A DNA stretch of 62,637 nucleotides, taken from positions 1 to 62,637 of the forward strand of contig PAQG01000011.1 of NCBI GenBank assembly GCA_002709645.1, written 5' to 3'. Position 1 is the stretch's first letter. Each line of letters opens with the position of its first letter. Position numbers and translations under genes: made by a program. Of this stretch, positions 1-62,637 are shown piece by piece. Below the pieces are notes generated by a model. It was not told where the DNA came from. It was given only the letters and a program-made list of their open reading frames with translations, and made no database searches. This DNA comes from Acidimicrobiaceae bacterium. GTDB lineage: Bacteria > Actinomycetota > Acidimicrobiia > Acidimicrobiales > UBA8592.

Positions 1-13
1 ATAAGAGAATTTG

Positions 14-91
14 TGGCGGTCCCGACGGGATTTGAACCCGCGACCTCCGCCTTGACAGGGCGGCGTGCACTCCAAACTGCACCACGGGACC
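14..91 (-). tRNA. tRNA-Asp (anticodon GTC)
   Basis: Read on the minus strand, the segment folds as a complete cloverleaf. The acceptor arm is GGTCCCG pairing with CGGGACC, the anticodon loop is CTGTCAA (anticodon GTC), the T arm contains GGTTCAAATCC, and the discriminator is G, as usual for Asp. The 3' CCA is encoded (14-16), unlike the two other tRNAs of this window. Confidence 0.96.
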
Positions 92-223
92 TTATTATTA
101 AACAAAACTTACTTGTTGTTTGTTCACCTATTGGGTGAATTGTAGGTTCAATAGAACCGCTTGTCACTCTACGCCATTGAAAGGCATACACCAATCTATG
201 AAGCTACGAAGTGAATTTTTTTG

Positions 224-296
224 TACCCCGTACGGGATTTGAACCCGTGTTACCGGCGTGAAAGGCCGGCGTCCTAGGCCGCTGGACGAACGGGGC
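224..296 (-). tRNA. tRNA-Glu (anticodon TTC)
   Basis: Minus-strand cloverleaf with acceptor GCCCCGT against ACGGGGT, anticodon loop CTTTCAC (TTC) and T arm GGGTTCAAATCCC. The first acceptor pair is G1-U72 and the discriminator is A. The following bases are CAA, so CCA must be added after transcription. Charged glutamate from this tRNA would also feed the C5 heme pathway (hemA at 29436). Confidence 0.96.
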
Positions 297-378
297 AGGA
301 CTCCCCAAAGGTGGGTTCAGTCACGATACCAAAGGTAGTAGCCGCTGAGACCAGAATTAGCTAATAACAATGATTTTT

Positions 379-834
379 TTAAATTTTTTCATCAAGCACT
401 TCAACTATGGAACCTAACATTTGGCCGAAAATTTGGAAAAGAATCCACATGTCATAAGACGGATCTGTTTCACTAGGGCTATCTTCGTAATCTTCGGAAA
501 TATTGAGACGTTCACCGAGGAACAAGCGGAGAATATTTAAAGCCCGCATTATTTCAACAAGATCACTTTCCGTAACTTCAGGTTTCGCTAATGATTCATT
601 TAACGCCTCTAATGCGAATATGTGAGCAGCGACTAAATCGTTATGGATCATTGCTTGGTATTCATTTTCAGCTTCTGGTTCATCAATATAGGCAGGAGGG
701 AATAATCGTGATGCTTCACCTGAGCTTCTTTGAAGAAAAGAAGTAACTTCAACTGAGATGATTGAGACTAACTCTTTTTCATTTTCGGATACCGCAACTT
801 GATAATTGCCATTTCGTAACAAATTTATAATCAT
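379..834 (-). CDS. DUF2017 family protein (clpS-linked)
   Basis: Predicted 151-residue acidic, helical, soluble protein with no signal peptide or membrane segment. It lies 9 bp downstream of clpS on the same strand. That placement and the overall composition (central helical block with LFLGERL, then WILFQIFGQMLGSIVEVL near the C-terminus) match the DUF2017 family found next to clpS in actinobacteria such as mycobacteria. Its function is unknown; from position it may concern Clp adaptor biology. The family call rests on synteny plus remembered resemblance, not a profile search. Confidence 0.75.
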   Translation of the reverse strand: MIINLLRNGNYQVAVSENEKELVSIISVEVTSFLQRSSGEASRLFPPAYIDEPEAENEYQAMIHNDLVAAHIFALEALNESLAKPEVTESDLVEIMRALNILRLFLGERLNISEDYEDSPSETDPSYDMWILFQIFGQMLGSIVEVLDEKI

Positions 835-843
835 ACGATGTTT

Positions 844-1176
844 TCAATCTTCTTGAATTGTTGCCCAAAGCCCGTATTCGTGGAGTCGAAGGACATCTAA
901 CTCTGCCTTTTCTCTTGACCCCTGTGAAACAACAGCTTTACCTTTATGGTGCACATCAAGCATTAATTTTTCAGCCTTTTCTTTGCCATAGCCAAACAAC
1001 TTTTGGAAGACATAAGTTACGTATGACATTAAATTGACGGGATCATTCCAAACAATAACCACCCAAGATTTTGAGAAATCCAGATTTTCTTTATTTTCTA
1101 GATCTTCTTGGACGGTCACTGACCCGCCAGGAAATGCGATAAAGGATATTTCTAGGTCGGGTTCAATAGTTTGCAT
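844..1176 (-). CDS. clpS: ATP-dependent Clp protease adaptor ClpS
   Basis: A 110-residue protein with the ClpS core: the [18 protein letters not shown] block (family pattern V..NDD..t..yV...l), the L-M-x-D-V-H-H-K-G-K-A helix and the C-terminal E-x-G-L-W-A-T-I end. ClpS hands N-degron substrates to the ClpC/ClpA unfoldase in the cytoplasm. The N-terminal ~35 residues are the usual poorly conserved tail. It follows ctaA by 7 bp and precedes the DUF2017 gene by 9 bp, so the three are probably cotranscribed. Confidence 0.93.
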
Positions 1177-1183
1177 AACGTAT

Positions 1184-2149
1184 TCATACTTTAGATAGTG
1201 GAGGATTTATCTTTTTTGGCAAATGAATTGATAAACGTAACCTTAATGTAAGTATCCAGATCAAGGTTGCGCCCGCAACATGGAACCCTACCAAGAGAGC
1301 CGGGACATCAGAGAAATACTGGATGTAACCGATAGCTGCTTGAGCAATAATCGCTACGAGAAGATTCTGTGCTTGTGGTAAGCATGTAGGGCGATCTCTT
1401 TTAATTCTCAATAGAATTAGAAGCATTATCAATAAGAAAAGAATCATGCTAATTCCATGTACCCGAGTTACATCAGGTACATCAAATGGCAGCCTATCCA
1501 CTTCAAGGTCTGAAGCAGATAAATTCTCAGTCGTAGATTCTCTCTCTAAAGCTTCTTTAATCTGTTGGCTTTCAGCTCCGCTATGAGGTCCAGAGCCAGT
1601 TACAATTGTTCCAGTGACTAAAACTATGGTTGCGCACAAAACTAGGAGATCAGAGAGTTTTTCCAGACTTCCCCTAGCTAAACGCTTTACCTGTTTAAAA
1701 GTCAGAGATGAACGGTAATCAAGTTCAACAGCATTCCAAACGAGAAGCATTGAAATAAGGAAGTGTGCGATAACCAGATTCGGTGGTAAGTGTTCTTTGA
1801 CAACTAGCGCCCCAACAATGATTTGCACTACGACGCCGAGTACTAGGCCTAGCGACAAAATAATTAAGTCTTTCCGTCTGGGTGTTCTGAATAGAGAGCC
1901 GAGTACCGCAATCATTACTGCTAATGCGACAAACCCAGTAATAACTCTGTTCACGAATTCGACCATGGCGTGAACGTCGTCAACTTCTGCTACGAGTTGA
2001 TCATTTTCACAGGTAGGCCAATCAGAACACCCGAGTCCAGAGCCGCTAAGCCTCACCGCTGCTCCAGTTACGATAATGAAAGCTAGAAGGAATAACGATA
2101 TGCGTGCAACCTTTTGGTATTTTTCCGGCGTAATTGAGATACTTCCCAT
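1184..2149 (-). CDS. ctaA: Heme A synthase CtaA (COX15 family)
   Basis: A 321-residue membrane protein with about eight hydrophobic segments. The first contains [20 protein letters not shown], the signature of CtaA/COX15, which oxidises the C8 methyl of heme O to give heme A. Heme-ligand histidines are visible in [10 protein letters not shown], in [10 protein letters not shown], and in the second half in TRVHGISM and [11 protein letters not shown]. It is divergent from ctaB (2282), which makes its heme O substrate, and both supply the caa3 oxidase encoded from 3343 onward. The gene reads leftward into clpS. Confidence 0.93.
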
Positions 2150-2281
2150 AGCTATAGTCCATCACGATGCTTATACAAACGACACTTCAGAAAGAAAAAT
2201 CTTTCTAGTATCAATGAACTTTCATAAATCTTGGTGGAAACAATCAGTTGCGCCTAGCCTCGCAATATGGGGATTGAGACA

Positions 2282-3169
2282 ATGCCAGTTATTTCATTGA
2301 AAAATAAACTATTTGGTTTTATAGCGTTAATGAAACTTCGAGTCGTTGAGTTGTTGCTGATAACAACCGTTCCGACAATGATCGTAGCTGAAGAAGGTTT
2401 GCCTTCCTTGTGGTTAATTATTGCAACACTTTTTGGTGGCACGCTTGCAGCAGGTGGAGCAAATGCTATCAATATGTATATAGATCGTGATATTGACAAA
2501 TTAATGGAACGAACTAAAGGACGTCCTTTAGTAACTGGGATTCTGTCACCAAGGGAAGCATTGATCTTCGCTGTTGGCATTGAAATATTGGCGTTTGTTT
2601 GGCTTTGGTTATTCGTAAATTTTCTTAGTGCGGTTCTCGCTACCGCTGCTTGCCTTTTCTATGTTTTTATTTATAGTCTCTGGCTGAAAAGATCTTCAAC
2701 TAGCAATATTGTTATCGGGGGTGCAGCGGGAGCTGTTCCAGTCCTGATCGGTTGGTCATCGGTCACGAATTCTTTAGACTGGCCTCCAATAATTCTATTT
2801 TTACTAATTTTTCTTTGGACTCCTCCACACTTTTGGGCTCTCGCTATTCGTTATCGAGAAGATTATTCCAATGCGGAAGTCCCTATGCTTCCAGTTGTCG
2901 TAGGGACTAAAGTCACTGGTTACCGGATGGTCTTATATGCTTTTCAAGTTTGGGCAATGTCATTGATCTTTGTACCAGTGGCAGATATGGGGTTAATTTA
3001 TCTCATTAGCGCCATATCTTTAGGTGCGATGTTCACGTTTTTTTCATTCCAAGTGATGTTAAAACCAACTAGAAAGTCGGCAATGCGACTTTTTGGATTT
3101 TCCATTAGCTATATAACAATGTTATTTTCTCTGATAGCGATTGATCAACTGGTTCGCTCGGGATTTTAA
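2282..3169 (+). CDS. ctaB: Protoheme IX farnesyltransferase (heme O synthase)
   Basis: Membrane prenyltransferase of the UbiA superfamily. The first Asp-rich motif reads NAINMYIDRDIDKLMERT and is followed by KGRPL; the second conserved loop has DYSNAEVPMLPVV. It adds farnesyl to heme B to give heme O, the CtaA substrate. About nine hydrophobic segments. An ATG 15 bp upstream (2267) is in frame; ATG 2282 is preferred because GGGGAT lies about 8 bp before it, while nothing purine-rich precedes 2267. It heads the plus-strand oxidase region. Confidence 0.93.
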   Translation: MPVISLKNKLFGFIALMKLRVVELLLITTVPTMIVAEEGLPSLWLIIATLFGGTLAAGGANAINMYIDRDIDKLMERTKGRPLVTGILSPREALIFAVGIEILAFVWLWLFVNFLSAVLATAACLFYVFIYSLWLKRSSTSNIVIGGAAGAVPVLIGWSSVTNSLDWPPIILFLLIFLWTPPHFWALAIRYREDYSNAEVPMLPVVVGTKVTGYRMVLYAFQVWAMSLIFVPVADMGLIYLISAISLGAMFTFFSFQVMLKPTRKSAMRLFGFSISYITMLFSLIAIDQLVRSGF

Positions 3170-3193
3170 ATACAAAGTGTAATTTAAAAAACA

Positions 3194-3220
3194 AGCCGAA
3201 TTTCTCGTTATAGTTCGGCT
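3194..3220. terminator. Hairpin after ctaB, possible terminator
   Basis: Perfect 7-bp inverted repeat AGCCGAA/TTCGGCT with a 13-nt loop, 25 bp after the ctaB stop. On the plus strand no T-run follows; on the minus strand a run of six T (with one flanking interruption) follows it. A terminator role in either direction is therefore only possible. Confidence 0.35.
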
Positions 3221-3309
3221 ACAAGTCGTTCTGGTGACTACAGTCAAAGGGGAATCCGTTGCAAATTGGAGTGGATTGTCTAGCATGTTTTTTGCTTAAT
3301 TTGAAAGAC

Positions 3310-3332
3310 TTCGTTCAGATATACTGAACGAA
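3310..3332. promoter_or_regulatory. Perfect inverted repeat just before the oxidase operon
   Basis: TTCGTTCAG-ATATA-CTGAACGAA is a perfect 9-bp inverted repeat with a 5-nt spacer, ending 10 bp before the GTG start at 3343. The spacer plus right arm contain TATACT, a good -10 hexamer; TTGAAA at 3301 is only 13 bp upstream, so a -35 is not convincing. It could be an operator over a promoter, or a hairpin next to the ribosome binding site of the oxidase operon. Confidence 0.45.
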
Positions 3333-3342
3333 AAAGAATCAC

Positions 3343-5052
3343 GTGACAGAAAATCAAACAGAAACTGAATCGAACACAGATGAATCAGCGTCAAGGCCTC
3401 TTGAATTAGGGGGCCTTGCTGGTACCTTTGGCACGACTGATCATAAAAATATAGGTAAGCTCTATATCTTTTTTGGATTAACTGGGGGACTACTTTCGCT
3501 AGTCCTACACTTCCTTGTCCGTATAGAGAGAATTAATATCGGAGGAACTTCTATTCTTGATTTTGGTTCAAGTAATCAATATTTCCAAACATGGAGTCTG
3601 TCAAGAACGTCTTTACTTTTCTTTTGCGTTGTGCCACTCATACTTGGTTTAGCTACTTATATAGTTCCTCTCCAAGTCGGGGCACCTTCGATAGCTTTTC
3701 CTCGAGCTGCAGCAGGCGCTTTTTGGGCATGGCTTATAGGAATAGCGATGCATGTTGTCACCGTTTTTGCAGATGGTGGTTTAGGAGTCCCGGAACCAGT
3801 TACTCAATTTGCGCAAGGTATGGATCCAGAAGCTACAGAATTGGCTATTTTGTCCATTGCGATGGTGGTAATTGCGATTCTTCTAGCATCTATAACACTC
3901 ATAACGACAATTATCACTCAACGCTCCCAAGGAATGACTTTATTTGAACTTCCATTGTTCAGTTGGTCAACACTAGTAGCAACCGGAATTTGGATTTTAA
4001 CTCTCCCAATTTGGTTGGGGAATTTAATGATTGCCTGGGTGGATTTTAAAGGTGATGATGCCCTTCGGTATGGAAATGTGGCAAACATATGGGATCAAGT
4101 TTCGTGGCTATGGTCGCAGCCCATGATTTTTGCATTTGCAATTCCAATTCTTGGTATAGCTGGCGAAATAATTCCTGTTTCGGCAAATCAATCTCAACGA
4201 CAATACGTATTTCAGCAAATAGGTATTGGAACATTAGGAGTTTTATCATTCGGGGCCTTTGCTCAGCCTTTCTTTAACGCTGATGTAGGTAATCAAGCTG
4301 TATTCGTAGGGATGGGCCTAATTGTTGTCCTTCCAATTGTCGCTTTCTTCGGTGGTTTACTTGATACTTTGGCAAAAGGTACTCCTAAAATATCTGCTCA
4401 ACTAATACTTGCATTGATGTCAATGCTTTCCCTTCTGGTTGCAGCAGGTATCTCAGCGTTACACGTTTCCGGGCCAGCTCTTGGAGCAATACAGGAAATT
4501 GACAGTGATTGGCTTGGTGGAATTATTGATTGGCTTAAAGACCTTCAGGGAACGGTCATTATTACGGCAGTCATGGAGCACACTCTGATAGCAAGCATCC
4601 TTGCTTCAATAGCGGGTCTATATTATTGGTCTCCAAAGATCTTCGGAATTAGATTGAATAATAATGTAGGTATTCTCACTGGATTATCAATCTTTGGAGG
4701 CCTTGTCCTATCAGGTGGAAGTAACCTTCTAAATGGTTTCCTTGATGAAAGTGAATCTGTATACATGACCAATGCATACGAGGGAGTATGGGATCAAGGT
4801 GCAGTTGAATTTTTCAATATAATCGGATTAATAGGTTCTATTCTCTTGGTAGGTGGAATTTCATTAGCCATTCTTGACCTAACTGTTTCTGTCATCCTTG
4901 GAAAAGGCGACACGCAAGACGCAGGAGACCCATGGAACGGACACACACTTGAATGGGCAACAGAGTCTCCACCTTCGTCAGGTAATTTTTCTGAACCACC
5001 CATTGTTGACTCAGAGAGACCACTCTTCACTTCTGGGGGCATAGAGCAATGA
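3343..5052 (+). CDS. Heme-copper oxidase subunit I-like protein without metal ligands
   Basis: Predicted 569-residue polytopic membrane protein, recognisable as a CtaD paralogue by ATYIVPLQVGAPSIAFPRA, PILGIAGEIIPV and YYWSPKIFG. Compared with the true CtaD at 7956, the heme a His of helix II (TMHGVV) reads SLSRTS, the CuB His/Tyr motif (GHPEVY) reads SQPMIF, the His-His pair (WAHHMF) reads FAQPFF, and HFHYV reads roughly VMEHT. The D-channel Asp (ARDVAFPRLN) is Ser. It therefore should not bind heme a3-CuB or reduce oxygen. GTG start. Its last codons overlap the next gene, a degenerate subunit III, by 4 bp, and the normal caa3 genes follow. The reading frame is intact and membrane-compatible, so it is a maintained protein, not a pseudogene. 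Role unknown; a structural or regulatory partner of the oxidase is an inference. Confidence 0.85.
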   Translation: MTENQTETESNTDESASRPLELGGLAGTFGTTDHKNIGKLYIFFGLTGGLLSLVLHFLVRIERINIGGTSILDFGSSNQYFQTWSLSRTSLLFFCVVPLILGLATYIVPLQVGAPSIAFPRAAAGAFWAWLIGIAMHVVTVFADGGLGVPEPVTQFAQGMDPEATELAILSIAMVVIAILLASITLITTIITQRSQGMTLFELPLFSWSTLVATGIWILTLPIWLGNLMIAWVDFKGDDALRYGNVANIWDQVSWLWSQPMIFAFAIPILGIAGEIIPVSANQSQRQYVFQQIGIGTLGVLSFGAFAQPFFNADVGNQAVFVGMGLIVVLPIVAFFGGLLDTLAKGTPKISAQLILALMSMLSLLVAAGISALHVSGPALGAIQEIDSDWLGGIIDWLKDLQGTVIITAVMEHTLIASILASIAGLYYWSPKIFGIRLNNNVGILTGLSIFGGLVLSGGSNLLNGFLDESESVYMTNAYEGVWDQGAVEFFNIIGLIGSILLVGGISLAILDLTVSVILGKGDTQDAGDPWNGHTLEWATESPPSSGNFSEPPIVDSERPLFTSGGIEQ

Positions 5053-5648
5053 ATTTGCGAACTACTGACCTGCCAGTCGCACCGCCGGTTAGGGCGAGAA
5101 CTTCGTTAGTTGCAACATGGTTTGCTATCGCAGCCATGTTGATGTATTTCGCTGGGGTTTTTGGCGTCTATCTCAAAGAACGAGCGCAGGTACGTGCAGA
5201 AGGGTCATCATGGTTACCCAATAAAGTCACCATTGAGCTTACCCAACCTGGAATGGTTATTTGGACACTTCTAATTTCTATCGTTGTGATGCAATGGGCT
5301 GTCTACTCGATTAAGAGAGATGACCGACAGCATGCGTTATTAGCAATTGGAACAACGCTCGTAATGGGAGCCATGGTTATAGTGCAAACAGCTTGGCATC
5401 TTTCGCAAACAAATTTAGTTGCTGACGAAGGACCCACTACGGCGGCAACCTTGATCTATACGATCGTTGGTAGTTATCTTGTCGCAATCGTGATTGGGAT
5501 GATCATATTACTACTTATTGGTTTCAGAACACTTGCAGGACAGTACGGTAGCCAACAAACAGACGGCGTTGTCGCGGCCTCACTCTATTGGTACTCGCTG
5601 GTGTTTATTTATTTCATCATCTGGATCGCCGTCTTTATAGCAAAGTGA
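5049..5648 (+). CDS. Cytochrome c oxidase subunit III-like protein (degenerate)
   Basis: A 199-residue protein with five hydrophobic segments. The C-terminal part (ASLYWYSLVFIYFIIWIAVF) matches the end of CtaE at 9973 (IIGLYWHFVDVVWIVIFTIV), but the conserved His of YWHFVD is Tyr-Ser, and the G-F-H-G-V-H-V motif preceding it is replaced by Y-L-V-A-I-V. It overlaps the subunit I-like gene by 4 bp (ATGA type), so the two are translated together. It is probably the partner of the ligand-less subunit I-like protein; no catalytic role can be inferred. Confidence 0.8.
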   Translation: MNLRTTDLPVAPPVRARTSLVATWFAIAAMLMYFAGVFGVYLKERAQVRAEGSSWLPNKVTIELTQPGMVIWTLLISIVVMQWAVYSIKRDDRQHALLAIGTTLVMGAMVIVQTAWHLSQTNLVADEGPTTAATLIYTIVGSYLVAIVIGMIILLLIGFRTLAGQYGSQQTDGVVAASLYWYSLVFIYFIIWIAVFIAK

Positions 5649-5664
5649 TGAAAGGAGGCCAATA

Positions 5665-6549
5665 ATGTTTTCACCAGGATTTAGACTCTTCATGGGATTC
5701 GCAGGATTCGGCCTTATAGCAGCGTTCTTTTACGGCGTTGTCACTGGAGATGGGGGTGGCGCTGACTATTTAGGTTTTATTGACTCAGAAGTGTGGGTAG
5801 GTGCGGCAAGTCTTGGTTGGTCTGGAGGAGTAGGTGACCACGTTGGATATGTAGTACTTGTCATGTTTGCTATTGTTTCTGCGGGATTAGGGATAATGCT
5901 CACTGCTTTCAGAGACGCTGATACCGATGCTGTTGCAGAACTCAATAATGGAGAGCTACCTCCAGCTCAAAGCCCCGTGTCATATAACTATTGGCCTGCC
6001 ATTGGGGCACTTGGAATAGGGACACTAGTTATTGGGCTGGTAACTCATGCGGCCATCTTTACTGTTGGCTTAATCATTATTATCACTACAGCATTCGAAC
6101 TTATGATGAGCGCTTGGTCAGATAGGGCTAGCGGAGACCCAATTGCGAATGCTGAATTGCGAAACCGACTCATGAAGCCAATTGAAGTCCCCGTCCTTGG
6201 AGCAGTTGGAATTGCAATAACTGTTCTTTGTTCTTCAAGAATTTTTCTGACGGTTTCCAAAGCCTGGGCGATTTGGGTAGCAGTCATTCTTTCTGCAATT
6301 GTTTTCCTTGGCGCTCTCGCATTCGCCTTAGCTGAGAAAGTCAATAGAAATGTCGTCGCAGGAATTCTTGCTACTGCAGCAATTGGGCTACTCACATCAG
6401 GAGTCGTTTCAGCAGTGATAGGGGAAAGAGACATATCTCATCACCACACAGGTGGACATCATGAAAGTGATTCCGAGCATCACGATGGAGATTCTGAGCA
6501 TCACGATGGAGATTCTGATCATCATGATGGTGAAGAGGGTGACAAGTGA
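5665..6549 (+). CDS. Polytopic membrane protein with His-rich tail, unknown
   Basis: A 294-residue protein with about seven hydrophobic segments between residues 5 and 250, followed by a cytosolic or periplasmic tail of about 36 residues with repeated units of the type H-H-D-G-D-S. A strong ribosome binding site (AAAGGAGG) precedes ATG 5665. It lies between the degenerate subunit III and ctaC, overlapping the latter by 4 bp (GTGA). I do not recognise a family. Position suggests an accessory oxidase subunit; the His/Asp tail could bind copper or another metal ion (inference). Confidence 0.8.
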   Translation: MFSPGFRLFMGFAGFGLIAAFFYGVVTGDGGGADYLGFIDSEVWVGAASLGWSGGVGDHVGYVVLVMFAIVSAGLGIMLTAFRDADTDAVAELNNGELPPAQSPVSYNYWPAIGALGIGTLVIGLVTHAAIFTVGLIIIITTAFELMMSAWSDRASGDPIANAELRNRLMKPIEVPVLGAVGIAITVLCSSRIFLTVSKAWAIWVAVILSAIVFLGALAFALAEKVNRNVVAGILATAAIGLLTSGVVSAVIGERDISHHHTGGHHESDSEHHDGDSEHHDGDSDHHDGEEGDK

Positions 6550-7919
6550 ATCTCTCTAAACTTGGCCAAAACTCCCGGATCAAGCAAAACTTGGCACGTA
6601 GGCTTTCGAAAGACACAGACATGCAATCCTCACCAAGACGATACCTAAAGTGGACATTTCTCTGTGTAATCACTGCACTATTTTTTCTAACTGGATGTGC
6701 TAGTAACGCTCCTCTAGATTCGCTTGACCCAGCAGGGAGAAAGTCAGAGGGGATCAGCGATCTAATCAATCCAATTTTCATAATAGCGGGCATAGTTTTT
6801 GTGTTCATTCAAGGTGCCGTACTCTTCATAGGTTGGAAATACCGAGTCCGTGCTCCCAAAGAAAACGAAGAGACCTTTGATGGTGGATACACAGATGAAG
6901 AATTTCCTGAACAAATACACGGCCACTTTGCTGCAGAAATCGGTTGGACGATTGGACCAACGATTCTTATGGCTGCAATTGCACTCTTTAGCGTCGGTTT
7001 TCTCCTCAACCTTGATGATGTTGACCCTGCACCCGAGGGAGCCGAATACCCAGAGGTTGAAGTACTCGTTGTAGGACAACAGTGGTGGTGGGAGTACCAT
7101 TACTATCTTGACGGTGTGGAAGACGCATCTCAACCAGACTTTGTTACAGCAAATGATATTGTTATTCCCGTCGGGCAAGATATCAAGTTATATATAACAT
7201 CAAGAGATGTTATTCATAGTTTCTGGATACCTCGACTCAATGGAAAGAAAGATGCAGTACCTGGGCGTATTTCGCCTTGGGTTATTCAATCAAATGAGGT
7301 CGGAAGATTCGCTGGGCAATGCACCGAGTTCTGCGGATTAAGCCATGCATATATGCGTATGTACGCAGTTGCGCTCACACAAGAGGACTTTAGTTCTTGG
7401 GTAGACAACCAAAAAAATATCAGGGAACCATTACCTGAGAATGATCCAAACTATGAAGGGGAACAACTCTTCATAACAAATTGTTCAAGATGTCACGTTA
7501 TAAATGGCGTCACTGAGCGTGACGTAGGCGGAGTAGTTACTGCCGACAATATGGAAATGTATGGGAATATAGAAGAATACAGAAACCATGCTGACGGGAC
7601 TCTAAGTCAAGGCAAATATGCCGGAGAAGCAAATCTCACTGCTGGAGCTGCACCAAATCTCACCCATTTCGCAACTCGAAGTAGTTATGCTGGATCCTTC
7701 TTTGAGTTGTATCCTGAAGCGCAAGAGATTTCAGATCAAGGGGACTACATAAATCTAACAACGAATAACTTTGCTAGAGGAACTCTTGAATCATGGTTGC
7801 GAAATTCACCAGAAGTAAAACCAAATGCGCAACCAGAACAGGCAAGAGGGATGCCGAACCTGAACCTAAGCGAAAACCAAATAGACCTACTTGTTGACTA
7901 CCTTATTTCTTTGGACTGA
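6546..7919 (+). CDS. ctaC: Cytochrome c oxidase subunit II with fused cytochrome c domain
   Basis: Caa3-type subunit II of 457 residues. A lipobox L-T-G-C (Cys about 51) follows a hydrophobic signal, then two transmembrane helices, then the cupredoxin domain with GQQWWWEYHY, DVIHSFWIPRLNG and the CuA site CTEFCGLSHAYM. A C-terminal class I cytochrome c has CSRCH and a downstream Met in RGMPNLNLS. It receives electrons from cytochrome c outside the membrane. GTG 6546 has a purine-rich site upstream (GAAGAGGG) and overlaps the previous stop. An internal ATG at 6621 would give a more ordinary signal peptide and cannot be excluded. Confidence 0.95.
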   Translation: MNLSKLGQNSRIKQNLARRLSKDTDMQSSPRRYLKWTFLCVITALFFLTGCASNAPLDSLDPAGRKSEGISDLINPIFIIAGIVFVFIQGAVLFIGWKYRVRAPKENEETFDGGYTDEEFPEQIHGHFAAEIGWTIGPTILMAAIALFSVGFLLNLDDVDPAPEGAEYPEVEVLVVGQQWWWEYHYYLDGVEDASQPDFVTANDIVIPVGQDIKLYITSRDVIHSFWIPRLNGKKDAVPGRISPWVIQSNEVGRFAGQCTEFCGLSHAYMRMYAVALTQEDFSSWVDNQKNIREPLPENDPNYEGEQLFITNCSRCHVINGVTERDVGGVVTADNMEMYGNIEEYRNHADGTLSQGKYAGEANLTAGAAPNLTHFATRSSYAGSFFELYPEAQEISDQGDYINLTTNNFARGTLESWLRNSPEVKPNAQPEQARGMPNLNLSENQIDLLVDYLISLD

Positions 7920-7955
7920 CTATGAAAAAAACACGAACAAAAATCGGAGCCAAAA

Positions 7956-9980
7956 ATGGCAATCGTTGAGAATGAAGAAACTACGCTAGAACTTGAATCC
8001 GGCGAAGAAAAATCTGCAGGAAAACCTCTTGGAGCGCTCACTCGCCCTCAGGGAGGAAATGGTTGGAAAGATTGGCTCTTTACTGTTGACCACAAAAAGA
8101 TCGGAATTATGTATGGTGCAGCGGGACTACTTTTCTTCGTTATAGGTGGCGTATACGCCTTATTTGTAAGGCTTCAGCTGAGTCGACCAGGGAACTCTAT
8201 TCTCTCCGCCGAAACATATAATCAAGTCTTTACCATGCATGGAGTTGTCATGGTTTTTCTCGCGGCAATTCCACTTGGGGCTGCATTCGCTAACTATTTA
8301 ATCCCCCTCCAAATTGGTGCCCGCGATGTCGCATTCCCAAGACTTAACGCTTTTAGCTTTTGGGTGTTCCTTGGGGGAGGATTATTCCTCTTATCATCTA
8401 TGTTTATTGGTGGCTGGTGGGAAAATGCTCCAGATGGAGGATGGTTTGCCTATTCACCAAATACAGGTGTTCTTTTCTCACCTAGTAAAGGAATTGACTT
8501 CTTCGCTATCGGTCTTCAAATAACAGGAATAGCTTCCCTTGTAGGTGCTATCAACCTCATCGTCACTGTACTGAATATGCGGTCGCCTGGAATGACGTTA
8601 ATGAAAATGCCAGTCCTCACATGGATGCTCTTTATTACGCAATTACTCCTCTTGTTCGCAATGCCTGTAATTTCAGTAGCACTCTTTCTCCTCACCTTTG
8701 ATCGACTATTTGACGCAAACTTTTTCAATGTCGCCGAAGGTGCAGACCCTCTTCTATGGCAACACCTCTTTTGGATCTTCGGCCATCCCGAAGTCTATGT
8801 TTTGATATTGCCGAGCTTTGGCGTGATATCTGAAATTATTCCAACTTTCAGTCGAAAACCTATCTTTGGTTACCCATTCATGGTTTTCTCTGGCATTGCC
8901 ATTGGGTTTATGGGCTGGGGTGTATGGGCGCATCATATGTTCGCATCAGGAGTTGGCCCAGTTGCTGTAGCAGCATTCTCTGTTTCAACAATGTTCATTG
9001 CAGTTCCTACCGGTGTAAAAATTCTCAATTGGTTGGCAACAATGTGGGGGGGACGAATCCGTTTTACCACACCCATGCTTTACGCAACTTCAGTCGTGGC
9101 AATGTTTACCATCGGAGGATTGTCCGGTGTGACACACTCGCTCGCCGCTGCAGATACACAACAAACAGATACATACTACATAGTTGCTCACTTTCATTAC
9201 GTAATCTTTGGCGGGATAATACTTGGATTCTTTGGAGGATTTTATTTCTGGTGGCCAAAGATCTTCGGGTATTTCCTTTCAGAAAAAATTGGAAAATCAA
9301 GCTTCTGGGTAATGGTTATTGGGTTTAATCTAACGTTTGGACCAATGCATATACTCGGGTTACAAGGAATGAGCCGGAGAATCCAAACCTATTCAGAAGG
9401 TCAAGGATTTGACCTATGGAACATGGTTTCAACTCTTGGCGCGTTTATGATTGCAATCGCCACTGCAATGTTCGTAGCTAATACCATCATAAGTAGGCGA
9501 GCTTTTAAAGCTGGGAAAACCCCAGCAGCGGGTCCCGACCCTTGGGATGCGAGATCACTTGAATGGATGACAGCATCACCAGTCCCGGAACATAACTTTG
9601 ATGAGGTAATTCAAGTAGAACGTCAAGACGAATTCTGGCATCGAAAATGGGGAAGAAATGAGGAAGGACAAGTAGTCAGACTAGCTACAGCAGAAGAGGT
9701 AGCCCATGATGGAAGCAACACCAACGTTCACTTACCAGCGCCATCATATTGGCCCCTTGTTGCAGCAGCTGGACTACCTATTGTTGGATATGGACTTATC
9801 TACAACCTTTGGCTCTGCGTACTAGGTGGGTTACTAATCCTTGGTGGACTTTACGGATGGGTATTTGAACCAGTTGACGATCCAAACGCTGATAGCCACG
9901 ACCATCATGATGATCAAACTGAGGGAACGGAATTAGTAGAAGGCGACGAAGTCTTAGATCAGGAGGTGACTAGTGAGTGA
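7956..9980 (+). CDS. ctaD: Cytochrome c oxidase subunit I (A-type, caa3)
   Basis: Catalytic heme a / heme a3-CuB subunit, 674 residues. All ligands are present: H95 (TMHGVV), H277 with Y281 (GHPEVY), H326-H327 (WAHHMF), H412 and H414 (HFHYV). E279 and the D-channel residues of ARDVAFPRLN mark an A1-type proton-pumping enzyme. After the twelve core helices there is an extension with two more hydrophobic segments (about residues 590-635) and a His/Asp-rich end (DSHDHHDD). Its reading frame overlaps ctaE by 8 bp. It is the functional counterpart of the ligand-less paralogue at 3343. Confidence 0.97.
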   Translation: MAIVENEETTLELESGEEKSAGKPLGALTRPQGGNGWKDWLFTVDHKKIGIMYGAAGLLFFVIGGVYALFVRLQLSRPGNSILSAETYNQVFTMHGVVMVFLAAIPLGAAFANYLIPLQIGARDVAFPRLNAFSFWVFLGGGLFLLSSMFIGGWWENAPDGGWFAYSPNTGVLFSPSKGIDFFAIGLQITGIASLVGAINLIVTVLNMRSPGMTLMKMPVLTWMLFITQLLLLFAMPVISVALFLLTFDRLFDANFFNVAEGADPLLWQHLFWIFGHPEVYVLILPSFGVISEIIPTFSRKPIFGYPFMVFSGIAIGFMGWGVWAHHMFASGVGPVAVAAFSVSTMFIAVPTGVKILNWLATMWGGRIRFTTPMLYATSVVAMFTIGGLSGVTHSLAAADTQQTDTYYIVAHFHYVIFGGIILGFFGGFYFWWPKIFGYFLSEKIGKSSFWVMVIGFNLTFGPMHILGLQGMSRRIQTYSEGQGFDLWNMVSTLGAFMIAIATAMFVANTIISRRAFKAGKTPAAGPDPWDARSLEWMTASPVPEHNFDEVIQVERQDEFWHRKWGRNEEGQVVRLATAEEVAHDGSNTNVHLPAPSYWPLVAAAGLPIVGYGLIYNLWLCVLGGLLILGGLYGWVFEPVDDPNADSHDHHDDQTEGTELVEGDEVLDQEVTSE

Positions 9981-10548
9981 CGAAACCACGCTAGGTGTTT
10001 CTAATGACAAGCTAGGGATGTGGGTCTTTTTAGGTTCAGACTGTCTCCTTTTTGGTGGCCTCATATCAACTTATATGCTCTACAAGGATCGAATAGGGCC
10101 AGATGACCTAGGGGCAGAAGAGATGTTTGACATCCCTTTTACTTCAGTAAGTTCGTTCGTCTTACTTATGAGTTCGTTAACAGTTGTGTTGGCAATAACT
10201 GCTTTACGAAGAAACGATATTCGAAGAAGTAGAATCTGGCTTCTATCAACAGCAATTCTTGGAGCAATATTCGTTGGTGGACAGGTTTACGAATTCACCG
10301 TTTTCTATCGGGAAGGACTTGGCTACACAACAAATCTCTTTGGGACGGCTTTCTTCACTCTGACAGGCTTCCATGGGGTTCACGTCACCGTTGGCATCAT
10401 TTTCCTTATGTCCATGTACATCCAGTCAATGCGAGGAAAACTTACATCAGTACAAGAAGAAAGATTAGAAATAATAGGTCTGTATTGGCACTTTGTTGAC
10501 GTTGTCTGGATTGTCATTTTCACTATCGTTTACCTCTTCCCACAATAG
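9973..10548 (+). CDS. ctaE: Cytochrome c oxidase subunit III
   Basis: A 191-residue, five-helix subunit III. Family marks are TGFHGVHVTVGIIFL and the C-terminal GLYWHFVDVVWIVIFTIVYL. It stabilises subunit I and its proton supply. Start codon GTG inside the ctaD end, with AGGAGGTGA immediately upstream as ribosome binding site. Part of the ctaCDEF operon. Confidence 0.95.
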   Translation: MSDETTLGVSNDKLGMWVFLGSDCLLFGGLISTYMLYKDRIGPDDLGAEEMFDIPFTSVSSFVLLMSSLTVVLAITALRRNDIRRSRIWLLSTAILGAIFVGGQVYEFTVFYREGLGYTTNLFGTAFFTLTGFHGVHVTVGIIFLMSMYIQSMRGKLTSVQEERLEIIGLYWHFVDVVWIVIFTIVYLFPQ

Positions 10549-10556
10549 GAATCAAT

Positions 10557-10976
10557 ATGAGTACAACAGAAGAAACACAAATTGAAGAATCTTGGGTAAA
10601 ACAAGATTGGATTTACATTAAAACAGCTCTCATACTGGGCGCGTTTACTGCCATTGAAGTTTTCACATACTTTGAATCAGTCCACAATGCACCGGAATGG
10701 CTCATGGTAGTTACATTATCTTTTCTTATGGTTATCAAATTCTTCTTAGTCGCAGCGATTTTCATGCATCTACGAGATGACAATGCAGTATTCACGAAGA
10801 TGATGGTTATGGGTATGTGTATTGCCTGGCCAGTTTATTTTGTTATGGCGTTCGCTATGGGATTTCTTCCAAATTGGAATGTCATCATTAAAGTCCTATT
10901 TCTTTTCCTTCCCCCAGCAATCATTGGTTCTTGGTTAGGTTTTTCATTTAAAGGTGGCGATGGAAGCCATCATTAA
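10557..10976 (+). CDS. ctaF: Cytochrome c oxidase subunit IV (prokaryotic type)
   Basis: A 139-residue protein with three to four helices. The K-F-F-L-V-A-A-I-F-M-H-L stretch is the conserved core of the small prokaryotic subunit IV (COX4_pro / CtaF). It follows ctaE by 8 bp and ends in SHH. It is an accessory membrane subunit of the caa3 oxidase. Confidence 0.88.
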   Translation: MSTTEETQIEESWVKQDWIYIKTALILGAFTAIEVFTYFESVHNAPEWLMVVTLSFLMVIKFFLVAAIFMHLRDDNAVFTKMMVMGMCIAWPVYFVMAFAMGFLPNWNVIIKVLFLFLPPAIIGSWLGFSFKGGDGSHH

Positions 10977-11077
10977 TAAAGCAGAAAATTTCAAAAATCT
11001 TAGCTAACTAGAGTTAAGTCGCAACAACTATTGTCCAAAATTGCTACTTCTGGATTAACGCGTGGCAGGCTAAAACT

Positions 11078-11932
11078 GTGACCCTTGCAACAAGTAGTGA
11101 TATCTGGCGATTTCAATTCCACCCTGAGGTGTGGATCGTAATCTTTGGTGGTTTTCTTCTTGCTTTCTATGCAGTGAAAATTGTAGGACCAAATGCGGTT
11201 CCGGGCGAAGAACCCATTTACACCAGAACAAATTCAATCGCATTTATAGCGGCAATGTTCAGCCTATGGTTCGCTTCCGACTGGCCGATGCATGATATTT
11301 CAGAAGAGTATCTTTATTCGGCGCATATGCTCCAACACTTAATCATTTCATTAATTGTCCCACCCTTACTCCTCCTTGCTTTCCCAAACTGGTTAGCGAG
11401 ATTACTTATCTCACCGAACGGCAAAATCGGTAAATGGATTAGCCAATTAACAAGACCAGTTATTGCTGGATTCGTTTATAACTTCGTAATAATTGTCACA
11501 CATCTTCCGTTCACAGTGAATTACTCAATTGAGAATGGCCCATTTCACTATTTCGTACACCTCATAGTTTTCCTTTCTTCACTTTGGATGTGGATACCAG
11601 TGATGAGTCCGCTACCTGAGCTTAGGAAAAGTCTTCCAGCGCAAATGGTTTACCTCTTTCTCATGTCTGTCATTCCAACCGTGCCGGCAGGATTTCTCAC
11701 ATTTGCTGGCGGCGCCCTTTATGATGCGTATGATCATTCAGTCCGCTTATGGGGGATAGATATCACGACAGATCAGCAATTAGCTGGCCTGGTAATGAAA
11801 CTCATCGGCGGGATCTACCTCTGGGTTTGGATTGCTAGTAGATTTTTCCAATGGAGCAGAAAGAATAGCCCCGAAATGGTTCTTGTGGATAGTCAGAACC
11901 AATCAGACTTAAAAGAAAAAGATATTAAGTAA
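11078..11932 (+). CDS. ctaG: Cytochrome c oxidase assembly factor CtaG (caa3 type)
   Basis: A 284-residue polytopic protein with the caa3_CtaG pattern: DWPMHDISEEYLYSAHMLQH, the His-containing helix HYFVHLIVFLSSLWMW and the C-terminal D-x-Q-L-A-G-L-V-M-K-L-I-G-G helix. The family is required for formation of active caa3 oxidase, probably in CuB delivery. GTG start about 100 bp after ctaF. It converges with serS 4 bp downstream, with no obvious terminator in between. Confidence 0.9.
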   Translation: MTLATSSDIWRFQFHPEVWIVIFGGFLLAFYAVKIVGPNAVPGEEPIYTRTNSIAFIAAMFSLWFASDWPMHDISEEYLYSAHMLQHLIISLIVPPLLLLAFPNWLARLLISPNGKIGKWISQLTRPVIAGFVYNFVIIVTHLPFTVNYSIENGPFHYFVHLIVFLSSLWMWIPVMSPLPELRKSLPAQMVYLFLMSVIPTVPAGFLTFAGGALYDAYDHSVRLWGIDITTDQQLAGLVMKLIGGIYLWVWIASRFFQWSRKNSPEMVLVDSQNQSDLKEKDIK

Positions 11933-11936
11933 CGCC

Positions 11937-13214
11937 TTAACTTACAGGGGGTTTAATAATTTCTAAACCACAGAAAGGTCTTAACACTTCAGGCACAACG
12001 AAACTTCCATCTTTTTGCTGACAGTGTTCCATGAGAAAAACTAATGTTCTCCCAACTGCACAAGCAGTTCCATTTAAGGTATGTGCAAGTAGATTGCCTT
12101 CAGTATTCCGAATTCGTGTTTTCATTCGTCGTGCAGAAAAATCAAGATAGTTAGAGCAACTAGTTAACTCTCGGTATTGACCTTCCGATGGAAGCCAGAC
12201 TTCACAGTCATATTTGAGTGAAGCAGGAGCGCCTAAGTCTTCAGCCGGAACCAATATAACTCGATGCGGTAATTGAAGCTCAGTTAATATTTCTTGCTCA
12301 ATTCCACGAAGAACTTCTAGCTCATCCCAAGATTTCTCTGGTTCGCAGAACGAAAACATCTCCACCTTGTCGAATTGATGAACTCTAAAGATACCCGTTG
12401 TGTCTTTCCCATAGGTCCCCGCTTCACGTCGGAAACAGGATGAATATCCAACTAAACGAATAGGTACATCCTCTCTTTCAAGCAGGTCTCCACGGTGAAG
12501 ACCTGCAAGGGCAACTTCACTAGTTCCAGTCAAAAAAAGGTCATCTTTGGGGAGTTCATAAACTTGGTTCCGATCCGTTGGGAAAAACCCTGCATCAACC
12601 ATCATTTGCTCACGAACAAGAACTGGTGTTACGACAGGGGTGAAACCCTTACTCACTAATTTCGACATAGTGTATTGCACAAGTGCAAATTCAAGTAGGA
12701 CAGCCTCGTTTTTAAGATATGCAAACCGACTGCCCATGTTCTCTGCAGCTTTTTCAGTTTCCACCCATCCCATAAACTCTCCGTACTCAGCATGAGTCAT
12801 GGGCGGAGCAGTTGGACAATCTCCGATAACTTCTACAACTTCAAAATTATCTTCACCGCCATCTGGGCAACGCACATCAGCGGGGTTGGGTAAGGCAATT
12901 GTTAACTCATTTAACAATTCAGATTGAGTACCATAGTCATTTTCCTTTACTTGCAAAAGCTCTTTCATAGCTGTTGCTGCAGCGATTTTGTCATCTCTTT
13001 CTTCAGGGGAAGCTTGCCCGATCTCTTTAGAAGCTGCATTCTGCTGAGAACGAAGTTCTTCAACTTCCTGTTGAAGTTTCCTACATATCTCTTCTTTATC
13101 TAGAACATCATCTAGAACTTCGGGTTCAATCCCTTTACGGACAATACCTAACCTGTAGGTATCATCATCACGGAGTTTCTTTAAATCAATCACTCTTGAG
13201 AGACTACCGGCCAT
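11937..13214 (-). CDS. serS: Seryl-tRNA synthetase
   Basis: Class II synthetase of 425 residues. The N-terminal coiled-coil arm lies at about residues 30-105. The catalytic core contains TGTSEVALAGLH, motif 2 CFRREAGTYGKDTTGIFRVH with the Q-F-D-K-V-E that follows, and motif 3 as NGTACAVGRTLVFLMEHCQ. Length is typical. It charges tRNA-Ser in the cytoplasm. It is convergent with ctaG, and about 100 bp separate it from the divergent AMP-ligase gene. Confidence 0.97.
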   Translation of the reverse strand: MAGSLSRVIDLKKLRDDDTYRLGIVRKGIEPEVLDDVLDKEEICRKLQQEVEELRSQQNAASKEIGQASPEERDDKIAAATAMKELLQVKENDYGTQSELLNELTIALPNPADVRCPDGGEDNFEVVEVIGDCPTAPPMTHAEYGEFMGWVETEKAAENMGSRFAYLKNEAVLLEFALVQYTMSKLVSKGFTPVVTPVLVREQMMVDAGFFPTDRNQVYELPKDDLFLTGTSEVALAGLHRGDLLEREDVPIRLVGYSSCFRREAGTYGKDTTGIFRVHQFDKVEMFSFCEPEKSWDELEVLRGIEQEILTELQLPHRVILVPAEDLGAPASLKYDCEVWLPSEGQYRELTSCSNYLDFSARRMKTRIRNTEGNLLAHTLNGTACAVGRTLVFLMEHCQQKDGSFVVPEVLRPFCGLEIIKPPVS

Positions 13215-13316
13215 TAGAGGTTACTCAGATGAATATTGAAAATACATTTTCTAAATTTGATATAAACATTTAGCAATTGGTTACATAAAGGAATAATCAC
13301 GTGGGAAACTTACGAC

Positions 13317-14819
13317 ATGCTCGCTACTTCTTTAAAAATTGTAACCAGAGAACACGGTTCTAAAATCGCATACAAAACCGCGAGAGGAACAGAAATTACG
13401 TATCAAGAATTAGATCAATTCTCAGACGAAGTTGGTGCTTGGATCAACAATAGTGGACTAGCTGAAAGTTCTGTAGTAGCTCTTTGCCTCCCTAGTCATA
13501 TTGAATACATCATTTCTTATCTAGCAGTAGCAAAAGTTGGCGGTATTACCGCAGGAGTAAACCCACGGTTGACTTCTCGTGAACGTGAGGAAGCATTAGA
13601 GGTCCTTAATCCTGACTTAGTGATAACTGCAGCAGGTTATGAGACAGGCGTTGGAAGCAGATACAGGTCTGAAACTATTCAACTCAATCAAAGCACTAAT
13701 CAGATAATGCTCAAACAACGCCTTATTGGTGAAAAGCCTAGCGAATTAGAACCTAATCCGAATCGACCGGTCTGTATTTGTTTTACATCAGGTAGTACTG
13801 GAAAACCTAAAGGGGTTTGGTTTACCAATAAGCAACTACAAGCAATAAGTGATCTCGACACAGGCGGTTCCTGGGGTGGTGGCGGTCATCGGTATGCAAG
13901 TACTGAATTTGCGCATGTAGGTGTAATGACAAAACTACCGTGGTTACTTTCTTCTGCCGGAACCACGCATTTAGTTGAAAAATGGAATGCAAAGGAAATT
14001 CTTCAATTGATCCACGACCATCAGATGACGTCAGTAAGTGCTATCGCTCCACAAATCGCGCTCATGTTGAAACAGGAAAATATCGCATCACTTGATTTTA
14101 ACTCTGTCAAAGCAATCGTTACCGGAGGCGCATTTGCTTCTCCAGATCTCATTCGAGCTGGGAGAGAAACATTCGGAGCTCCGTGGTCAATTAGATATAG
14201 TTCAACTGAGTCAGGAGGAATCGGACTGGGGACACGTCTTGACGCAGATGATAGCGAGGCGTTACATACGGTAGGGAAACCGCGGGAAGGGGTCCAAGCG
14301 AAGATATGTGATGCCGCAGGTCAAGAACTTCCAAATGGTGAAATAGGAGAAATTTGGTTATCTTCTCCAGCTGTAATGAGTGGTTACTGGAATGACCCAG
14401 AATCAACAGCGATGGTTCTCAAAGATAATTGGCTCAAAACAGGAGATTTAGCATATATCAATGAGAACAATTGCTTTGTACTTGCAGGAAGAACAAATGA
14501 GATGTTTATACGCGGTGGATACAATATTTTCCCGCTGGAAGTGGAAGGGGTTCTAGCGGGTCATAGCAAAGTTTCTGAAATAGTTATCGTTCCTAGGTCA
14601 GATCAGGTCATGGGAGAAATTGGAGTAGCGGTGGTCGTCCCATTAGATATTGATAACCCACCAACATTGGAAGAAATTCGTCAATTTGGAGAAAAAGACC
14701 TTGCTTTATACAAGTTGCCGGAGGCACTTACATACATTCAAGAAATACCAAGAAATGCAACGGACAAAATTGACCGTAAACGGCTAAAAGAAATCATCCC
14801 GAAATTGATAGACCGCTAG
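13317..14819 (+). CDS. AMP-binding acyl-CoA synthetase family protein
   Basis: Class I adenylate-forming enzyme of 500 residues. The P-loop-like motif is TSGSTGKPKG (about residues 157-166), then YSSTESGG, the TGDLAYI motif, the hinge GGYNIFPLEVE and a C-terminal catalytic lysine context ATDKIDRKRL (usual ATGKIDR). It activates a carboxylic acid with ATP, most likely forming an acyl-CoA; chain length cannot be read from sequence. The start is uncertain: the best ribosome binding site (AAAGGA, 13287) points at a GTG at 13301 that is out of frame, so ATG 13317 is used. It converges with the next gene, overlapping by 4 bp. Confidence 0.88.
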   Translation: MLATSLKIVTREHGSKIAYKTARGTEITYQELDQFSDEVGAWINNSGLAESSVVALCLPSHIEYIISYLAVAKVGGITAGVNPRLTSREREEALEVLNPDLVITAAGYETGVGSRYRSETIQLNQSTNQIMLKQRLIGEKPSELEPNPNRPVCICFTSGSTGKPKGVWFTNKQLQAISDLDTGGSWGGGGHRYASTEFAHVGVMTKLPWLLSSAGTTHLVEKWNAKEILQLIHDHQMTSVSAIAPQIALMLKQENIASLDFNSVKAIVTGGAFASPDLIRAGRETFGAPWSIRYSSTESGGIGLGTRLDADDSEALHTVGKPREGVQAKICDAAGQELPNGEIGEIWLSSPAVMSGYWNDPESTAMVLKDNWLKTGDLAYINENNCFVLAGRTNEMFIRGGYNIFPLEVEGVLAGHSKVSEIVIVPRSDQVMGEIGVAVVVPLDIDNPPTLEEIRQFGEKDLALYKLPEALTYIQEIPRNATDKIDRKRLKEIIPKLIDR

Positions 14820-15445
14820 GTTTCTTCAGTTCTTTCAATGATACGACCTATCCAATTAATGTATGTTTCAGTTTCTTGAGCACCCGGTACGGGTAGGACA
14901 TTATTAATAAGCACAGTAGGAACAGCGGTAATTCCTTGATTAATCGCCTCATTGTGTTCTGAGATCACAGTATTTGTAAAAATTTCCCTTTTTTCTTGAA
15001 CAACCGAAAGAAAATGATCTGAATCCCCTCCTATTGAAGAGACTAAGTCAGCAAGAACATCCCAATTTGAAACAGTTCGGTTCTCAGAAAAATACGCTTT
15101 TAATAATCTGTAATGCATATCCATCGCCATTTCGGGCCATTCAGATAAGACAACCTTGTGCGCAATTTGTGCTGGAAGACTTCCTGAAGGTGGGGCATTT
15201 TGGGTTGCCCATGGTTGAAAATCTGCACGTGGTTCGAGGTCTGCCATCTTTTGCCAACCTCGTGTGTAGTTGACGAATTTCTCACGATCAGGAACTTTTG
15301 AACCGGATTTCAAAATAAAACTTTTCCAAGAAATTGAAACTTTTTCTCCGAAATGATCTTTGACCTCATCGAGACGAACCGTCCCGACATAACACCATGG
15401 TCAAAGAAAATCTGACCAAACAACTAACTCCACATGATTATCCAT
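14816..15445 (-). CDS. DsbA-family oxidoreductase, candidate selenoprotein (UPWC)
   Basis: From ATG 15445 the minus strand encodes V-E-L-V-V-W-S-D-F-L, then TGA (15403-15401), then P-W-C-Y-V-G-T-V-R-L-D-E and continues open to 14816 (209 codons). In FrnE/DsbA-like proteins the same place reads W-S-D-x-x-C-P-W-C-Y-I-G, so TGA replaces the first active-site Cys exactly. Later family features are intact, including the A-V-P-T-V-L-I-N segment with the cis-Pro. A SECIS-like hairpin follows the TGA. The best reading is a Sec-containing thiol oxidoreductase (UPWC). Without Sec insertion only an inactive fragment would be made. No sel genes are in the window. It is probably cotranscribed with the upstream fluC pair; a TTG at 15477 inside fluC is an alternative start. 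Confidence 0.78.
15361..15403 (-). promoter_or_regulatory. SECIS-like hairpin at the in-frame UGA
   Basis: In the minus-strand RNA the UGA begins an outer stem UGACC (15403-15399) / GGUCA (15365-15361). Above an asymmetric internal loop sits a 7-bp stem CGGGACG (15386-15380) / CGUCUCG (15376-15370), with one G-U pair and a GUU loop. The loop G is 22 nt after the UGA, inside the range seen for bacterial SECIS elements, which carry G/U in the apical loop. Confidence 0.65.
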
Positions 15446-15461
15446 ATCAATTAGTTTTAGA

Positions 15462-15860
15462 TCAACGATTCCCAATTTCCAAACCAATGAATGCTAAGAG
15501 GACACCTATTCCAATTGTCATCAAAAGGTAAGTATATGCAGTGAATCGATTTCCATTTGAAGATTCATCAGCGGTTTGCATTATTACAGTTGAGAAAGTT
15601 GAAAATGAACCTAAAAGTCCTCCACCTAATATTGTGATAGTCGTAGGGTGGAAATCACTTGCTAGAAGTAAGCCCAAAAGGAAAGATGAAGAAAGGTTCG
15701 CGGAAAGCGTCCCCAACCATTGCGGTGAAGATCCCCATAGTTGAGAACCCCAACGTAATAGTGAACCAATACCAGCTACGAAAAGAAAACACGTTGCAGC
15801 CAATAAAGAATTATTTTGCCAAAAAGCTAGGATTGGCGTCGTCATCAAAACAAGGTTCAT
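15462..15860 (-). CDS. Fluoride channel FluC/CrcB family, subunit 1
   Basis: A 132-residue, four-helix protein. Fluc family marks are G-S-L-L-R-W near the start of helix 1, N-L-S-S-S-F in helix 2 and GLLGSFSTFSTVIMQ in helix 3, the Phe-Ser/Thr track lining the ion path. The usual N-x-x-G-S of helix 2 is N-L-S-S-S here, a milder variant. Actinobacteria and Firmicutes often have two adjacent fluC genes whose products pair in opposite orientation; this one overlaps its partner by 4 bp. Confidence 0.88.
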   Translation of the reverse strand: MNLVLMTTPILAFWQNNSLLAATCFLFVAGIGSLLRWGSQLWGSSPQWLGTLSANLSSSFLLGLLLASDFHPTTITILGGGLLGSFSTFSTVIMQTADESSNGNRFTAYTYLLMTIGIGVLLAFIGLEIGNR

Positions 15861-16237
15861 TTTGAAGCCATTCGATCCGAAAATAATTGTTTAGCGAAAA
15901 TGTATGCCAGTAATCCCGCAGTACTTGAAGCAAGTAAGTACGAAATACCAATTAGAAACCTTTCATCACGGATAAATTCAGCTAAATCAACAGAAAAAGC
16001 TGAGAATGTCGTAAATGCTCCGCAAAAACCACTGGTAGCCCCAGCTAACCATTGACCTCTCAGATGAGATCCTCCGATTAGAACACCAAGAAGACCGCAC
16101 CCAACTACATTGATAAGAAAAATTTGCCAAGGCCAGATTCCAGTCGCAGGAAGCAGTTCAAGCAAGCCCCAGCGTGCACAAGCCCCTAACATGCCTCCGA
16201 GGAAAACCATGGTGAATGATTTCCTATCCATGTTCAA
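15857..16237 (-). CDS. Fluoride channel FluC/CrcB family, subunit 2
   Basis: A 126-residue, four-helix protein with GGMLGACARWG, FLINVVGCGLLGVLIGG and GFCGAFTTFSAFSVD, the canonical Fluc signatures (G-x-x-G-A-x-x-R, N-x-x-G, T-F-S-x-F). It exports fluoride passively. It is upstream of, and overlaps, the second fluC gene. I looked for a crcB fluoride riboswitch in the 160 bp upstream and saw no match to its conserved blocks. Confidence 0.92.
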   Translation of the reverse strand: MNMDRKSFTMVFLGGMLGACARWGLLELLPATGIWPWQIFLINVVGCGLLGVLIGGSHLRGQWLAGATSGFCGAFTTFSAFSVDLAEFIRDERFLIGISYLLASSTAGLLAYIFAKQLFSDRMASK

Positions 16238-16404
16238 TGACGTTACCGGCGAAAATACGTTGCTAATGGAAATCTAAGCCCATTTCTCAGTAATCCCTAT
16301 AGGAGAATATCGACTACAACGTACTAACGGAGAAGAATCAACGCTAACAACGAAAGTCATGAGAGAATAGGTAGAACAAAAATTTAAAAGAGAGAACTCA
16401 GGCA

Positions 16405-17004
16405 ATGAGTGTTGGCAACAATCGCATACTGGATGACCCTATACAACAATTTAAAACCTGGTATACCGAAGCAATCGAAGTGATGGTACATGAACCTGAT
16501 GCAGCAGTTGTATCAAGTATTGATGATGATGGATTTCCTTCATCCCGTTTTGTTCTAGTAAGAAAAATAGATAATGAGGGATTCCTATTCTTCACTAACT
16601 ACAACAGTGATAAAGCAACGTCATTTGCCCAAACCCCGAAAGTCTCTTTGACCTTCGGCTGGTTGCCATTGCAACGCCAAGTGCGAATCCAAGGAACCAT
16701 TGAGAAAGCTACCCGAGAAGAATCTGATGAATATTTCTTCGGACGCCCTCGAGGGCACCAAATAGGAGCCTGGGCTTCACCACAAAGTCAAATAATCAAT
16801 GACCGCAAAATTCTTCTCAAAAGATATGAAGAGATAACAGCCCAATTCGAGGGCAAAGAGATTCCTCGCCCAGAGAACTGGGGTGGGTATAGGGTAACCC
16901 CAACAGTAATTGAATTTTGGCAAGGGAAACCGGATCGATTACATGACCGATTCCGCTACCGCAGAATTAATGATGGTTGGAATATTCAAAGACTCGCACC
17001 ATAA
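16405..17004 (+). CDS. pdxH: Pyridoxamine 5'-phosphate oxidase
   Basis: A 199-residue FMN enzyme that converts PNP/PMP to pyridoxal 5'-phosphate. Visible signatures: SSRFVLVRKID, FFTNYNSDKA, the FMN/substrate stretch RQVRIQGTIEK, GAWASPQSQ and the C-terminal family pattern WGGYRVTPTVIEFWQG followed by R-L-H-D-R-F-R-Y. Length is typical. It is divergent from fluC. The product cofactor is needed by HemL at 33449. Confidence 0.96.
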   Translation: MSVGNNRILDDPIQQFKTWYTEAIEVMVHEPDAAVVSSIDDDGFPSSRFVLVRKIDNEGFLFFTNYNSDKATSFAQTPKVSLTFGWLPLQRQVRIQGTIEKATREESDEYFFGRPRGHQIGAWASPQSQIINDRKILLKRYEEITAQFEGKEIPRPENWGGYRVTPTVIEFWQGKPDRLHDRFRYRRINDGWNIQRLAP

Positions 17005-17097
17005 ATCCCCATGTTTTGATTGAAGTAAAGCTGCTATTTGAATTTGAGAAATAAATAAGAGTATTGATTGTGGGTTGGCATACAATAACTTATTTTG

Positions 17098-17111
17098 TTA
17101 GGTTCACCTAA
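17098..17111. promoter_or_regulatory. 6-2-6 palindrome, possible operator
   Basis: TTAGGT-TC-ACCTAA is a perfect palindrome about 70 bp before ATG 17182, directly upstream of a TATAAC and the structured leader. Half-sites resemble the IdeR/DtxR half-site TTAGG, but the spacing is too short for the 19-bp consensus, so the regulator is unknown. Confidence 0.4.
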
Positions 17112-17116
17112 TATAA

Positions 17117-17160
17117 CCGGACACTGGAAAGTGTGTTGAGGGAGAGCCCTCTGAAGCCGG
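17117..17160 (+). promoter_or_regulatory. Structured leader, possible three-way junction
   Basis: CCGG at each end can pair as a closing stem. Inside are two compact hairpins: ACACT-GGAA-AGTGT (17121-17134) and GAGGG-AGAG-CCCTC (17138-17151). The layout resembles a small three-way-junction RNA in the 5' UTR of the gene at 17182. I compared it from memory with purine, TPP, glnA, GEMM, fluoride and guanidine riboswitches and found no match. Confidence 0.4.
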
Positions 17161-17181
17161 AAAAATAATTAAGGATTACAT

Positions 17182-17796
17182 ATGTATATAACCGCGAGGG
17201 AAATAACTCCACTATCTGGTCGACTACAAGACACTATTGCCTTCGGGTCAGAATTAGTTGGAGTAATGAACAATAGACATGGATCAGCAATGGCGATGTC
17301 AACAGAACTTGGTGGAAATCCAAATAAAGTTTGGCTAACTGGTTTCTGGCAGTCTCTAGCTGATTATCAAACATTCACGGAAAGCTATATGGCGGACCAG
17401 CAGTTAACAGCAGCTATGAATGTTTCCAGCTCATTTATTGGCGAAACGCAAGATCAAATTGGACAAGTTATTCGCCAACCAGGTGAGAGAAAAGCTTTTG
17501 CCCAAATGCATAAAGGTCGTGTCAAAAGTGTGAATCTTCACGCAGGTATGGATTGGATGCTACGGACCGCTGATTATGTTTCGGAGCTCACAGGAACTGA
17601 AGCTGGTGTTGTAGCTCCTGTAACTGGCGATCAATACGAACTCATTTTCGTCAATTACGCAGATTCCCTACAAGAACTCCGTGGGATGGTAGAGAGTTGG
17701 AGTGTTGATGAAGGCTATCTTGCCTTATTCAATGAAGGAGTCGACTTATTTGAACCGCAATTTGATGTTACCTATACCCGTTTTATCGGAATGTAA
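17182..17796 (+). CDS. Unknown protein with two tandem alpha/beta-barrel-like domains
   Basis: A 204-residue soluble protein. The two halves look like a duplication: each has a beta strand, a helix with E-L-V-G/S-E-L-T-G, a strand with V-W-L-T-G-F-W or E-L-I-F-V-N-Y, then S-L-x-(D/E)-(Y/L) and a second helix. This pattern resembles dimeric alpha-beta barrel (ABM/NIPSNAP-like) proteins fused as a pair. No catalytic residue can be named. ATG 17182 is preceded by TAAGGA. The gene stands alone between pdxH and a hairpin-rich spacer and has a palindrome and structured leader upstream, so it is probably regulated on its own. Confidence 0.75.
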   Translation: MYITAREITPLSGRLQDTIAFGSELVGVMNNRHGSAMAMSTELGGNPNKVWLTGFWQSLADYQTFTESYMADQQLTAAMNVSSSFIGETQDQIGQVIRQPGERKAFAQMHKGRVKSVNLHAGMDWMLRTADYVSELTGTEAGVVAPVTGDQYELIFVNYADSLQELRGMVESWSVDEGYLALFNEGVDLFEPQFDVTYTRFIGM

Positions 17797-17882
17797 GAAC
17801 TGAACTCTTTGACTTCACAAATAAGGTAGAGAGTTTTCTAGCATTCTCATTGAAGAGATTTCAATATTTGGATCAGTAGAAG

Positions 17883-17924
17883 AACAAAGGCGGGAAACTT
17901 TTTCAAGAGTGGCTCGCCTTTGTT
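17883..17924. terminator. 10-bp inverted repeat, possible terminator
   Basis: AACAAAGGCG (17883-17892) and CGCCTTTGTT (17915-17924) are perfectly complementary with a 22-nt loop, 86 bp after the stop of the gene at 17182. The sequence after it (ACGTTCTTGTT) is only weakly T-rich, so a terminator role is probable rather than certain. Confidence 0.45.
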
Positions 17925-17990
17925 ACGTTCTTGTTACGTCATGCTTCACGACTAGGAAATAGAACCATCTTGTGTCTTTAATGGGTAAAG

Positions 17991-18089
17991 ACCCCTGTTG
18001 GGGGCGGAGACCGTAAGAACGCAGAGAACATTGAAAGCTCCTTGTGTAAAAACTAGTAACGGTTATGGGTCTTCGCCCCCAACAGGGGT
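17991..18089. repeat. REP-like inverted doublet
   Basis: Arms 17991-18012 and 18068-18089 are complementary over 22 bp with one mismatch, separated by 55 bp. Each arm alone also folds as a GC hairpin (ACCCC-TGTT-GGGGG and CCCCC-AACA-GGGGT). Two short hairpins in inverted order between convergent genes is the layout of REP/BIME-like elements; it may also act as a bidirectional terminator. No other copy was noticed in the window. Confidence 0.55.
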
Positions 18090-18107
18090 TTAGTGTTCTC
18101 CCCAAAG

Positions 18108-18722
18108 TTATAAAGGCCAAGCTTTCACAGCGCTACTAAGGGAAGCAATTAGCGTATCAACCTGTTTCGCTCGACCTATACCGCCATTATCCGACCATCC
18201 CCACTCCTCACGATTCCATCGCAATGTTGGAGGAAGTTCTAATTGCACTCCTGCAAGGGGAGGAATATTGACTGGATTTTTAGGATGCAATCCCCTTAAC
18301 TCTTTAGGTATTTCATCTAAAGAGGTTTCAAATGAATACTCGGGTAAGGCGACTCTAAGGAAAGCAGCTAAGTGAACAGCAAGTGATCTGTTCTGACCCC
18401 CCAATAGGACTGAGTGGAATAGATGTTCCCGACCATACCCGTGGATAGTTATAACAATTTCGACATGATTAAAAAAAGTCTCTAAATCCTCAGATTGATC
18501 ATCAATCATTTGTGTTGACGGAAAATGCGTAGGATCATCAGCGGTTTGTATAAGACCGTAATATGATGATCCTGAAATTTCAGCTGCTTCGCGGGCGACT
18601 ACATCAGTTGCCTTCTCTAATGTCCCACCGTGGTAAGCCATAAAACCAAGAGAGGAACGGATACAAAGTTCTTCTTTCACATCTGACATTTGATTTATTT
18701 TATGGATCTTTTTTATGTTCAT
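18108..18722 (-). CDS. Poly-gamma-glutamate hydrolase family protein
   Basis: A 204-residue protein with the family's metallopeptidase pattern: M-A-Y-H-G-G-T-L-E-K-A-T near the N-terminus, S-S-Y-Y-G, T-H-F-P-S-T, I-T-I-H-G-Y-G and late G-V-Q-L-E-L-P. These His/Glu residues match the zinc site of phage-type PGA hydrolases. No signal peptide is evident. It begins inside the end of ccdA (23-bp overlap); an internal ATG at 18689 would remove most of the extra N-terminus. Substrate is uncertain: cell-wall-like gamma-glutamyl polymers or another amide. Confidence 0.72.
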   Translation of the reverse strand: MNIKKIHKINQMSDVKEELCIRSSLGFMAYHGGTLEKATDVVAREAAEISGSSYYGLIQTADDPTHFPSTQMIDDQSEDLETFFNHVEIVITIHGYGREHLFHSVLLGGQNRSLAVHLAAFLRVALPEYSFETSLDEIPKELRGLHPKNPVNIPPLAGVQLELPPTLRWNREEWGWSDNGGIGRAKQVDTLIASLSSAVKAWPL

Positions 18723-19824
18723 GAGAAGTTCTTCGTTTTCGTAATTGTGCTTGGATTGCCAAACTAGAAAAAGCTAAACAGCTTAGAAAGAAAATAATTT
18801 CCCAAAATGCTGCCCAGCGAAGTGGATTCAAAAACCAATTCTGGATTCGGGCGGGAAGGTCACCTACTGTTCGTACAACAGGTGCGAAAAGTAGATTGAA
18901 TTCATAAAGAGTTACCTCTATTAGGATCACCAAACCCAAATAGGAACCTCTAAATGAAATCCGTTTCTGTTGGTTAGTAATTTGGCTACTACCAATCCAG
19001 AAAAGAAAACCTATAACAATCAAAAGACATGCCATAGCAAATCTTCCACCACCAACATCATTAACCCAGTTACTTAAGCGACCTGAACCGCGAAGAGAAA
19101 GGTCTACTAACGGGTTCGTTTTAAAATTTCCTCTCGTCACCTGGATTTCCCACCAGCCATACGCTGCTAGAAAAAATCCAGAGATAGCGAGAAAGAAACC
19201 AGAAAAAACGTTTAGATGTTTGAGTAGGCTACGAAGATGTTCAGCAATAGCAGAACGAGCAATAGCAAGGCTGATTGTTAAAACTGTTATGACAATACTC
19301 ATCCCTAATGCATATGCAATAAATACAGCTATGCCATCGATGATTCCATCTCTACTAAAGGAACCTCCGACTGTGATAAAGAAGATCGGTGCGGAACACC
19401 CAACTGAAACAAAGGCATAAGAAACTCCAAACATAAACATTGAGAAAAGTTGTCGGTTAATTCCAGACATTTTTAACCTAGGGATGTTTAATACTGGGTG
19501 AAATCCTCGGATCATAGAAAGCCCTAAAAGGATCAGGAGAATACCAATCCCCAATGTGATATATCCAGCGCGACTTTCAATGCTGGCTTCAGATATCAGA
19601 GTGTTTGTCAGAATACCTAAAGAGGCAAATACAAAGACGAAACCCATTGATAAAGCTAATGAAACCTTTAACCCATTCATAATGCTGAGGAATTTATCCG
19701 TTCCTGATTTTGTCTCTATCCCTAAAAAATATGAAAGGTAGGCGGGTAACATAGCAAACCCGCAAGGATTAAAAGCTGCAATCAAACCAGCAGCAAGAGG
19801 AAAGGCGAGATCAACACTAATCAT
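18700..19824 (-). CDS. CcdA/DsbD-type transmembrane thiol reductant transporter
   Basis: A 374-residue membrane protein. The first helix has FNPCGFAMLPAYLSYF and a later one FVSVGCSAPIFFI, the two redox Cys sites of the CcdA/DsbD membrane domain. Two to three extra hydrophobic segments follow the six-helix core. It passes reducing equivalents across the membrane to TlpA/ResA-type thioredoxins, and its start overlaps the stop of such a gene by 1 bp. The likely outcome is reduction of apocytochrome c or CuA-site cysteines of the oxidase; the exact client is inferred. Confidence 0.88.
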   Translation of the reverse strand: MISVDLAFPLAAGLIAAFNPCGFAMLPAYLSYFLGIETKSGTDKFLSIMNGLKVSLALSMGFVFVFASLGILTNTLISEASIESRAGYITLGIGILLILLGLSMIRGFHPVLNIPRLKMSGINRQLFSMFMFGVSYAFVSVGCSAPIFFITVGGSFSRDGIIDGIAVFIAYALGMSIVITVLTISLAIARSAIAEHLRSLLKHLNVFSGFFLAISGFFLAAYGWWEIQVTRGNFKTNPLVDLSLRGSGRLSNWVNDVGGGRFAMACLLIVIGFLFWIGSSQITNQQKRISFRGSYLGLVILIEVTLYEFNLLFAPVVRTVGDLPARIQNWFLNPLRWAAFWEIIFFLSCLAFSSLAIQAQLRKRRTSHEHKKDP

Positions 19825-20378
19825 TAGTTAAAGTACTTCTTCATTAATTTGAGGACGTCCGGTGCAGACATTGCAGTTAAATGTTTTCCTACGATTTTCC
19901 CCCCACTATCAACAAAAATAGTAAAGGGTAACCCAACAGCTCCAACTTCCTGGAGAAGAGTTCCATCATCTCCAAACAACATGAGGTAAGAGGCTCCAGT
20001 TTCTGAAATTAATTCCTGGGCTTTGACTTCATCTGTTTCTGAACTGTTAATGCCTACAAATAAAACTGATTTTTCGTCAAAATAAAATGCAGTATCATCA
20101 CTACGGTAATCTCCGCTATGAATTTTCTGAATCTCAATAATTTCTCTTTTGCAGGGTTCACACCAAGATGCAAAAAAATTGACAACGAGATTTTTTCCTA
20201 AAAGCGAAGAAGTTTCAAAAGATGAACCATCAGATGCAGTTAATTCTTGCAATTGAGATAATTCAGTAAAAGGTGATAATGCATTTTCTGAGGAAGAAGT
20301 TGAATCATATATCTTTATTCCCAGCCCAATAATGGCAACTACTGCTAAAAGGGCAAAGAATATTCGTAACACTGGCAC
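19824..20378 (-). CDS. TlpA/ResA-like membrane-anchored thioredoxin
   Basis: A 184-residue protein with an N-terminal membrane anchor (about residues 5-24) and a thioredoxin fold carrying FFASWCEPCKRE. The cis-Pro loop is A-V-G-L-P-F-T-I-F-V-D. The N(A)-F-F-A-S-W context is typical of extracytoplasmic TlpA/ResA proteins. The gene is directly upstream of ccdA, its expected electron donor. The 170 bp between whiB7 and this gene contain strong RNA hairpins. Confidence 0.9.
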   Translation of the reverse strand: MPVLRIFFALLAVVAIIGLGIKIYDSTSSSENALSPFTELSQLQELTASDGSSFETSSLLGKNLVVNFFASWCEPCKREIIEIQKIHSGDYRSDDTAFYFDEKSVLFVGINSSETDEVKAQELISETGASYLMLFGDDGTLLQEVGAVGLPFTIFVDSGGKIVGKHLTAMSAPDVLKLMKKYFN

Positions 20379-20435
20379 TCTTTGAAACTAGCGTGGATCA
20401 AGCCAAATTTGATACTTGTCCTTATTCCTTCGAAG

Positions 20436-20533
20436 CATCTCTCATCTGCTCCCAGCGCCTATAAGGCACTGGGAGCAGCCCGTTTACTAGAAGCTCGCTT
20501 AAACCGTTGCTTCACGAGACGTGGGATGAGAGA
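20436..20533 (-). ncRNA. Structured RNA candidate between whiB7 and tlpA
   Basis: The minus-strand transcript can form a 14-bp hairpin with a 5-nt loop (CTGCTCCCAG at 20446-20455 and CTGGGAGCAG at 20469-20478, plus four inner pairs). An outer stem pairs 20438-20446 with 20525-20533 over 9 bp, and a weaker GAAGC/GCTTC hairpin lies between. No T-run follows, so this is not a simple terminator. It could be a small RNA or the leader of tlpA-ccdA. The identity is unknown. Confidence 0.35.
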
Positions 20534-20545
20534 GGAACGAAGTCT

Positions 20546-20574
20546 CTTCAGGCTGTTTTTAAAAGAGCCTGAAG
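20546..20574 (-). terminator. Hairpin over the whiB7 stop codon
   Basis: CTTCAGGCT and AGCCTGAAG form a perfect 9-bp stem with an 11-nt AT-rich loop that spans the last whiB7 codons. A clear U-tract after the stem is missing, so it may be an mRNA 3'-end stabiliser or an imperfect terminator. Confidence 0.35.
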
Positions 20575-20883
20575 ATGTTCAGGCACTGGTATTTCTGGCA
20601 TTTGTTCTTCAGGTCGAGGGACTTTGGATGGTCTACCACGACGCCTTTTCACCATTAATACCTTCCCATTCATGAATAATTGTCCACCCCAGACCCCACA
20701 AGATTCATTCCTTTCGATAGCTCCTTGAAGGCAGGGTGATATAACAGCGCAGTTAGAACATATATTCTTCGCTGCAGCTATTTCATGAATTTCTTCAGAG
20801 AAGAAAACCTCATTATTAACGCTAGGCGCCGCACATTCTGCGTACGCCTGCCATTCTTCAGCTGTGTAATTAGTTGTTATCAT
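20548..20883 (-). CDS. whiB7: WhiB7-type iron-sulfur transcription regulator
   Basis: A 111-residue WhiB protein. Cluster cysteines are C17, C42, C45 and C51; the turn is GVWGG (63-67). A basic AT-hook KRRRGRPSK (79-87) follows. The arrangement GVWGGxxFxxGxxxxxKRxRGRPxK is that of mycobacterial WhiB7, the activator of intrinsic multidrug resistance, which binds sigma A and AT-rich DNA. ATG 20883 has AAGGAGA 5 bp upstream. A 66-codon upstream frame and a terminator with competing antiterminator precede it, as in the regulated leaders of known whiB7 genes. Targets in this organism are unknown. Confidence 0.9.
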   Translation of the reverse strand: MITTNYTAEEWQAYAECAAPSVNNEVFFSEEIHEIAAAKNICSNCAVISPCLQGAIERNESCGVWGGQLFMNGKVLMVKRRRGRPSKVPRPEEQMPEIPVPEHLQALLKTA

Positions 20884-20927
20884 TATGTCTCCTTGAATTT
20901 GGTTATTAGTTGGATAAAAAGCAGAAA

Positions 20928-20950
20928 GACCGCCGGATTTTCCGACGGCC
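20928..20950 (-). terminator. Intrinsic terminator in the whiB7 leader (attenuator)
   Basis: In minus-strand RNA, GGCCGUCGGA (20950-20941) pairs with UCCGGCGGUC (20937-20928) over 10 bp with a 3-nt loop, followed by UUUCUGCUUUUU. It lies between the upstream small frame (ends 20977) and the whiB7 start (20883), so it would stop transcription before whiB7 unless disrupted. Confidence 0.75.
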
Positions 20951-21042
20951 TAAGGAAGTACTTCGCAGTTTGAGAGCTAGTACGCAAACTCCTTGGGCCG
21001 GGCAGAATATGGCTTAAAGGCCGTTGTTGAATAATGGCCTTT
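20945..21042 (-). promoter_or_regulatory. Antiterminator and competing hairpin of the whiB7 leader
   Basis: Segment 21013-21024 inside the upstream frame reads ACGGCCUUUAAG in RNA and can pair with CUUAGGCCGU (20954-20945), which is the 5' arm of the terminator. The same upstream segment alternatively pairs within the frame as AAAGGCC (21042-21036) / GGCCUUU (21022-21016). A further AGTTTG/CAAACT stem spans the stop codon. These pairings are mutually exclusive, as in ribosome-dependent attenuation. Confidence 0.6.
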
Positions 21043-21177
21043 ATGAGATGTGGTAAATGGATTTACCAGAGAGAATTGAGTAAATTCTCGCAAGGTAGAA
21101 CTAGCCGTGTTCGCGCAGGAGAAATTCAAAGCGGATAACGCTGAGTTATTATTGAGAGCAAAATTTCGCGCACCCAT
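20977..21177 (-). CDS. Leader peptide upstream of whiB7
   Basis: A 66-residue frame starting at ATG 21177 (M-G-A-R-N-F-A-L), preceded by AGGAAGGAGAAACAA, one of the strongest ribosome binding sites in the window. An in-frame ATG further up (21237) lacks such a site. The peptide is Ser/Thr/Asn-rich with no membrane segment or recognised domain, ending in K-E-F-A-Y. It lies just before the attenuator and whiB7 on the same strand. Its translation rather than its product is probably what matters (inference from mycobacterial whiB7 leaders). Confidence 0.65.
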   Translation of the reverse strand: MGARNFALNNNSALSALNFSCANTASSTLREFTQFSLVNPFTTSHKGHYSTTAFKPYSARPKEFAY

Positions 21178-21342
21178 TTGTTTCTCCTTCCTGGACGAAC
21201 AGGTCATTAGCATATTGTGTTTTTCTTCGTACTCCACCCAAGTTCTATAAACAAAGGTTCCTTTTTCAAATAATTGACTCTTTTAAGAGCAGCATCGAAA
21301 ATTGAATGTGTCAAGTGAATTAAATTTGAAGAGCATCATTTT

Positions 21343-22467
21343 CTAAGATTTGAGGTGGTAGGTCATAAATCCATCTTCGGTTTTGCGAGTTAATTCACCT
21401 AATTCTTTGAGATGTTCAAGATGAGCAAATGTTTCACTCTCTGCCATATCTCCCCAAGCTCTTTCGCTGAAAAGCACTCTCATATAATCAGTCACGGAAC
21501 CATTTACTAGCTGTTCAGCGGCTGTTCGGATAGTTTCAAGCCTCTCTTCGTGATGCTCAATAATCTCAAGTGAGCGTTCTCCAAGGTTTGTAAATGGGTG
21601 ACCATGTGCCGGAAGAGCTATAGACACATTTTTGAAATGCGTCATTCTATTTAGAGAGTCAAAGAATTTTGCGAGAGGATCTATTTCAGGCGAAATACCA
21701 CCAATATGAGGTGTGATCGTTGGTAACACATGATCTCCAGAAAACATGACTCCATATTCGGGATCCCATAAACATAAGTGGTCATTTGTATGCCCAGGCG
21801 TATGAATGGATAGCCATTCACGGTCACCAAGACGTATAGATTCGTTATCGGTCACTTCTATCGTTGGTTCCGGTGTACGAAACCAAGAAGAATTAAATCG
21901 CCCCATTTTCTTAAAACGGTCTATTTCTTCTGGTGGAGGCATAGTTCGTTTTGATCCCCACGGAAGCCTTTCTGAAAATATTCGCTCAATAACTTGCTGT
22001 TGCGCATCATCAGAATTTGGATCTAGAGCAGCAGAATCCTCGTTTTCTAAAATTTCAGTGCGGTTGAAAGCCTTCCTAAAGTTTTCGTGTGTCAAAATAC
22101 TGGCATCAGTAGTTTCTCGTATTCGTTCAGCTGAACCGAAATGATCAAAGTGAGAGTGAGTAACGATAACAGTATGAATATCAGAAATTTTATATCCTGC
22201 TGTTTTCAGTCGATTTGTCAGAGCTGCCCAAGAATCATCTCCAGGTAAGCCAGGGTCAACAACAGCGATGCCTTGTTTGTCTTCGAGAACATAACAATTT
22301 ACGTGTCCAAGACCAGGAAGATTAACCGGAAGTTGTGTTCGGAGAATATTCGGAGCCACTTCTGAAACAATTTCGCTTGCCGGTTCCTGTTCCTCTTTCT
22401 TAGGACGTCTAACCTCATCAACATTCGCTGATTCTTTTTTTGTATCTTCAGAATGTGAGTGCGCCAT
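21343..22467 (-). CDS. Metallo-beta-lactamase fold hydrolase
   Basis: A 374-residue protein. Metal-binding motifs are THSHFDHFGS (H-x-H-x-D-H), the His in HTPGHTNDHLCLW, the Asp in MFSGDHVLP and the final His in ALPAHGHPF. A charged, Glu/Lys-rich stretch of about 35 residues precedes the domain, and about 80 residues with a winged-helix look (L-E-H-L-K-E-L-G-E-L-T-R) follow, as in LACTB2-like hydrolases. The substrate is unknown; thioesters or RNA are both used in the family. It lies 2 bp downstream of orn. Confidence 0.88.
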   Translation of the reverse strand: MAHSHSEDTKKESANVDEVRRPKKEEQEPASEIVSEVAPNILRTQLPVNLPGLGHVNCYVLEDKQGIAVVDPGLPGDDSWAALTNRLKTAGYKISDIHTVIVTHSHFDHFGSAERIRETTDASILTHENFRKAFNRTEILENEDSAALDPNSDDAQQQVIERIFSERLPWGSKRTMPPPEEIDRFKKMGRFNSSWFRTPEPTIEVTDNESIRLGDREWLSIHTPGHTNDHLCLWDPEYGVMFSGDHVLPTITPHIGGISPEIDPLAKFFDSLNRMTHFKNVSIALPAHGHPFTNLGERSLEIIEHHEERLETIRTAAEQLVNGSVTDYMRVLFSERAWGDMAESETFAHLEHLKELGELTRKTEDGFMTYHLKS

Positions 22468-22469
22468 AT

Positions 22470-23012
22470 TTACTCTTCGGTACTACCAAACATTCTTGAC
22501 CTATAGAACCGGAGTTCCTCAACGCTAGCTTTTATATCTTCCATAGCCCGATGTCCACCATTTTTCTTCGGGGCATCAACCAATATTTCAGGAAACCATC
22601 GTTTCGCAAGTTCTTTCACACTAGAAACATCAATGGATCTATAGTGCAGAAAATCCTCAATTTCTGGAAGCGATTTTGCGAGAAACCTTCTATCTGTTCC
22701 AATTGAATTTCCGCATAAAGGAATAGATTTCTCTACTTGAATATGCTCTTTCAAAAATGCAAGCGTCTGATCCCCTGCTTCTTTGATATTTATTGTTGAA
22801 GCCTTAATCTCTGGCAAAAGACCACTTCTTGTATGCATGTCTAAGACAAATGGATCCATTTTTTCTAGCTCAGCATCCGATGCATGCACTATAAGATTTG
22901 GTCCCTCCGCAACAATTTGGAGATTGTCATCCGTAATTAACGTAGCAATCTCAACTATCACATTTACCTCCGGGTCAAGTCCGGTCATCTCAAGATCTAT
23001 CCAAGCAAGCAT
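22470..23012 (-). CDS. orn: Oligoribonuclease
   Basis: A 180-residue DEDDh exonuclease: MLAWIDLEMTGLDP (Exo I, D-x-E), CGNSIGTDRRFL (Exo II) and GGHRAMEDIKAS (Exo III, H-x(4)-D). It degrades 2- to 5-nt RNAs, including pGpG. Typical length and start. The downstream MBL hydrolase gene is probably in the same transcript. Confidence 0.96.
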   Translation of the reverse strand: MLAWIDLEMTGLDPEVNVIVEIATLITDDNLQIVAEGPNLIVHASDAELEKMDPFVLDMHTRSGLLPEIKASTINIKEAGDQTLAFLKEHIQVEKSIPLCGNSIGTDRRFLAKSLPEIEDFLHYRSIDVSSVKELAKRWFPEILVDAPKKNGGHRAMEDIKASVEELRFYRSRMFGSTEE

Positions 23013-23110
23013 CTCGCTGATTCTATGGCATTCCGGAGCAGTTTGTACGCAAGTAAAGAATCTTGTTTTGTTATGCAGCGAACTTAAATAGTCGCTACGC
23101 TTCCTGCGTG

Positions 23111-23548
23111 ATGAAACTACCGATAAAAAGACTTGATTTAGACCTACCTTTACCTAAATATGCTCAAGCTGGGGATGCAGGTTGTGATCTCATAGCTGCA
23201 GAAGAAACTATTCTTGCCCCAGGAGGTGGTAGAGCTTTGGTACCGACAGGTATTGCTATTGCACTCCCAGAAGGATATGCAGGATTTATCCAGCCGAGAA
23301 GCGGTTTAGCATCTAAAAATGGGGTGACATGTCTCAACTCTCCAGGGTTAATAGATAGTGGATATAGGGGAGAACTAAAGGTCCTCTTGATTAATACCGA
23401 TCCTGTAAATACCTTTGAAGTCAAAAGAGGGGAACGTATTGCTCAACTTGTTATACAAAAAGTTGAACAAGCGGAGTTTGTTGAAATGGAAGATCTTTCC
23501 CAGACAGAACGCGGGGATGGCGGATTCGGATCAACAGGTATTAACTAG
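23111..23548 (+). CDS. dut: dUTP diphosphatase
   Basis: A trimeric dUTPase of 145 residues. Motif 1 is AGDAGCDL, motif 2 [11 protein letters not shown], motif 3 [16 protein letters not shown], motif 4 GERIAQLVI and motif 5 [10 protein letters not shown] with the lid Phe. It hydrolyses dUTP to dUMP. The frame is open up to 23063, but family alignment begins at MKLPIKRLD, so ATG 23111 (or the GTG just before it) is chosen. It converges with the next gene by an 8-bp overlap. Confidence 0.94.
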
Positions 23549-23927
23549 TTTTTTCATCTTCAGTAGTAATCTCAAAAACAACCCAAGCTTTTTCTTTATT
23601 AAAAACAAAGTCACTGACTAGAGGCAAAATAAGAGTTTGGAAAGCTTCGAACGTGTCCTCTTCTATTTCTAGCGGAACTGTAGTTTGAGAAGCGACAGTT
23701 ACTTGCATTTTTCTCTGAGAGAATTGGTAATTCAGATGAAGAGGATTATCCCATTGACGAGTTGATAGAAATAGATTTGTAGTTTCCTTCATAACTGATC
23801 GAAGGTCTTCTATTTCTTTCAAGGAAAAACCACTTCGGATGCCAAGATGAGCGATGGTAGTTTGCGCTACTTTCTCGTAGGTAGGAGAAGGTGGGAGTAT
23901 CAACTGAACTTGGTCACTGTTTTCCAT
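23541..23927 (-). CDS. RsbW-like anti-sigma / ATP-binding domain protein
   Basis: A 128-residue protein whose N-terminal half ([14 protein letters not shown] then [16 protein letters not shown]) follows the helix pattern of actinobacterial RsbW-like HATPase proteins, where E/N-rich helices bind ATP-Mg. The glycine boxes expected later (G-x-G) are not visible, so kinase activity is doubtful. Together with its soluble nature this suggests an anti-sigma-like regulator; no sigma or anti-anti-sigma gene is adjacent. Confidence 0.6.
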
Positions 23928-23990
23928 ATCTATGAGTCTTTCATGAGTAACACCTTAATATCTTGAGGCTTACAATCTCGTAAATTAATT

Positions 23991-24245
23991 CTATTGTCTT
24001 TTGCGCAATCCAGAATCTCTTAATCTCCGAACCAGCTCTCTTGGGTCTGTCTGGATAGCTCCTAATTCAACAGCTTGAATCCACATTCGCTCGGGGATGT
24101 CATAATGGTCACCTTGGAATGCGGTTCGAGGGATTCCGAGTTCGCTGGCGAAACCATGAAGTTCTTCATAACTCACATCACTCACAAGGTGAGACCACCG
24201 TTCGCCACGAAAAGGCCAAATAGGTTTATCAATCAAAATTGTCAT
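23991..24245 (-). CDS. DUF4031 domain protein
   Basis: A complete 84-residue protein matching the small DUF4031 family: M-T-I-L-I-D at the start, WPFRGERWSHLVSD, E-L-H-G-F-A, G-I-P-R-T-A-F-Q-G-D-H-Y-D-I-P and a basic C-terminus. No function is known. The 220 bp upstream carry a hairpin at 24292-24327. Confidence 0.82.
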   Translation of the reverse strand: MTILIDKPIWPFRGERWSHLVSDVSYEELHGFASELGIPRTAFQGDHYDIPERMWIQAVELGAIQTDPRELVRRLRDSGLRKRQ

Positions 24246-24291
24246 AGGTAAGAAATTAGATGCGGGTAATTGAGAAGAAGTTTAGAACTCG

Positions 24292-24327
24292 GTAGAAATA
24301 TGAAACAATCGGAGCAACTATTTCTAC
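24292..24327. repeat. 9-bp inverted repeat in spacer
   Basis: GTAGAAATA (24292-24300) and TATTTCTAC (24319-24327) are perfectly complementary around an 18-nt loop, between the DUF4031 gene and tRNA-Lys. No T-run follows; it may be an operator or a processing structure. The rest of 24246-24466 shows no gene. Confidence 0.35.
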
Positions 24328-24466
24328 TCCAAAGGAAAATGCTTCCAAAATTAAGAAAAGCAGGATAGCGATACAAGTTAAACTTATGCCGAACTATTAA
24401 CCTAAATTATTGACCAAACTACTTTTGGAATCGGTAGACTCAGCGTCTAGTAATTTCAAATACAAT

Positions 24467-24540
24467 GCCTCCGTAGCCAAGTCTGGTAAGGCAGCGGACT
24501 TTTAATCCGAAGATCGTGGGTTCGAATCCCACCGGAGGTA
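24467..24540 (+). tRNA. tRNA-Lys (anticodon TTT)
   Basis: Complete cloverleaf: acceptor GCCTCCG against CGGAGGT, anticodon stem GCGGA/TCCG(A) with loop CTTTTAA (TTT), T arm GTGGGTTCGAATCCCAC, discriminator A. As in the tRNA-Glu here, the first acceptor pair is G1-U72. CCA is not encoded. Confidence 0.96.
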
Positions 24541-24550
24541 CAGAATCAAA

Positions 24551-25150
24551 TCAGATTTGATCGGGAAATGTTTCTTCGGCCTCCGTAAGTAGGTGAACTC
24601 GATCACCAAGATGTATTTTTTCACCTTCTATGTCAAACCATCGTCCTCCTAGATTAGAGATACGTTTATATGGTTCCCCGCATAAACTCTCAAGAGCGTA
24701 GATGCATCCCCCATGCGTTACTACAACAATTTGGTCATTTTTCTCTGAAGTAGAAATAATCGCAGTTAAACCTTCCAAAAGACGGCTCAGTAAATTCTGA
24801 TCAGATTCCCAATCATCAGGCCATTTATTGTTTTCCAGAAATCCAGGGAATTTTTTATCAATTTCATTTCTGGTTAATCCACTGAATCCTCCTGCATCTC
24901 TTTCTTGAACTCTTGGCTCAGTAATAATTTTGTTCTTATCCCAACCAATTGACTCCGCAAAAATTTCTGCCGTCAGTTGGGCTCTTTGTAGATTAGAGCA
25001 TGCAAGGATATTAAAATCTGGGAGTTCTAAAGCAGCAAGAGAGGCTTGTTCTCTACCCAATTTAGTAAGAGGCGGATCAGCTTTTCCCTGCCACTTTCCC
25101 ACAGCATTCCATTCTGATTGCCCATGTCGTACTAGAAGTAATTTTGTCAT
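24551..25150 (-). CDS. Histidine phosphatase (phosphoglycerate mutase-like)
   Basis: A 199-residue enzyme of the RHG family: LLLVRHGQSEWN with the catalytic His, PPLTKLGREQA, ERDAGGFSGL with the Glu acid and VVTHGGCIYAL with the second His. The length and the L-x-x-x-E-R-D-A-G pattern fit a cofactor-dependent broad-specificity phosphatase rather than glycolytic GpmA. In mycobacteria a family member sits near mshA as here. It is divergent from the moaD-mshA gene with 24 bp between starts. Confidence 0.88.
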   Translation of the reverse strand: MTKLLLVRHGQSEWNAVGKWQGKADPPLTKLGREQASLAALELPDFNILACSNLQRAQLTAEIFAESIGWDKNKIITEPRVQERDAGGFSGLTRNEIDKKFPGFLENNKWPDDWESDQNLLSRLLEGLTAIISTSEKNDQIVVVTHGGCIYALESLCGEPYKRISNLGGRWFDIEGEKIHLGDRVHLLTEAEETFPDQI

Positions 25151-25174
25151 CGGTTAAGCCGGTAGTCTTTATAT

Positions 25175-26671
25175 GTGGCAACTCTACGACTTTTTGCATC
25201 TATCAGAGAAATAGCTGGGACCAGCCAAAAATCTTTTGAGGGCAAAACAGTTGGTGGAGTTATTTCTGAGGCAATCCAATATTTTGGCGATGATTTCGCA
25301 GCATTAGTTCCAACATGTCGCATATGGGTTAATGGTAACCCAGCAGACATAGAAGATGAAGTAACCGAAGTAGATGAAATTGCCTTATTACCGCCTGTTT
25401 CTGGAGGGTCTAGAAAGAATTATCTACTTCAGGAACAAAACCAAAATCTCATTCAAAGCGATTTACATATCGCAATTATTTCAATGCACACTTCCCCTCT
25501 GATTCAACCTGGACAAGGAGACTCAGGAGGAATGAATGTGTATATACGCGAGATTGCAACAGCGTTGGCACATCGGGGTATTCAATGCACCATTTACGTT
25601 AGGAAATGGGATGCATCACTTCCAGAAGTAGTCCATCTTGAACCAGGAGTTGAGATCGTTCACATAGAAGCTGGTGAATATGGATTAGCAAAAGAAAAAC
25701 TACCTGAGGTTGTGGACCAATTCACAACAGGAGTCGAGGCTGATCTTGAAAGAAGAAAGGCAATAGACATAATCCATGCTAATTACTGGCTTTCTGGAAT
25801 CGTCGGACATCGTCTCAAACATAAACTGAATATTCCATTGGTAACGACGTTTCACACACTCGGTGAGGCGAAAAAAGAAACCGGTTTTCCTGAACCAGAA
25901 GAAAGGATCATTTCTGAACAAGAAATTATTGGCTGTTCGGAAATAATTGTCGCTAATAGTGAGATGGAAAAGGAGCAACTCCGGTCACTCTATGAAGCGC
26001 CTGTTGAACGCATTCATATCGTCCCATTAGGAGTAGAACATGCTTTCTTCTCCCCTGGGAACCAAGATGCAGCCCGGTCAGCGTTAGGACTTCCTACCGG
26101 CCCAATTCTGATGTACGTTGGTCGCCTCCAGTCTCTAAAAGGAGTTGATGTAGCAATCCGAACACTTCAAGAATTAGAAAATAGGGAAGTAACATTACTT
26201 ATTATTGGAGGTGCGAGTGGTCCTGATGGAGATGCACACGAACAAAATCTAAGAGAGTTGATGAGAAAACTCCCAGTTCATAATCAAGTTATTTTTGTTC
26301 CACCACAACCCCATCATCTCTTGAGCACCTATTATCGTGCTTCTGACCTAGTTCTTGTTCCAAGTCGATCTGAATCATTCGGTCTTGTGGCTTTGGAGTC
26401 AGCAGCTTGTGGGACTCCAGTAATCGCTGCTGCTGTAGGTGGCCTAAAAGATTTAATAGACCATGGATACAATGGATTTCTTGTTGAGAGTTGGAACCCT
26501 ACAGACTATAAAAATGCTGTTGATCAACTTCTTTCAAACCCCCTACTTTCAACTGAAATTGCAATGAATGCAGCAGAAAAAGCGAAAGATTTCTCCTGGG
26601 GACAAACTGCTGATGACCTTATTGGTATTTATACATCAATACTTTCGTCAGTACTTGTTGATTGTAGGTAA
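25175..26671 (+). CDS. mshA: MoaD-like domain fused to mycothiol glycosyltransferase MshA
   Basis: A 498-residue protein. Residues 1-78 are a ubiquitin-like MoaD/ThiS domain (R-L-F-A-S-I-R-E-I-A-G ... E-I-A-L-L-P-P-V-S-G-G). The Gly-Gly normally at the C-terminus is followed by about 18 linker residues and a GT4 glycosyltransferase that starts IISMHTSPLIQPGQGDSGGMNVY, the N-terminus of MshA, with VPLGVEHAFFSPG, YVGRLQSLKGVD and the acidic donor site SRSESFGLVALESAACGTPV. MshA joins GlcNAc to inositol-phosphate, the first step of mycothiol synthesis. There is no ATG, GTG or TTG between the Gly-Gly and the MshA core, so it is translated as one protein. GTG start. YbjN follows 6 bp later. Confidence 0.9.
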   Translation: MATLRLFASIREIAGTSQKSFEGKTVGGVISEAIQYFGDDFAALVPTCRIWVNGNPADIEDEVTEVDEIALLPPVSGGSRKNYLLQEQNQNLIQSDLHIAIISMHTSPLIQPGQGDSGGMNVYIREIATALAHRGIQCTIYVRKWDASLPEVVHLEPGVEIVHIEAGEYGLAKEKLPEVVDQFTTGVEADLERRKAIDIIHANYWLSGIVGHRLKHKLNIPLVTTFHTLGEAKKETGFPEPEERIISEQEIIGCSEIIVANSEMEKEQLRSLYEAPVERIHIVPLGVEHAFFSPGNQDAARSALGLPTGPILMYVGRLQSLKGVDVAIRTLQELENREVTLLIIGGASGPDGDAHEQNLRELMRKLPVHNQVIFVPPQPHHLLSTYYRASDLVLVPSRSESFGLVALESAACGTPVIAAAVGGLKDLIDHGYNGFLVESWNPTDYKNAVDQLLSNPLLSTEIAMNAAEKAKDFSWGQTADDLIGIYTSILSSVLVDCR

Positions 26672-26677
26672 GACGCG

Positions 26678-27139
26678 ATGAGTGATGAAATTAGTTCACC
26701 TGATGAACTTCATATTTTAAAAACAAAAATCGATAATTGGCTTCAAGGTCGCGTGAATGAAAATTCTGTTATTCAATCAGCAGATTATGACGTTGAAGAG
26801 AACCGCTGGTACGTGAGAATTCAGGGAGAAGAAAAACAGAATTCCATGATTCTCATGACATTAGGCCAAAGAACCCTCCAGTTTGAAACATACGTTATGC
26901 CATCGCCAGAAGAAAATGAGGCAAAATTTTATGAACATTTACTTAGGAGGAACCAGAATCTTCATGGAATTTCATTTTCAATCGGTTCAGAGAATGCTTT
27001 ATACCTTTCAGGGGGAATAAAGAATCATTGGATTTCAGAAAAAAATCTTGACTGGATGATTGGAAGTATTTATGCGGCCATTGAACTTTGTTTTAAACCT
27101 GCGCTTCGCATAGGGTTCGAATCAAGGTTTAGCGAATAA
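26678..27139 (+). CDS. YbjN-domain protein (mshA-linked)
   Basis: A 153-residue soluble protein with the YbjN/T3SS-chaperone-like fold pattern: N-terminal helix, D-Y-D-V-E-E-N-R-W-Y-V-R strands, F-E-T-Y-V-M-P-S-P-E-E-N, E-H-L-L-R-R-N-Q-N-L-H-G-I-S-F-S and W-M-I-G-S-I-Y. It directly follows mshA, as the Rv0487-type gene does in mycobacteria. No enzymatic role is known. Confidence 0.78.
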   Translation: MSDEISSPDELHILKTKIDNWLQGRVNENSVIQSADYDVEENRWYVRIQGEEKQNSMILMTLGQRTLQFETYVMPSPEENEAKFYEHLLRRNQNLHGISFSIGSENALYLSGGIKNHWISEKNLDWMIGSIYAAIELCFKPALRIGFESRFSE

Positions 27140-27140
27140 C

Positions 27141-27169
27141 TACCTTTTCAATAATGATTTTAAAAGGTA
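27141..27169. terminator. 8-bp hairpin after the mshA-ybjN operon
   Basis: TACCTTTT (27141-27148) and AAAAGGTA (27162-27169) pair perfectly around a 13-nt loop, 2 bp after the YbjN-gene stop. No T-run follows, so it is a weak terminator candidate or an operator for proC. Confidence 0.35.
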
Positions 27170-27203
27170 CTCACATACATCTTGAACCTACTAGCTTTAA
27201 ATC

Positions 27204-27995
27204 ATGGGAAATAAGCTTTCAATAGTAGGTGGCGGGAAGATGGGTGAGGCGTTACTTGCAGGACTTATTGAATCAAAATGGGCAGAGCCTGAAGATATGT
27301 CAGTTATTGAGCCTGATGAAAATCGCTTAAAAGAACTCCAAGCAAAATATAAGGAAACGATAATTTCTGCCGAGCTTTTTGAAAGTACTCATTTTCTACT
27401 TGCAGTAAAACCCCAAACGATTCCTGTAATATGCAGCAAACTTAATAAAATAAAACCTAAATTAGTCATTTCTATTGCTGCTGGTGTCACGACGAAATCA
27501 ATTGAGAGTTATTTGCCAGTAGAAACATCCGTTGTTCGAGTCATGCCCAATACACCAGCAATGATTGGCGAAGGAATGGCAGCAATTGCATCAGGATCTC
27601 ATGCCTCAAAAGAAGATCTTGACTGGACTAGTTCAATTCTTTCTTCCGTTGGGGAAGTAGTAATAGTTGAAGAGAGTATGCTAGATGCGGTTACTGGGCT
27701 TAGCGGTTCCGGACCAGCGTATCTATTTTTTCTAGCTGAGGCGATGATTGCCGCTGGAGTAGAAAATGGACTTGACCCAAGTGTCGCTGATCTATTGACC
27801 AGACAAACTTTATTAGGTGCTTCTAGCCTCCTTTCAAAATCTGGAGTCACACCGTCTGAACTTCGAGCATCAGTTACTTCTCCTAATGGGACAACCGCAG
27901 CTGCGATTGGCTACCTAGAAAAAGAAAAATTTGTGACAATAATGAGCGCAGCTATTGCTGAAGCGACACAAAGATCTAAAGAGTTAGGCAGCTAA
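27204..27995 (+). CDS. proC: Pyrroline-5-carboxylate reductase
   Basis: A 263-residue NAD(P)H enzyme for the last step of proline synthesis. N-terminal Rossmann GGGKMGEALLAGL, the SIAAGVTTKSIE block, VVRVMPNTPAMIGEGM, LSGSGPAYLFFLAEAM and the C-terminal SPNGTTAAAIGYLE signature. Typical length. It is followed by a small HTH gene, the same order as mycobacterial proC. Confidence 0.96.
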   Translation: MGNKLSIVGGGKMGEALLAGLIESKWAEPEDMSVIEPDENRLKELQAKYKETIISAELFESTHFLLAVKPQTIPVICSKLNKIKPKLVISIAAGVTTKSIESYLPVETSVVRVMPNTPAMIGEGMAAIASGSHASKEDLDWTSSILSSVGEVVIVEESMLDAVTGLSGSGPAYLFFLAEAMIAAGVENGLDPSVADLLTRQTLLGASSLLSKSGVTPSELRASVTSPNGTTAAAIGYLEKEKFVTIMSAAIAEATQRSKELGS

Positions 27996-28082
27996 ATCGT
28001 AAGCAAGCGTACAATTCTCAATACGATTTGCACTTTCTATAAATACGCCTAAGGTGACGCTTCAGGAGACAATTAGGAAATT

Positions 28083-28280
28083 ATGACGAATGGAAAAACC
28101 CCACCACTGAAATTTATGACTGTAGGTGAGGTGGCAGATCTCATGAGGGTCTCTTCCATGACTGTCTACCGTCTGATCAAGGCAGGGGACCTGCGGGCAG
28201 TTCAGGTTGGAAAGTCATATCGAATCCGAGAAGAAGACATTAATTCTTTCATAGCAAGTCGCTACAACCAGACTGGTTGA
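28083..28280 (+). CDS. Excisionase-family HTH protein (BldC/MerR-like)
   Basis: A 65-residue DNA-binding protein: TVGEVADLMRVSSMTVYRLI is the winged helix-turn-helix, then K-A-G-D-L-R-A-V-Q-V-G-K-S-Y-R-I-R-E-E-D-I. The closest remembered relatives are the small actinobacterial proteins encoded just after proC (Rv0500A type). ATG 28083 has TTAGGA upstream. Probably a transcription regulator; targets unknown. Confidence 0.88.
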   Translation: MTNGKTPPLKFMTVGEVADLMRVSSMTVYRLIKAGDLRAVQVGKSYRIREEDINSFIASRYNQTG

Positions 28281-28322
28281 TTAACAGCCTCAAAGAATTA
28301 TTGGCAGCGGTACAATTGAAAC

Positions 28323-29180
28323 GTGACAGTATCCCACCACTCAACGATTAGTTTCCTCAGCGACTATGGCCATGAAGATGAATTTGTTGGCGTAGTGAAA
28401 TCTGTTATTCGCTCAATAAATGAAAGTGTGGAAATTGTTGATATTACTCACGGAATCAAACCACATGATGTTCGAGCAGGTGGCCTAGCGCTAGCTCGTG
28501 CTTCTCAATACATGCTTCCAGGAATAGTTCTCGCAATAGTTGACCCAGGGGTTGGGACGGAAAGAAGAGCGATAGCTATAGAAATAAATAACGGCGAAAC
28601 TATTTTTATCGGCCCAGACAACGGTCTTCTAGCTCCATCTATTGCCATGATTGGGGAGCCAACTCGGGCTGTTGAATTGAGTAATCCAAAATTTCACTTA
28701 CCTTCACTATCTACAACATTTGCCGGACGAGATATATTCGCTCCGGTGGCAGCTCACTTATGCAATGGAACAGAACTTTCTGATTTAGGGACTACAATTT
28801 CTATCCCCTCACTTCATCCTGGTCTACTGCCCGTTTCTTCAAGAGAAGGAGATATTGTCCTTGCTGAAATCTTATGGAAAGATCACTTCGGAAATCTTCA
28901 ATTAAATATCTCTGAAGATGACATTTCTGATTTTGGTGAACACATGCTCATACATATAGGAGAGCAAGTACGAGGAATTCGACGAACGAAAACATTTGAA
29001 GGGGTTTTGGAATCAGAAATTGGTCTGATCGTAGATTCAACTGGATTACTTGCCCTAACAATGTTTGGTCGCTCTACTGCAGAAGAACTTCGACTAGATG
29101 AAGGACAACAGGTAAAAATTGAAAATGGAGCGATTCAAGAAAGTACGTCAACAATGATTACCTTGAAAAAAAAGTCATGA
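28323..29180 (+). CDS. S-adenosylmethionine hydrolase / hydroxide adenosyltransferase
   Basis: A 285-residue DUF62 enzyme: FLSDYGHEDEFVGVVK with the catalytic Asp, DITHGIKPHD, DPGVGTERRAIA, GPDNGLLAPS, FAGRDIFAPVAAHL and a C-terminal beta domain with W-K-D-H-F-G-N-L-Q-L-N. It hydrolyses SAM to adenosine and methionine. GTG start. Its stop overlaps the ATG of a 29-codon membrane peptide. Confidence 0.93.
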   Translation: MTVSHHSTISFLSDYGHEDEFVGVVKSVIRSINESVEIVDITHGIKPHDVRAGGLALARASQYMLPGIVLAIVDPGVGTERRAIAIEINNGETIFIGPDNGLLAPSIAMIGEPTRAVELSNPKFHLPSLSTTFAGRDIFAPVAAHLCNGTELSDLGTTISIPSLHPGLLPVSSREGDIVLAEILWKDHFGNLQLNISEDDISDFGEHMLIHIGEQVRGIRRTKTFEGVLESEIGLIVDSTGLLALTMFGRSTAEELRLDEGQQVKIENGAIQESTSTMITLKKKS

Positions 29181-29266
29181 GAAAAGCAACTTCATTTGTT
29201 GTCTTTGTTCTTCTTGGTGTGATCCTTTTCGCTAGTCTCTTACAACTCTTTTTTTTAGCAAGATAA
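29177..29266 (+). CDS. 29-residue single-span membrane peptide
   Basis: ATG 29177 overlaps the previous stop (ATGA) and opens a 29-codon frame to TAA 29264. The peptide starts M-R-K-A-T and then has a continuous hydrophobic helix ending L-F-F-L-A-R-stop, with positive charges at both ends. Translational coupling plus a perfect membrane-span make it a plausible small protein. No function can be given; no homologue is recalled. Confidence 0.45.
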   Translation: MRKATSFVVFVLLGVILFASLLQLFFLAR

Positions 29267-29435
29267 ATTTCGTTTGTTCAGCTACCTTGATAGAAAAACT
29301 ACGATAAGTTTAGGTAAACAATAAATAATCTCTGCATATTAAAATCAGTTTGGTTTGGTTTGGCACGAATGTTTCGTTTCAGCGATGCTAGAGATAGCCC
29401 ATTTGGGTGAAGAACTAGTCAAGGATTGTCACAGC

Positions 29436-30698
29436 TTGTCTCTTGTAGTAATTGGAGTAAATAACCGCACGATGCCGCTTGAACTTTTTGAGCGTTTCGT
29501 TATATCAGAAGATGCCATTCCGAAAGCTCTGGCTGATGTCCATGCGCGCCGGAACATTAGCGAAGCCCTAGTTCTATCAACCTGCAACCGAACTGAAGTT
29601 TACGTATACGCGGAAAAATTTCATGGGGCATATCAAGATGTTCGAGATTTCCTTGCAGAAACTGCGGGGCTCGCCCCTGAAGAATTTAACGATTATCTCT
29701 ATGCTCACTATGAGGATGAAGCTATCCAGCATCTTTTTTCTGTAACTTGCGGTCTTGATTCTGCAATCGTTGGAGAAAACGAAGTAGTTCATCAGATAAA
29801 AATAGCTTGGGAACTTGCACGCGAAGAAGACTCATGCGGCCCTGTAGTTAATTCAGCATTCCGTCGAGCGCTTGAGGTCGGAAAAAAAGTTCGAACTGAA
29901 ACCTCAATTAGTAAAAACACTTTAGCGATCGGCCAAGCATGCATTGAAATGGCTAAACGGCATCTTGATGATTTTAAAAACCAAGAAATTCTCGTAGTAG
30001 GTGCAGGAGAAATAGGTGAAGGGATCGCCAAAGCACTTAGCGAACTACAAGCAGAACATATTTACTTTGCTAACAGAAATTTTGATCGAGCTGAGGAGCT
30101 AGCAGATTTAGTTAATGGTCAGTCTATACCATTTGAAGAAATAGAAAAGACACTTGAGAGAGTTGACGTTTTGATTAGTTCTACTGCAGCTAGCTCAGTT
30201 GTTCTGAGTCAATCGCAACTAATTAAAATAATGAACATACGAAATGGGCGAAAACTACTTATTGTTGATATCGCAGTTCCACGCGATGTTGACCCAGCTG
30301 TAGCACAAATAGAAAATGTGACACTTCTAGACATAGACGCTCTTTGGTCATTTCATTCCCAAACATCTTTAACCGGTAAAGAAGCTGAAATAGGAAAAGC
30401 TAAAACCATTATTATTGAGGAAATAAGTCGATTCCTAGAACAACAATCCGCTAGAAAAGTCGCTCCTCTGATATCAGAATTCCGTGAAGGTGCAGAAGAG
30501 ATACGACAGATAGAACTCAAGAGATTTGAGGCAAGACTCGCTGGTTTCACTGATGAACAGAGAGATATCATTGAAGCACTGACTCAAGGAATTCTTGGGA
30601 AAATACTGCATGACCCGACCATTTCACTAAATGAGGCTGCTGGGTCACCACGTGGAGAGCGTTTAGCTGACGCTCTCCGCGAACTCTTTAATCTCTAG
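29436..30698 (+). CDS. hemA: Glutamyl-tRNA reductase
   Basis: First enzyme of C5 heme synthesis. Catalytic Cys in LSTCNRTEVYVY, GLDSAIVGENEVVHQIK, R-R-A-L-E-V-G-K-K-V-R, NADPH site VVGAGEIGEG, and the C-terminal dimerisation helix with K-I-L-H-D-P. The frame is open to TTG 29355 and contains ATG 29385, but family alignment begins at SLVVIGVNNRT, and TTG 29436 has AAGGA about 10 bp upstream, so it is chosen; the longer starts add an unusual N-terminus. It heads the hemACDBL run. Confidence 0.94.
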   Translation: MSLVVIGVNNRTMPLELFERFVISEDAIPKALADVHARRNISEALVLSTCNRTEVYVYAEKFHGAYQDVRDFLAETAGLAPEEFNDYLYAHYEDEAIQHLFSVTCGLDSAIVGENEVVHQIKIAWELAREEDSCGPVVNSAFRRALEVGKKVRTETSISKNTLAIGQACIEMAKRHLDDFKNQEILVVGAGEIGEGIAKALSELQAEHIYFANRNFDRAEELADLVNGQSIPFEEIEKTLERVDVLISSTAASSVVLSQSQLIKIMNIRNGRKLLIVDIAVPRDVDPAVAQIENVTLLDIDALWSFHSQTSLTGKEAEIGKAKTIIIEEISRFLEQQSARKVAPLISEFREGAEEIRQIELKRFEARLAGFTDEQRDIIEALTQGILGKILHDPTISLNEAAGSPRGERLADALRELFNL

Positions 30699-30711
30699 TA
30701 GCGTAGAGGAA

Positions 30712-31575
30712 ATGAAGTTACGGGCCGCAACAAGAGGAAGCCCACTCGCCCTCTGGCAAACAAGTTATGTTGCTGCGCTTCTTCAGCCACTAGGAATAGA
30801 AGTTGAACCTGTAATAGTTAAGACATTTGGCGATCAAGACCAAACTAGTCCTTTGCATACAATAGGAGGGCAGGGGGTTTTCGTGAAAGAAGTCCAACAT
30901 GCTGTACTTAATCACCGAGCAAACTTTGCCGTACACTCTCTGAAAGATTTACCATCACTACCAGTTGAAGGGTTATCTCTCGTTTCTGTTCCCAAACGAG
31001 GTGACCCAAGAGATACTTTAGTTGGCTGCAGATTAGAAGATTTACCTACTAACGCAAACATAGCGACTGGATCAGTTCGGCGGAAAGCACAATTATCTGC
31101 ATTGCGCCCAGATCTTAATTTCCATGAATTGCGTGGAAATATCGAGACTCGATTAGCTAAAGCAAAAAATTTTGACGCAATCATAATGGCTTCAGTAGCA
31201 CTTGAAAGACTCAATTTGAATCCTGGCATTGTTGACATTCTGGAGCCAAACGTAATGATTCCTCAAGTTGGGCAAGGAGCTATTGGACTAGAATGCCTAA
31301 CCGAAGACAAAGAATTACAAGGGGCTTTGGAACAAATTGAAGATCGTGAATCACGCTTGCGCGTCAATGCTGAACGACAATTCCTTATTAAAATAGGGGC
31401 AGATTGCTCGCAGCCAGTGGCCTCACATGCGACGATTGAAGCAGGACAGCTCCGACTTAGGTCATTTTTGGGCAATGAAGAAACAAATCAAGTCATTTTT
31501 GATGATCGAACAGGACTAGAACCAGAACTCTTAGGTGAAGAGGCCGCAACTGCATTCCTAAGCAAAATTAATTAG
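30712..31575 (+). CDS. hemC: Porphobilinogen deaminase
   Basis: A 287-residue hydroxymethylbilane synthase: RGSPLALWQT, V-H-S-L-K-D-L-P, the R-R-K-A-Q-L block, LRGNIETRL, PQVGQGAIGLEC, and the dipyrromethane-binding Cys in GADCSQPVASH. It follows hemA by 13 bp. Confidence 0.96.
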   Translation: MKLRAATRGSPLALWQTSYVAALLQPLGIEVEPVIVKTFGDQDQTSPLHTIGGQGVFVKEVQHAVLNHRANFAVHSLKDLPSLPVEGLSLVSVPKRGDPRDTLVGCRLEDLPTNANIATGSVRRKAQLSALRPDLNFHELRGNIETRLAKAKNFDAIIMASVALERLNLNPGIVDILEPNVMIPQVGQGAIGLECLTEDKELQGALEQIEDRESRLRVNAERQFLIKIGADCSQPVASHATIEAGQLRLRSFLGNEETNQVIFDDRTGLEPELLGEEAATAFLSKIN

Positions 31576-31656
31576 AATTTTAAGCTGATTTCATTTCAAT
31601 TGGCTAAACCGAATCAACACCTTATTCTTACTTAAAGAAACTCTAGAAAAAAATTA

Positions 31657-32403
31657 ATGAGAGACAGTAACGAAGGAAAATCAAAACCAAGCAAGGTAAT
31701 TGTTACGCGCACACTTTCACAGGCCACACCATTACTACAGAGACTTATCGCATTAGGTTTTGAAACATTTCATTTGCCAACTATAGAAATACAACCACCA
31801 GATGATGAGGGTAAAGAATTACGGGAGTCGATTCAAAATTTGGCGAAATATGACTGGATAATTCTGACTTCTTCAAATGGGGCTGAGATGTTCCTAAGAG
31901 AAATAAACGACAGAACAGTGTTAGATCAAAAACAGATAGCAGTTATAGGTTCAGGAACAGAAAAAACTTTGAAAGAGTATGGATTTGAGGCAGATCTAAT
32001 TCCAAATGATTTCTTAGCTGAAGGCCTAGTACAGGCATTTCCTGCTTTCCAACATAATGGGAGAGTGCTTCTGCCAAGTGCTACTCAAGCAAGAGATTTT
32101 CTACCTAATGCCCTGCGGAAATTTGGCTGGACCGTTGATGTAGTACATGCATATCAAACGTGTATCCCTAAACATTTTGATCCGTTTAATAATCAGAAAA
32201 TCGGAGCCGATTTTATTATCTTTACTTCTCCTTCAACCATTGAGAATTTCATCGCTATGTATGGAGTAGCGAATATGCCCCCCAAAATTATTTCTATTGG
32301 CCCAGTAACAAGTAATGCCATTAAAAATTTTAATTTGGACGTTGATTTAGAGGCTAACCCCAGCAATACAGAAGGAATCATTGATTGTTTACTAAAACAA
32401 TAA
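31657..32403 (+). CDS. hemD: Uroporphyrinogen-III synthase
   Basis: A 248-residue two-domain protein. This poorly conserved family is recognised by V-T-R-T-L-S-Q-A at the start, DWIILTSSNGAEMF, A-V-I-G-S-G-T, DFIIFTSPSTIENF and S-I-G-P-V-T-S-N-A. Position between hemC and hemB confirms it. It closes and inverts ring D of hydroxymethylbilane. Confidence 0.9.
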   Translation: MRDSNEGKSKPSKVIVTRTLSQATPLLQRLIALGFETFHLPTIEIQPPDDEGKELRESIQNLAKYDWIILTSSNGAEMFLREINDRTVLDQKQIAVIGSGTEKTLKEYGFEADLIPNDFLAEGLVQAFPAFQHNGRVLLPSATQARDFLPNALRKFGWTVDVVHAYQTCIPKHFDPFNNQKIGADFIIFTSPSTIENFIAMYGVANMPPKIISIGPVTSNAIKNFNLDVDLEANPSNTEGIIDCLLKQ

Positions 32404-32477
32404 AAAAAATTTCTTCTGAATTCCGTATCCTTTCTCTGGCTTTCGTGACCTGACGATGTCACTCATATACTAGAAAC

Positions 32478-33452
32478 GTGACATTTCCACAGCACAGACT
32501 TAGAAGACTTAGAAGTTCCTCTCCGCTTCGACGACTAGTAGCGGAAACCTCCTTAAGTAAAGACGACCTTGTCGCCCCATTATTCATACGCGAAGGAATC
32601 ACAGAACCGCAAGAAATACATTCGCTACCCGGTGTGTTCCAACACTCAAGAGAATCTCTCATAAAGGAAATTGAAGAACTCTGCGAATTGGGTATTCCTG
32701 GCATTGTCCTATTTGGTATACCTGAGAAAAAAGATCCCACAGGCTCTGAGTCTTGGAACCCTAAGGGCATTGTCCAAGAGGCGGTACGCGACTGTAAGAG
32801 AACGGCAGGAGCGGACCTGGTTGTCATCGCCGATCTATGTGTTGATGAATACACAGATCACGGACATTGCGGAGTAGTAAATGATGATGGGACCATCAAT
32901 AATGATGAAACCTTAAAGCTGTATAGAAAAATAGCTCAATCCCAAGCCGAAGCCGGAGCGGATATTATTGCTCCGAGTGGAATGATGGATGGGCAGGTTG
33001 CCGCCATTAGGACAGCATTGGATGAAATGAATTTCCAACAAACCCCAATACTTTCGTATTCAGCGAAATATGCTTCTGGACTATACGGTCCTTTCCGAGA
33101 TGCCGTAAATATTTCTTTAGAAAATAGTGATCGAAAATCATATCAACAGGATTGGCGTAACGCGAGAGAAGCTTTGACAGAAATACGCGCTGACCTTTCT
33201 GAAGGGGCAGACATGATCATGGTTAAACCAGCGGTCACTTATTTAGATATTATTAGTAAAGCTCGTGAAATCACTGACGTTCCAATAGCTGCGTATCATG
33301 TTTCAGGGGAATACGCGATGATTAAAGCAGCTAGTCAACAAGGTTGGATTGATGGTGACCAAGTGGCATTAGAGCAACTGACAGCGATAAAACGAGCGGG
33401 CGCGAATTTTATTTTGACATACCATGCGAAAGAAGCTGCGAAAATTCTGTGA
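32478..33452 (+). CDS. hemB: Delta-aminolevulinic acid dehydratase
   Basis: A 324-residue porphobilinogen synthase. Schiff-base lysines lie in SYSAKYASGLYGPFR and MVKPAVTY. The metal region reads DLCVDEYTDHGHCG: two of the three zinc Cys of the Zn-type (C-x-C...C) are kept but the middle one is Asp, a mix of the Zn and Mg patterns. GTG start. The stop overlaps hemL by 4 bp. Confidence 0.96.
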   Translation: MTFPQHRLRRLRSSSPLRRLVAETSLSKDDLVAPLFIREGITEPQEIHSLPGVFQHSRESLIKEIEELCELGIPGIVLFGIPEKKDPTGSESWNPKGIVQEAVRDCKRTAGADLVVIADLCVDEYTDHGHCGVVNDDGTINNDETLKLYRKIAQSQAEAGADIIAPSGMMDGQVAAIRTALDEMNFQQTPILSYSAKYASGLYGPFRDAVNISLENSDRKSYQQDWRNAREALTEIRADLSEGADMIMVKPAVTYLDIISKAREITDVPIAAYHVSGEYAMIKAASQQGWIDGDQVALEQLTAIKRAGANFILTYHAKEAAKIL

Positions 33453-34714
33453 GCGAAGAATATTTTAAACGGGCGAAACTGGTTATGCCGGGTGGTGTCA
33501 ACTCTCCGGTTCGTTCTTTCCGTTCTGTTGGAGGAACACCATACTTCGTAGACCGAGCAGAGGGACCTTACGTCTGGAGTAGTGACGGGAAAAGATACAT
33601 TGATTACGTTATGAGCTACGGTCCCGGAATTGTCGGCCATTCACACCCTCAAATTATTGACGCAATTCAGCAAACATCAGGCAACGGAGCTACATACGGG
33701 GCTCCTACTTTTGCTGAAATTACGATTGCAGAGCAAATCTGCAATCGAGTAAAGGGAGTCGAAATGGTTCGGCTTGTTTCTAGCGGTACAGAAGCGACAA
33801 TGACTGCGATTCGTTTGGCGAGAGGCGCTACTGGGCGAGATAAGATAATGAAGTTCTCTGGGCATTACCACGGACATGCGGATAGTCTCCTCGCTGCTGG
33901 AGGAAGCGGAGTAGCTAATCAAGGGATATCAGGGTCGGCAGGAGTTCCCAAGAGTGCAGTAGCCGATACGATAGTCGCCCCTTGGAACGAGCTACCCGAA
34001 CTTGATGAATCCATAGCGGCTTTAATTCTCGAACCCCTTCCGGCCAATATGGGAATCGTGCCTCCCAGTCCAAACTTTCTGCTCGAGCTCCGCAAAGCCT
34101 GTGACAGCAAAGGAGTTCTGCTTATTTTTGATGAAGTGATTACCGGTTTTAGACTATCCAAAGGAGGGGCTTCACAATGGTATGGAGTGCAACCTGACCT
34201 CTGGTGTTTCGGGAAAGTTATTGGCGGAGGTCTGCCAATGGGAGCATATGCCGGCTCAAAAGAAATTATGAGCAACATTGCTCCGCTAGGTGATGTGTAT
34301 CAAGCAGGAACCCTGTCGGGAAACCCTATTGCTACTGCTGCTGGAATAGCACAGTTACAAATCCTCAATAACGATGCTGCATACGGAGCATTGACTGAGT
34401 CAGCTAGGAACCTAAGCGATGGCTTATCTGAGATATTCAAGAATGCTGGAATTGAAGCAGTCGTTCCCAGAGTCGGGACGCTATTGAGTATTTTCTTTAC
34501 CAAGGCGAAGCCAATCAATTTTGATCAAGCGCAATTAGCAGCGGAGAATGGTATGTATGCAAAGTTCTTTCATGGAATGCTAAAGCAAGGAGTCGCTTTG
34601 GCTCCAGGCCCTTACGAAGCTTTATTTCCAAGCCTCGCACATACAAGCGAGGTAATTGACGAAACTTTAGAAATTGCCAAGCAAACCGTTACTGAGATAA
34701 GCCAAAGTATTTAA
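33449..34714 (+). CDS. hemL: Glutamate-1-semialdehyde 2,1-aminomutase
   Basis: A 421-residue PLP enzyme of class III aminotransferase fold. VMPGGVNSPVRSF, VSSGTEATMTAIRLARG, KFSGHYHGHADSLL, LIFDEVITGFR and the PLP Lys in FGKVIGGGLPMGAYAG. It makes 5-aminolevulinate, the HemB substrate, and depends on PLP (PdxH). GTG start overlapping hemB; last gene of the heme operon. Confidence 0.97.
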   Translation: MSEEYFKRAKLVMPGGVNSPVRSFRSVGGTPYFVDRAEGPYVWSSDGKRYIDYVMSYGPGIVGHSHPQIIDAIQQTSGNGATYGAPTFAEITIAEQICNRVKGVEMVRLVSSGTEATMTAIRLARGATGRDKIMKFSGHYHGHADSLLAAGGSGVANQGISGSAGVPKSAVADTIVAPWNELPELDESIAALILEPLPANMGIVPPSPNFLLELRKACDSKGVLLIFDEVITGFRLSKGGASQWYGVQPDLWCFGKVIGGGLPMGAYAGSKEIMSNIAPLGDVYQAGTLSGNPIATAAGIAQLQILNNDAAYGALTESARNLSDGLSEIFKNAGIEAVVPRVGTLLSIFFTKAKPINFDQAQLAAENGMYAKFFHGMLKQGVALAPGPYEALFPSLAHTSEVIDETLEIAKQTVTEISQSI

Positions 34715-34783
34715 TGACAGACTCGCTTCAGCTTGCTTTAAATAGTTGACCTAGAATCTAACGACCCACGAAGCATACCTCGC

Positions 34784-34805
34784 AATTATTTATTGATAAT
34801 TTTTT
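34784..34805. terminator. AT-rich hairpin with T-run between hemL and pgi
   Basis: AATTAT (34784-34789) and ATAATT (34796-34801) with a 6-nt loop, the right arm running into T residues up to 34805. It sits between the convergent hemL and pgi stops, so it could end the heme operon. The stem is all A-T, so it is weak. Confidence 0.35.
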
Positions 34806-34811
34806 ATATCG

Positions 34812-36428
34812 TTATCTCTTCCATTCGTCGTAAATAGAAAGAAGCGACCTTGTAGAGGGGTCGAAGGAGGAATAGTCTTTGGTTGTCGAGATAGCGTTTC
34901 CGATATCTTCTGCGATTGATTTCCCGAGCTGAACTCCCTCTTGATCAAAGCTATTGATATTCCAGATAGCTCCCATCGTGAACACTTTGTGCTCATAAAA
35001 TGCGATGAGTTGGCCTAGAGAATAGGGCTCCAACCTTTTCCCTAGGATGGTTGTACTCGGCCTATTTCCATCTGCGTTATGGTGATTTGAATCATGACTG
35101 GAGCCCAGAGCAAGTGCCTTGCTTTGGGCAAAGCAATTTGCGACTAGGATTTCATGCTGGGGAAGAGATTTGTCTAAACGGCCCATAGAATTCCATGTTG
35201 GCTGAGAAAAGACCATGAAATCTATAGGAATAATGGTTGTTCCTTGATGAAGAAGTTGAAAGAAACTGTGCTGGGCCTTCGTTCCGATTCCACCTAGAAC
35301 AATAGGGCTGGTGTGTGCTGTGACTTTTTCGCCATTCTGAAGTGTATTTTTTCCATTACTTTCCATCTCCAACTGTTCAAGATAAGACGGAAAGTATTTC
35401 AAATCTTCTGAATAAGGTAATACAGCGTGATTTTCATAACCCAAAAAATTTCTGTTCCAAATACCAATTAAGCCCATGAGAACAGGAATATTCTCTGATA
35501 GATCAACCGATCTAAAATGATTGTCAATACTTCGGGCACCATCACGCAACATCTCATAATGGAGGCTCCCGAGTGCGATCATTAATGTAAGGCCCACTGA
35601 AGAGAAGATAGAGAATCTACCCCCAACCCAGTCCCATATTGAAAAGATGTTATTTTCTTGGATTCCAAGCTGTACAGCTTTCTCTGCATTAGCAGTTACA
35701 GCAGCTAGATGTTTCTTAAGAACTTCCTCCCCACTTCCTAAGCGTTTCTGAAGCCATTTAATGGCTGTTTCAGCATTTTTTATTGTTTCCTTTGTAGCGA
35801 ACGATTTAGAATTGATGATGAATAGGGTCGACTCGGGATCTAAGTCTTCCAGTTTAGAAACAATGTCAGAAGGATCAATATTCGAAACAAAGCGAAGGGA
35901 TCCGTCCCAGATTGCATAGTCTTTTAATGCTGTAGAAGTCATTAATGGGCCTAGGTGAGATCCCCCTATGCCGATATTTACAACCGTGCTGATTTCTTTG
36001 CCTGTGGCTCCGCGCCAACCCCCATCTCGAACCTCACTGGCGAAGTTCATAGTTTTCCTCAACTCAGAGCGAATTATGTCATCCACATCCACTTCAGAAG
36101 TGCCTGGTGAACGGAGAGCTGTATGAAGAGCGGGACGGTTCTCAGAAATATTCACCGTCTCGCCAGTGAATAAGTCATTTATCTTTCTCGGGAGTTCAAG
36201 TTCATAAGCTAAAGCAACAAGAAGGTTAAGTGTTTCTTTAGTTATCATTTGCTTGGAAAAGTCAATATAAAAATCGCCCCAAGGATTTCTTTCATCATTA
36301 AATCTAAAAGACAGATCTTCTAAACGAGAAGAATCTCCAAGCAATAACTCTTTCAAGTTGTTTGCTTTGAGCTCTGAACTATGTCTGGATAGCTCTTTCC
36401 ATTGTTGAGTATCAGTTGGGTCAATCAC
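34812..36428 (-). CDS. pgi: Glucose-6-phosphate isomerase
   Basis: A 538-residue phosphoglucose isomerase. IGIGGSHLGP, the phosphate loop FIINSKSFATKET, GGRFSIFSSVGL, the base Glu in LEMESNGK, the His in ASHDS/HHNADGNRPST region and the Lys in SFDQEGVQLGK are all visible. It interconverts glucose-6-P and fructose-6-P. It lies 22 bp downstream of the cytochrome c gene, probably as read-through. Confidence 0.97.
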   Translation of the reverse strand: MIDPTDTQQWKELSRHSSELKANNLKELLLGDSSRLEDLSFRFNDERNPWGDFYIDFSKQMITKETLNLLVALAYELELPRKINDLFTGETVNISENRPALHTALRSPGTSEVDVDDIIRSELRKTMNFASEVRDGGWRGATGKEISTVVNIGIGGSHLGPLMTSTALKDYAIWDGSLRFVSNIDPSDIVSKLEDLDPESTLFIINSKSFATKETIKNAETAIKWLQKRLGSGEEVLKKHLAAVTANAEKAVQLGIQENNIFSIWDWVGGRFSIFSSVGLTLMIALGSLHYEMLRDGARSIDNHFRSVDLSENIPVLMGLIGIWNRNFLGYENHAVLPYSEDLKYFPSYLEQLEMESNGKNTLQNGEKVTAHTSPIVLGGIGTKAQHSFFQLLHQGTTIIPIDFMVFSQPTWNSMGRLDKSLPQHEILVANCFAQSKALALGSSHDSNHHNADGNRPSTTILGKRLEPYSLGQLIAFYEHKVFTMGAIWNINSFDQEGVQLGKSIAEDIGNAISTTKDYSSFDPSTRSLLSIYDEWKR

Positions 36429-36450
36429 ATTACTATGATTGCACGTTATT

Positions 36451-37266
36451 TCAGTTAGATGCTTCTTCTAACGTTTCTTCGTATGCTTCCATTGCTTCAG
36501 GGTTTATTTCAATGAACTCCATAAAGCTTGCAGCAATAGATTGCGGAGAAACACCAAGTTCCCATTCCGGAAGTTCTCCAGATTCAGCCCACATAATATA
36601 AGCCTCTAATTCTGCTGAATCCTGTAGTCCATGCGTTACTCGTTCATAGAGGACAACTTCAAGAATTTCTATAGGCTCCAAAGCTGCAAAATTAGGCATA
36701 ACTCCCTGATTTTGAGAAATTCGCTGACCATCTTCTCTATCGGGATCGCCATAAGGAGTTCCAGCTTGTGATGAGCCATTCACTACCCAAGCAATATGGC
36801 TCTCAACATCTGGGAATGTTTTTACTACTTCTCCCTCATTGAGTTGGTATCCAACCCCACCACCACCTCCTGCGCCGTGGCAAGCCGAACATTGTGCATA
36901 TACTGCACCACCTGCAGCAATGACCCCTTCATCATCGTAAGTAGGTTCTTCCAACGTTCCCCAAATCATAAATGCCCAAATGGGAATGAATAATGCCACA
37001 GGCGCCATCCAAACTGGGATCTTTTTTCGCTCTTGAGCTGCTAGAACCCAAGGGGCAATTGGTTTCGGCGGTTCCACTTTTTCAATTTCTGGTTCCGTAA
37101 CAACAGGTTCAACAGGGGCAGCCTCAGTAGTAGCAACGGCAGTTTCAGAAGAGCTTTCACTAGCTGCTTCCCCACCTGGATCAGCCCCAGTGAGGCGAGT
37201 TCGAGCCTCCCGAGACCGTTCTAGTAAATAATCAGGTATTTCAACCACTGCAGCCTCCAAGGCCAA
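36451..37266 (-). CDS. Membrane-anchored monoheme cytochrome c with shared N-terminal motif
   Basis: A 271-residue protein. Residues 9-25 are V-E-I-P-D-Y-L-L-E-R-S-R-E-A-R-T-R, the motif also found in two other respiratory proteins of the window. A Pro/Glu/Ala-rich linker, one transmembrane helix (about 85-105) and a cytochrome c domain with CSACH and an M-P-N-F axial Met candidate follow. It is a likely electron carrier between the b6f-like complex and the caa3 oxidase. It is divergent from the super-cluster at 37831 and shares its 564-bp control region. Confidence 0.85.
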   Translation of the reverse strand: MALEAAVVEIPDYLLERSREARTRLTGADPGGEAASESSSETAVATTEAAPVEPVVTEPEIEKVEPPKPIAPWVLAAQERKKIPVWMAPVALFIPIWAFMIWGTLEEPTYDDEGVIAAGGAVYAQCSACHGAGGGGGVGYQLNEGEVVKTFPDVESHIAWVVNGSSQAGTPYGDPDREDGQRISQNQGVMPNFAALEPIEILEVVLYERVTHGLQDSAELEAYIMWAESGELPEWELGVSPQSIAASFMEFIEINPEAMEAYEETLEEASN

Positions 37267-37830
37267 GTATTAGAGAAAAATATTCGCGTTCATCTGAAGA
37301 GAAAGTCCATATATCTTTTTTCATGTGCTTTCCGGATTCAAACATGTGCACTCGGTACACTACCCTTCCTTTTCTACTAGGGGTTTATCCCAAACAAAAA
37401 CTATAGGGGCCTCTAAACGCTGTGTCTTACGCTTCATAAGAATAGTTCCCAAACATAGATGTTCGCCTAGTCAAGGCAAACCCTTTTCTTTTTTGTGGAA
37501 GATCCACGAATGACAGAATACATTGCTTCACTGGTTTGTTTGCCGACCCTCAAATGATCCTTTCACACGAAATCGCCAAAAGAGAGAATGGGGTAGCAAA
37601 ATGCACAATTTAACTCTTCAAAAATCACGACCAAAGGTTGTCAACGTGTTCCGCAAAAGCCCCTAAGATTAGGGATGAGAACAAACTTAAACTCTCTTAT
37701 TCACCCTTTTATATAAGAAGGGTGCCACGATGTGTAGAAGGACGAAATCTAGTGGTAAAAATTACATAAGCGCTTATGCTCAAAGTGAGTAAAAGCATAC
37801 TTGTGAACCACTCACGAGGGGAAGTAAAAA
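37267..37830. promoter_or_regulatory. 564-bp divergent control region of the respiratory super-cluster
   Basis: No gene is seen here. It separates the cytochrome c gene (minus) from the long plus-strand cluster. Visible signals are the palindrome CCCTAA-GA-TTAGGG (37661-37674), a 7-bp hairpin CACCCTT/AAGGGTG (37702-37724) and the 14-bp perfect palindrome CATAAGCGCTTATG (37765-37778). A purine-rich site GAGGGGAAG precedes GTG 37831. TTGTCA at 37638 could be a -35, but its best -10 (TAAGAT) is 20 bp away, so the promoter is not fixed. Confidence 0.5.
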
Positions 37831-38427
37831 GTGGCCCAACGAAGGCCTATTGATGTAGCAGTAACGAAATTCTACGGAGCAATGATTACAGCGACCGTAG
37901 CTATATTCGCCATCGTGGCTTTTTGGGTTGGGCTTACTCGAGACTTCAATGGCCGCCAGTTCCCCTACCTAGACACGGCCTTCGTTTTAAGCTGGCTCAT
38001 TGCAGTTGTAATGACCATAGGGATTCTTGAATACGCACGCCGACGATCAATTGAACAAGAGGCAACTTGGGCTGAAGCTAGCATCTGGTCCGTCTATGTT
38101 TTCCTCTACCTATTTTGGATCTATGGAGTAGTCCCCCATCAATGGCTGGCATTCACCGAAGCTGGCCTATCATGGCGCAGTGATAAAGAATTCATTGGCC
38201 CCACCGGACTTGGTTTCACCAATGGGGAGGGAATAATACAATGGGCATTGCCGTTTCAACTTAACTACCAAGTTGTCGGGCACCTTATAGTCGTCGTGAT
38301 TTATGGCTTGGGGCTTGTAGCTAACGTAGTTCTTTGGTCTATCTGGCAGAACCGCGGGAAAGTAGCTCCTCCTGAAATTGAAGAATCTACTTATGGACGT
38401 CCGTTACTAAGAGAAGGAGCATCATAA
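37831..38427 (+). CDS. Four-helix membrane protein of the b6f-like complex cluster, unknown
   Basis: A 198-residue protein with four hydrophobic segments (about 13-35, 48-70, 84-110, 150-175) and a Trp-rich loop W-A-E-A-S-I-W-S-V-Y. GTG start with GAGGGG upstream. It ends directly at the ATG of the ferredoxin gene. No family recognised; position makes it a probable subunit of the quinol:cytochrome c complex. Confidence 0.78.
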   Translation: MAQRRPIDVAVTKFYGAMITATVAIFAIVAFWVGLTRDFNGRQFPYLDTAFVLSWLIAVVMTIGILEYARRRSIEQEATWAEASIWSVYVFLYLFWIYGVVPHQWLAFTEAGLSWRSDKEFIGPTGLGFTNGEGIIQWALPFQLNYQVVGHLIVVVIYGLGLVANVVLWSIWQNRGKVAPPEIEESTYGRPLLREGAS

Positions 38428-38844
38428 ATGGGTATTCTAGATGCAAATCCTCCTCTGCCAGAATTTCGTGATGATTATGTTCTGCAAGAAGTTGATCGTG
38501 ACTGGCTAGCAAAAGCTGTTAAACCAAAGCAATTTATCCACATTGATCAATCCGAATGCATTATGTGTGAAGGTTGCGTTGATATTTGCCCATGGAAATG
38601 TATTCACATGGTGCGACCAGAAGCAATTGATGTTGCTATAGGTACGGAACAACCAGGAGATGACCCAACCGACCATGTTATTTTCACAATTGATGATGAT
38701 GTTTGTACCCGTTGTGCTCTTTGTGTTGATAGGTGCCCTACTGGTGTCATTATTCTTGGAAAAGTAGAAGACCCACCTGCAGATGGGGATAAACATCAAA
38801 GAATGCCTACTTATGGATATGGCTATGGGATGCGGTTGGGTTAA
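38428..38844 (+). CDS. Dicluster 4Fe-4S ferredoxin of the b6f-like complex
   Basis: A 138-residue ferredoxin with two complete 4Fe-4S motifs: CIMCEGCVDICPWKC and CTRCALCVDRCPTGV, spaced about 45 residues apart with an acidic insert. No membrane segment. It lies between the membrane protein and cytochrome b6-like genes, so it is probably an integral electron-transfer partner, passing electrons to or from the quinone-reducing side. That role is inferred. Confidence 0.9.
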   Translation: MGILDANPPLPEFRDDYVLQEVDRDWLAKAVKPKQFIHIDQSECIMCEGCVDICPWKCIHMVRPEAIDVAIGTEQPGDDPTDHVIFTIDDDVCTRCALCVDRCPTGVIILGKVEDPPADGDKHQRMPTYGYGYGMRLG

Positions 38845-38905
38845 GAAGAAATGGCAAAAAAGATTGATATGCAAGATAAATCAAAGATCAAGGTAAGGAA
38901 TTAAC

Positions 38906-39670
38906 GTGGCAAAACAGTCACTCAGTGAGAAACTCGCTGATATATCTGAAAAAACAAAATCTTCTCAGGCGTGGAATTCTATTTTTCGCCCAGGTTCAAT
39001 TTTTAGGAAAGGGTATTCCGATAGTCCCCGAAACAGATCATACGTTGTCATGAATAGTTTGATCTATCATCTCCATCCGGTAAAGGTAAAGCGACACGCG
39101 GTTAAGGTCAGCTACACGCTTTGTTTAGGAGGCCTTAGTTTCTTCTTATTCATCCTTCTTACGGTTACGGGTATTTTCTTGATGTTCTTTTATCGACCAA
39201 CAGCTGCTCAAGCGTGGGATGATATTTATACGTTACAGACCTCTGTTACATTCGGACTGCTAGTTAGAAATATGCACAGATGGGCTGCTCACCTGATGGT
39301 ATTGTCTGTCTTCTTACACATGGCTCGTGTCTTCTATCATGGGGCTTACAAAGCACCGAGAGAATTTAATTGGGTTATTGGGGTTATCCTCCTCACATTA
39401 ACCCTCCTCCTCTCGTTCACCGGTTATTTACTCCCATGGGACCAACTAGCTCTTTGGGCTGTGACAGTCGGTACAAATATGATGGGGTATACCCCTGTCT
39501 TTGGTGACCAAGTACGCTTTGTTCTTTTGGGTGGAGTGGAAATAGGGACAGACACACTACTTCGGTGGTATGTCCTCCACGTGCTCATGTTGCCATTCGT
39601 AGCAGTTATTTTTATGGCGATTCATTTTTGGCGAGTAAGGAAAGACGGAGGTATCTCAGGTCCGCTTTAG
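38906..39670 (+). CDS. Cytochrome b6-type N-terminal cytochrome b subunit
   Basis: A 254-residue, four-helix cytochrome b. Heme ligands H124/H138 (MHRWAAHLMVLSVFLH) and H225/H240 (LHVLMLPFVAVIFMAIH). The 14 residues between the second pair are the b6f-type spacing. C73 in Y-T-L-C-L-G-G aligns with the Cys that binds heme ci in chloroplast cytochrome b6 (F-Y-C-L-G-G). FYRPT and GYLLPWDQ are conserved. It is split from the C-terminal half (39684), unlike standard actinobacterial QcrB. GTG start. Confidence 0.93.
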   Translation: MAKQSLSEKLADISEKTKSSQAWNSIFRPGSIFRKGYSDSPRNRSYVVMNSLIYHLHPVKVKRHAVKVSYTLCLGGLSFFLFILLTVTGIFLMFFYRPTAAQAWDDIYTLQTSVTFGLLVRNMHRWAAHLMVLSVFLHMARVFYHGAYKAPREFNWVIGVILLTLTLLLSFTGYLLPWDQLALWAVTVGTNMMGYTPVFGDQVRFVLLGGVEIGTDTLLRWYVLHVLMLPFVAVIFMAIHFWRVRKDGGISGPL

Positions 39671-39683
39671 GACGAGAAAAAAT

Positions 39684-40409
39684 ATGGCTGAAATTCCTGA
39701 ACATTTACTGAAAAGAGCAGAAGAAGCAAAAGCGCGTGCAAGCGCTGAGGAGAGTAGCGAACCTAGTTCTGATCAATCATCTGAAACAAAAGTTCCTGAA
39801 GAACTACTTGACCGGACTAAAGCTGCTAGCGACCGAGAAACGGTACTCGCTACCCAAGACTCAGGAGCGCAAGTTGAATCACCGCCGCCACCGCCCACGA
39901 CTGCTGGTCCGGCTGGTCACACTCAGAGGCTACTTGCTGTAGTTAAATCTGGTTCTATTCAAGATGTGAAACTAAAACCAGTGGACAAAGTTCATGTTTG
40001 GCCGCATCTCCTTGTTGTCGAATTTGTCGCTGCTTTAGCAGTAACTGCTTTTTCTGTTGTTTTCTCAATATTCGTTAACGCTCCGCTTCTTGAATTGGCG
40101 AATTTCAATCAGACTCCAAACCCCTCAAAGGCGCCTTGGTACTTCTTAGGTTTGCAAGAACTCCTAACGATGTTTCACCCAATGGTCGCGGGAGTGACAA
40201 TTCCAGGTTTAGCCCTATTTCTATTGATTTTGGCACCGTACATTGACAAAAATCCTTCTAATAAACCTGAAGATCGGAAGTTCGCTATTTCGCTAATGAC
40301 AATTCATTTAATGTTTTGGGCAGTTCTCGTCATGATTGGATCATTCTTCCGCGGCCCTGGATTCAACTTCATATTCCCTTGGGCAGATGGGCTCTTCTTC
40401 GAACTATGA
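39684..40409 (+). CDS. Cytochrome b C-terminal half (subunit IV-like) with N-terminal motif
   Basis: A 241-residue protein. Residues 1-20 are M-A-E-I-P-E-H-L-L-K-R-A-E-E-A-K-A-R-A and a second, weaker copy follows (V-P-E-E-L-L-D-R-T). After a Pro-rich linker come three helices of the cytochrome b C-terminal domain: TPNPSKAPWYFLGLQELL carries the quinol-site motif as A-P-W-Y in place of P-E-W-Y. Together with the preceding gene it completes a b6f-type cytochrome b. Confidence 0.92.
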   Translation: MAEIPEHLLKRAEEAKARASAEESSEPSSDQSSETKVPEELLDRTKAASDRETVLATQDSGAQVESPPPPPTTAGPAGHTQRLLAVVKSGSIQDVKLKPVDKVHVWPHLLVVEFVAALAVTAFSVVFSIFVNAPLLELANFNQTPNPSKAPWYFLGLQELLTMFHPMVAGVTIPGLALFLLILAPYIDKNPSNKPEDRKFAISLMTIHLMFWAVLVMIGSFFRGPGFNFIFPWADGLFFEL

Positions 40410-40473
40410 TTTTCTCTCTACCCACTGTTATCTACTCAACTAATAGAACTGTTGAAGAGAGCAAAGGCCATCA

Positions 40474-41343
40474 ATGGTAGTTCTTGCATTTGCCATTCCT
40501 GCTGTCGTAATACTTGGGTCACTCCTACTTTTTGCTGCTTCTCGGAATAACGAAACTAGGAAAGCTGAAGGTCAACTGAGTAAAGAAACTCGTCAACGCG
40601 ATCTAGATGCCCAAGTAACTGGTGTAGAAACTTCAAAGGAACCGGCACATATCAGCGGACGGGATATAGAGAAAGCAGCTGTAATTGAAAGGCTTGGAGG
40701 GGGAGAGATTGAGGTACCGGAGACAGCTGCACCAATTCCATGGACTGCCCCAGATGAAGAAGCCGTTGGAGTGGCAAGGAGACAATTTCTCAATAGAAGC
40801 ATTGTTGGTTTGATGGGGCTATCAATAAGTAGTTTCGGGGCAGCCTGTATTGCGTTTCTCTATGGTGGAGGAGGCGGAGGTGGTTTTGGCTCTAAAATCA
40901 AAGTTGGTAGTGTTACGGATGTAGAAGCCAGAGTTGATGCAGCCAATGGGTTTCTTTACGTCCCTGAAGGACGGATGTGGGTCACTAAGTACCCTGCAGG
41001 TTCAATTAAGAAAGCAGAAGCTGCGTATTCAGCGCCTGAACTCGCGGGAATGCAATCAGGTCTTGTTGCCCTCTATCAGAAATGCCCTCATTTAGGCTGC
41101 CGGGTACCTGAATGCCTGACATCCCAATGGTTTGAGTGCCCCTGTCATGGGTCACAATACAATCGTGTTGGAGAGAAACGAGGCGGACCAGCTCCAAGGG
41201 GAATGGACCGTTTCGCGATGGAAGTAAACGATGGAGTTTTTGTAGTAGATACGGGGACCATAATTCAAGGACCTCCAATTGGGACAAATACAACTGGACA
41301 AGAAGCAGAAGGACCTAACTGCATTGGGCAGTCAGATCATTAA
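40474..41343 (+). CDS. Rieske iron-sulfur protein
   Basis: A 289-residue Rieske protein. One helix at the N-terminus (about 3-22) and another at about 110-135 preceded by RRQFLNRS, followed by a Gly-rich hinge. Cluster boxes are CPHLGC and CPCHGSQY. It oxidises quinol at the outer face of the b6f-like complex. ATG 40474. Genes before and after belong to the same complex. Confidence 0.95.
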   Translation: MVVLAFAIPAVVILGSLLLFAASRNNETRKAEGQLSKETRQRDLDAQVTGVETSKEPAHISGRDIEKAAVIERLGGGEIEVPETAAPIPWTAPDEEAVGVARRQFLNRSIVGLMGLSISSFGAACIAFLYGGGGGGGFGSKIKVGSVTDVEARVDAANGFLYVPEGRMWVTKYPAGSIKKAEAAYSAPELAGMQSGLVALYQKCPHLGCRVPECLTSQWFECPCHGSQYNRVGEKRGGPAPRGMDRFAMEVNDGVFVVDTGTIIQGPPIGTNTTGQEAEGPNCIGQSDH

Positions 41344-41373
41344 CGAGAAAAACAAAGAAGAAATAACGGACAC

Positions 41374-42636
41374 ATGATAATTTACGCAGCATCCACACAA
41401 AGAACGATTGGGCTGGTTCTAGCTATAATCGTTGCTGCCGGTTTTGCTCTTTATGTCCTTGTTAATATCCGCGCTGGACGGAAGGAAATAGGCGCTGAAG
41501 TAGAACTTGCTCCAAACAGAAAAAAATATTTCGACGATGAGGTACTTGAAACAAGAAGGCTTGATATTGCGCTCACTGCCGGAGTAGCAGTTTTGATAAT
41601 TATCGCACTTTGCTTGCCACTTTATTGGTTAGGAGAGCCAGGAAGACAAGAGGGCTTTGATAATTTCACCTATGACCAATTCGCTAGTAGAGGTGGAGAA
41701 GAATATGAAGAACTTTGCGCCCAATGCCATGGTGCAGCTGGAGTAGGTGGCCAAGCTGCTTACACAGTCCTTGACGAACAAGGAAGGTATATTGCCGGTG
41801 TGAGCTGGACAGCACCAGCTCTAAATACAATTCTTTACCGTTTTACGGAAACTGAAGTAACCCACATTCTTAATTACGGTCGCCCTCAATCACCAATGCC
41901 TGCTTGGGGTGGCCCGGGTGGCGGACCGTTAACAAGCCAGCAACTTGAGACGATCGTTGAGTACTTAATTGAGATTCAGTTAACTCCTGAACAGATGGCA
42001 TCAGAGGTCCAAGAGGGACTTCGTGAAAGCGTCCTCAAGGAAGTTCGAGATCTAAACCTTGAAGCAACAGATTCTGAGTTAGTGGAACTTTACAATGACC
42101 TTTTCGATGGGTTGGGAGACGCTTACCTACATGATTTGGAAATCAGACAAAATCCTGAAGCAGATGTGGAAGAAATTGAAGAAGCGAAAGAAGATCTCCA
42201 GCATTTGTTAGATGATTACCTTGTGGATCTCGCAGAGAAGAATGCTGCTAAATACGGAGAATATCTCTTCAATAATCCCGCCGGTGCTGGAGCGTACGCA
42301 TGTGCTAGATGCCATACTGCCGGATCTTCATGGAATGCTGATAATGAATTGGCTATGAATCCTAATCTCCAAGGCCTAATAAATGCTGAAGTCCCTGGAG
42401 GTGGAGGATTTGGGCCCTCCCTTATCGGAGTTACATCGCAATTCTCATCCGCAGAAGACCAGTCAGCATTTGTATCTGTAGGTTGTGAACCAAACTTGCA
42501 ATACGGCCTTAATGGAGTTTGTGAACCTTCAGGTCAAATGCCCGGATTTGGACCAAATGCCACAGAATTGGAAGGCAGCATGCTTTCTTTAGAGCAGATT
42601 GCGGCAATCGTTGAGTATGAAAGAGGACTTGAATGA
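41374..42636 (+). CDS. Membrane-anchored diheme cytochrome c
   Basis: A 420-residue protein. Two hydrophobic segments (about 10-30 and 70-90) precede two cytochrome c domains, with heme motifs CAQCH (about 115) and CARCH (about 310), each followed by a Met candidate (SPMPAWGG and GQMPGFGPN). An acidic coiled stretch separates the domains. It replaces the single cytochrome f/c1 of other complexes, as the diheme QcrC does in actinobacteria. Its stop overlaps the next gene (ATGA). Confidence 0.9.
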   Translation: MIIYAASTQRTIGLVLAIIVAAGFALYVLVNIRAGRKEIGAEVELAPNRKKYFDDEVLETRRLDIALTAGVAVLIIIALCLPLYWLGEPGRQEGFDNFTYDQFASRGGEEYEELCAQCHGAAGVGGQAAYTVLDEQGRYIAGVSWTAPALNTILYRFTETEVTHILNYGRPQSPMPAWGGPGGGPLTSQQLETIVEYLIEIQLTPEQMASEVQEGLRESVLKEVRDLNLEATDSELVELYNDLFDGLGDAYLHDLEIRQNPEADVEEIEEAKEDLQHLLDDYLVDLAEKNAAKYGEYLFNNPAGAGAYACARCHTAGSSWNADNELAMNPNLQGLINAEVPGGGGFGPSLIGVTSQFSSAEDQSAFVSVGCEPNLQYGLNGVCEPSGQMPGFGPNATELEGSMLSLEQIAAIVEYERGLE

Positions 42637-43844
42637 TAGATAAAGTTCAATTTCTACATCTAATAGCAGGTATCGGATGGGACCCCGAAATACGGGGAGC
42701 ATTAACCGTTTTGGTAGGTTCCCTCGTACTTTTTGGTTCAGTTTGGCTCATCTTAAATACAAACTTAGGGAATAGGTTAGGAACATTAATAGCGTTAACA
42801 GGATTCTTTGGATGGATGCTAGTAATGGGAATTGTCTGGTGGATATATGGGATTGGCCTTACAGGTGATAGCCCAACGTGGGAACCTAAAGAAATTATCT
42901 ACGGTGACCTAGGTGAATCTGAAAGTGATGTACAAAAACTAGGTTCATCACAAATAATAGTTACTGAAGCTAGCGAAATAGTTAATACCTATTGCCCAGG
43001 GCTGATTGAAGCAACTGTTGACGTTCAACGAGAACGATTCGTTCAGAATAACGTTGACCTTCAACTTGACTATGAGGCTCCGTTACCTTACTGCACTGAA
43101 TCAATTGGCGAGAAACTTGCAGTAGACCAAGGAACTCTGGCCGATAGGACAAGGCAAGTTAATAATCAACTCATCGCGGATGCAGAACAAAACGGTATAG
43201 AAGATTCAAGAATTCTTTCCGAAGAAGAACTGGAAAACAGAATAGAAACAGTAATTGATGATCAACAAAGGAAACTAAGCCAGTTAACGCTAAGCGGTTT
43301 AGCGACACTAAGTGCGGATATTATGGACGATGCGCGTTCAGATGGTTTACTAGAATTTAACGAATGGAACTTACTCTCAACAAGTAGCGCTGGAGAAGCT
43401 ATAGCATCAGCGGATGCTTTCCTAGTTAGCGATGGAGCAAGTCCTTTTGTTAACGGTTCCAGTGATGATTTCTTCGTGTTAAATACTTTCCAAAAAGGTG
43501 GGAAACCTAAACGAAGCAGCGATGGTGCTGTTGATAGGGTTTTGAATGAGATCCGTAACACAGTGGTCTTCTGGCACCCTACAAATAGAGTTGTTGTAAC
43601 CGTAATTCCAACATTGGATAAAGAGCCAATTGCTGGTCAAGCCCCTCCCTTCCCCGAAATTGATCCAAATGCACAAGAAGTTTCAGTAGTAATGGAGAGA
43701 AACCTTGGAAGTTTACGGCTCCCAGCAGCGGTAACGACAATCGGTTCAGCTCTTGCTTTCTTTGGGCTGTGCTACATGCTGAAGAACCGTGAACTTGAAC
43801 TTCGGAGACGGACAGAAGACTGGGAATCAACAACGGCCACCTAG
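42633..43844 (+). CDS. Two-span membrane protein with large soluble domain, unknown
   Basis: A 403-residue protein. Hydrophobic segments lie at about 24-75 (two spans) and near the C-terminus (about 362-382). The 280-residue domain in between is acidic and helical, with no Cys pairs forming a heme motif and no motif I recognise. The gene is translationally coupled to the diheme cytochrome c and is followed by nuoA. Probably an accessory subunit of the b6f-like complex or a link to complex I. Confidence 0.75.
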   Translation: MIDKVQFLHLIAGIGWDPEIRGALTVLVGSLVLFGSVWLILNTNLGNRLGTLIALTGFFGWMLVMGIVWWIYGIGLTGDSPTWEPKEIIYGDLGESESDVQKLGSSQIIVTEASEIVNTYCPGLIEATVDVQRERFVQNNVDLQLDYEAPLPYCTESIGEKLAVDQGTLADRTRQVNNQLIADAEQNGIEDSRILSEEELENRIETVIDDQQRKLSQLTLSGLATLSADIMDDARSDGLLEFNEWNLLSTSSAGEAIASADAFLVSDGASPFVNGSSDDFFVLNTFQKGGKPKRSSDGAVDRVLNEIRNTVVFWHPTNRVVVTVIPTLDKEPIAGQAPPFPEIDPNAQEVSVVMERNLGSLRLPAAVTTIGSALAFFGLCYMLKNRELELRRRTEDWESTTAT

Positions 43845-43866
43845 GCCATGAGAGGAGGGGAACATT

Positions 43867-44334
43867 GTGCTAGGCCAATACTTACCGATTCTCGCTATGT
43901 TGATTCTTGGTATTATCTTTGCCGGAGTCAGCTTAGTTGCATCTCGTTTGTTAGCTCCTAGACAACCGACAAAGGCAAAAGAAGATCCTTACGAATGCGG
44001 GATAACTTCGTCACAGGACCCTCCTGAACGTTTCCCAGTTCGCTTTTTCCTTGTAGGCATGATCTTTATTGTTTTTGACGTTGAAATTATTTTTATGTAC
44101 CCCTGGGCTACAACCTTTCGAGAGATTGGTTTATTTGGGCTTGTTGCCATGCTTATTTTCTCTTTTGCTGTGTTTGAATCATTTCTCTACATCATTGGTA
44201 ATGGGGCGCTTGAGTGGGGTCCAGTAAAAACATTGAAGAAGAATCGAATAGTTGATCCAACCAGAACAACTAATTCAACTATTCGGCGCGTCGGGTTAGA
44301 AGGAAGAACCCTTGAAGAAGAGGAAGCTGCCTGA
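43867..44334 (+). CDS. nuoA: NADH-quinone oxidoreductase subunit A (set 1)
   Basis: A 155-residue, three-helix NuoA. Conserved loop [20 protein letters not shown] (the Y-E-C-G-x-x-P pattern) and [12 protein letters not shown] in helix 2. A basic tail of about 40 residues is extra. GTG start. First gene of the 14-subunit set; the stop overlaps nuoB. Confidence 0.94.
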
Positions 44335-44939
44335 TGCCAAAACTCCCAATACTTGGTGATACAAGCAGCATAAGTGAAAACGGATTAGCAGGATTTGACC
44401 ACAATTTTTTAACTGGAAAAATTGAAGATTTAGTAAAGTGGTCAAGAACAAGAAGTATGTGGCCAGCAACTTTTGGTTTGGCTTGCTGTGCTCTTGAAAT
44501 GATGGCTACTGGTGCCGCTCATTACGATCTATCTCGATGGGGTATGGAAGTATTTCGGGCTTCACCACGGCAGGCAGACCTTATGATCGTTGCTGGCCGT
44601 GTATCTCAAAAAATGGCACCAGTACTTCGACAAGTGTATGACCAGATGATGGAACCTAAATGGGTTATCTCCATGGGTGTCTGTGCCAGTTCTGGTGGCA
44701 TGTTTAATAACTATGCCCTAGTTCAAGGAGTAGATCAGATAGTCCCTGTAGATGTGTATGCGCCAGGGTGTCCTCCGGGTCCAGAAACTCTAATGCATGC
44801 AATCCTGCAGCTCCATGAAAAAGTTGAAAATGGGGAAATAACTCGCCGTAGACAAGAAATGGGTGCTGGTGCTGGAATCATGGTTGAGCAACGCGACGGT
44901 CAGACAGCATCAAAAGTAATTATCGGCAAGCGAGAGTAA
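44334..44939 (+). CDS. nuoB: NADH-quinone oxidoreductase subunit B (set 1)
   Basis: A 201-residue NuoB holding cluster N2: [14 protein letters not shown] (adjacent Cys), [10 protein letters not shown] and [24 protein letters not shown] is conserved. It passes electrons to quinone at the membrane interface. 27% longer than the second copy because of N- and C-terminal extensions. Confidence 0.96.
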
Positions 44940-44944
44940 CTGTT

Positions 44945-45460
44945 ATGTCTGATGAGGAAACTACAGAAGGTGTAGAAGAAATAGATGACCCTAACGACGA
45001 GGAAATTCCTTCCACTGTTTCTCATGGTCAAAATGTTCTTCATCCAACCCGTGAAAATCTTCTTGAAGTTATTGAAAATCTTCGTAACGAAGGATTCGCC
45101 GTATGTATCGATGTAACAGCAGTTGATTATCTTGAAAATCCCAAACGCGATCTTCCTATAACTGTTAAACCAGAACGGTTTGAAGTTGTTATTAACCTTC
45201 TTTCCCATACAAAACGGGAGCGAATCCGCCTTCGAGTGCAAGTCCCTGAAGATGAGCCGACATTACCGACACTCTTTGATATGTATCCCGGTTCGGAAGC
45301 TCTAGAGCGAGAAGTCCATGACTTGTTTGGGATTCATTTTGAAGGTCACCCAGATATGACAAGAATTTTAATGCCCGAAGACTGGGAAGGTTACCCACTA
45401 CGAAAAGACTATGCCGTTGGGGAAATCCCTGTGCAATTTAAAGAGGCTCCAGGTTCCTGA
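44945..45460 (+). CDS. nuoC: NADH-quinone oxidoreductase subunit C (set 1)
   Basis: A 171-residue NuoC with the signature LEREVHDLFGIHFEGHPDM and GYPLRKDYAVGE. Acidic N-terminus. It packs on the peripheral arm beside NuoD. The stop overlaps the nuoD start by 1 bp (TGATG). Confidence 0.95.
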   Translation: MSDEETTEGVEEIDDPNDEEIPSTVSHGQNVLHPTRENLLEVIENLRNEGFAVCIDVTAVDYLENPKRDLPITVKPERFEVVINLLSHTKRERIRLRVQVPEDEPTLPTLFDMYPGSEALEREVHDLFGIHFEGHPDMTRILMPEDWEGYPLRKDYAVGEIPVQFKEAPGS

Positions 45461-46758
45461 TGAGTCAAGAAACAGAAAGAAGCAGACCAGAAGACGAAGA
45501 AGTAGAAACTGCAGAAAGAGTTTACCGACGCGGTGAAGACTCCGCGATTCTTCGTCTCTCAGAAAGTCAGGTTCAATCGTATAACCCGGAAGACGACCGC
45601 CGGATGGTCATCAATATGGGTCCACAGCACCCATCTACCCACGGTGTTCTGAGGCTCTCCCTTGAAATGGAAGGAGAAACGGTTTTAAGAAGTAAACCAA
45701 TTATTGGCTACCTCCATACAGGTATGGAAAAAACAGGTGAGCAATTGAGCTTTCTACAAGGGCCAACAAATGTTACGCGGATGGATTATTCATCACCTCT
45801 ATTCAGTGAATTAGCATTCTCGCTCGCTACTGAAAAACTTTTAGATATTGAAATTCCTGAACGAGCAACCTGGATCAGGATGCTTATGTGTGAACTCAAT
45901 CGGATGAGCTCTCATCTACTCTTCCAAGCAACAAATGGCATGGACATCGGGGCTGTTGGAGCAATGATCTATGGGTGGAGAGAAAGAGAAGAAGTTCTAA
46001 GACTATTTGAAAAAATTACCGGATTAAGAATGAACCATAATTACATCCGACCAGGTGGTGTCGCAGCAGATTTACCAGATGGCTGGAGAGATGACACCCT
46101 CCAAATCCTTGACAATTTACCAGACCGGTTAGACGACTTTGACAGTTTATTTACTGGACAACCAATCTGGCATGAACGCCTTCAAGGTGTGGGTGTCATT
46201 AATGCAACAGAATGTCTGGCACTAGGAATAACGGGCCCACTTCTCCGCTCTACCGGATATGCATGGGATCTTCGGAAAGATATCCCTTATCTACGTTATG
46301 AAGAAGTAGATTTTGATGTACTTGTTGGTTCTTATGGTGATTGTTTTGACCGGTTCGCTATTCGTTTAAACGAAATACGGGAATCTATGCGTATAGTCCG
46401 ACAAATTCTTGAAAAAATGCCAGAAGGAGATTACAGAATCCAAGATAAGAAAGTAACCCCGCCCCCACGTTCTCGTATCGATGAATCCATGGAAGCACTT
46501 ATCCACCATTTCAAAATCTTTACAGAAGGATTCAAGGTTCCCGCAGGAGAAGTCTATGTCGCAGTTGAGTCCCCACGAGGGGAGTTGGGCTGCTACATGG
46601 TTTCCGATGGCGGTCCTAAACCATACAGAATGCATATTCGTGGCCCATCATTCACTAACCTTCAAGTGCTTCCTCATATGCTTCAAGATTGCCTCGTCGC
46701 TGACGCTGTAGCAGTTATTTCTACTGTTGACCCAATAATGGGAGAAGTAGATAGATGA
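45460..46758 (+). CDS. nuoD: NADH-quinone oxidoreductase subunit D (set 1)
   Basis: A 432-residue NuoD forming the quinone site with NuoB. MGPQHPSTHGVLRL, GYLHTGMEKT, R-M-D-Y-S-S-P, L-N-R-M-S-S-H-L-L and the C-terminal D-P-I-M-G-E-V-D-R. A charged N-terminal extension of about 45 residues is present. Overlaps nuoE by 4 bp. Confidence 0.96.
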   Translation: MSQETERSRPEDEEVETAERVYRRGEDSAILRLSESQVQSYNPEDDRRMVINMGPQHPSTHGVLRLSLEMEGETVLRSKPIIGYLHTGMEKTGEQLSFLQGPTNVTRMDYSSPLFSELAFSLATEKLLDIEIPERATWIRMLMCELNRMSSHLLFQATNGMDIGAVGAMIYGWREREEVLRLFEKITGLRMNHNYIRPGGVAADLPDGWRDDTLQILDNLPDRLDDFDSLFTGQPIWHERLQGVGVINATECLALGITGPLLRSTGYAWDLRKDIPYLRYEEVDFDVLVGSYGDCFDRFAIRLNEIRESMRIVRQILEKMPEGDYRIQDKKVTPPPRSRIDESMEALIHHFKIFTEGFKVPAGEVYVAVESPRGELGCYMVSDGGPKPYRMHIRGPSFTNLQVLPHMLQDCLVADAVAVISTVDPIMGEVDR

Positions 46759-47366
46759 GCAGATTAAATGAAGAAAGCATCCGGATAGCAAACGAAATTA
46801 TTAGCCGATATCCAATCAAAAAATCCGCATTAATACCTTTACTGCATTTAGCACAAGAACAAGAGGGGTGGGTATCAGGTGAAGCAATGAACCATATTGC
46901 AGAAATTCTTCAGATTACCCCTGCGGAAGTTCTAGGCACATGCAGTTTCTATGAAATGTTTAAACGAAGTCCAGTGGGCGAATACCAACTCAATATCTGT
47001 CATGGAATCTCATGTCACCTTCTTGGAGCGGAGAATTTACTGCATCATGCCGAAGAAACTCTAGGAATTAAGGAAGGTGAGGTAACAGAAGATGGGAAAT
47101 TCTCTCTGGAAGGGGTTGAGTGCATAGCGGCATGTACCGAAGCTCCATGTCTTCAAGTTAACTATCGGTATCAAAACAAAGTTACGAAATCCCATTTCAA
47201 TCAGTTAGTGCAGGAAATTAACGATGGAAACCGTTCGGAAATACCAAAGCATGGTTCACTAGCAAAAGTAAGGCAGAGTATTCCCGCTGAGCGGCTTGCT
47301 GGCATAGAACCAGTTGATGGTGCTCAACCACCTGAATGGTTAAACCGAAATGGGAGAGACTCATGA
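46755..47366 (+). CDS. nuoE: NADH-quinone oxidoreductase subunit E
   Basis: A 203-residue thioredoxin-like subunit with the N1a 2Fe-2S ligands in CHGISC and CIAACTEAPC. LLHLAQEQEGWVS and LGTCSFYEMF are family marks. Its presence with NuoF/NuoG shows that set 1 uses NADH. The stop overlaps nuoF by 4 bp. Confidence 0.95.
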   Translation: MSRLNEESIRIANEIISRYPIKKSALIPLLHLAQEQEGWVSGEAMNHIAEILQITPAEVLGTCSFYEMFKRSPVGEYQLNICHGISCHLLGAENLLHHAEETLGIKEGEVTEDGKFSLEGVECIAACTEAPCLQVNYRYQNKVTKSHFNQLVQEINDGNRSEIPKHGSLAKVRQSIPAERLAGIEPVDGAQPPEWLNRNGRDS

Positions 47367-48685
47367 CATTCCCACTTATTACTACCAGCCGATGGGAGAT
47401 AGAAGATGCTCATACTATTGACCGGTACGTCGAAACAGAAGGATACAAAGCACTTACTAAAGCTTTGACGTTGACCCCAGAAGAAGTTCATGACGAAGTG
47501 AAAAAAGCTTCACTCCTTGGGAGGGGAGGGGCAGGTTTCCCCGCTGGAGTTAAGTGGGGGTTCTTGCCAGAAAACGTGTGGCCACGTTACCTCGTAGTTA
47601 ACGGAGACGAATCAGAACCTGGAACATATAAAGACAGGATTCTTCTTGAACGAGACCCTCATCAACTTATAGAAGGTTGCCTTATCACTTGTTATGCTTT
47701 AGGGCTATCCCAATGTTTTCTCTATGTCCGAGGTGAGATGGCACATGGGCAGGAGAGAGTAGCGAGCGCACTTAACGAAGCTTACGAGGCAGGCTATGTA
47801 GGGAAAAATATCCTAGGAACAGAATTCTCTGTAGATATTGTTCTGCACTGGGGTGCAGGCGCTTACATCGTAGGAGAAGAAACAGCCTTAATAGAAAGCC
47901 TTGAAGGTAATCGGGGCATGCCTAGGCTCAAACCACCATTTTTTCCTGCTTCAATAGGGTTGTATGGGAAACCGACAATTGTTAACAATGTAGAGACTCT
48001 TTCTAACGTTCCTTGGATTGTTTTACATGGTGGAGAAGAATTTTCAAAAATTGGTTCAGAACAATCCACTGGAACTCGAATATTTGCAGTCTCAGGACAT
48101 GTCAATAATCCAGGAGTTTTCGAAGTTGAATTTGGAACAACTACATTTCGTGACTTGATCATGGGAGAGAACTATGGTCAAGGAATTCTAAATGGAAACA
48201 AGATAAAGGCATTTATTCCCGGCGGGGCTTCAGCTCCATGGTTTTTCGAAGAACATTTAGATGTGCCATTAGAGAAATCAACTGTTGACCAAGCTGGTTC
48301 TATGCTTGGGTCAGGAGCAATAGTTGTTATGGACGAGACAACGGACATTGTTCGGGCATGTCACAATGTCGTCAGATTTTTCTCAAGAGAGTCATGTGGG
48401 AAATGCGCTCCCTGCAGAGAAGGGACTAGCTGGTTAGAAAAAATCTTGCAGAGAATTATTGATGGTAATGGGAGAGACGATGATTTAGATCTCCTTCTTG
48501 ATGTCTGTGACAACATCAGCCCTGGAATTACTTGGCCACCTAAGCAAACAACGATTTGTCCGTTAGGACCCTCAGCAGTTTCGCCTATCTCTTCGGCAAT
48601 CAAAAAATATAAGCATGAATTTGAAGCATACATATCCCAATCTTCCCAAGGAACTCCAGTAGGCATACAAGGTGGAATATTATGA
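47363..48685 (+). CDS. nuoF: NADH-quinone oxidoreductase subunit F
   Basis: NADH- and FMN-binding subunit, 440 residues. GRGGAGFPAGVKWGFLP, the NADH/FMN site N-G-D-E-S-E-P-G-T-Y-K-D-R, GAGAYIVGEETALIESLEG and the N3 cluster ligands SCGKCAPCREG. ATG 47363 overlaps the nuoE stop (ATGA) with GGGAGAG upstream; a frame extension to 47336 is less likely. Confidence 0.96.
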   Translation: MTFPLITTSRWEIEDAHTIDRYVETEGYKALTKALTLTPEEVHDEVKKASLLGRGGAGFPAGVKWGFLPENVWPRYLVVNGDESEPGTYKDRILLERDPHQLIEGCLITCYALGLSQCFLYVRGEMAHGQERVASALNEAYEAGYVGKNILGTEFSVDIVLHWGAGAYIVGEETALIESLEGNRGMPRLKPPFFPASIGLYGKPTIVNNVETLSNVPWIVLHGGEEFSKIGSEQSTGTRIFAVSGHVNNPGVFEVEFGTTTFRDLIMGENYGQGILNGNKIKAFIPGGASAPWFFEEHLDVPLEKSTVDQAGSMLGSGAIVVMDETTDIVRACHNVVRFFSRESCGKCAPCREGTSWLEKILQRIIDGNGRDDDLDLLLDVCDNISPGITWPPKQTTICPLGPSAVSPISSAIKKYKHEFEAYISQSSQGTPVGIQGGIL

Positions 48686-51189
48686 GCGAAATCTTGGGAA
48701 GCGAAGATCTCATTAATTTCACCTTAAATGGCGAAGAAGTTAGCGCTACAAACGGTGAAAACTTAATTGAAGCATGCGAGAAAGCAGGAGTTGAAATACC
48801 GAGATTCTGTTACCACAAGCGAATGAATTCTGTAGGAATGTGCCGAATGTGCATTGTGGAGATTGATACGGGAAGAGGGCCTGCTCTTCAGCCGAGCTGT
48901 ATGCTTTCCGTCAGTGAAGGGATGTCCGTTAATACGGAATCTGAAACCACCAAAAAAGCTCAGGATGGAGTTTTGGAATTTCTTCTCCTAAACCACCCTT
49001 TGGACTGCCCAGTTTGCGATAAAGGCGGAGAATGCCCTCTCCAAGACCAGACTATTGCATTTGGACCGGGTGAAACCCGATTCATTGAGGAAAAACGACA
49101 CTTTGAAAAACCCATCCCAATTAATGAAAATGTTTTCTTAGATAGAGAACGCTGCATCCTCTGCGACCGTTGCACACGCTTCGCAGATGAAGTCGTAGGT
49201 GACCCACTGATTCACTTCATAGATCGAGGAAACGCGACACAAGTGAACACATTCCCTGAAGATCCGTTCGCATCATATTTCAGTGGCAATGTGGTACAAA
49301 TCTGTCCGGTGGGAGCACTAACCGCTAAACCCTACCGCTTTAAAGCTCGACCATGGGACCTAGAAGAAATCGAATCTACTTTCCCAAACCCCCTTGGAGA
49401 TAGAATCACTATTCAATCATCTAGAGACCAAGTTCTCCGATTCCAAGGGCTCGATAACGATTCAGTTAACTGGGGTTGGTTAACAGATAAAGACAGGTTT
49501 TCCTTTCAAGCTTTTCAGAGCGAATACAGAGTCCAAGAACCCTTAGTAAGAGGTGGAGGATTAAATAAGCCTGATAAGAACGGTCGCAGGCTTGTTGCGT
49601 CTTCATGGTCGAATGTCTTGAACATGACTACTGAAGCTATTAACCGAACCGAACCGAACCGAATAGCAATCATTGGGGGATCACGTTTAACAAATGAATC
49701 GCAGTATGCCTGGACGAAATTAGCTAAAGGCATTATCGGCACTGACAATGTTGATGGAAGTCTCGGGGATGAGCTCCCAACACGTGCTTTACTAGGTCTG
49801 CCTACAACAACCATTGATGATGTTTGTACTCCTGGAAATACCGTAATTCTAATTACTCCTGATTTAAAAGAGGAATACGGAACGCTTTACATAAGATTAC
49901 GTCACGCTGCTATAGAGAACTCTGTAAAACTAATTGAACTCTCTCCTATAGAAACTGGCCTCAGTAGAACCGCTGCAATTTCACTTCGTCCTCGGCCTGG
50001 GGAAATAGCTAAAGTAGTCGAATCCATTCTAACCGGCGAAGGTCCAGTAGAAATAGGAGGAATCCCAAAAGAGCAAATACTTCAAGCGCATGAACTAATC
50101 AAAGGTAATGAACTCAAAATTGTTTACGGAAAACAATCAATAGCGGAATCTGACCAACCACTCATTGAAGCTTTAGCGCTATTGAAAAAAACCTCCAATT
50201 CAAAGTTTTTGCCTTTAGTGCGCAGAGGAAATGCGATGGGTGCTGTTCACATGGGAATGGCCCCCGGTCTGCTTCCCGGACAAATACCACTTTCAGAGGG
50301 CTTGAAAACATTTCTAAATCTATGGCCAAACCTGCCAAACGAAAAAGGAATGGGAACTGAGGAAATTCTTCAAAGTGCTGCCAATGGAATGATTGATGTG
50401 CTATTTCTCCTAGGCGCAGACCCTTTGTCAGATTTCTATGATCCAGAACTTGTTGAAAAAGCATTGAACACGGTTAATACAGTCATATCTGTTGACCTTT
50501 TTGTAAACGCCTCTGCATATCATGCTGACATTTTTTTCCCAGCCTCAGCTTTTATTGAAGTTAATGGCAGTCACACCAACATAGAGGGAAGAGTCACCCC
50601 AATTCGTCAAAAAGTTACCTCACCCGGAACAGCGCGCCCGGATTGGATGATTGCCGCTGAAATCGCAAACAGACTTGGTTACGACTTAAACATAGAAAGG
50701 CCAGAAGATGCCTGGGATGAATTAGGCCAAACGTCCACGACCCAAACTAAAGTCGATATGGATTTGATCTGTGATTCACCAGATGGCCAAATTCTCGAAT
50801 CAACAGGTGCAATCACGTTAGAAGAAATCAAAGAGGTCTCAGACACCCGCCCATTTGATTCATATTCGCTCAGATTAGTTCTCGCAAAACGAATGTATGA
50901 CTTGGGGACAATTACGCAAATGTCCCCAGCTCTGAAAGAATTTGCCAGAACGAGCCAACTCTTCATCAACCCTACAGATTTCAAATCAATGGGATTAAAG
51001 AGTGGTGAACCTGTTCTGGTTACAGCAGGTGAAAAAAATCTCACTGTTCTTGTGGTCCCCAATAACAAGGTTCCTAGATCAATAGCATTTGGGTATTTAA
51101 ACCAAATGGGAGAAGACCTCCGAACTCTGCTTGTCAAAGGCGCTGACAGTATAGATATTCGAATCGACCCAACAGTAAAGGTGGGTTGA
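48682..51189 (+). CDS. nuoG: NADH-quinone oxidoreductase subunit G
   Basis: An 835-residue NuoG. N1b ligands in CYHKRMNSVGMCRMC plus P-S-C-M; N5 His-Cys3 in HPLDCPVCDKGGEC; N4 in CILCDRC with the late Cys of Q-I-C-P-V-G-A-L. The extra N7 cluster Cys found after E-S-T in many bacteria are absent (E-S-T-F-P-N-P-L). The C-terminal molybdopterin-type domain has lost its cofactor role, as usual. Overlaps nuoF by 4 bp. Confidence 0.95.
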   Translation: MSEILGSEDLINFTLNGEEVSATNGENLIEACEKAGVEIPRFCYHKRMNSVGMCRMCIVEIDTGRGPALQPSCMLSVSEGMSVNTESETTKKAQDGVLEFLLLNHPLDCPVCDKGGECPLQDQTIAFGPGETRFIEEKRHFEKPIPINENVFLDRERCILCDRCTRFADEVVGDPLIHFIDRGNATQVNTFPEDPFASYFSGNVVQICPVGALTAKPYRFKARPWDLEEIESTFPNPLGDRITIQSSRDQVLRFQGLDNDSVNWGWLTDKDRFSFQAFQSEYRVQEPLVRGGGLNKPDKNGRRLVASSWSNVLNMTTEAINRTEPNRIAIIGGSRLTNESQYAWTKLAKGIIGTDNVDGSLGDELPTRALLGLPTTTIDDVCTPGNTVILITPDLKEEYGTLYIRLRHAAIENSVKLIELSPIETGLSRTAAISLRPRPGEIAKVVESILTGEGPVEIGGIPKEQILQAHELIKGNELKIVYGKQSIAESDQPLIEALALLKKTSNSKFLPLVRRGNAMGAVHMGMAPGLLPGQIPLSEGLKTFLNLWPNLPNEKGMGTEEILQSAANGMIDVLFLLGADPLSDFYDPELVEKALNTVNTVISVDLFVNASAYHADIFFPASAFIEVNGSHTNIEGRVTPIRQKVTSPGTARPDWMIAAEIANRLGYDLNIERPEDAWDELGQTSTTQTKVDMDLICDSPDGQILESTGAITLEEIKEVSDTRPFDSYSLRLVLAKRMYDLGTITQMSPALKEFARTSQLFINPTDFKSMGLKSGEPVLVTAGEKNLTVLVVPNNKVPRSIAFGYLNQMGEDLRTLLVKGADSIDIRIDPTVKVG

Positions 51190-51190
51190 G

Positions 51191-52414
51191 ATGTTTGCTG
51201 GACTTGACCCACTTTTCATAGGAGATGCAGGAACAATTGAGATTTTACTTATCGTAATTATGAAAGTCGTAGTCGCTTTCGCCTTATTGCTCGTATCGGT
51301 GATGCTTTATATCTGGTGGATGAGAAAATTCATTGGTGCTATGCAAAATCGTGTCGGTCCAAGCAGAGCTGGCCCATTTGGGATACTCCAAACACTCGCA
51401 GACGGAATAAAGCTTTTTTTCAAAGAAGATCTGATTCCGAATCAGTCTGACAAATTGGTTTTTAAGATAGCACCGTTTTTCTCTATCGTTCCCGCCCTAC
51501 TTGTGTTTACAGTAGTGCCAGTTGCGGGAGACTTTAGTAGTAGTGGAGATGGAACAGTCACTTGGTTTGGAAATAAAACTTTCGTTCAATTAGCTGACCC
51601 ACATGTAGGGATTCTTTTTGTCCTCGCCATGTCATCAATCGCAGTCTATGGAATTATGTTGGCCGGATGGTCATCAGGTTCAAAGTACCCCTTATTAGGT
51701 TCTGTAAGGGCATCGGCACAAATGGTCTCATACGAAGCAGCTTTAGGACTCGCATTAGTAGCAGTCCTTATGAAAACGGGGACCTTATCAACACACGATA
51801 TTGCTCTTAGCCAAAATGGTGGAATAACCGACTGGGGATTAGTAATCACTGGATTCATCCCTTTCATTATTTTCTTTATTGCAACCACTGCTGAATTGAA
51901 TTCACCACCATTTGACCTTGTTGAAGCGGAACAAGAGCTTGTAGGCGGGTTTCATACCGAATACAGCTCAATACGATTCGCCCTTTTCTTTATGGCCGAG
52001 TTTATGAATGTGATAACTATGTCAGCAGTAATGGTTACCTTATTCTTTGGCGGACCAGGCGGGTACTATCCTTCACTTGGCCCAGCTTGGCTCTGGGGGC
52101 TTTTCTGGTTCGTTGGGAAAGTCTTTATCTTTGCTTCAATTTTTGTATGGATGCGCGGAACTCTCCCTCGACCAAGATACGACCAACTCATGGACTTCGG
52201 ATGGAAAATTCTTATTCCATTAGCTTTAGGTTGGGTTCTACTTTTAGCGACACTTGACGTTTTTAAAGATCGCGGTAATGACGGAGGATTATCCCAATTC
52301 TTAGTTCTAATTATTAGCGTAACTACGCTAACGCTTTTAGCTGGCTTGCTTATGAAGTCGATACAACTAGGTAAACAGCGAAGAGAGCTAGACGGAGAAG
52401 AGGTATTTGGATGA
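51191..52414 (+). CDS. nuoH: NADH-quinone oxidoreductase subunit H (set 1)
   Basis: A 407-residue membrane subunit at the quinone cavity. MQNRVGPSRAGPFGILQTLADGIKLFFKED, ELNSPPFDLVEAEQELVGGFHTEYSS and the late W-M-R-G-T-L-P-R-P-R-Y-D-Q-L motifs are split here to key residues; eight helices. It starts 1 bp after nuoG. Confidence 0.96.
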   Translation: MFAGLDPLFIGDAGTIEILLIVIMKVVVAFALLLVSVMLYIWWMRKFIGAMQNRVGPSRAGPFGILQTLADGIKLFFKEDLIPNQSDKLVFKIAPFFSIVPALLVFTVVPVAGDFSSSGDGTVTWFGNKTFVQLADPHVGILFVLAMSSIAVYGIMLAGWSSGSKYPLLGSVRASAQMVSYEAALGLALVAVLMKTGTLSTHDIALSQNGGITDWGLVITGFIPFIIFFIATTAELNSPPFDLVEAEQELVGGFHTEYSSIRFALFFMAEFMNVITMSAVMVTLFFGGPGGYYPSLGPAWLWGLFWFVGKVFIFASIFVWMRGTLPRPRYDQLMDFGWKILIPLALGWVLLLATLDVFKDRGNDGGLSQFLVLIISVTTLTLLAGLLMKSIQLGKQRRELDGEEVFG

Positions 52415-52463
52415 ATAATCATGCTTCCTTTGAACTAGCACAATTTCACCGAGGTCAATTCTA

Positions 52464-53096
52464 ATGAGTATGCTCAACTTCTTTAAAGGTTTCGCTGTAA
52501 CGTTCGGGAAATTAAATCATGCGACAAAATCTGGGAAAGTTGTTACTACAAGCTACCCCAAGGAGAAAAGAGACAAACCCTCAAGGCTTCATGGAAGACA
52601 TGTCTTAAACCGTTATGAAGATGGAATGGAAAAATGCATAGGCTGTGAACTTTGCGCAAGCGTATGCCCAGCAAATTGTATTTACGTCCGAGGAGCAGAT
52701 AACGACCCTACAAAGCCCACATCACCTGGAGAACGTTTTGGTTTCATCTACGAAATCAATTACCTCCGCTGCATTCACTGCGACCTCTGCGTTGAAGCAT
52801 GCCCAACGCAAGCAATTACAGAAACCAAACTCTTCGAATTCTCGTTCACTGATCGAAAACAAGCTATTTACACTAAAGAAGAATTAGTTGTTGACGATGC
52901 TGGAAAACCCCAACACCTTCCATGGGAAGATTGGCGACCGGGCGAAGATGAGCACACATCTGCTTGGATGAGAGCGACATCACCATCTGGTTCAGCGAAC
53001 TATGAAGGGAAAGTCCAATGGGCCGCGGAACTTGGATATGGAACCCGCGCTCCTGAAAAAGGACAAAGCAAACAAACAAAAGAAGGAAATCAGTGA
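52464..53096 (+). CDS. nuoI: NADH-quinone oxidoreductase subunit I
   Basis: A 210-residue subunit holding clusters N6a and N6b: CIGCELCASVCPANC and CIHCDLCVEACPTQA. An amphipathic N-terminus and a charged, Lys/Gln-rich tail flank the domain. Overlaps nuoJ by 4 bp. The 49 bp between nuoH and nuoI contain no other gene. Confidence 0.96.
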   Translation: MSMLNFFKGFAVTFGKLNHATKSGKVVTTSYPKEKRDKPSRLHGRHVLNRYEDGMEKCIGCELCASVCPANCIYVRGADNDPTKPTSPGERFGFIYEINYLRCIHCDLCVEACPTQAITETKLFEFSFTDRKQAIYTKEELVVDDAGKPQHLPWEDWRPGEDEHTSAWMRATSPSGSANYEGKVQWAAELGYGTRAPEKGQSKQTKEGNQ

Positions 53097-53830
53097 TGGA
53101 AGCAATAACATTTTTCATCGCCGCTCTAATTGCCATCGCTGGTGCGTGCGGAGTCGTACTCCTCAAAAATCCAGTACATGCGGCACTCTCACTAGTCGCA
53201 ACTCTATTTGGGGTTGCAATTCATTTCATAAACTTGGAAGCTTACTTTTTAGCAGCCGTCCAAGTGATTGTATATGCCGGTGCTATCGTCATCCTCTTCC
53301 TATTCGTCATAATGCTCCTAGGTGTTGACAGAGCAGAGAATATGGAATCAGACCCAATAATTGGCCAACGACAGTTAGCTATATTGGCAATAGCTGGACT
53401 ACTCATTTTAGGAATCTTCATCGGAGTGGCATTCTCAGGAGAAGTTACAGGGGTTCCACCAATTGAGGCTCAGCAATCTACGTTTGAAGGCGGATTAGCT
53501 ATTGATAACGGGGCACTATTTGATAAAGTCCCACCCAAAGAAAACATTAAAGAAATAGGTAGAGCCCTATTCTCTACAAGATATGTTTTTGCGTTAGAAA
53601 TTACAGCCCTCCTACTTACGATAGGAGTTGTAGGCGCAGTAGTGCTCACTAGAAAAACCAAATCAGAGCTAGATCCAATACCCGTTGTTGAACCACCAGT
53701 GTGGATGCGAAATTCTGAAGAGGAAATTGAGTTGACACACAATGAAGATCAAGAAGAACCAATTGGAGAGATCGTAGACCCCTTCCCAGAGGATCTTTCC
53801 AATGATGAACTGGAGGTCAATGGAGAATGA
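53093..53830 (+). CDS. nuoJ: NADH-quinone oxidoreductase subunit J
   Basis: A 245-residue membrane subunit with five helices. NPVHAALSLVATLFGVA and Y-A-G-A-I-V-I-L-F-L-F-V-I-M-L are the conserved helices, the latter holding the pi-bulge. An acidic C-terminal tail of about 45 residues is longer than usual. Overlaps nuoK by 4 bp. Confidence 0.94.
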   Translation: MMEAITFFIAALIAIAGACGVVLLKNPVHAALSLVATLFGVAIHFINLEAYFLAAVQVIVYAGAIVILFLFVIMLLGVDRAENMESDPIIGQRQLAILAIAGLLILGIFIGVAFSGEVTGVPPIEAQQSTFEGGLAIDNGALFDKVPPKENIKEIGRALFSTRYVFALEITALLLTIGVVGAVVLTRKTKSELDPIPVVEPPVWMRNSEEEIELTHNEDQEEPIGEIVDPFPEDLSNDELEVNGE

Positions 53831-54144
53831 CTTTCGCTATGGCAATAGGAACTGAATACTATTTAGCTCTTTCCGCATTACTTTTTGCAATCGGCGCTGG
53901 GGGTTTATTAGTTCGGAGAAACCCACTCATAATGTTTATGTGCATAGAGTTAATGCTCAATGCGGCGAACTTGGCATTTGTCAGTTTTGGAAAAGAAATG
54001 AGTGACCTCGGAGGGCAAATGTCTGTCCTGTTCGTTCTAGTTGTCGCAGCAGCCGAAGTCGTAATTGGACTAGCAATTGTTGTAGCAGTAATGCGAAGAA
54101 GGCCAAAAGCATCAATTGATGAAGTATCGGTTCTAAGAGGGTAG
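53827..54144 (+). CDS. nuoK: NADH-quinone oxidoreductase subunit K
   Basis: A 105-residue, three-helix subunit. The key Glu residues lie in F-M-C-I-E-L-M-L-N-A-A-N-L and V-A-A-A-E-V-V-I-G-L-A-I-V. Typical length. Overlaps nuoJ by 4 bp and nuoL by 1 bp. Confidence 0.96.
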   Translation: MTFAMAIGTEYYLALSALLFAIGAGGLLVRRNPLIMFMCIELMLNAANLAFVSFGKEMSDLGGQMSVLFVLVVAAAEVVIGLAIVVAVMRRRPKASIDEVSVLRG

Positions 54145-56096
54145 TGATGGAAAACCTTGTTTGGTTAATACCCACGTTCCCTCTTCTTGGTTTCGTTTTG
54201 ATTCTTCTATTTGGAAGGCGATTAGGGGAGCCAAATGCCGGATGGTTAGCCACTACTATGGTCACTGGGTCATTCATTTCATCTCTTTGCGTGTTTCTTG
54301 GAATGGCAGGTAAAAATAGCGAAGAACGAGCCTACGAAATAACGCTTTTCGAATGGATTCCCTCAGGAGAGCTAAACATTGGATTGGGATTTTTAGCAGA
54401 CCCCTTATCCATCACCATGGCATTATTTATAACAGGTGTAAGTGCGCTTATTCACATGTACGCAATCGGGTATATGCATGGTGACCCAAATTTTTCAAAA
54501 TTCTTTATCTACTTGAATTTATTCGTCTTCTCTATGCTCATGCTCGTCCTTGGAGACAACCTACTGATCACTTTCCTTGGTTGGGAAGGAGTAGGGGCTT
54601 GTTCATATTTTCTAATCTCCTTTTGGCATCAAGATCCAGCAAATGCGTCCGCTGGGAAAAAGGCTTTCGTCACTAACCGAGTAGGCGACTGGGGATTTAT
54701 GGTTGCAATGTTCTTGCTTTTCTTCAATATCGGATCCCTTAAATACAGTGATATCTTTTCATCAGTAATTCAAGTAGACGCACTAACTCAAACGACGGCA
54801 ACAGCTGTCGTGGTTATGTTATTCATAGGAGCCGCGGGAAAGTCAGCACAATTCCCTCTTTACTTATGGCTCCCTGATGCCATGGCGGGGCCAACCCCAG
54901 TTTCGGCTCTTATCCATGCTGCGACCATGGTTACATCAGGGGTTTATTTGTTGACAAGAATGAATCCTGTTCTAGCTGAAGCAGCTGGCTGGTCAACCGA
55001 TTTAATTTGGATAATAGGCCTGTTTACTGCTTTATTCGCTGCAACTGCAGCAGTTGCACAAAACGATATAAAGAAAGTTCTTGCCTACTCAACAGTAAGC
55101 CAACTGGGATTCATGTTTGTTGCCGTTGGTTCAGGTCTTTATGTAGCTGCTATCTTCCATATGATTACTCACGCCTTCTTTAAAGCGTTACTTTTCCTTG
55201 GTGCTGGTTCAGTCATACATGGAATGCACGAAGAACAAGATATGAGAAAATATGGTGCATTGAAAAAAGTCATGCCCATAACTGCAGGCACTTTCATTAT
55301 TGGTTGGTTAGCAATTTCTGGCATCCCACCTTTCTCAGGTTTTTGGTCAAAGGATGAAGTTCTCCTTGCGGCATGGAATGAGAATAAGGTCGCCTGGGTT
55401 TTACTCCTAATAGCAGCAATTATGACAGCGTTTTATATGAGCAGGCTTGTCTTCATGACTTTCTTCGGTGAAAAACGCTGGGGAGAATATGAAACAGAAA
55501 ATCATGAACAAGATGAGCAACTATCTTCTTCTGAGAGCGAGGAAAGACATACTTTTGACCCACATGAGTCACCGGTTTTAATGTGGTTCCCACTTGTAGC
55601 ACTAGCTGGACTCGCAGCAGCAGCAGGAATACTGAATCTACCGTTCAGCCATGACACTAAATTTCTTGAAAAGTGGTTAGAACCTATCCTTTTCGGGAAT
55701 GAAGTACACATACTCGCTTCAACTTCCACTAAGTGGCTACTAGCTGTAATTGCTATCACCGGAGCAACAATTGGTGTCCTCAGTGCTAGTTATGTCTACT
55801 TAAAGAACCGTGTTAACCCGACACAAATAGAACTTCCTATCCTTCAGGATGCTTGGAAATTTGATCGTTCTGTAACCACCTTTATGGGTGGGCCGGGTAG
55901 GAAGGTATTTGATTGGATTACATGGTTCGACCGAACTGTCATAGATGGTGCAGTAAACGGGGCAGGGAAATTAACCCAAGGTATAGGAATCCGATTAAAA
56001 ACTACACAAACTGGTCTTATTAGAACGTACGCATTGGGAATGGTCATTGGCGCCGTAGCCATCATCGCCTATTTTGTTTCGAGGATGGGATTCTAA
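54144..56096 (+). CDS. nuoL: NADH-quinone oxidoreductase subunit L (antiporter-like)
   Basis: A 650-residue proton-pumping subunit with F-L-G-W-E-G-V-G-A-C-S-Y-F-L-I, KSAQFPLYLWLPDAMAGPTP, the pump Lys context H-A-A-T-M-V-T-S-G-V-Y and K-V-L-A-Y-S-T-V-S-Q-L-G. The long lateral helix follows the core. Contains an acidic cytosolic loop near residues 445-470. Overlaps nuoM by 1 bp. Confidence 0.96.
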   Translation: MMENLVWLIPTFPLLGFVLILLFGRRLGEPNAGWLATTMVTGSFISSLCVFLGMAGKNSEERAYEITLFEWIPSGELNIGLGFLADPLSITMALFITGVSALIHMYAIGYMHGDPNFSKFFIYLNLFVFSMLMLVLGDNLLITFLGWEGVGACSYFLISFWHQDPANASAGKKAFVTNRVGDWGFMVAMFLLFFNIGSLKYSDIFSSVIQVDALTQTTATAVVVMLFIGAAGKSAQFPLYLWLPDAMAGPTPVSALIHAATMVTSGVYLLTRMNPVLAEAAGWSTDLIWIIGLFTALFAATAAVAQNDIKKVLAYSTVSQLGFMFVAVGSGLYVAAIFHMITHAFFKALLFLGAGSVIHGMHEEQDMRKYGALKKVMPITAGTFIIGWLAISGIPPFSGFWSKDEVLLAAWNENKVAWVLLLIAAIMTAFYMSRLVFMTFFGEKRWGEYETENHEQDEQLSSSESEERHTFDPHESPVLMWFPLVALAGLAAAAGILNLPFSHDTKFLEKWLEPILFGNEVHILASTSTKWLLAVIAITGATIGVLSASYVYLKNRVNPTQIELPILQDAWKFDRSVTTFMGGPGRKVFDWITWFDRTVIDGAVNGAGKLTQGIGIRLKTTQTGLIRTYALGMVIGAVAIIAYFVSRMGF

Positions 56097-57808
56097 TGAA
56101 TCTGTTAAATATCTTCGCAGCAGCATCGCTGGAAACATCTTTCCCAGTTATACCCGTACTAGTTCTTCTACCTGCATTTGGAGCACTAGCCGTAGCTTTA
56201 ACACCCAATGGACGAATAGGCCTTCACAAACTCCTGGCCACCGTCTTTACTGGAATAACCGGAGCGATCTCAGTATGGGTTCTAACAGCATTTGAAAGCA
56301 ATGGTGATTACCAATTCCTCTCTGAACAGACGTGGATAGAAAGTCTTGGAATTCAATGGAACGCTGGCATTGATGGAATATCACTATTTCTGGTAGTGCT
56401 TACCGGCTTATTATTTCCATTTGTAGTTATTGCTATTAACCCTCACCACGACCACAAGGCCTACTACATTTGGGTCCAATTACTGCAGACAGGGTGCATG
56501 GGAGTGTTCGTGTCCCTAGACCTATTCATGTTCTTTGTTTTCTTTGAAATTGTCCTCGTTCCTATGTATTTCCTTATAGGAAAGTGGGGCCACGGTAATG
56601 CTAGGTACGCCGCTACAAAATTTTTCCTATATACGATGCTTGGCTCAGCTTTGATGTTGGTAAGTATTATTTCCTTAGTTGTACTTCACTCAAGAGAAGC
56701 TGGAACTGATATAACCTTCAATTTAATCGAAATAGCTTCTAACCCTGCTATTTCTACAACTTCAGCGCGCCTAATTTTTCTAGGCTTCGCATTAGCTTTT
56801 GCTGTAAAAGTTCCCCTATTCCCTGTTCATACATGGCTCCCCGATGCGCATACTGAAGCTCCTACTGCAGGATCCGTAATCCTTGCCGGAGTAATGCTCA
56901 AATTAGGAACATATGGATTTATTAGGTTCGGCTTATACCTATTCCCGGAAGCATCTCATTTCTTTGCACCGCTCTTCTTAACACTTGGAGTAGTAGGAAT
57001 TATTTACGGAGCGGTAGTCGCAACAATGCAAAAAGACCTCAAACGATTAGTTGCGTACTCCTCAATAGCCCACCTTGGATTTATTGTGTTAGGAACCTTT
57101 TCCCTTAACACTCAAGGTATCCAAGGTGCCACAGTTCAAATGATCAACCATGGTTTATCAACTGGCGCACTTTTTATGCTCGTAGGACTTATTTACGAGC
57201 GGCGACATACTCGTCAAATTTCAGAACTCGGAGGAATCCAAAAATCAGCACCAGTTTTAGCCGGAACATTTACACTAGTAATGCTCTCATCTATAGGACT
57301 TCCTGGCCTCAATGGTTTCGTCGGTGAATTCCTAATTCTTCTCGGAGCGTTTACAGCTCATCGATGGTGGGCTCTTCTTGCAGCAACTGGAGTTATTCTT
57401 GCGGCTCTCTATCTGCTGTGGGCTTATCAAAGAGTTTTCCATGGCCCAGAAAATAAAGACAATGGTGAAGAGCAGACAACACCAGACTTAACGAACTGGG
57501 AGCGTCTTACCTTATTTCCTTTAATCGCAGGAATAATCTTTCTAGGGATCTACCCCAAACCCATGCTTAATAGAATTGAACCAGCCGTAGATAAATTAGT
57601 TGCCCACATAGAAATAACAATTGCTGACGGGTCGTTCACCGAACCTGTGCCGACCGTTCAGGTACGAAAATCATTTGAAGAACTTCTGGAAGAGACTTAT
57701 GAATCTCATTCACACTCCGATGGTCATAGTGGTCACGAAGAAGAAAAAGATCATGGTCATGGCTCAGAGAATCATGAAGATCAATCTCATTCGGGAGGGC
57801 ATGAATGA
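56096..57808 (+). CDS. nuoM: NADH-quinone oxidoreductase subunit M (antiporter-like)
   Basis: A 570-residue antiporter-like subunit: F-F-V-F-F-E-I-V-L-V-P-M-Y, VKVPLFPVHTWLPDAHTEAP, A-G-V-M-L-K-L-G-T-Y-G and K-R-L-V-A-Y-S-S-I-A-H-L-G. The C-terminal 35 residues are an unusual His/Glu-rich tail (H-S-H-S-D-G-H-S-G-H-E and similar). Overlaps nuoL by 1 bp and nuoN by 4 bp. Confidence 0.96.
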   Translation: MNLLNIFAAASLETSFPVIPVLVLLPAFGALAVALTPNGRIGLHKLLATVFTGITGAISVWVLTAFESNGDYQFLSEQTWIESLGIQWNAGIDGISLFLVVLTGLLFPFVVIAINPHHDHKAYYIWVQLLQTGCMGVFVSLDLFMFFVFFEIVLVPMYFLIGKWGHGNARYAATKFFLYTMLGSALMLVSIISLVVLHSREAGTDITFNLIEIASNPAISTTSARLIFLGFALAFAVKVPLFPVHTWLPDAHTEAPTAGSVILAGVMLKLGTYGFIRFGLYLFPEASHFFAPLFLTLGVVGIIYGAVVATMQKDLKRLVAYSSIAHLGFIVLGTFSLNTQGIQGATVQMINHGLSTGALFMLVGLIYERRHTRQISELGGIQKSAPVLAGTFTLVMLSSIGLPGLNGFVGEFLILLGAFTAHRWWALLAATGVILAALYLLWAYQRVFHGPENKDNGEEQTTPDLTNWERLTLFPLIAGIIFLGIYPKPMLNRIEPAVDKLVAHIEITIADGSFTEPVPTVQVRKSFEELLEETYESHSHSDGHSGHEEEKDHGHGSENHEDQSHSGGHE

Positions 57809-59328
57809 TGCAAAATATAGCTCTCATCGCAAGTGGGACGGTACAAACTCCATCAGTTTCTTGGACAGGACTTTTGCCGTTAATTATTCTTGCAGGTGCA
57901 GCAGTTTTTCTGCTTACGATCTGTTCTCTTGTGCCAAGCAGAATAACTAACCAACAACTCACTATTTACACGTGCGCAGCAGCTATTGGCAGTTTAATCG
58001 CAGCCATTCCACTATGGCTAAAGGTTCTTGATGAATCTAAAGGGCCATTCTCCACTCTTTCAGGTGCCTTTGGCATAGATGGATTCTCAATTTTCCTGAC
58101 GATGCTACTTGCAGTCAGTGTCGTACTTGTTTCATGTCTAGCAGGGGTGTTTCTAAAATCTGAAGATATTGAAGGACCTGAGTCTTACGTGCTTCTTTTA
58201 TTGTCAGCTACTGGCGGAATGATCATAGTTGGTGCAAATGATTTTATAGTCCTCTTTCTGGGGATAGAAGTGTTATCTATTTCTGCTTACATCCTCGCGG
58301 CAATGAATCTAAAGCGAGTTCAATCGCAGGAGGCCGGCTTAAAGTATTTTGTACTTGGCGCCTTTGCATCAGGGTTTCTCCTATATGGCATAGCACTGCT
58401 GTATGGGGCAACAGGATCAACTCAACTTACAGCCATAAGAGATTTCCTTATAAACAACAACCTAACCAATGACACCTTACTTTTGGCTGCTTTAGCATTT
58501 CTCATCATCGGTTTTGCATTTAAAGTCGCAGCTGTACCTTTCCACTTCTGGTCGCCAGACGTATACCAAGGAGCACCGACACCATTTGTGGCTTTCATGG
58601 CATCAGCTATCAAAGCCGCAGGTTTTGCAGCGATGCTGAGAGTACTTTATGTCACACTCGGAGAATACAAAGCAGACTGGCAACCGGTTATCTATGGAAT
58701 AGCTGTAGCCACGCTACTCATTGGGTCTTTGCTTGCAATCATCCAAACTGACCTCAAAAGAATGCTGGCTTATTCTTCAATCAGCCATGCTGGCTACCTT
58801 CTGGTTGGAACACAAGCTGCTTCGGATCAAGGCGTAGCTGCAGTTCTTTTCTATTTAGCTACTTACACATTCATGGTTATAGGAAGTTTCGCAGTTATTT
58901 CTTTGAATTCAGGTCCTGAAGGAATCCGAACAGATCTAAATTCACTTACTGGCCTCGCAAACCGAAAGCCAATGCTTGCAATAGCCTTCACAGTTTTCCT
59001 TCTTGGACAGGCCGGGATTCCGTTAACATCTGGTTTCTTTGCAAAATTCTATGTGATTGAGGCAGTTATAGAAGAAAGATCATTTGGATTAGCTATTGTT
59101 GCGATGCTTGCGGCCGTCATTGGAGCTTTTCTGTATCTACGAATTCTGACCAAAATATGGTTAACAGACCTTGAAACTGATGATAAAGATCAAAATACAA
59201 TAACGATTCCCAAGCAAGTATCTTTCGTTCTATTACTTGCCACAATAGTGACATTATTTCTAGGAATATGGCCGGAACCCCTTGTCGAAATGGCACAGAG
59301 GGCAGTGCCTTTACTAAGGGCGGGTTAA
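57805..59328 (+). CDS. nuoN: NADH-quinone oxidoreductase subunit N (antiporter-like)
   Basis: A 507-residue antiporter-like subunit: FIVLFLGIEVLSISAYILAA, FKVAAVPFHFWSPDVYQGAP and M-L-A-Y-S-S-I-S-H-A-G-Y. Ends the complete set 1 (A-N). The next gene begins about 195 bp later with a second nuoA. Confidence 0.96.
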   Translation: MMQNIALIASGTVQTPSVSWTGLLPLIILAGAAVFLLTICSLVPSRITNQQLTIYTCAAAIGSLIAAIPLWLKVLDESKGPFSTLSGAFGIDGFSIFLTMLLAVSVVLVSCLAGVFLKSEDIEGPESYVLLLLSATGGMIIVGANDFIVLFLGIEVLSISAYILAAMNLKRVQSQEAGLKYFVLGAFASGFLLYGIALLYGATGSTQLTAIRDFLINNNLTNDTLLLAALAFLIIGFAFKVAAVPFHFWSPDVYQGAPTPFVAFMASAIKAAGFAAMLRVLYVTLGEYKADWQPVIYGIAVATLLIGSLLAIIQTDLKRMLAYSSISHAGYLLVGTQAASDQGVAAVLFYLATYTFMVIGSFAVISLNSGPEGIRTDLNSLTGLANRKPMLAIAFTVFLLGQAGIPLTSGFFAKFYVIEAVIEERSFGLAIVAMLAAVIGAFLYLRILTKIWLTDLETDDKDQNTITIPKQVSFVLLLATIVTLFLGIWPEPLVEMAQRAVPLLRAG

Positions 59329-59523
59329 CTTCATGTATCAGAGAAACTTTTTTTCAATAAATCTAATTAACACAATCTTAGTGATTCCTATCAATCAAAT
59401 TCTCACGTGCCAATTAACAAAAAAAACTAAACCTGATTTAACCACCCTTAGAAGGCTACTCTGGAGTATCTTGGTCCTTTACACCTTGGTCCAGTCGCCG
59501 TCTACTTACTACTATTTAACGAA
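59329..59523 (+). other. Spacer between the two complex I sets
   Basis: This is the largest gap inside the super-cluster. No convincing gene is present; the 72-codon frame that spans it overlaps the next nuoA and looks accidental. It carries a direct repeat CTTGGTCC-N8-CTTGGTCC near 59470-59493. It may hold a separate promoter for set 2; no clear -35/-10 pair was found. Confidence 0.4.
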
Positions 59524-59889
59524 GTGTCCGATTTTCTACGCAGCTATTTAACGGTCGCCGTCTTCGGTGTTCTGGCATGCGCCCTTGTGGGCGCTTTCGT
59601 AGGCCTGAGCGCGCTCATACGACCTTCACGAAAACAAGATCAGAAATATCTGACTTACGAATCAGGAGTAGATCCAGTAGGAACAGGATGGGCTCAAAGC
59701 AATATTCGGTACTATATTTTTGCCCTACTATTCGTAATGTTCGATGTTGAGGCAGTATTCATTTTCCCCTGGGCCACACGCCTTGAAGAATACGGCCTAT
59801 TCGGTTTAGTGGAAATGGCGATTTTTATATTCATACTCCTTTTAGGGCTTCTTTATGCTTGGAGAAAAGGAGTACTAAAATGGTTTTAA
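59524..59889 (+). CDS. NADH-quinone oxidoreductase subunit A (set 2)
   Basis: A 121-residue second NuoA with [20 protein letters not shown] (Cys of the Y-E-C-G loop replaced by Ser) and [14 protein letters not shown] start. The loop Cys of NuoA is present in set 1 but not here, one mark that this paralogue is distinct rather than a recent copy. Confidence 0.93.
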
Positions 59890-59917
59890 TCCACAATGTT
59901 CAAAAAAGGAGAAGAAG

Positions 59918-60418
59918 ATGGGCTTAGTTGAATCTGGCAAGATGCCCAAACCACTTACCAAACTCCTTAATATGAGCCGAAGATATTCCATGTGGGTATA
60001 CCAATGGGGCTTAGCGTGTTGTGCGATTGAAATGGGCGCAGCTTTCGCATCTCCTCGATATGACGTTATGAGACTCGGAGTTATTCCTCTTCCAGCAAGT
60101 CCAAGACAAGCAGATTTTCTCGTAGTCTCAGGAACAGTTACTGACAAGATGGCGCCTGCAGTTCGAAGACTCTGGGAACAGATGCCTGACCCTAAATACG
60201 TCATATCAATGGGTTCATGTGCTAATTGCGGAGGGCCATATTGGGATTCATACTCGGTAACGAAAGGCGTAGACCAAATCATTCCCGTAGACGTATATGT
60301 TCCAGGTTGCCCGCCTAGACCCGAAGCTTTACTAGAAGGAATTGTCCTCCTTCAGGAAAGAATCATGAATGAAGATATGGCTGAACGATGGAAAGGTGAT
60401 CCAATTGTTGTTGAGTAA
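59918..60418 (+). CDS. NADH-quinone oxidoreductase subunit B (set 2)
   Basis: A 166-residue NuoB with complete N2 ligands: [23 protein letters not shown] and [10 protein letters not shown]. It is shorter than the set 1 NuoB and clearly diverged. AAAGGAGAAG precedes ATG 59918, 28 bp after nuoA2. Confidence 0.95.
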
Positions 60419-60459
60419 CAAAGCAATTCCCCACCGTCGCAAAATGGAAAGGCAGATTC

Positions 60460-61218
60460 ATGGCTGAAATACCAGAACATCTCCTTAAACGCGCAGCAGC
60501 AGCCCGTGAAAAAGCTCAAGCCAACCAAGCATCCAACTCATCCTCAAGTGAAGAAACAACTGGTCAAACAACTGCCGTTGTTGCAGATGAAAACCCCATA
60601 GAAGAACCTGATGAAAAGGCAGAGAACACTCTGGAGACAATACAATCTGGACTTGCAGAAAAGATCATCTCTTCACATATCGCACCCAATAGAGGCTTAT
60701 GGATACGCGTCGCTAGCAAAGATTGGCGAGAAACAGCGCAATTCTTAAAAGATCAACTTGACTGCCAGTTTTTTGATTGGCTCTCAGTTATCGATTGGAT
60801 GCCATCACCGTATGGAAGAGAATTAGATACCGAACAAGACATAGAACCAGAAACCATTAACCTAGAAGAACAACCTATTGAATGGGGATACACAGGTGGG
60901 CAAACAAGATTTCAACTTATTTGCCGAGTCTATTCAATCTCACTAGGAATAGGAATAATGGTCAAAGCAGATTTAGATGACCAAAGTCCACGAGCCCTAT
61001 CACTCATCCCGATTTACCCTGGGGCAAACTGGCATGAACGCGAAGCACGCGAAATGTTTGGAGTCACATTTGATGAACACCCAGACCTAAGAAATATCTA
61101 TCTTCCAGGGGACTTTGAAGGTCACCCACTACGAAAAGATTATCCACTCCTTTCAAGAAGAATGAAACCATGGCCCGGAATCGTAGACGTAGAACTAATG
61201 CCTGGAGAAGAGAAATGA
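60460..61218 (+). CDS. NADH-quinone oxidoreductase subunit C (set 2) with shared N-terminal motif
   Basis: A 252-residue NuoC. Residues 1-17 are M-A-E-I-P-E-H-L-L-K-R-A-A-A-A-R-E, nearly identical to the start of the cytochrome b subunit IV at 39684; a Ser/Glu-rich linker of about 50 residues follows. The NuoC core has NWHEREAREMFGVTFDEHPD and GHPLRKDYPL. The motif is absent from the set 1 NuoC. The stop overlaps nuoD2 (ATGA). Confidence 0.94.
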   Translation: MAEIPEHLLKRAAAAREKAQANQASNSSSSEETTGQTTAVVADENPIEEPDEKAENTLETIQSGLAEKIISSHIAPNRGLWIRVASKDWRETAQFLKDQLDCQFFDWLSVIDWMPSPYGRELDTEQDIEPETINLEEQPIEWGYTGGQTRFQLICRVYSISLGIGIMVKADLDDQSPRALSLIPIYPGANWHEREAREMFGVTFDEHPDLRNIYLPGDFEGHPLRKDYPLLSRRMKPWPGIVDVELMPGEEK

Positions 61219-62390
61219 GTATCACCTCAGAGAGCGATCAACTCGCTTACATCGCCTCTCAGGCAGCTGACGCCAGAGTGAACGTTGAAGTAGAAACTGA
61301 TGAAGGAATGACCCTGAACCTCGGGCCTCAACACCCTGCAACACATGGAACTCTCCGGATTATTGCAAAACTTGACGGAGAAAAAGTAATTGCCGCAGAG
61401 CCAATAATGGGATACATGCATCGAGGCTATGAAAAATTAACAGAAGTAAGAACCTACCCTCAGGTCACAACCCTTATCAACAGAATTGACTGGCTAGGAA
61501 GTTTTGCAAATGAAGTCCCATTTATTCTTGCAGCAGAACAACTTATGGAAGTTGAAGCACCCCCGCGAGCACAATGGATTAGGACAATACTTTTTGAACT
61601 TAGTCGGATCGCAAATGTATGCCTCTTCCTTGGAGATATGGCAGTTCAAATAGGAGCAACAACACCTGTGTTCTATGCATTCCGCGATCGGGAATTTGTT
61701 CTAAATCAAATAGAACGTGTTACCGGAGGTCGATTCCACCCTAACTTTGACCGAATCGGAGGACTCAAAGATGACCTTCCTAAAGGTTGGATAGAAGAAA
61801 CACGTGGTGCTTTGAAACGAATGGAGGCTTTTTGTGATGAGATGGAAGAACTCGTACTCGGAAATGAAATCTTCCAAGCAAGAACTAGAGGGATAGGTAC
61901 AATACCAGGTGATGTAGCGTTAGCTTATGGCCTCTCCGGAGCTAACCTTAGGGCATCTGGAGTTGATTGGGATATACGTCGCGATGCAAACGTAGGATTA
62001 GTTTACGATCAGGTTGAATGGAAAGTATGGACACATCCAGATGGCGACTCTTTTGCGCGATTCTGGGTAAGGCTCCAAGAAACACGAGAAGCCTGCAAGA
62101 TTATTGACCAATTACTCGGCACTATACCGTCTGGCCCGATAATGGCAAAAGTACCAAGAATTATCAAAGTACCACCTGGCGAAGCTTACGTAGCGACAGA
62201 AAACCCACTCGGAGAAATGGGTTTCTACGTTGTTAGCAAGGGAGACCTTACCCCTTTCAGGGTAAAGATTCGATCAGCAAGCTTTTCAAATATGTCAATC
62301 ACCCCTTGGATCCTCAAAGACGTATTTGTGCCAGATATTATTTCCATACTTGCTTCTCTCTATTTCATACTCGGAGATATAGACCGATGA
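61215..62390 (+). CDS. NADH-quinone oxidoreductase subunit D (set 2)
   Basis: A 391-residue NuoD: NLGPQHPATHGTLRI, GYMHRGYEKL, ELSRIANVCLFLGD, D-V-F-V-P-D-I-I-S-I-L-A and I-L-G-D-I-D-R at the end. ATG 61215 overlaps the nuoC2 stop with GAGAAGAGAA upstream; an open extension to 61170 is not family-like. Next gene is nuoH2, with no nuoE, F or G in between. Confidence 0.94.
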   Translation: MSITSESDQLAYIASQAADARVNVEVETDEGMTLNLGPQHPATHGTLRIIAKLDGEKVIAAEPIMGYMHRGYEKLTEVRTYPQVTTLINRIDWLGSFANEVPFILAAEQLMEVEAPPRAQWIRTILFELSRIANVCLFLGDMAVQIGATTPVFYAFRDREFVLNQIERVTGGRFHPNFDRIGGLKDDLPKGWIEETRGALKRMEAFCDEMEELVLGNEIFQARTRGIGTIPGDVALAYGLSGANLRASGVDWDIRRDANVGLVYDQVEWKVWTHPDGDSFARFWVRLQETREACKIIDQLLGTIPSGPIMAKVPRIIKVPPGEAYVATENPLGEMGFYVVSKGDLTPFRVKIRSASFSNMSITPWILKDVFVPDIISILASLYFILGDIDR

Positions 62391-62637
62391 TTGATCTCCT
62401 AGCTTTAAGCCCAGCATGGTGGCAAGAAACATTTCTAATCAAAGTACCTATAGGACTCCTAGCGGTTCTCCTACCAGCAGGAACAATTGTCTACCTCTAC
62501 TTGTTTAAAGCAATCTCATTCATGCAAAGCCGCTTAGGACCGATGGAAGCAGGACCATACGGTTCCTTACAACTCCTTGCTGAAGTAGGAAAATGGATCC
62601 AAAAAGAAGATATCTTTCCATCTAAAGCTGACAAGTT
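62387..62637 (+). CDS. NADH-quinone oxidoreductase subunit H (set 2), partial
   Basis: Frame from ATG 62387 (overlapping the nuoD2 stop by 4 bp) to the window end, about 83 codons. A first helix precedes M-Q-S-R-L-G-P-M-E-A-G-P-Y-G, the NuoH signature, then E-V-G-K-W-I-Q-K-E-D. The set continues beyond the window. Confidence 0.9.
   Translation, partial: MIDLLALSPAWWQETFLIKVPIGLLAVLLPAGTIVYLYLFKAISFMQSRLGPMEAGPYGSLQLLAEVGKWIQKEDIFPSKADK

Follow-up and report, generated by a model that had tools for sequence, protein, structure and literature searches.

A predicted FrnE-like selenoprotein with a UPWC active site in Acidimicrobiia

The window analysed here is a stretch of 62,637 nucleotides from a marine Acidimicrobiaceae bacterium. 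On its minus strand, a frame of 209 codons (14816..15445) runs from an ATG at position 15445 to a TAG at 14818–14816 and encodes 209 residues, counting a selenocysteine (Sec) at position 15. Its single in-frame UGA, codon 15 (15403–15401), falls at the first position of a CPWC motif. An initial annotation of this DNA had proposed a DsbA/FrnE-like selenoprotein with a UPWC site here, and its frame, strand, coordinates and UGA position are exactly as we find them. The motif WSDFL-U-PWCYVG is conserved on both sides of the UGA, and the peptide across residue 15 reads MDNHVELVVWSDFL-U-PWCYVGTVR. The UxxC motif is therefore U15-P-W-C18, in which Cys18 is the sole cysteine of the protein. With the UGA read as Cys, the entire product forms one Pfam DSBA domain (PF01323, E = 5e-19, residues 7–194) that spans the UGA. 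The first strand of the fold lies right at the N-terminus of the protein, so no signal peptide is apparent. Mechanical ORF calling in the window yields a TTG-started ORF of 165 residues 3' of the UGA, and in relatives too the ORF listing begins the gene after the UGA. The gene is thus prone to wrong annotation, since callers that start after the UGA shorten the product.

Directly upstream, with a 16-nt gap to the start codon, lies crcB2 (15462..15860, minus strand; Pfam CRCB, PF02537, E = 6e-18), a CrcB-family gene of the fluoride channel type. It overlaps by 4 nt with a second CrcB-family gene, crcB1 (15857..16237, minus strand; Pfam CRCB, E = 2e-23), and this paired arrangement is conserved in the genus. 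A convergent acyl-CoA synthetase-like gene (13317..14819, plus strand; Pfam AMP-binding, E = 1e-60) runs 4 nt into the 3' end of the selenoprotein gene. The positions of these three genes are conserved, and the order PNPOx / crcB-crcB-frnE(U) / acyl-CoA synthetase / serS is kept in most same-genus relatives where the contig reaches; one crcB match also lies upstream of the homologue in another genus (L050). The minus-strand genes crcB1, crcB2 and frnE are spaced tightly enough that they may be carried on one transcript. Rfam gave no fluoride riboswitch and nothing else credible around the selenoprotein and crcB genes. The product of serS supplies the Ser-tRNA required by SelA, and the proximity of serS to the selenoprotein gene may be chance. 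Elsewhere in the neighbourhood, positions 17182–17796 of the plus strand hold a 204-residue ORF without a Pfam match, and two related loci (L021 and L022) have ORFs of 203–215 residues beyond PNPOx.

The AlphaFold model of the selenoprotein (pLDDT 94.8, pTM 0.91) has a DsbA fold with an inserted helical domain and is nearest to FrnE. Its best solved match was FrnE from Deinococcus radiodurans (201 residues, rmsd 2.2, Z of 23.9, rank 1 using Foldseek and VIA-align), and further top structural matches were related disulfide oxidoreductases. Together with the PF01323 domain across the UGA, this agrees with the family named in the initial annotation. In the model, Sec15 lies immediately before a helix of residues 16–35, where the nucleophile is usually found. 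Kappa GST and 2-hydroxychromene-2-carboxylate isomerase have the same fold (Z of 18–20), and a selenoprotein with a role other than disulfide exchange, for instance as a seleno-peroxidase or a kappa-GST/isomerase-like enzyme, retains a small share of the probability. However, FrnE and other disulfide oxidoreductases are the nearest structural matches, and the resolving Cys18 is invariant across the aligned homologues. The reaction that we consider most likely is disulfide exchange, in which Sec15 would attack and Cys18 resolve. No NCBIfam model scored above its cut-off for the selenoprotein, and membership of the Rcas_1661 thioredoxin-like (seleno)lipoprotein family was rejected (23.5 bits, with 190 required).

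We collected homologues from 60 related genomes, a 345-genome sample of the class and 15 loci of a species-level collection. TGA occurs at exactly codon 15 in 30 distinct homologues (36–100% identity), drawn from one genus and, beyond it, from the same family, order and class; no homologue in these sets has TAA or TAG there. Farther relatives have TGC or TGT at the aligned codon, and in our tree the position is UGA in 30/30 Sec-type genes and TGC or TGT in 13/13 Cys-type genes. The initial annotation had looked to relatives at this position to separate a Sec codon from a decaying gene; the close ones show UGA without random stops or decay, and the farther ones Cys. After the UGA, comparison of the window gene with its nearest relative (protein 86% identical) gives a dN of 0.09 and a dS of 1.33 (dN/dS of ~0.07), and with the next-nearest a dN of 0.20 and a dS of 1.29 (dN/dS of 0.15). 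These low ratios point to strong purifying selection on the protein sequence encoded 3' of the UGA and, with the single DSBA domain across the UGA, bear out the earlier view that both sides of the frame are intact and family-like. A relative at 26% identity from another family of the order (G044:C51:9988-10578) holds one in-frame TGA. In a plasmid search, only relatives of <30% identity appeared among the matches listed.

The 8-bp apical stem-loop of a bacterial SECIS element lies just 3' of the UGA (15368..15388, minus strand). Its stem starts 12 nt after the UGA and closes a 5-nt loop (15380–15376), in which G15379 and U15378 are invariant across 28 distinct sequences; G15379, in the hairpin 15388–15368, is the loop G that had been placed 22 nt downstream of the UGA. 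In the UGA genes 88.8% of the cells of this stem are paired and 10 are compensatory, with both sides changed; slid versions of the stem pair in 31–47%. The scores that we used ignore relatedness and are thus inflated: the covariation score of the apical stem was reached by 0/500 shuffles, and a codon-preserving null (synonymous codon replacement, 2000 rounds), which parts RNA from protein constraint, gave 7.17 of 8 apical pairs in UGA genes against 4.80 expected (z of 13.9, 0/2000), whereas Cys genes had 3.80 pairs against 3.88 expected (z of -0.4). Even with z inflated by relatedness, the contrast between UGA and Cys genes in these alignments is clear, and the conserved hairpin was not found in the Cys-type genes. 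The comparison indicates that the apical hairpin is conserved in UGA genes well above amino-acid demand.

The initial annotation had the hairpin begin at the UGA itself. The apical stem-loop of that proposal is conserved; the basal stem UGACC/GGUCA (15361..15403, minus strand) pairs in the window, but in relatives only 58.6% of its cells are paired and covariation is absent. We therefore rejected the basal stem as part of the conserved SECIS and do not regard it as required. The single-sequence fold of the window hairpin is unremarkable (z of -1.64; 12/200 shuffles fold equally well), and it is the comparative evidence that carries the case for a SECIS.

The unremarkable fold and the 165-residue ORF called downstream would both sit well with a pseudogene, its UGA a true stop or the result of a sequencing error, and its downstream ORF either a remnant or a short protein with an internal start. 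The comparative data refute this, and we give it next to no credence: the same UGA stands in 30 distinct genes without TAA or TAG, the motif is conserved on either side of it, purifying selection downstream is strong and the SECIS is conserved beyond coding needs. A local sequencing error is excluded because 29 other genes carry the same UGA.

The genome containing the window is a metagenome-assembled genome (MAG) of 1.83 Mb in 56 contigs, 85% complete. It encodes tRNA-Sec (66.6 bits, cut-off 47; tRNA-SeC(tca) by ARAGORN, anticodon UCA), adjoining selB (313.5 bits) and selA (314.6 bits) on one contig, and selD (363 bits) on another, so all the components that the initial annotation had named for a search of this genome are present. 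Contigs C10 and C15 were assigned to the genome by binning, and relatives show the same machinery. Contaminant contigs are an unlikely source, since C10 and the window have the same G+C (0.42–0.44) and same-genus genomes have adjacent selA and selB. The UGA gene is found in 20 of the first 60 genomes, and selB in 10/10 of those that are at least 85% complete; the three UGA genomes in this set without both selA and selB are 74–83% complete. In the second set, selB is present in 12/12 genomes of at least 95% completeness, including 3 of Cys type. Reading of UGA by genome-wide recoding (e.g. as Trp) or by a near-cognate tRNA, without selenocysteine, is compatible in principle with an in-frame UGA but has a negligible chance of being correct, given normal TGG Trp codons in the gene (one of them two codons past the UGA), Cys rather than Trp as the homologous residue, the complete Sec machinery with tRNA-Sec, and selB, selA and many window ORFs that are open under table 11.

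The selD gene (contig C15, genome G000, locus L066) has its own in-frame UGA on the minus strand (first base 21655), whose context is SHGSG-U-GCKLDPSEL. This UGA lies at the Sec/Cys site of selD, and the genome therefore has at least one further selenoprotein gene. Within the window, TGA codons beside Cys-type motifs were scanned and judged by eye, and no other convincing selenoprotein was found.

We compared the Sec and Cys forms on a tree built with the active-site residue masked, a quick tree that gives no direction of change. The two states are clustered on it (4 changes where shuffles gave 11.5). Two sister pairs, each within a single genus, differ in state: L072 (Cys) with L079 (Sec), and L074 (Sec) with L078 (Cys), with support of 99 and 98. 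These two well-supported pairs indicate, at the level of sequence, that Sec/Cys exchange has occurred more than once, within two genera. Such close pairs, in genomes that mostly retain selB, offer a natural set in which to test the benefit of selenium to a DsbA-fold enzyme.

Thus, the UGA at codon 15 almost certainly specifies selenocysteine, as an active-site residue of an enzyme of disulfide exchange. The interpretation given in the initial annotation is supported, and each of its refuting conditions that we checked turned out in its favour. We hold with high confidence that the gene encodes a DsbA-fold selenoprotein of the FrnE group, its UGA read as Sec by SelB, tRNA-Sec and the stem-loop, and its product acting as a thiol(selenol)-disulfide oxidoreductase. 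For Sec insertion, catalysis and cellular place, we infer the following. SelB and Sec-tRNA(Sec) with anticodon UCA would bind the stem-loop just 3' of the UGA and place Sec at residue 15 of a soluble, probably cytosolic protein. Sec15, which replaces the first Cys of CPWC and sits at the N-terminal end of the first active-site helix, would attack, Cys18 would resolve the mixed selenenyl-sulfide, and Pro176 would occupy the cis-proline place of the thioredoxin fold. A bolder proposal, which we put forward tentatively and think somewhat doubtful, is an Acidimicrobiia-wide FrnE selenoprotein subfamily in which the single resolving Cys and the place behind two crcB genes mark a distinct role, with Sec/Cys exchange ongoing within genera. 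The gene would show that a widespread actinobacterial class, on whose use of selenium little has been published, makes selenoproteins.

Comparison with known proteins places the selenoprotein closest to D. radiodurans FrnE (PDB 5cnw, 5cp1, 5xwh), which is both the best fold match and the best PDB sequence match, at 22–23% identity. That protein is a disulfide oxidoreductase with Cys where the window protein has Sec, and is longer, with a C-terminal cysteine region (5cp1 is the C239S mutant) that the 209-residue selenoprotein lacks, its last residue, 209, aligning to FrnE residue 225. We therefore call the window protein FrnE-like and not FrnE; the cysteine region may be special to Deinococcus FrnE rather than group-defining. 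SCO1869 from Streptomyces coelicolor (PDB 3gl5), a Cys-type DsbA-like protein of the same phylum, has the same domain over its full length but differs in having Cys instead of Sec, at ~20% identity to the window protein.

Among selenoproteins, the counterpart is the DsbA-like protein of COG2761, which we take to be the FrnE group. It shares with the window gene PF01323, Sec as the first residue of CxxC, a SECIS just after the UGA, an occurrence in marine bacteria and widespread Cys homologues. In 2005, nine sequences of DsbA-like selenoproteins, assigned to COG2761 and having UxxC and a predicted bacterial SECIS, were reported from the Sargasso Sea (PMC1088965), a 2016 survey has the DsbA-like protein in its selenoprotein family table with the numbers 41 and 45 (PMC5029168), and a 2026 review lists a 'DsbA-like protein form 1' (PF01323, UxxC; PMC13188914). 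The kind of protein has thus been known since 2005, and the initial annotation overstated the novelty in presenting a candidate new selenoprotein. For the lineage it stands: in the open literature, searched by titles and abstracts, no relevant paper pairing selenoproteins with Acidimicrobiia was found, and none places a DsbA-like selenoprotein in this class. The 2005 sequences (e.g. AACY01178397), which the paper gives by accession and COG, probably belong to the clade of this Acidimicrobiia gene. As far as we searched, what is new is the lineage, the depth of the evidence and the Sec/Cys exchange within two genera.
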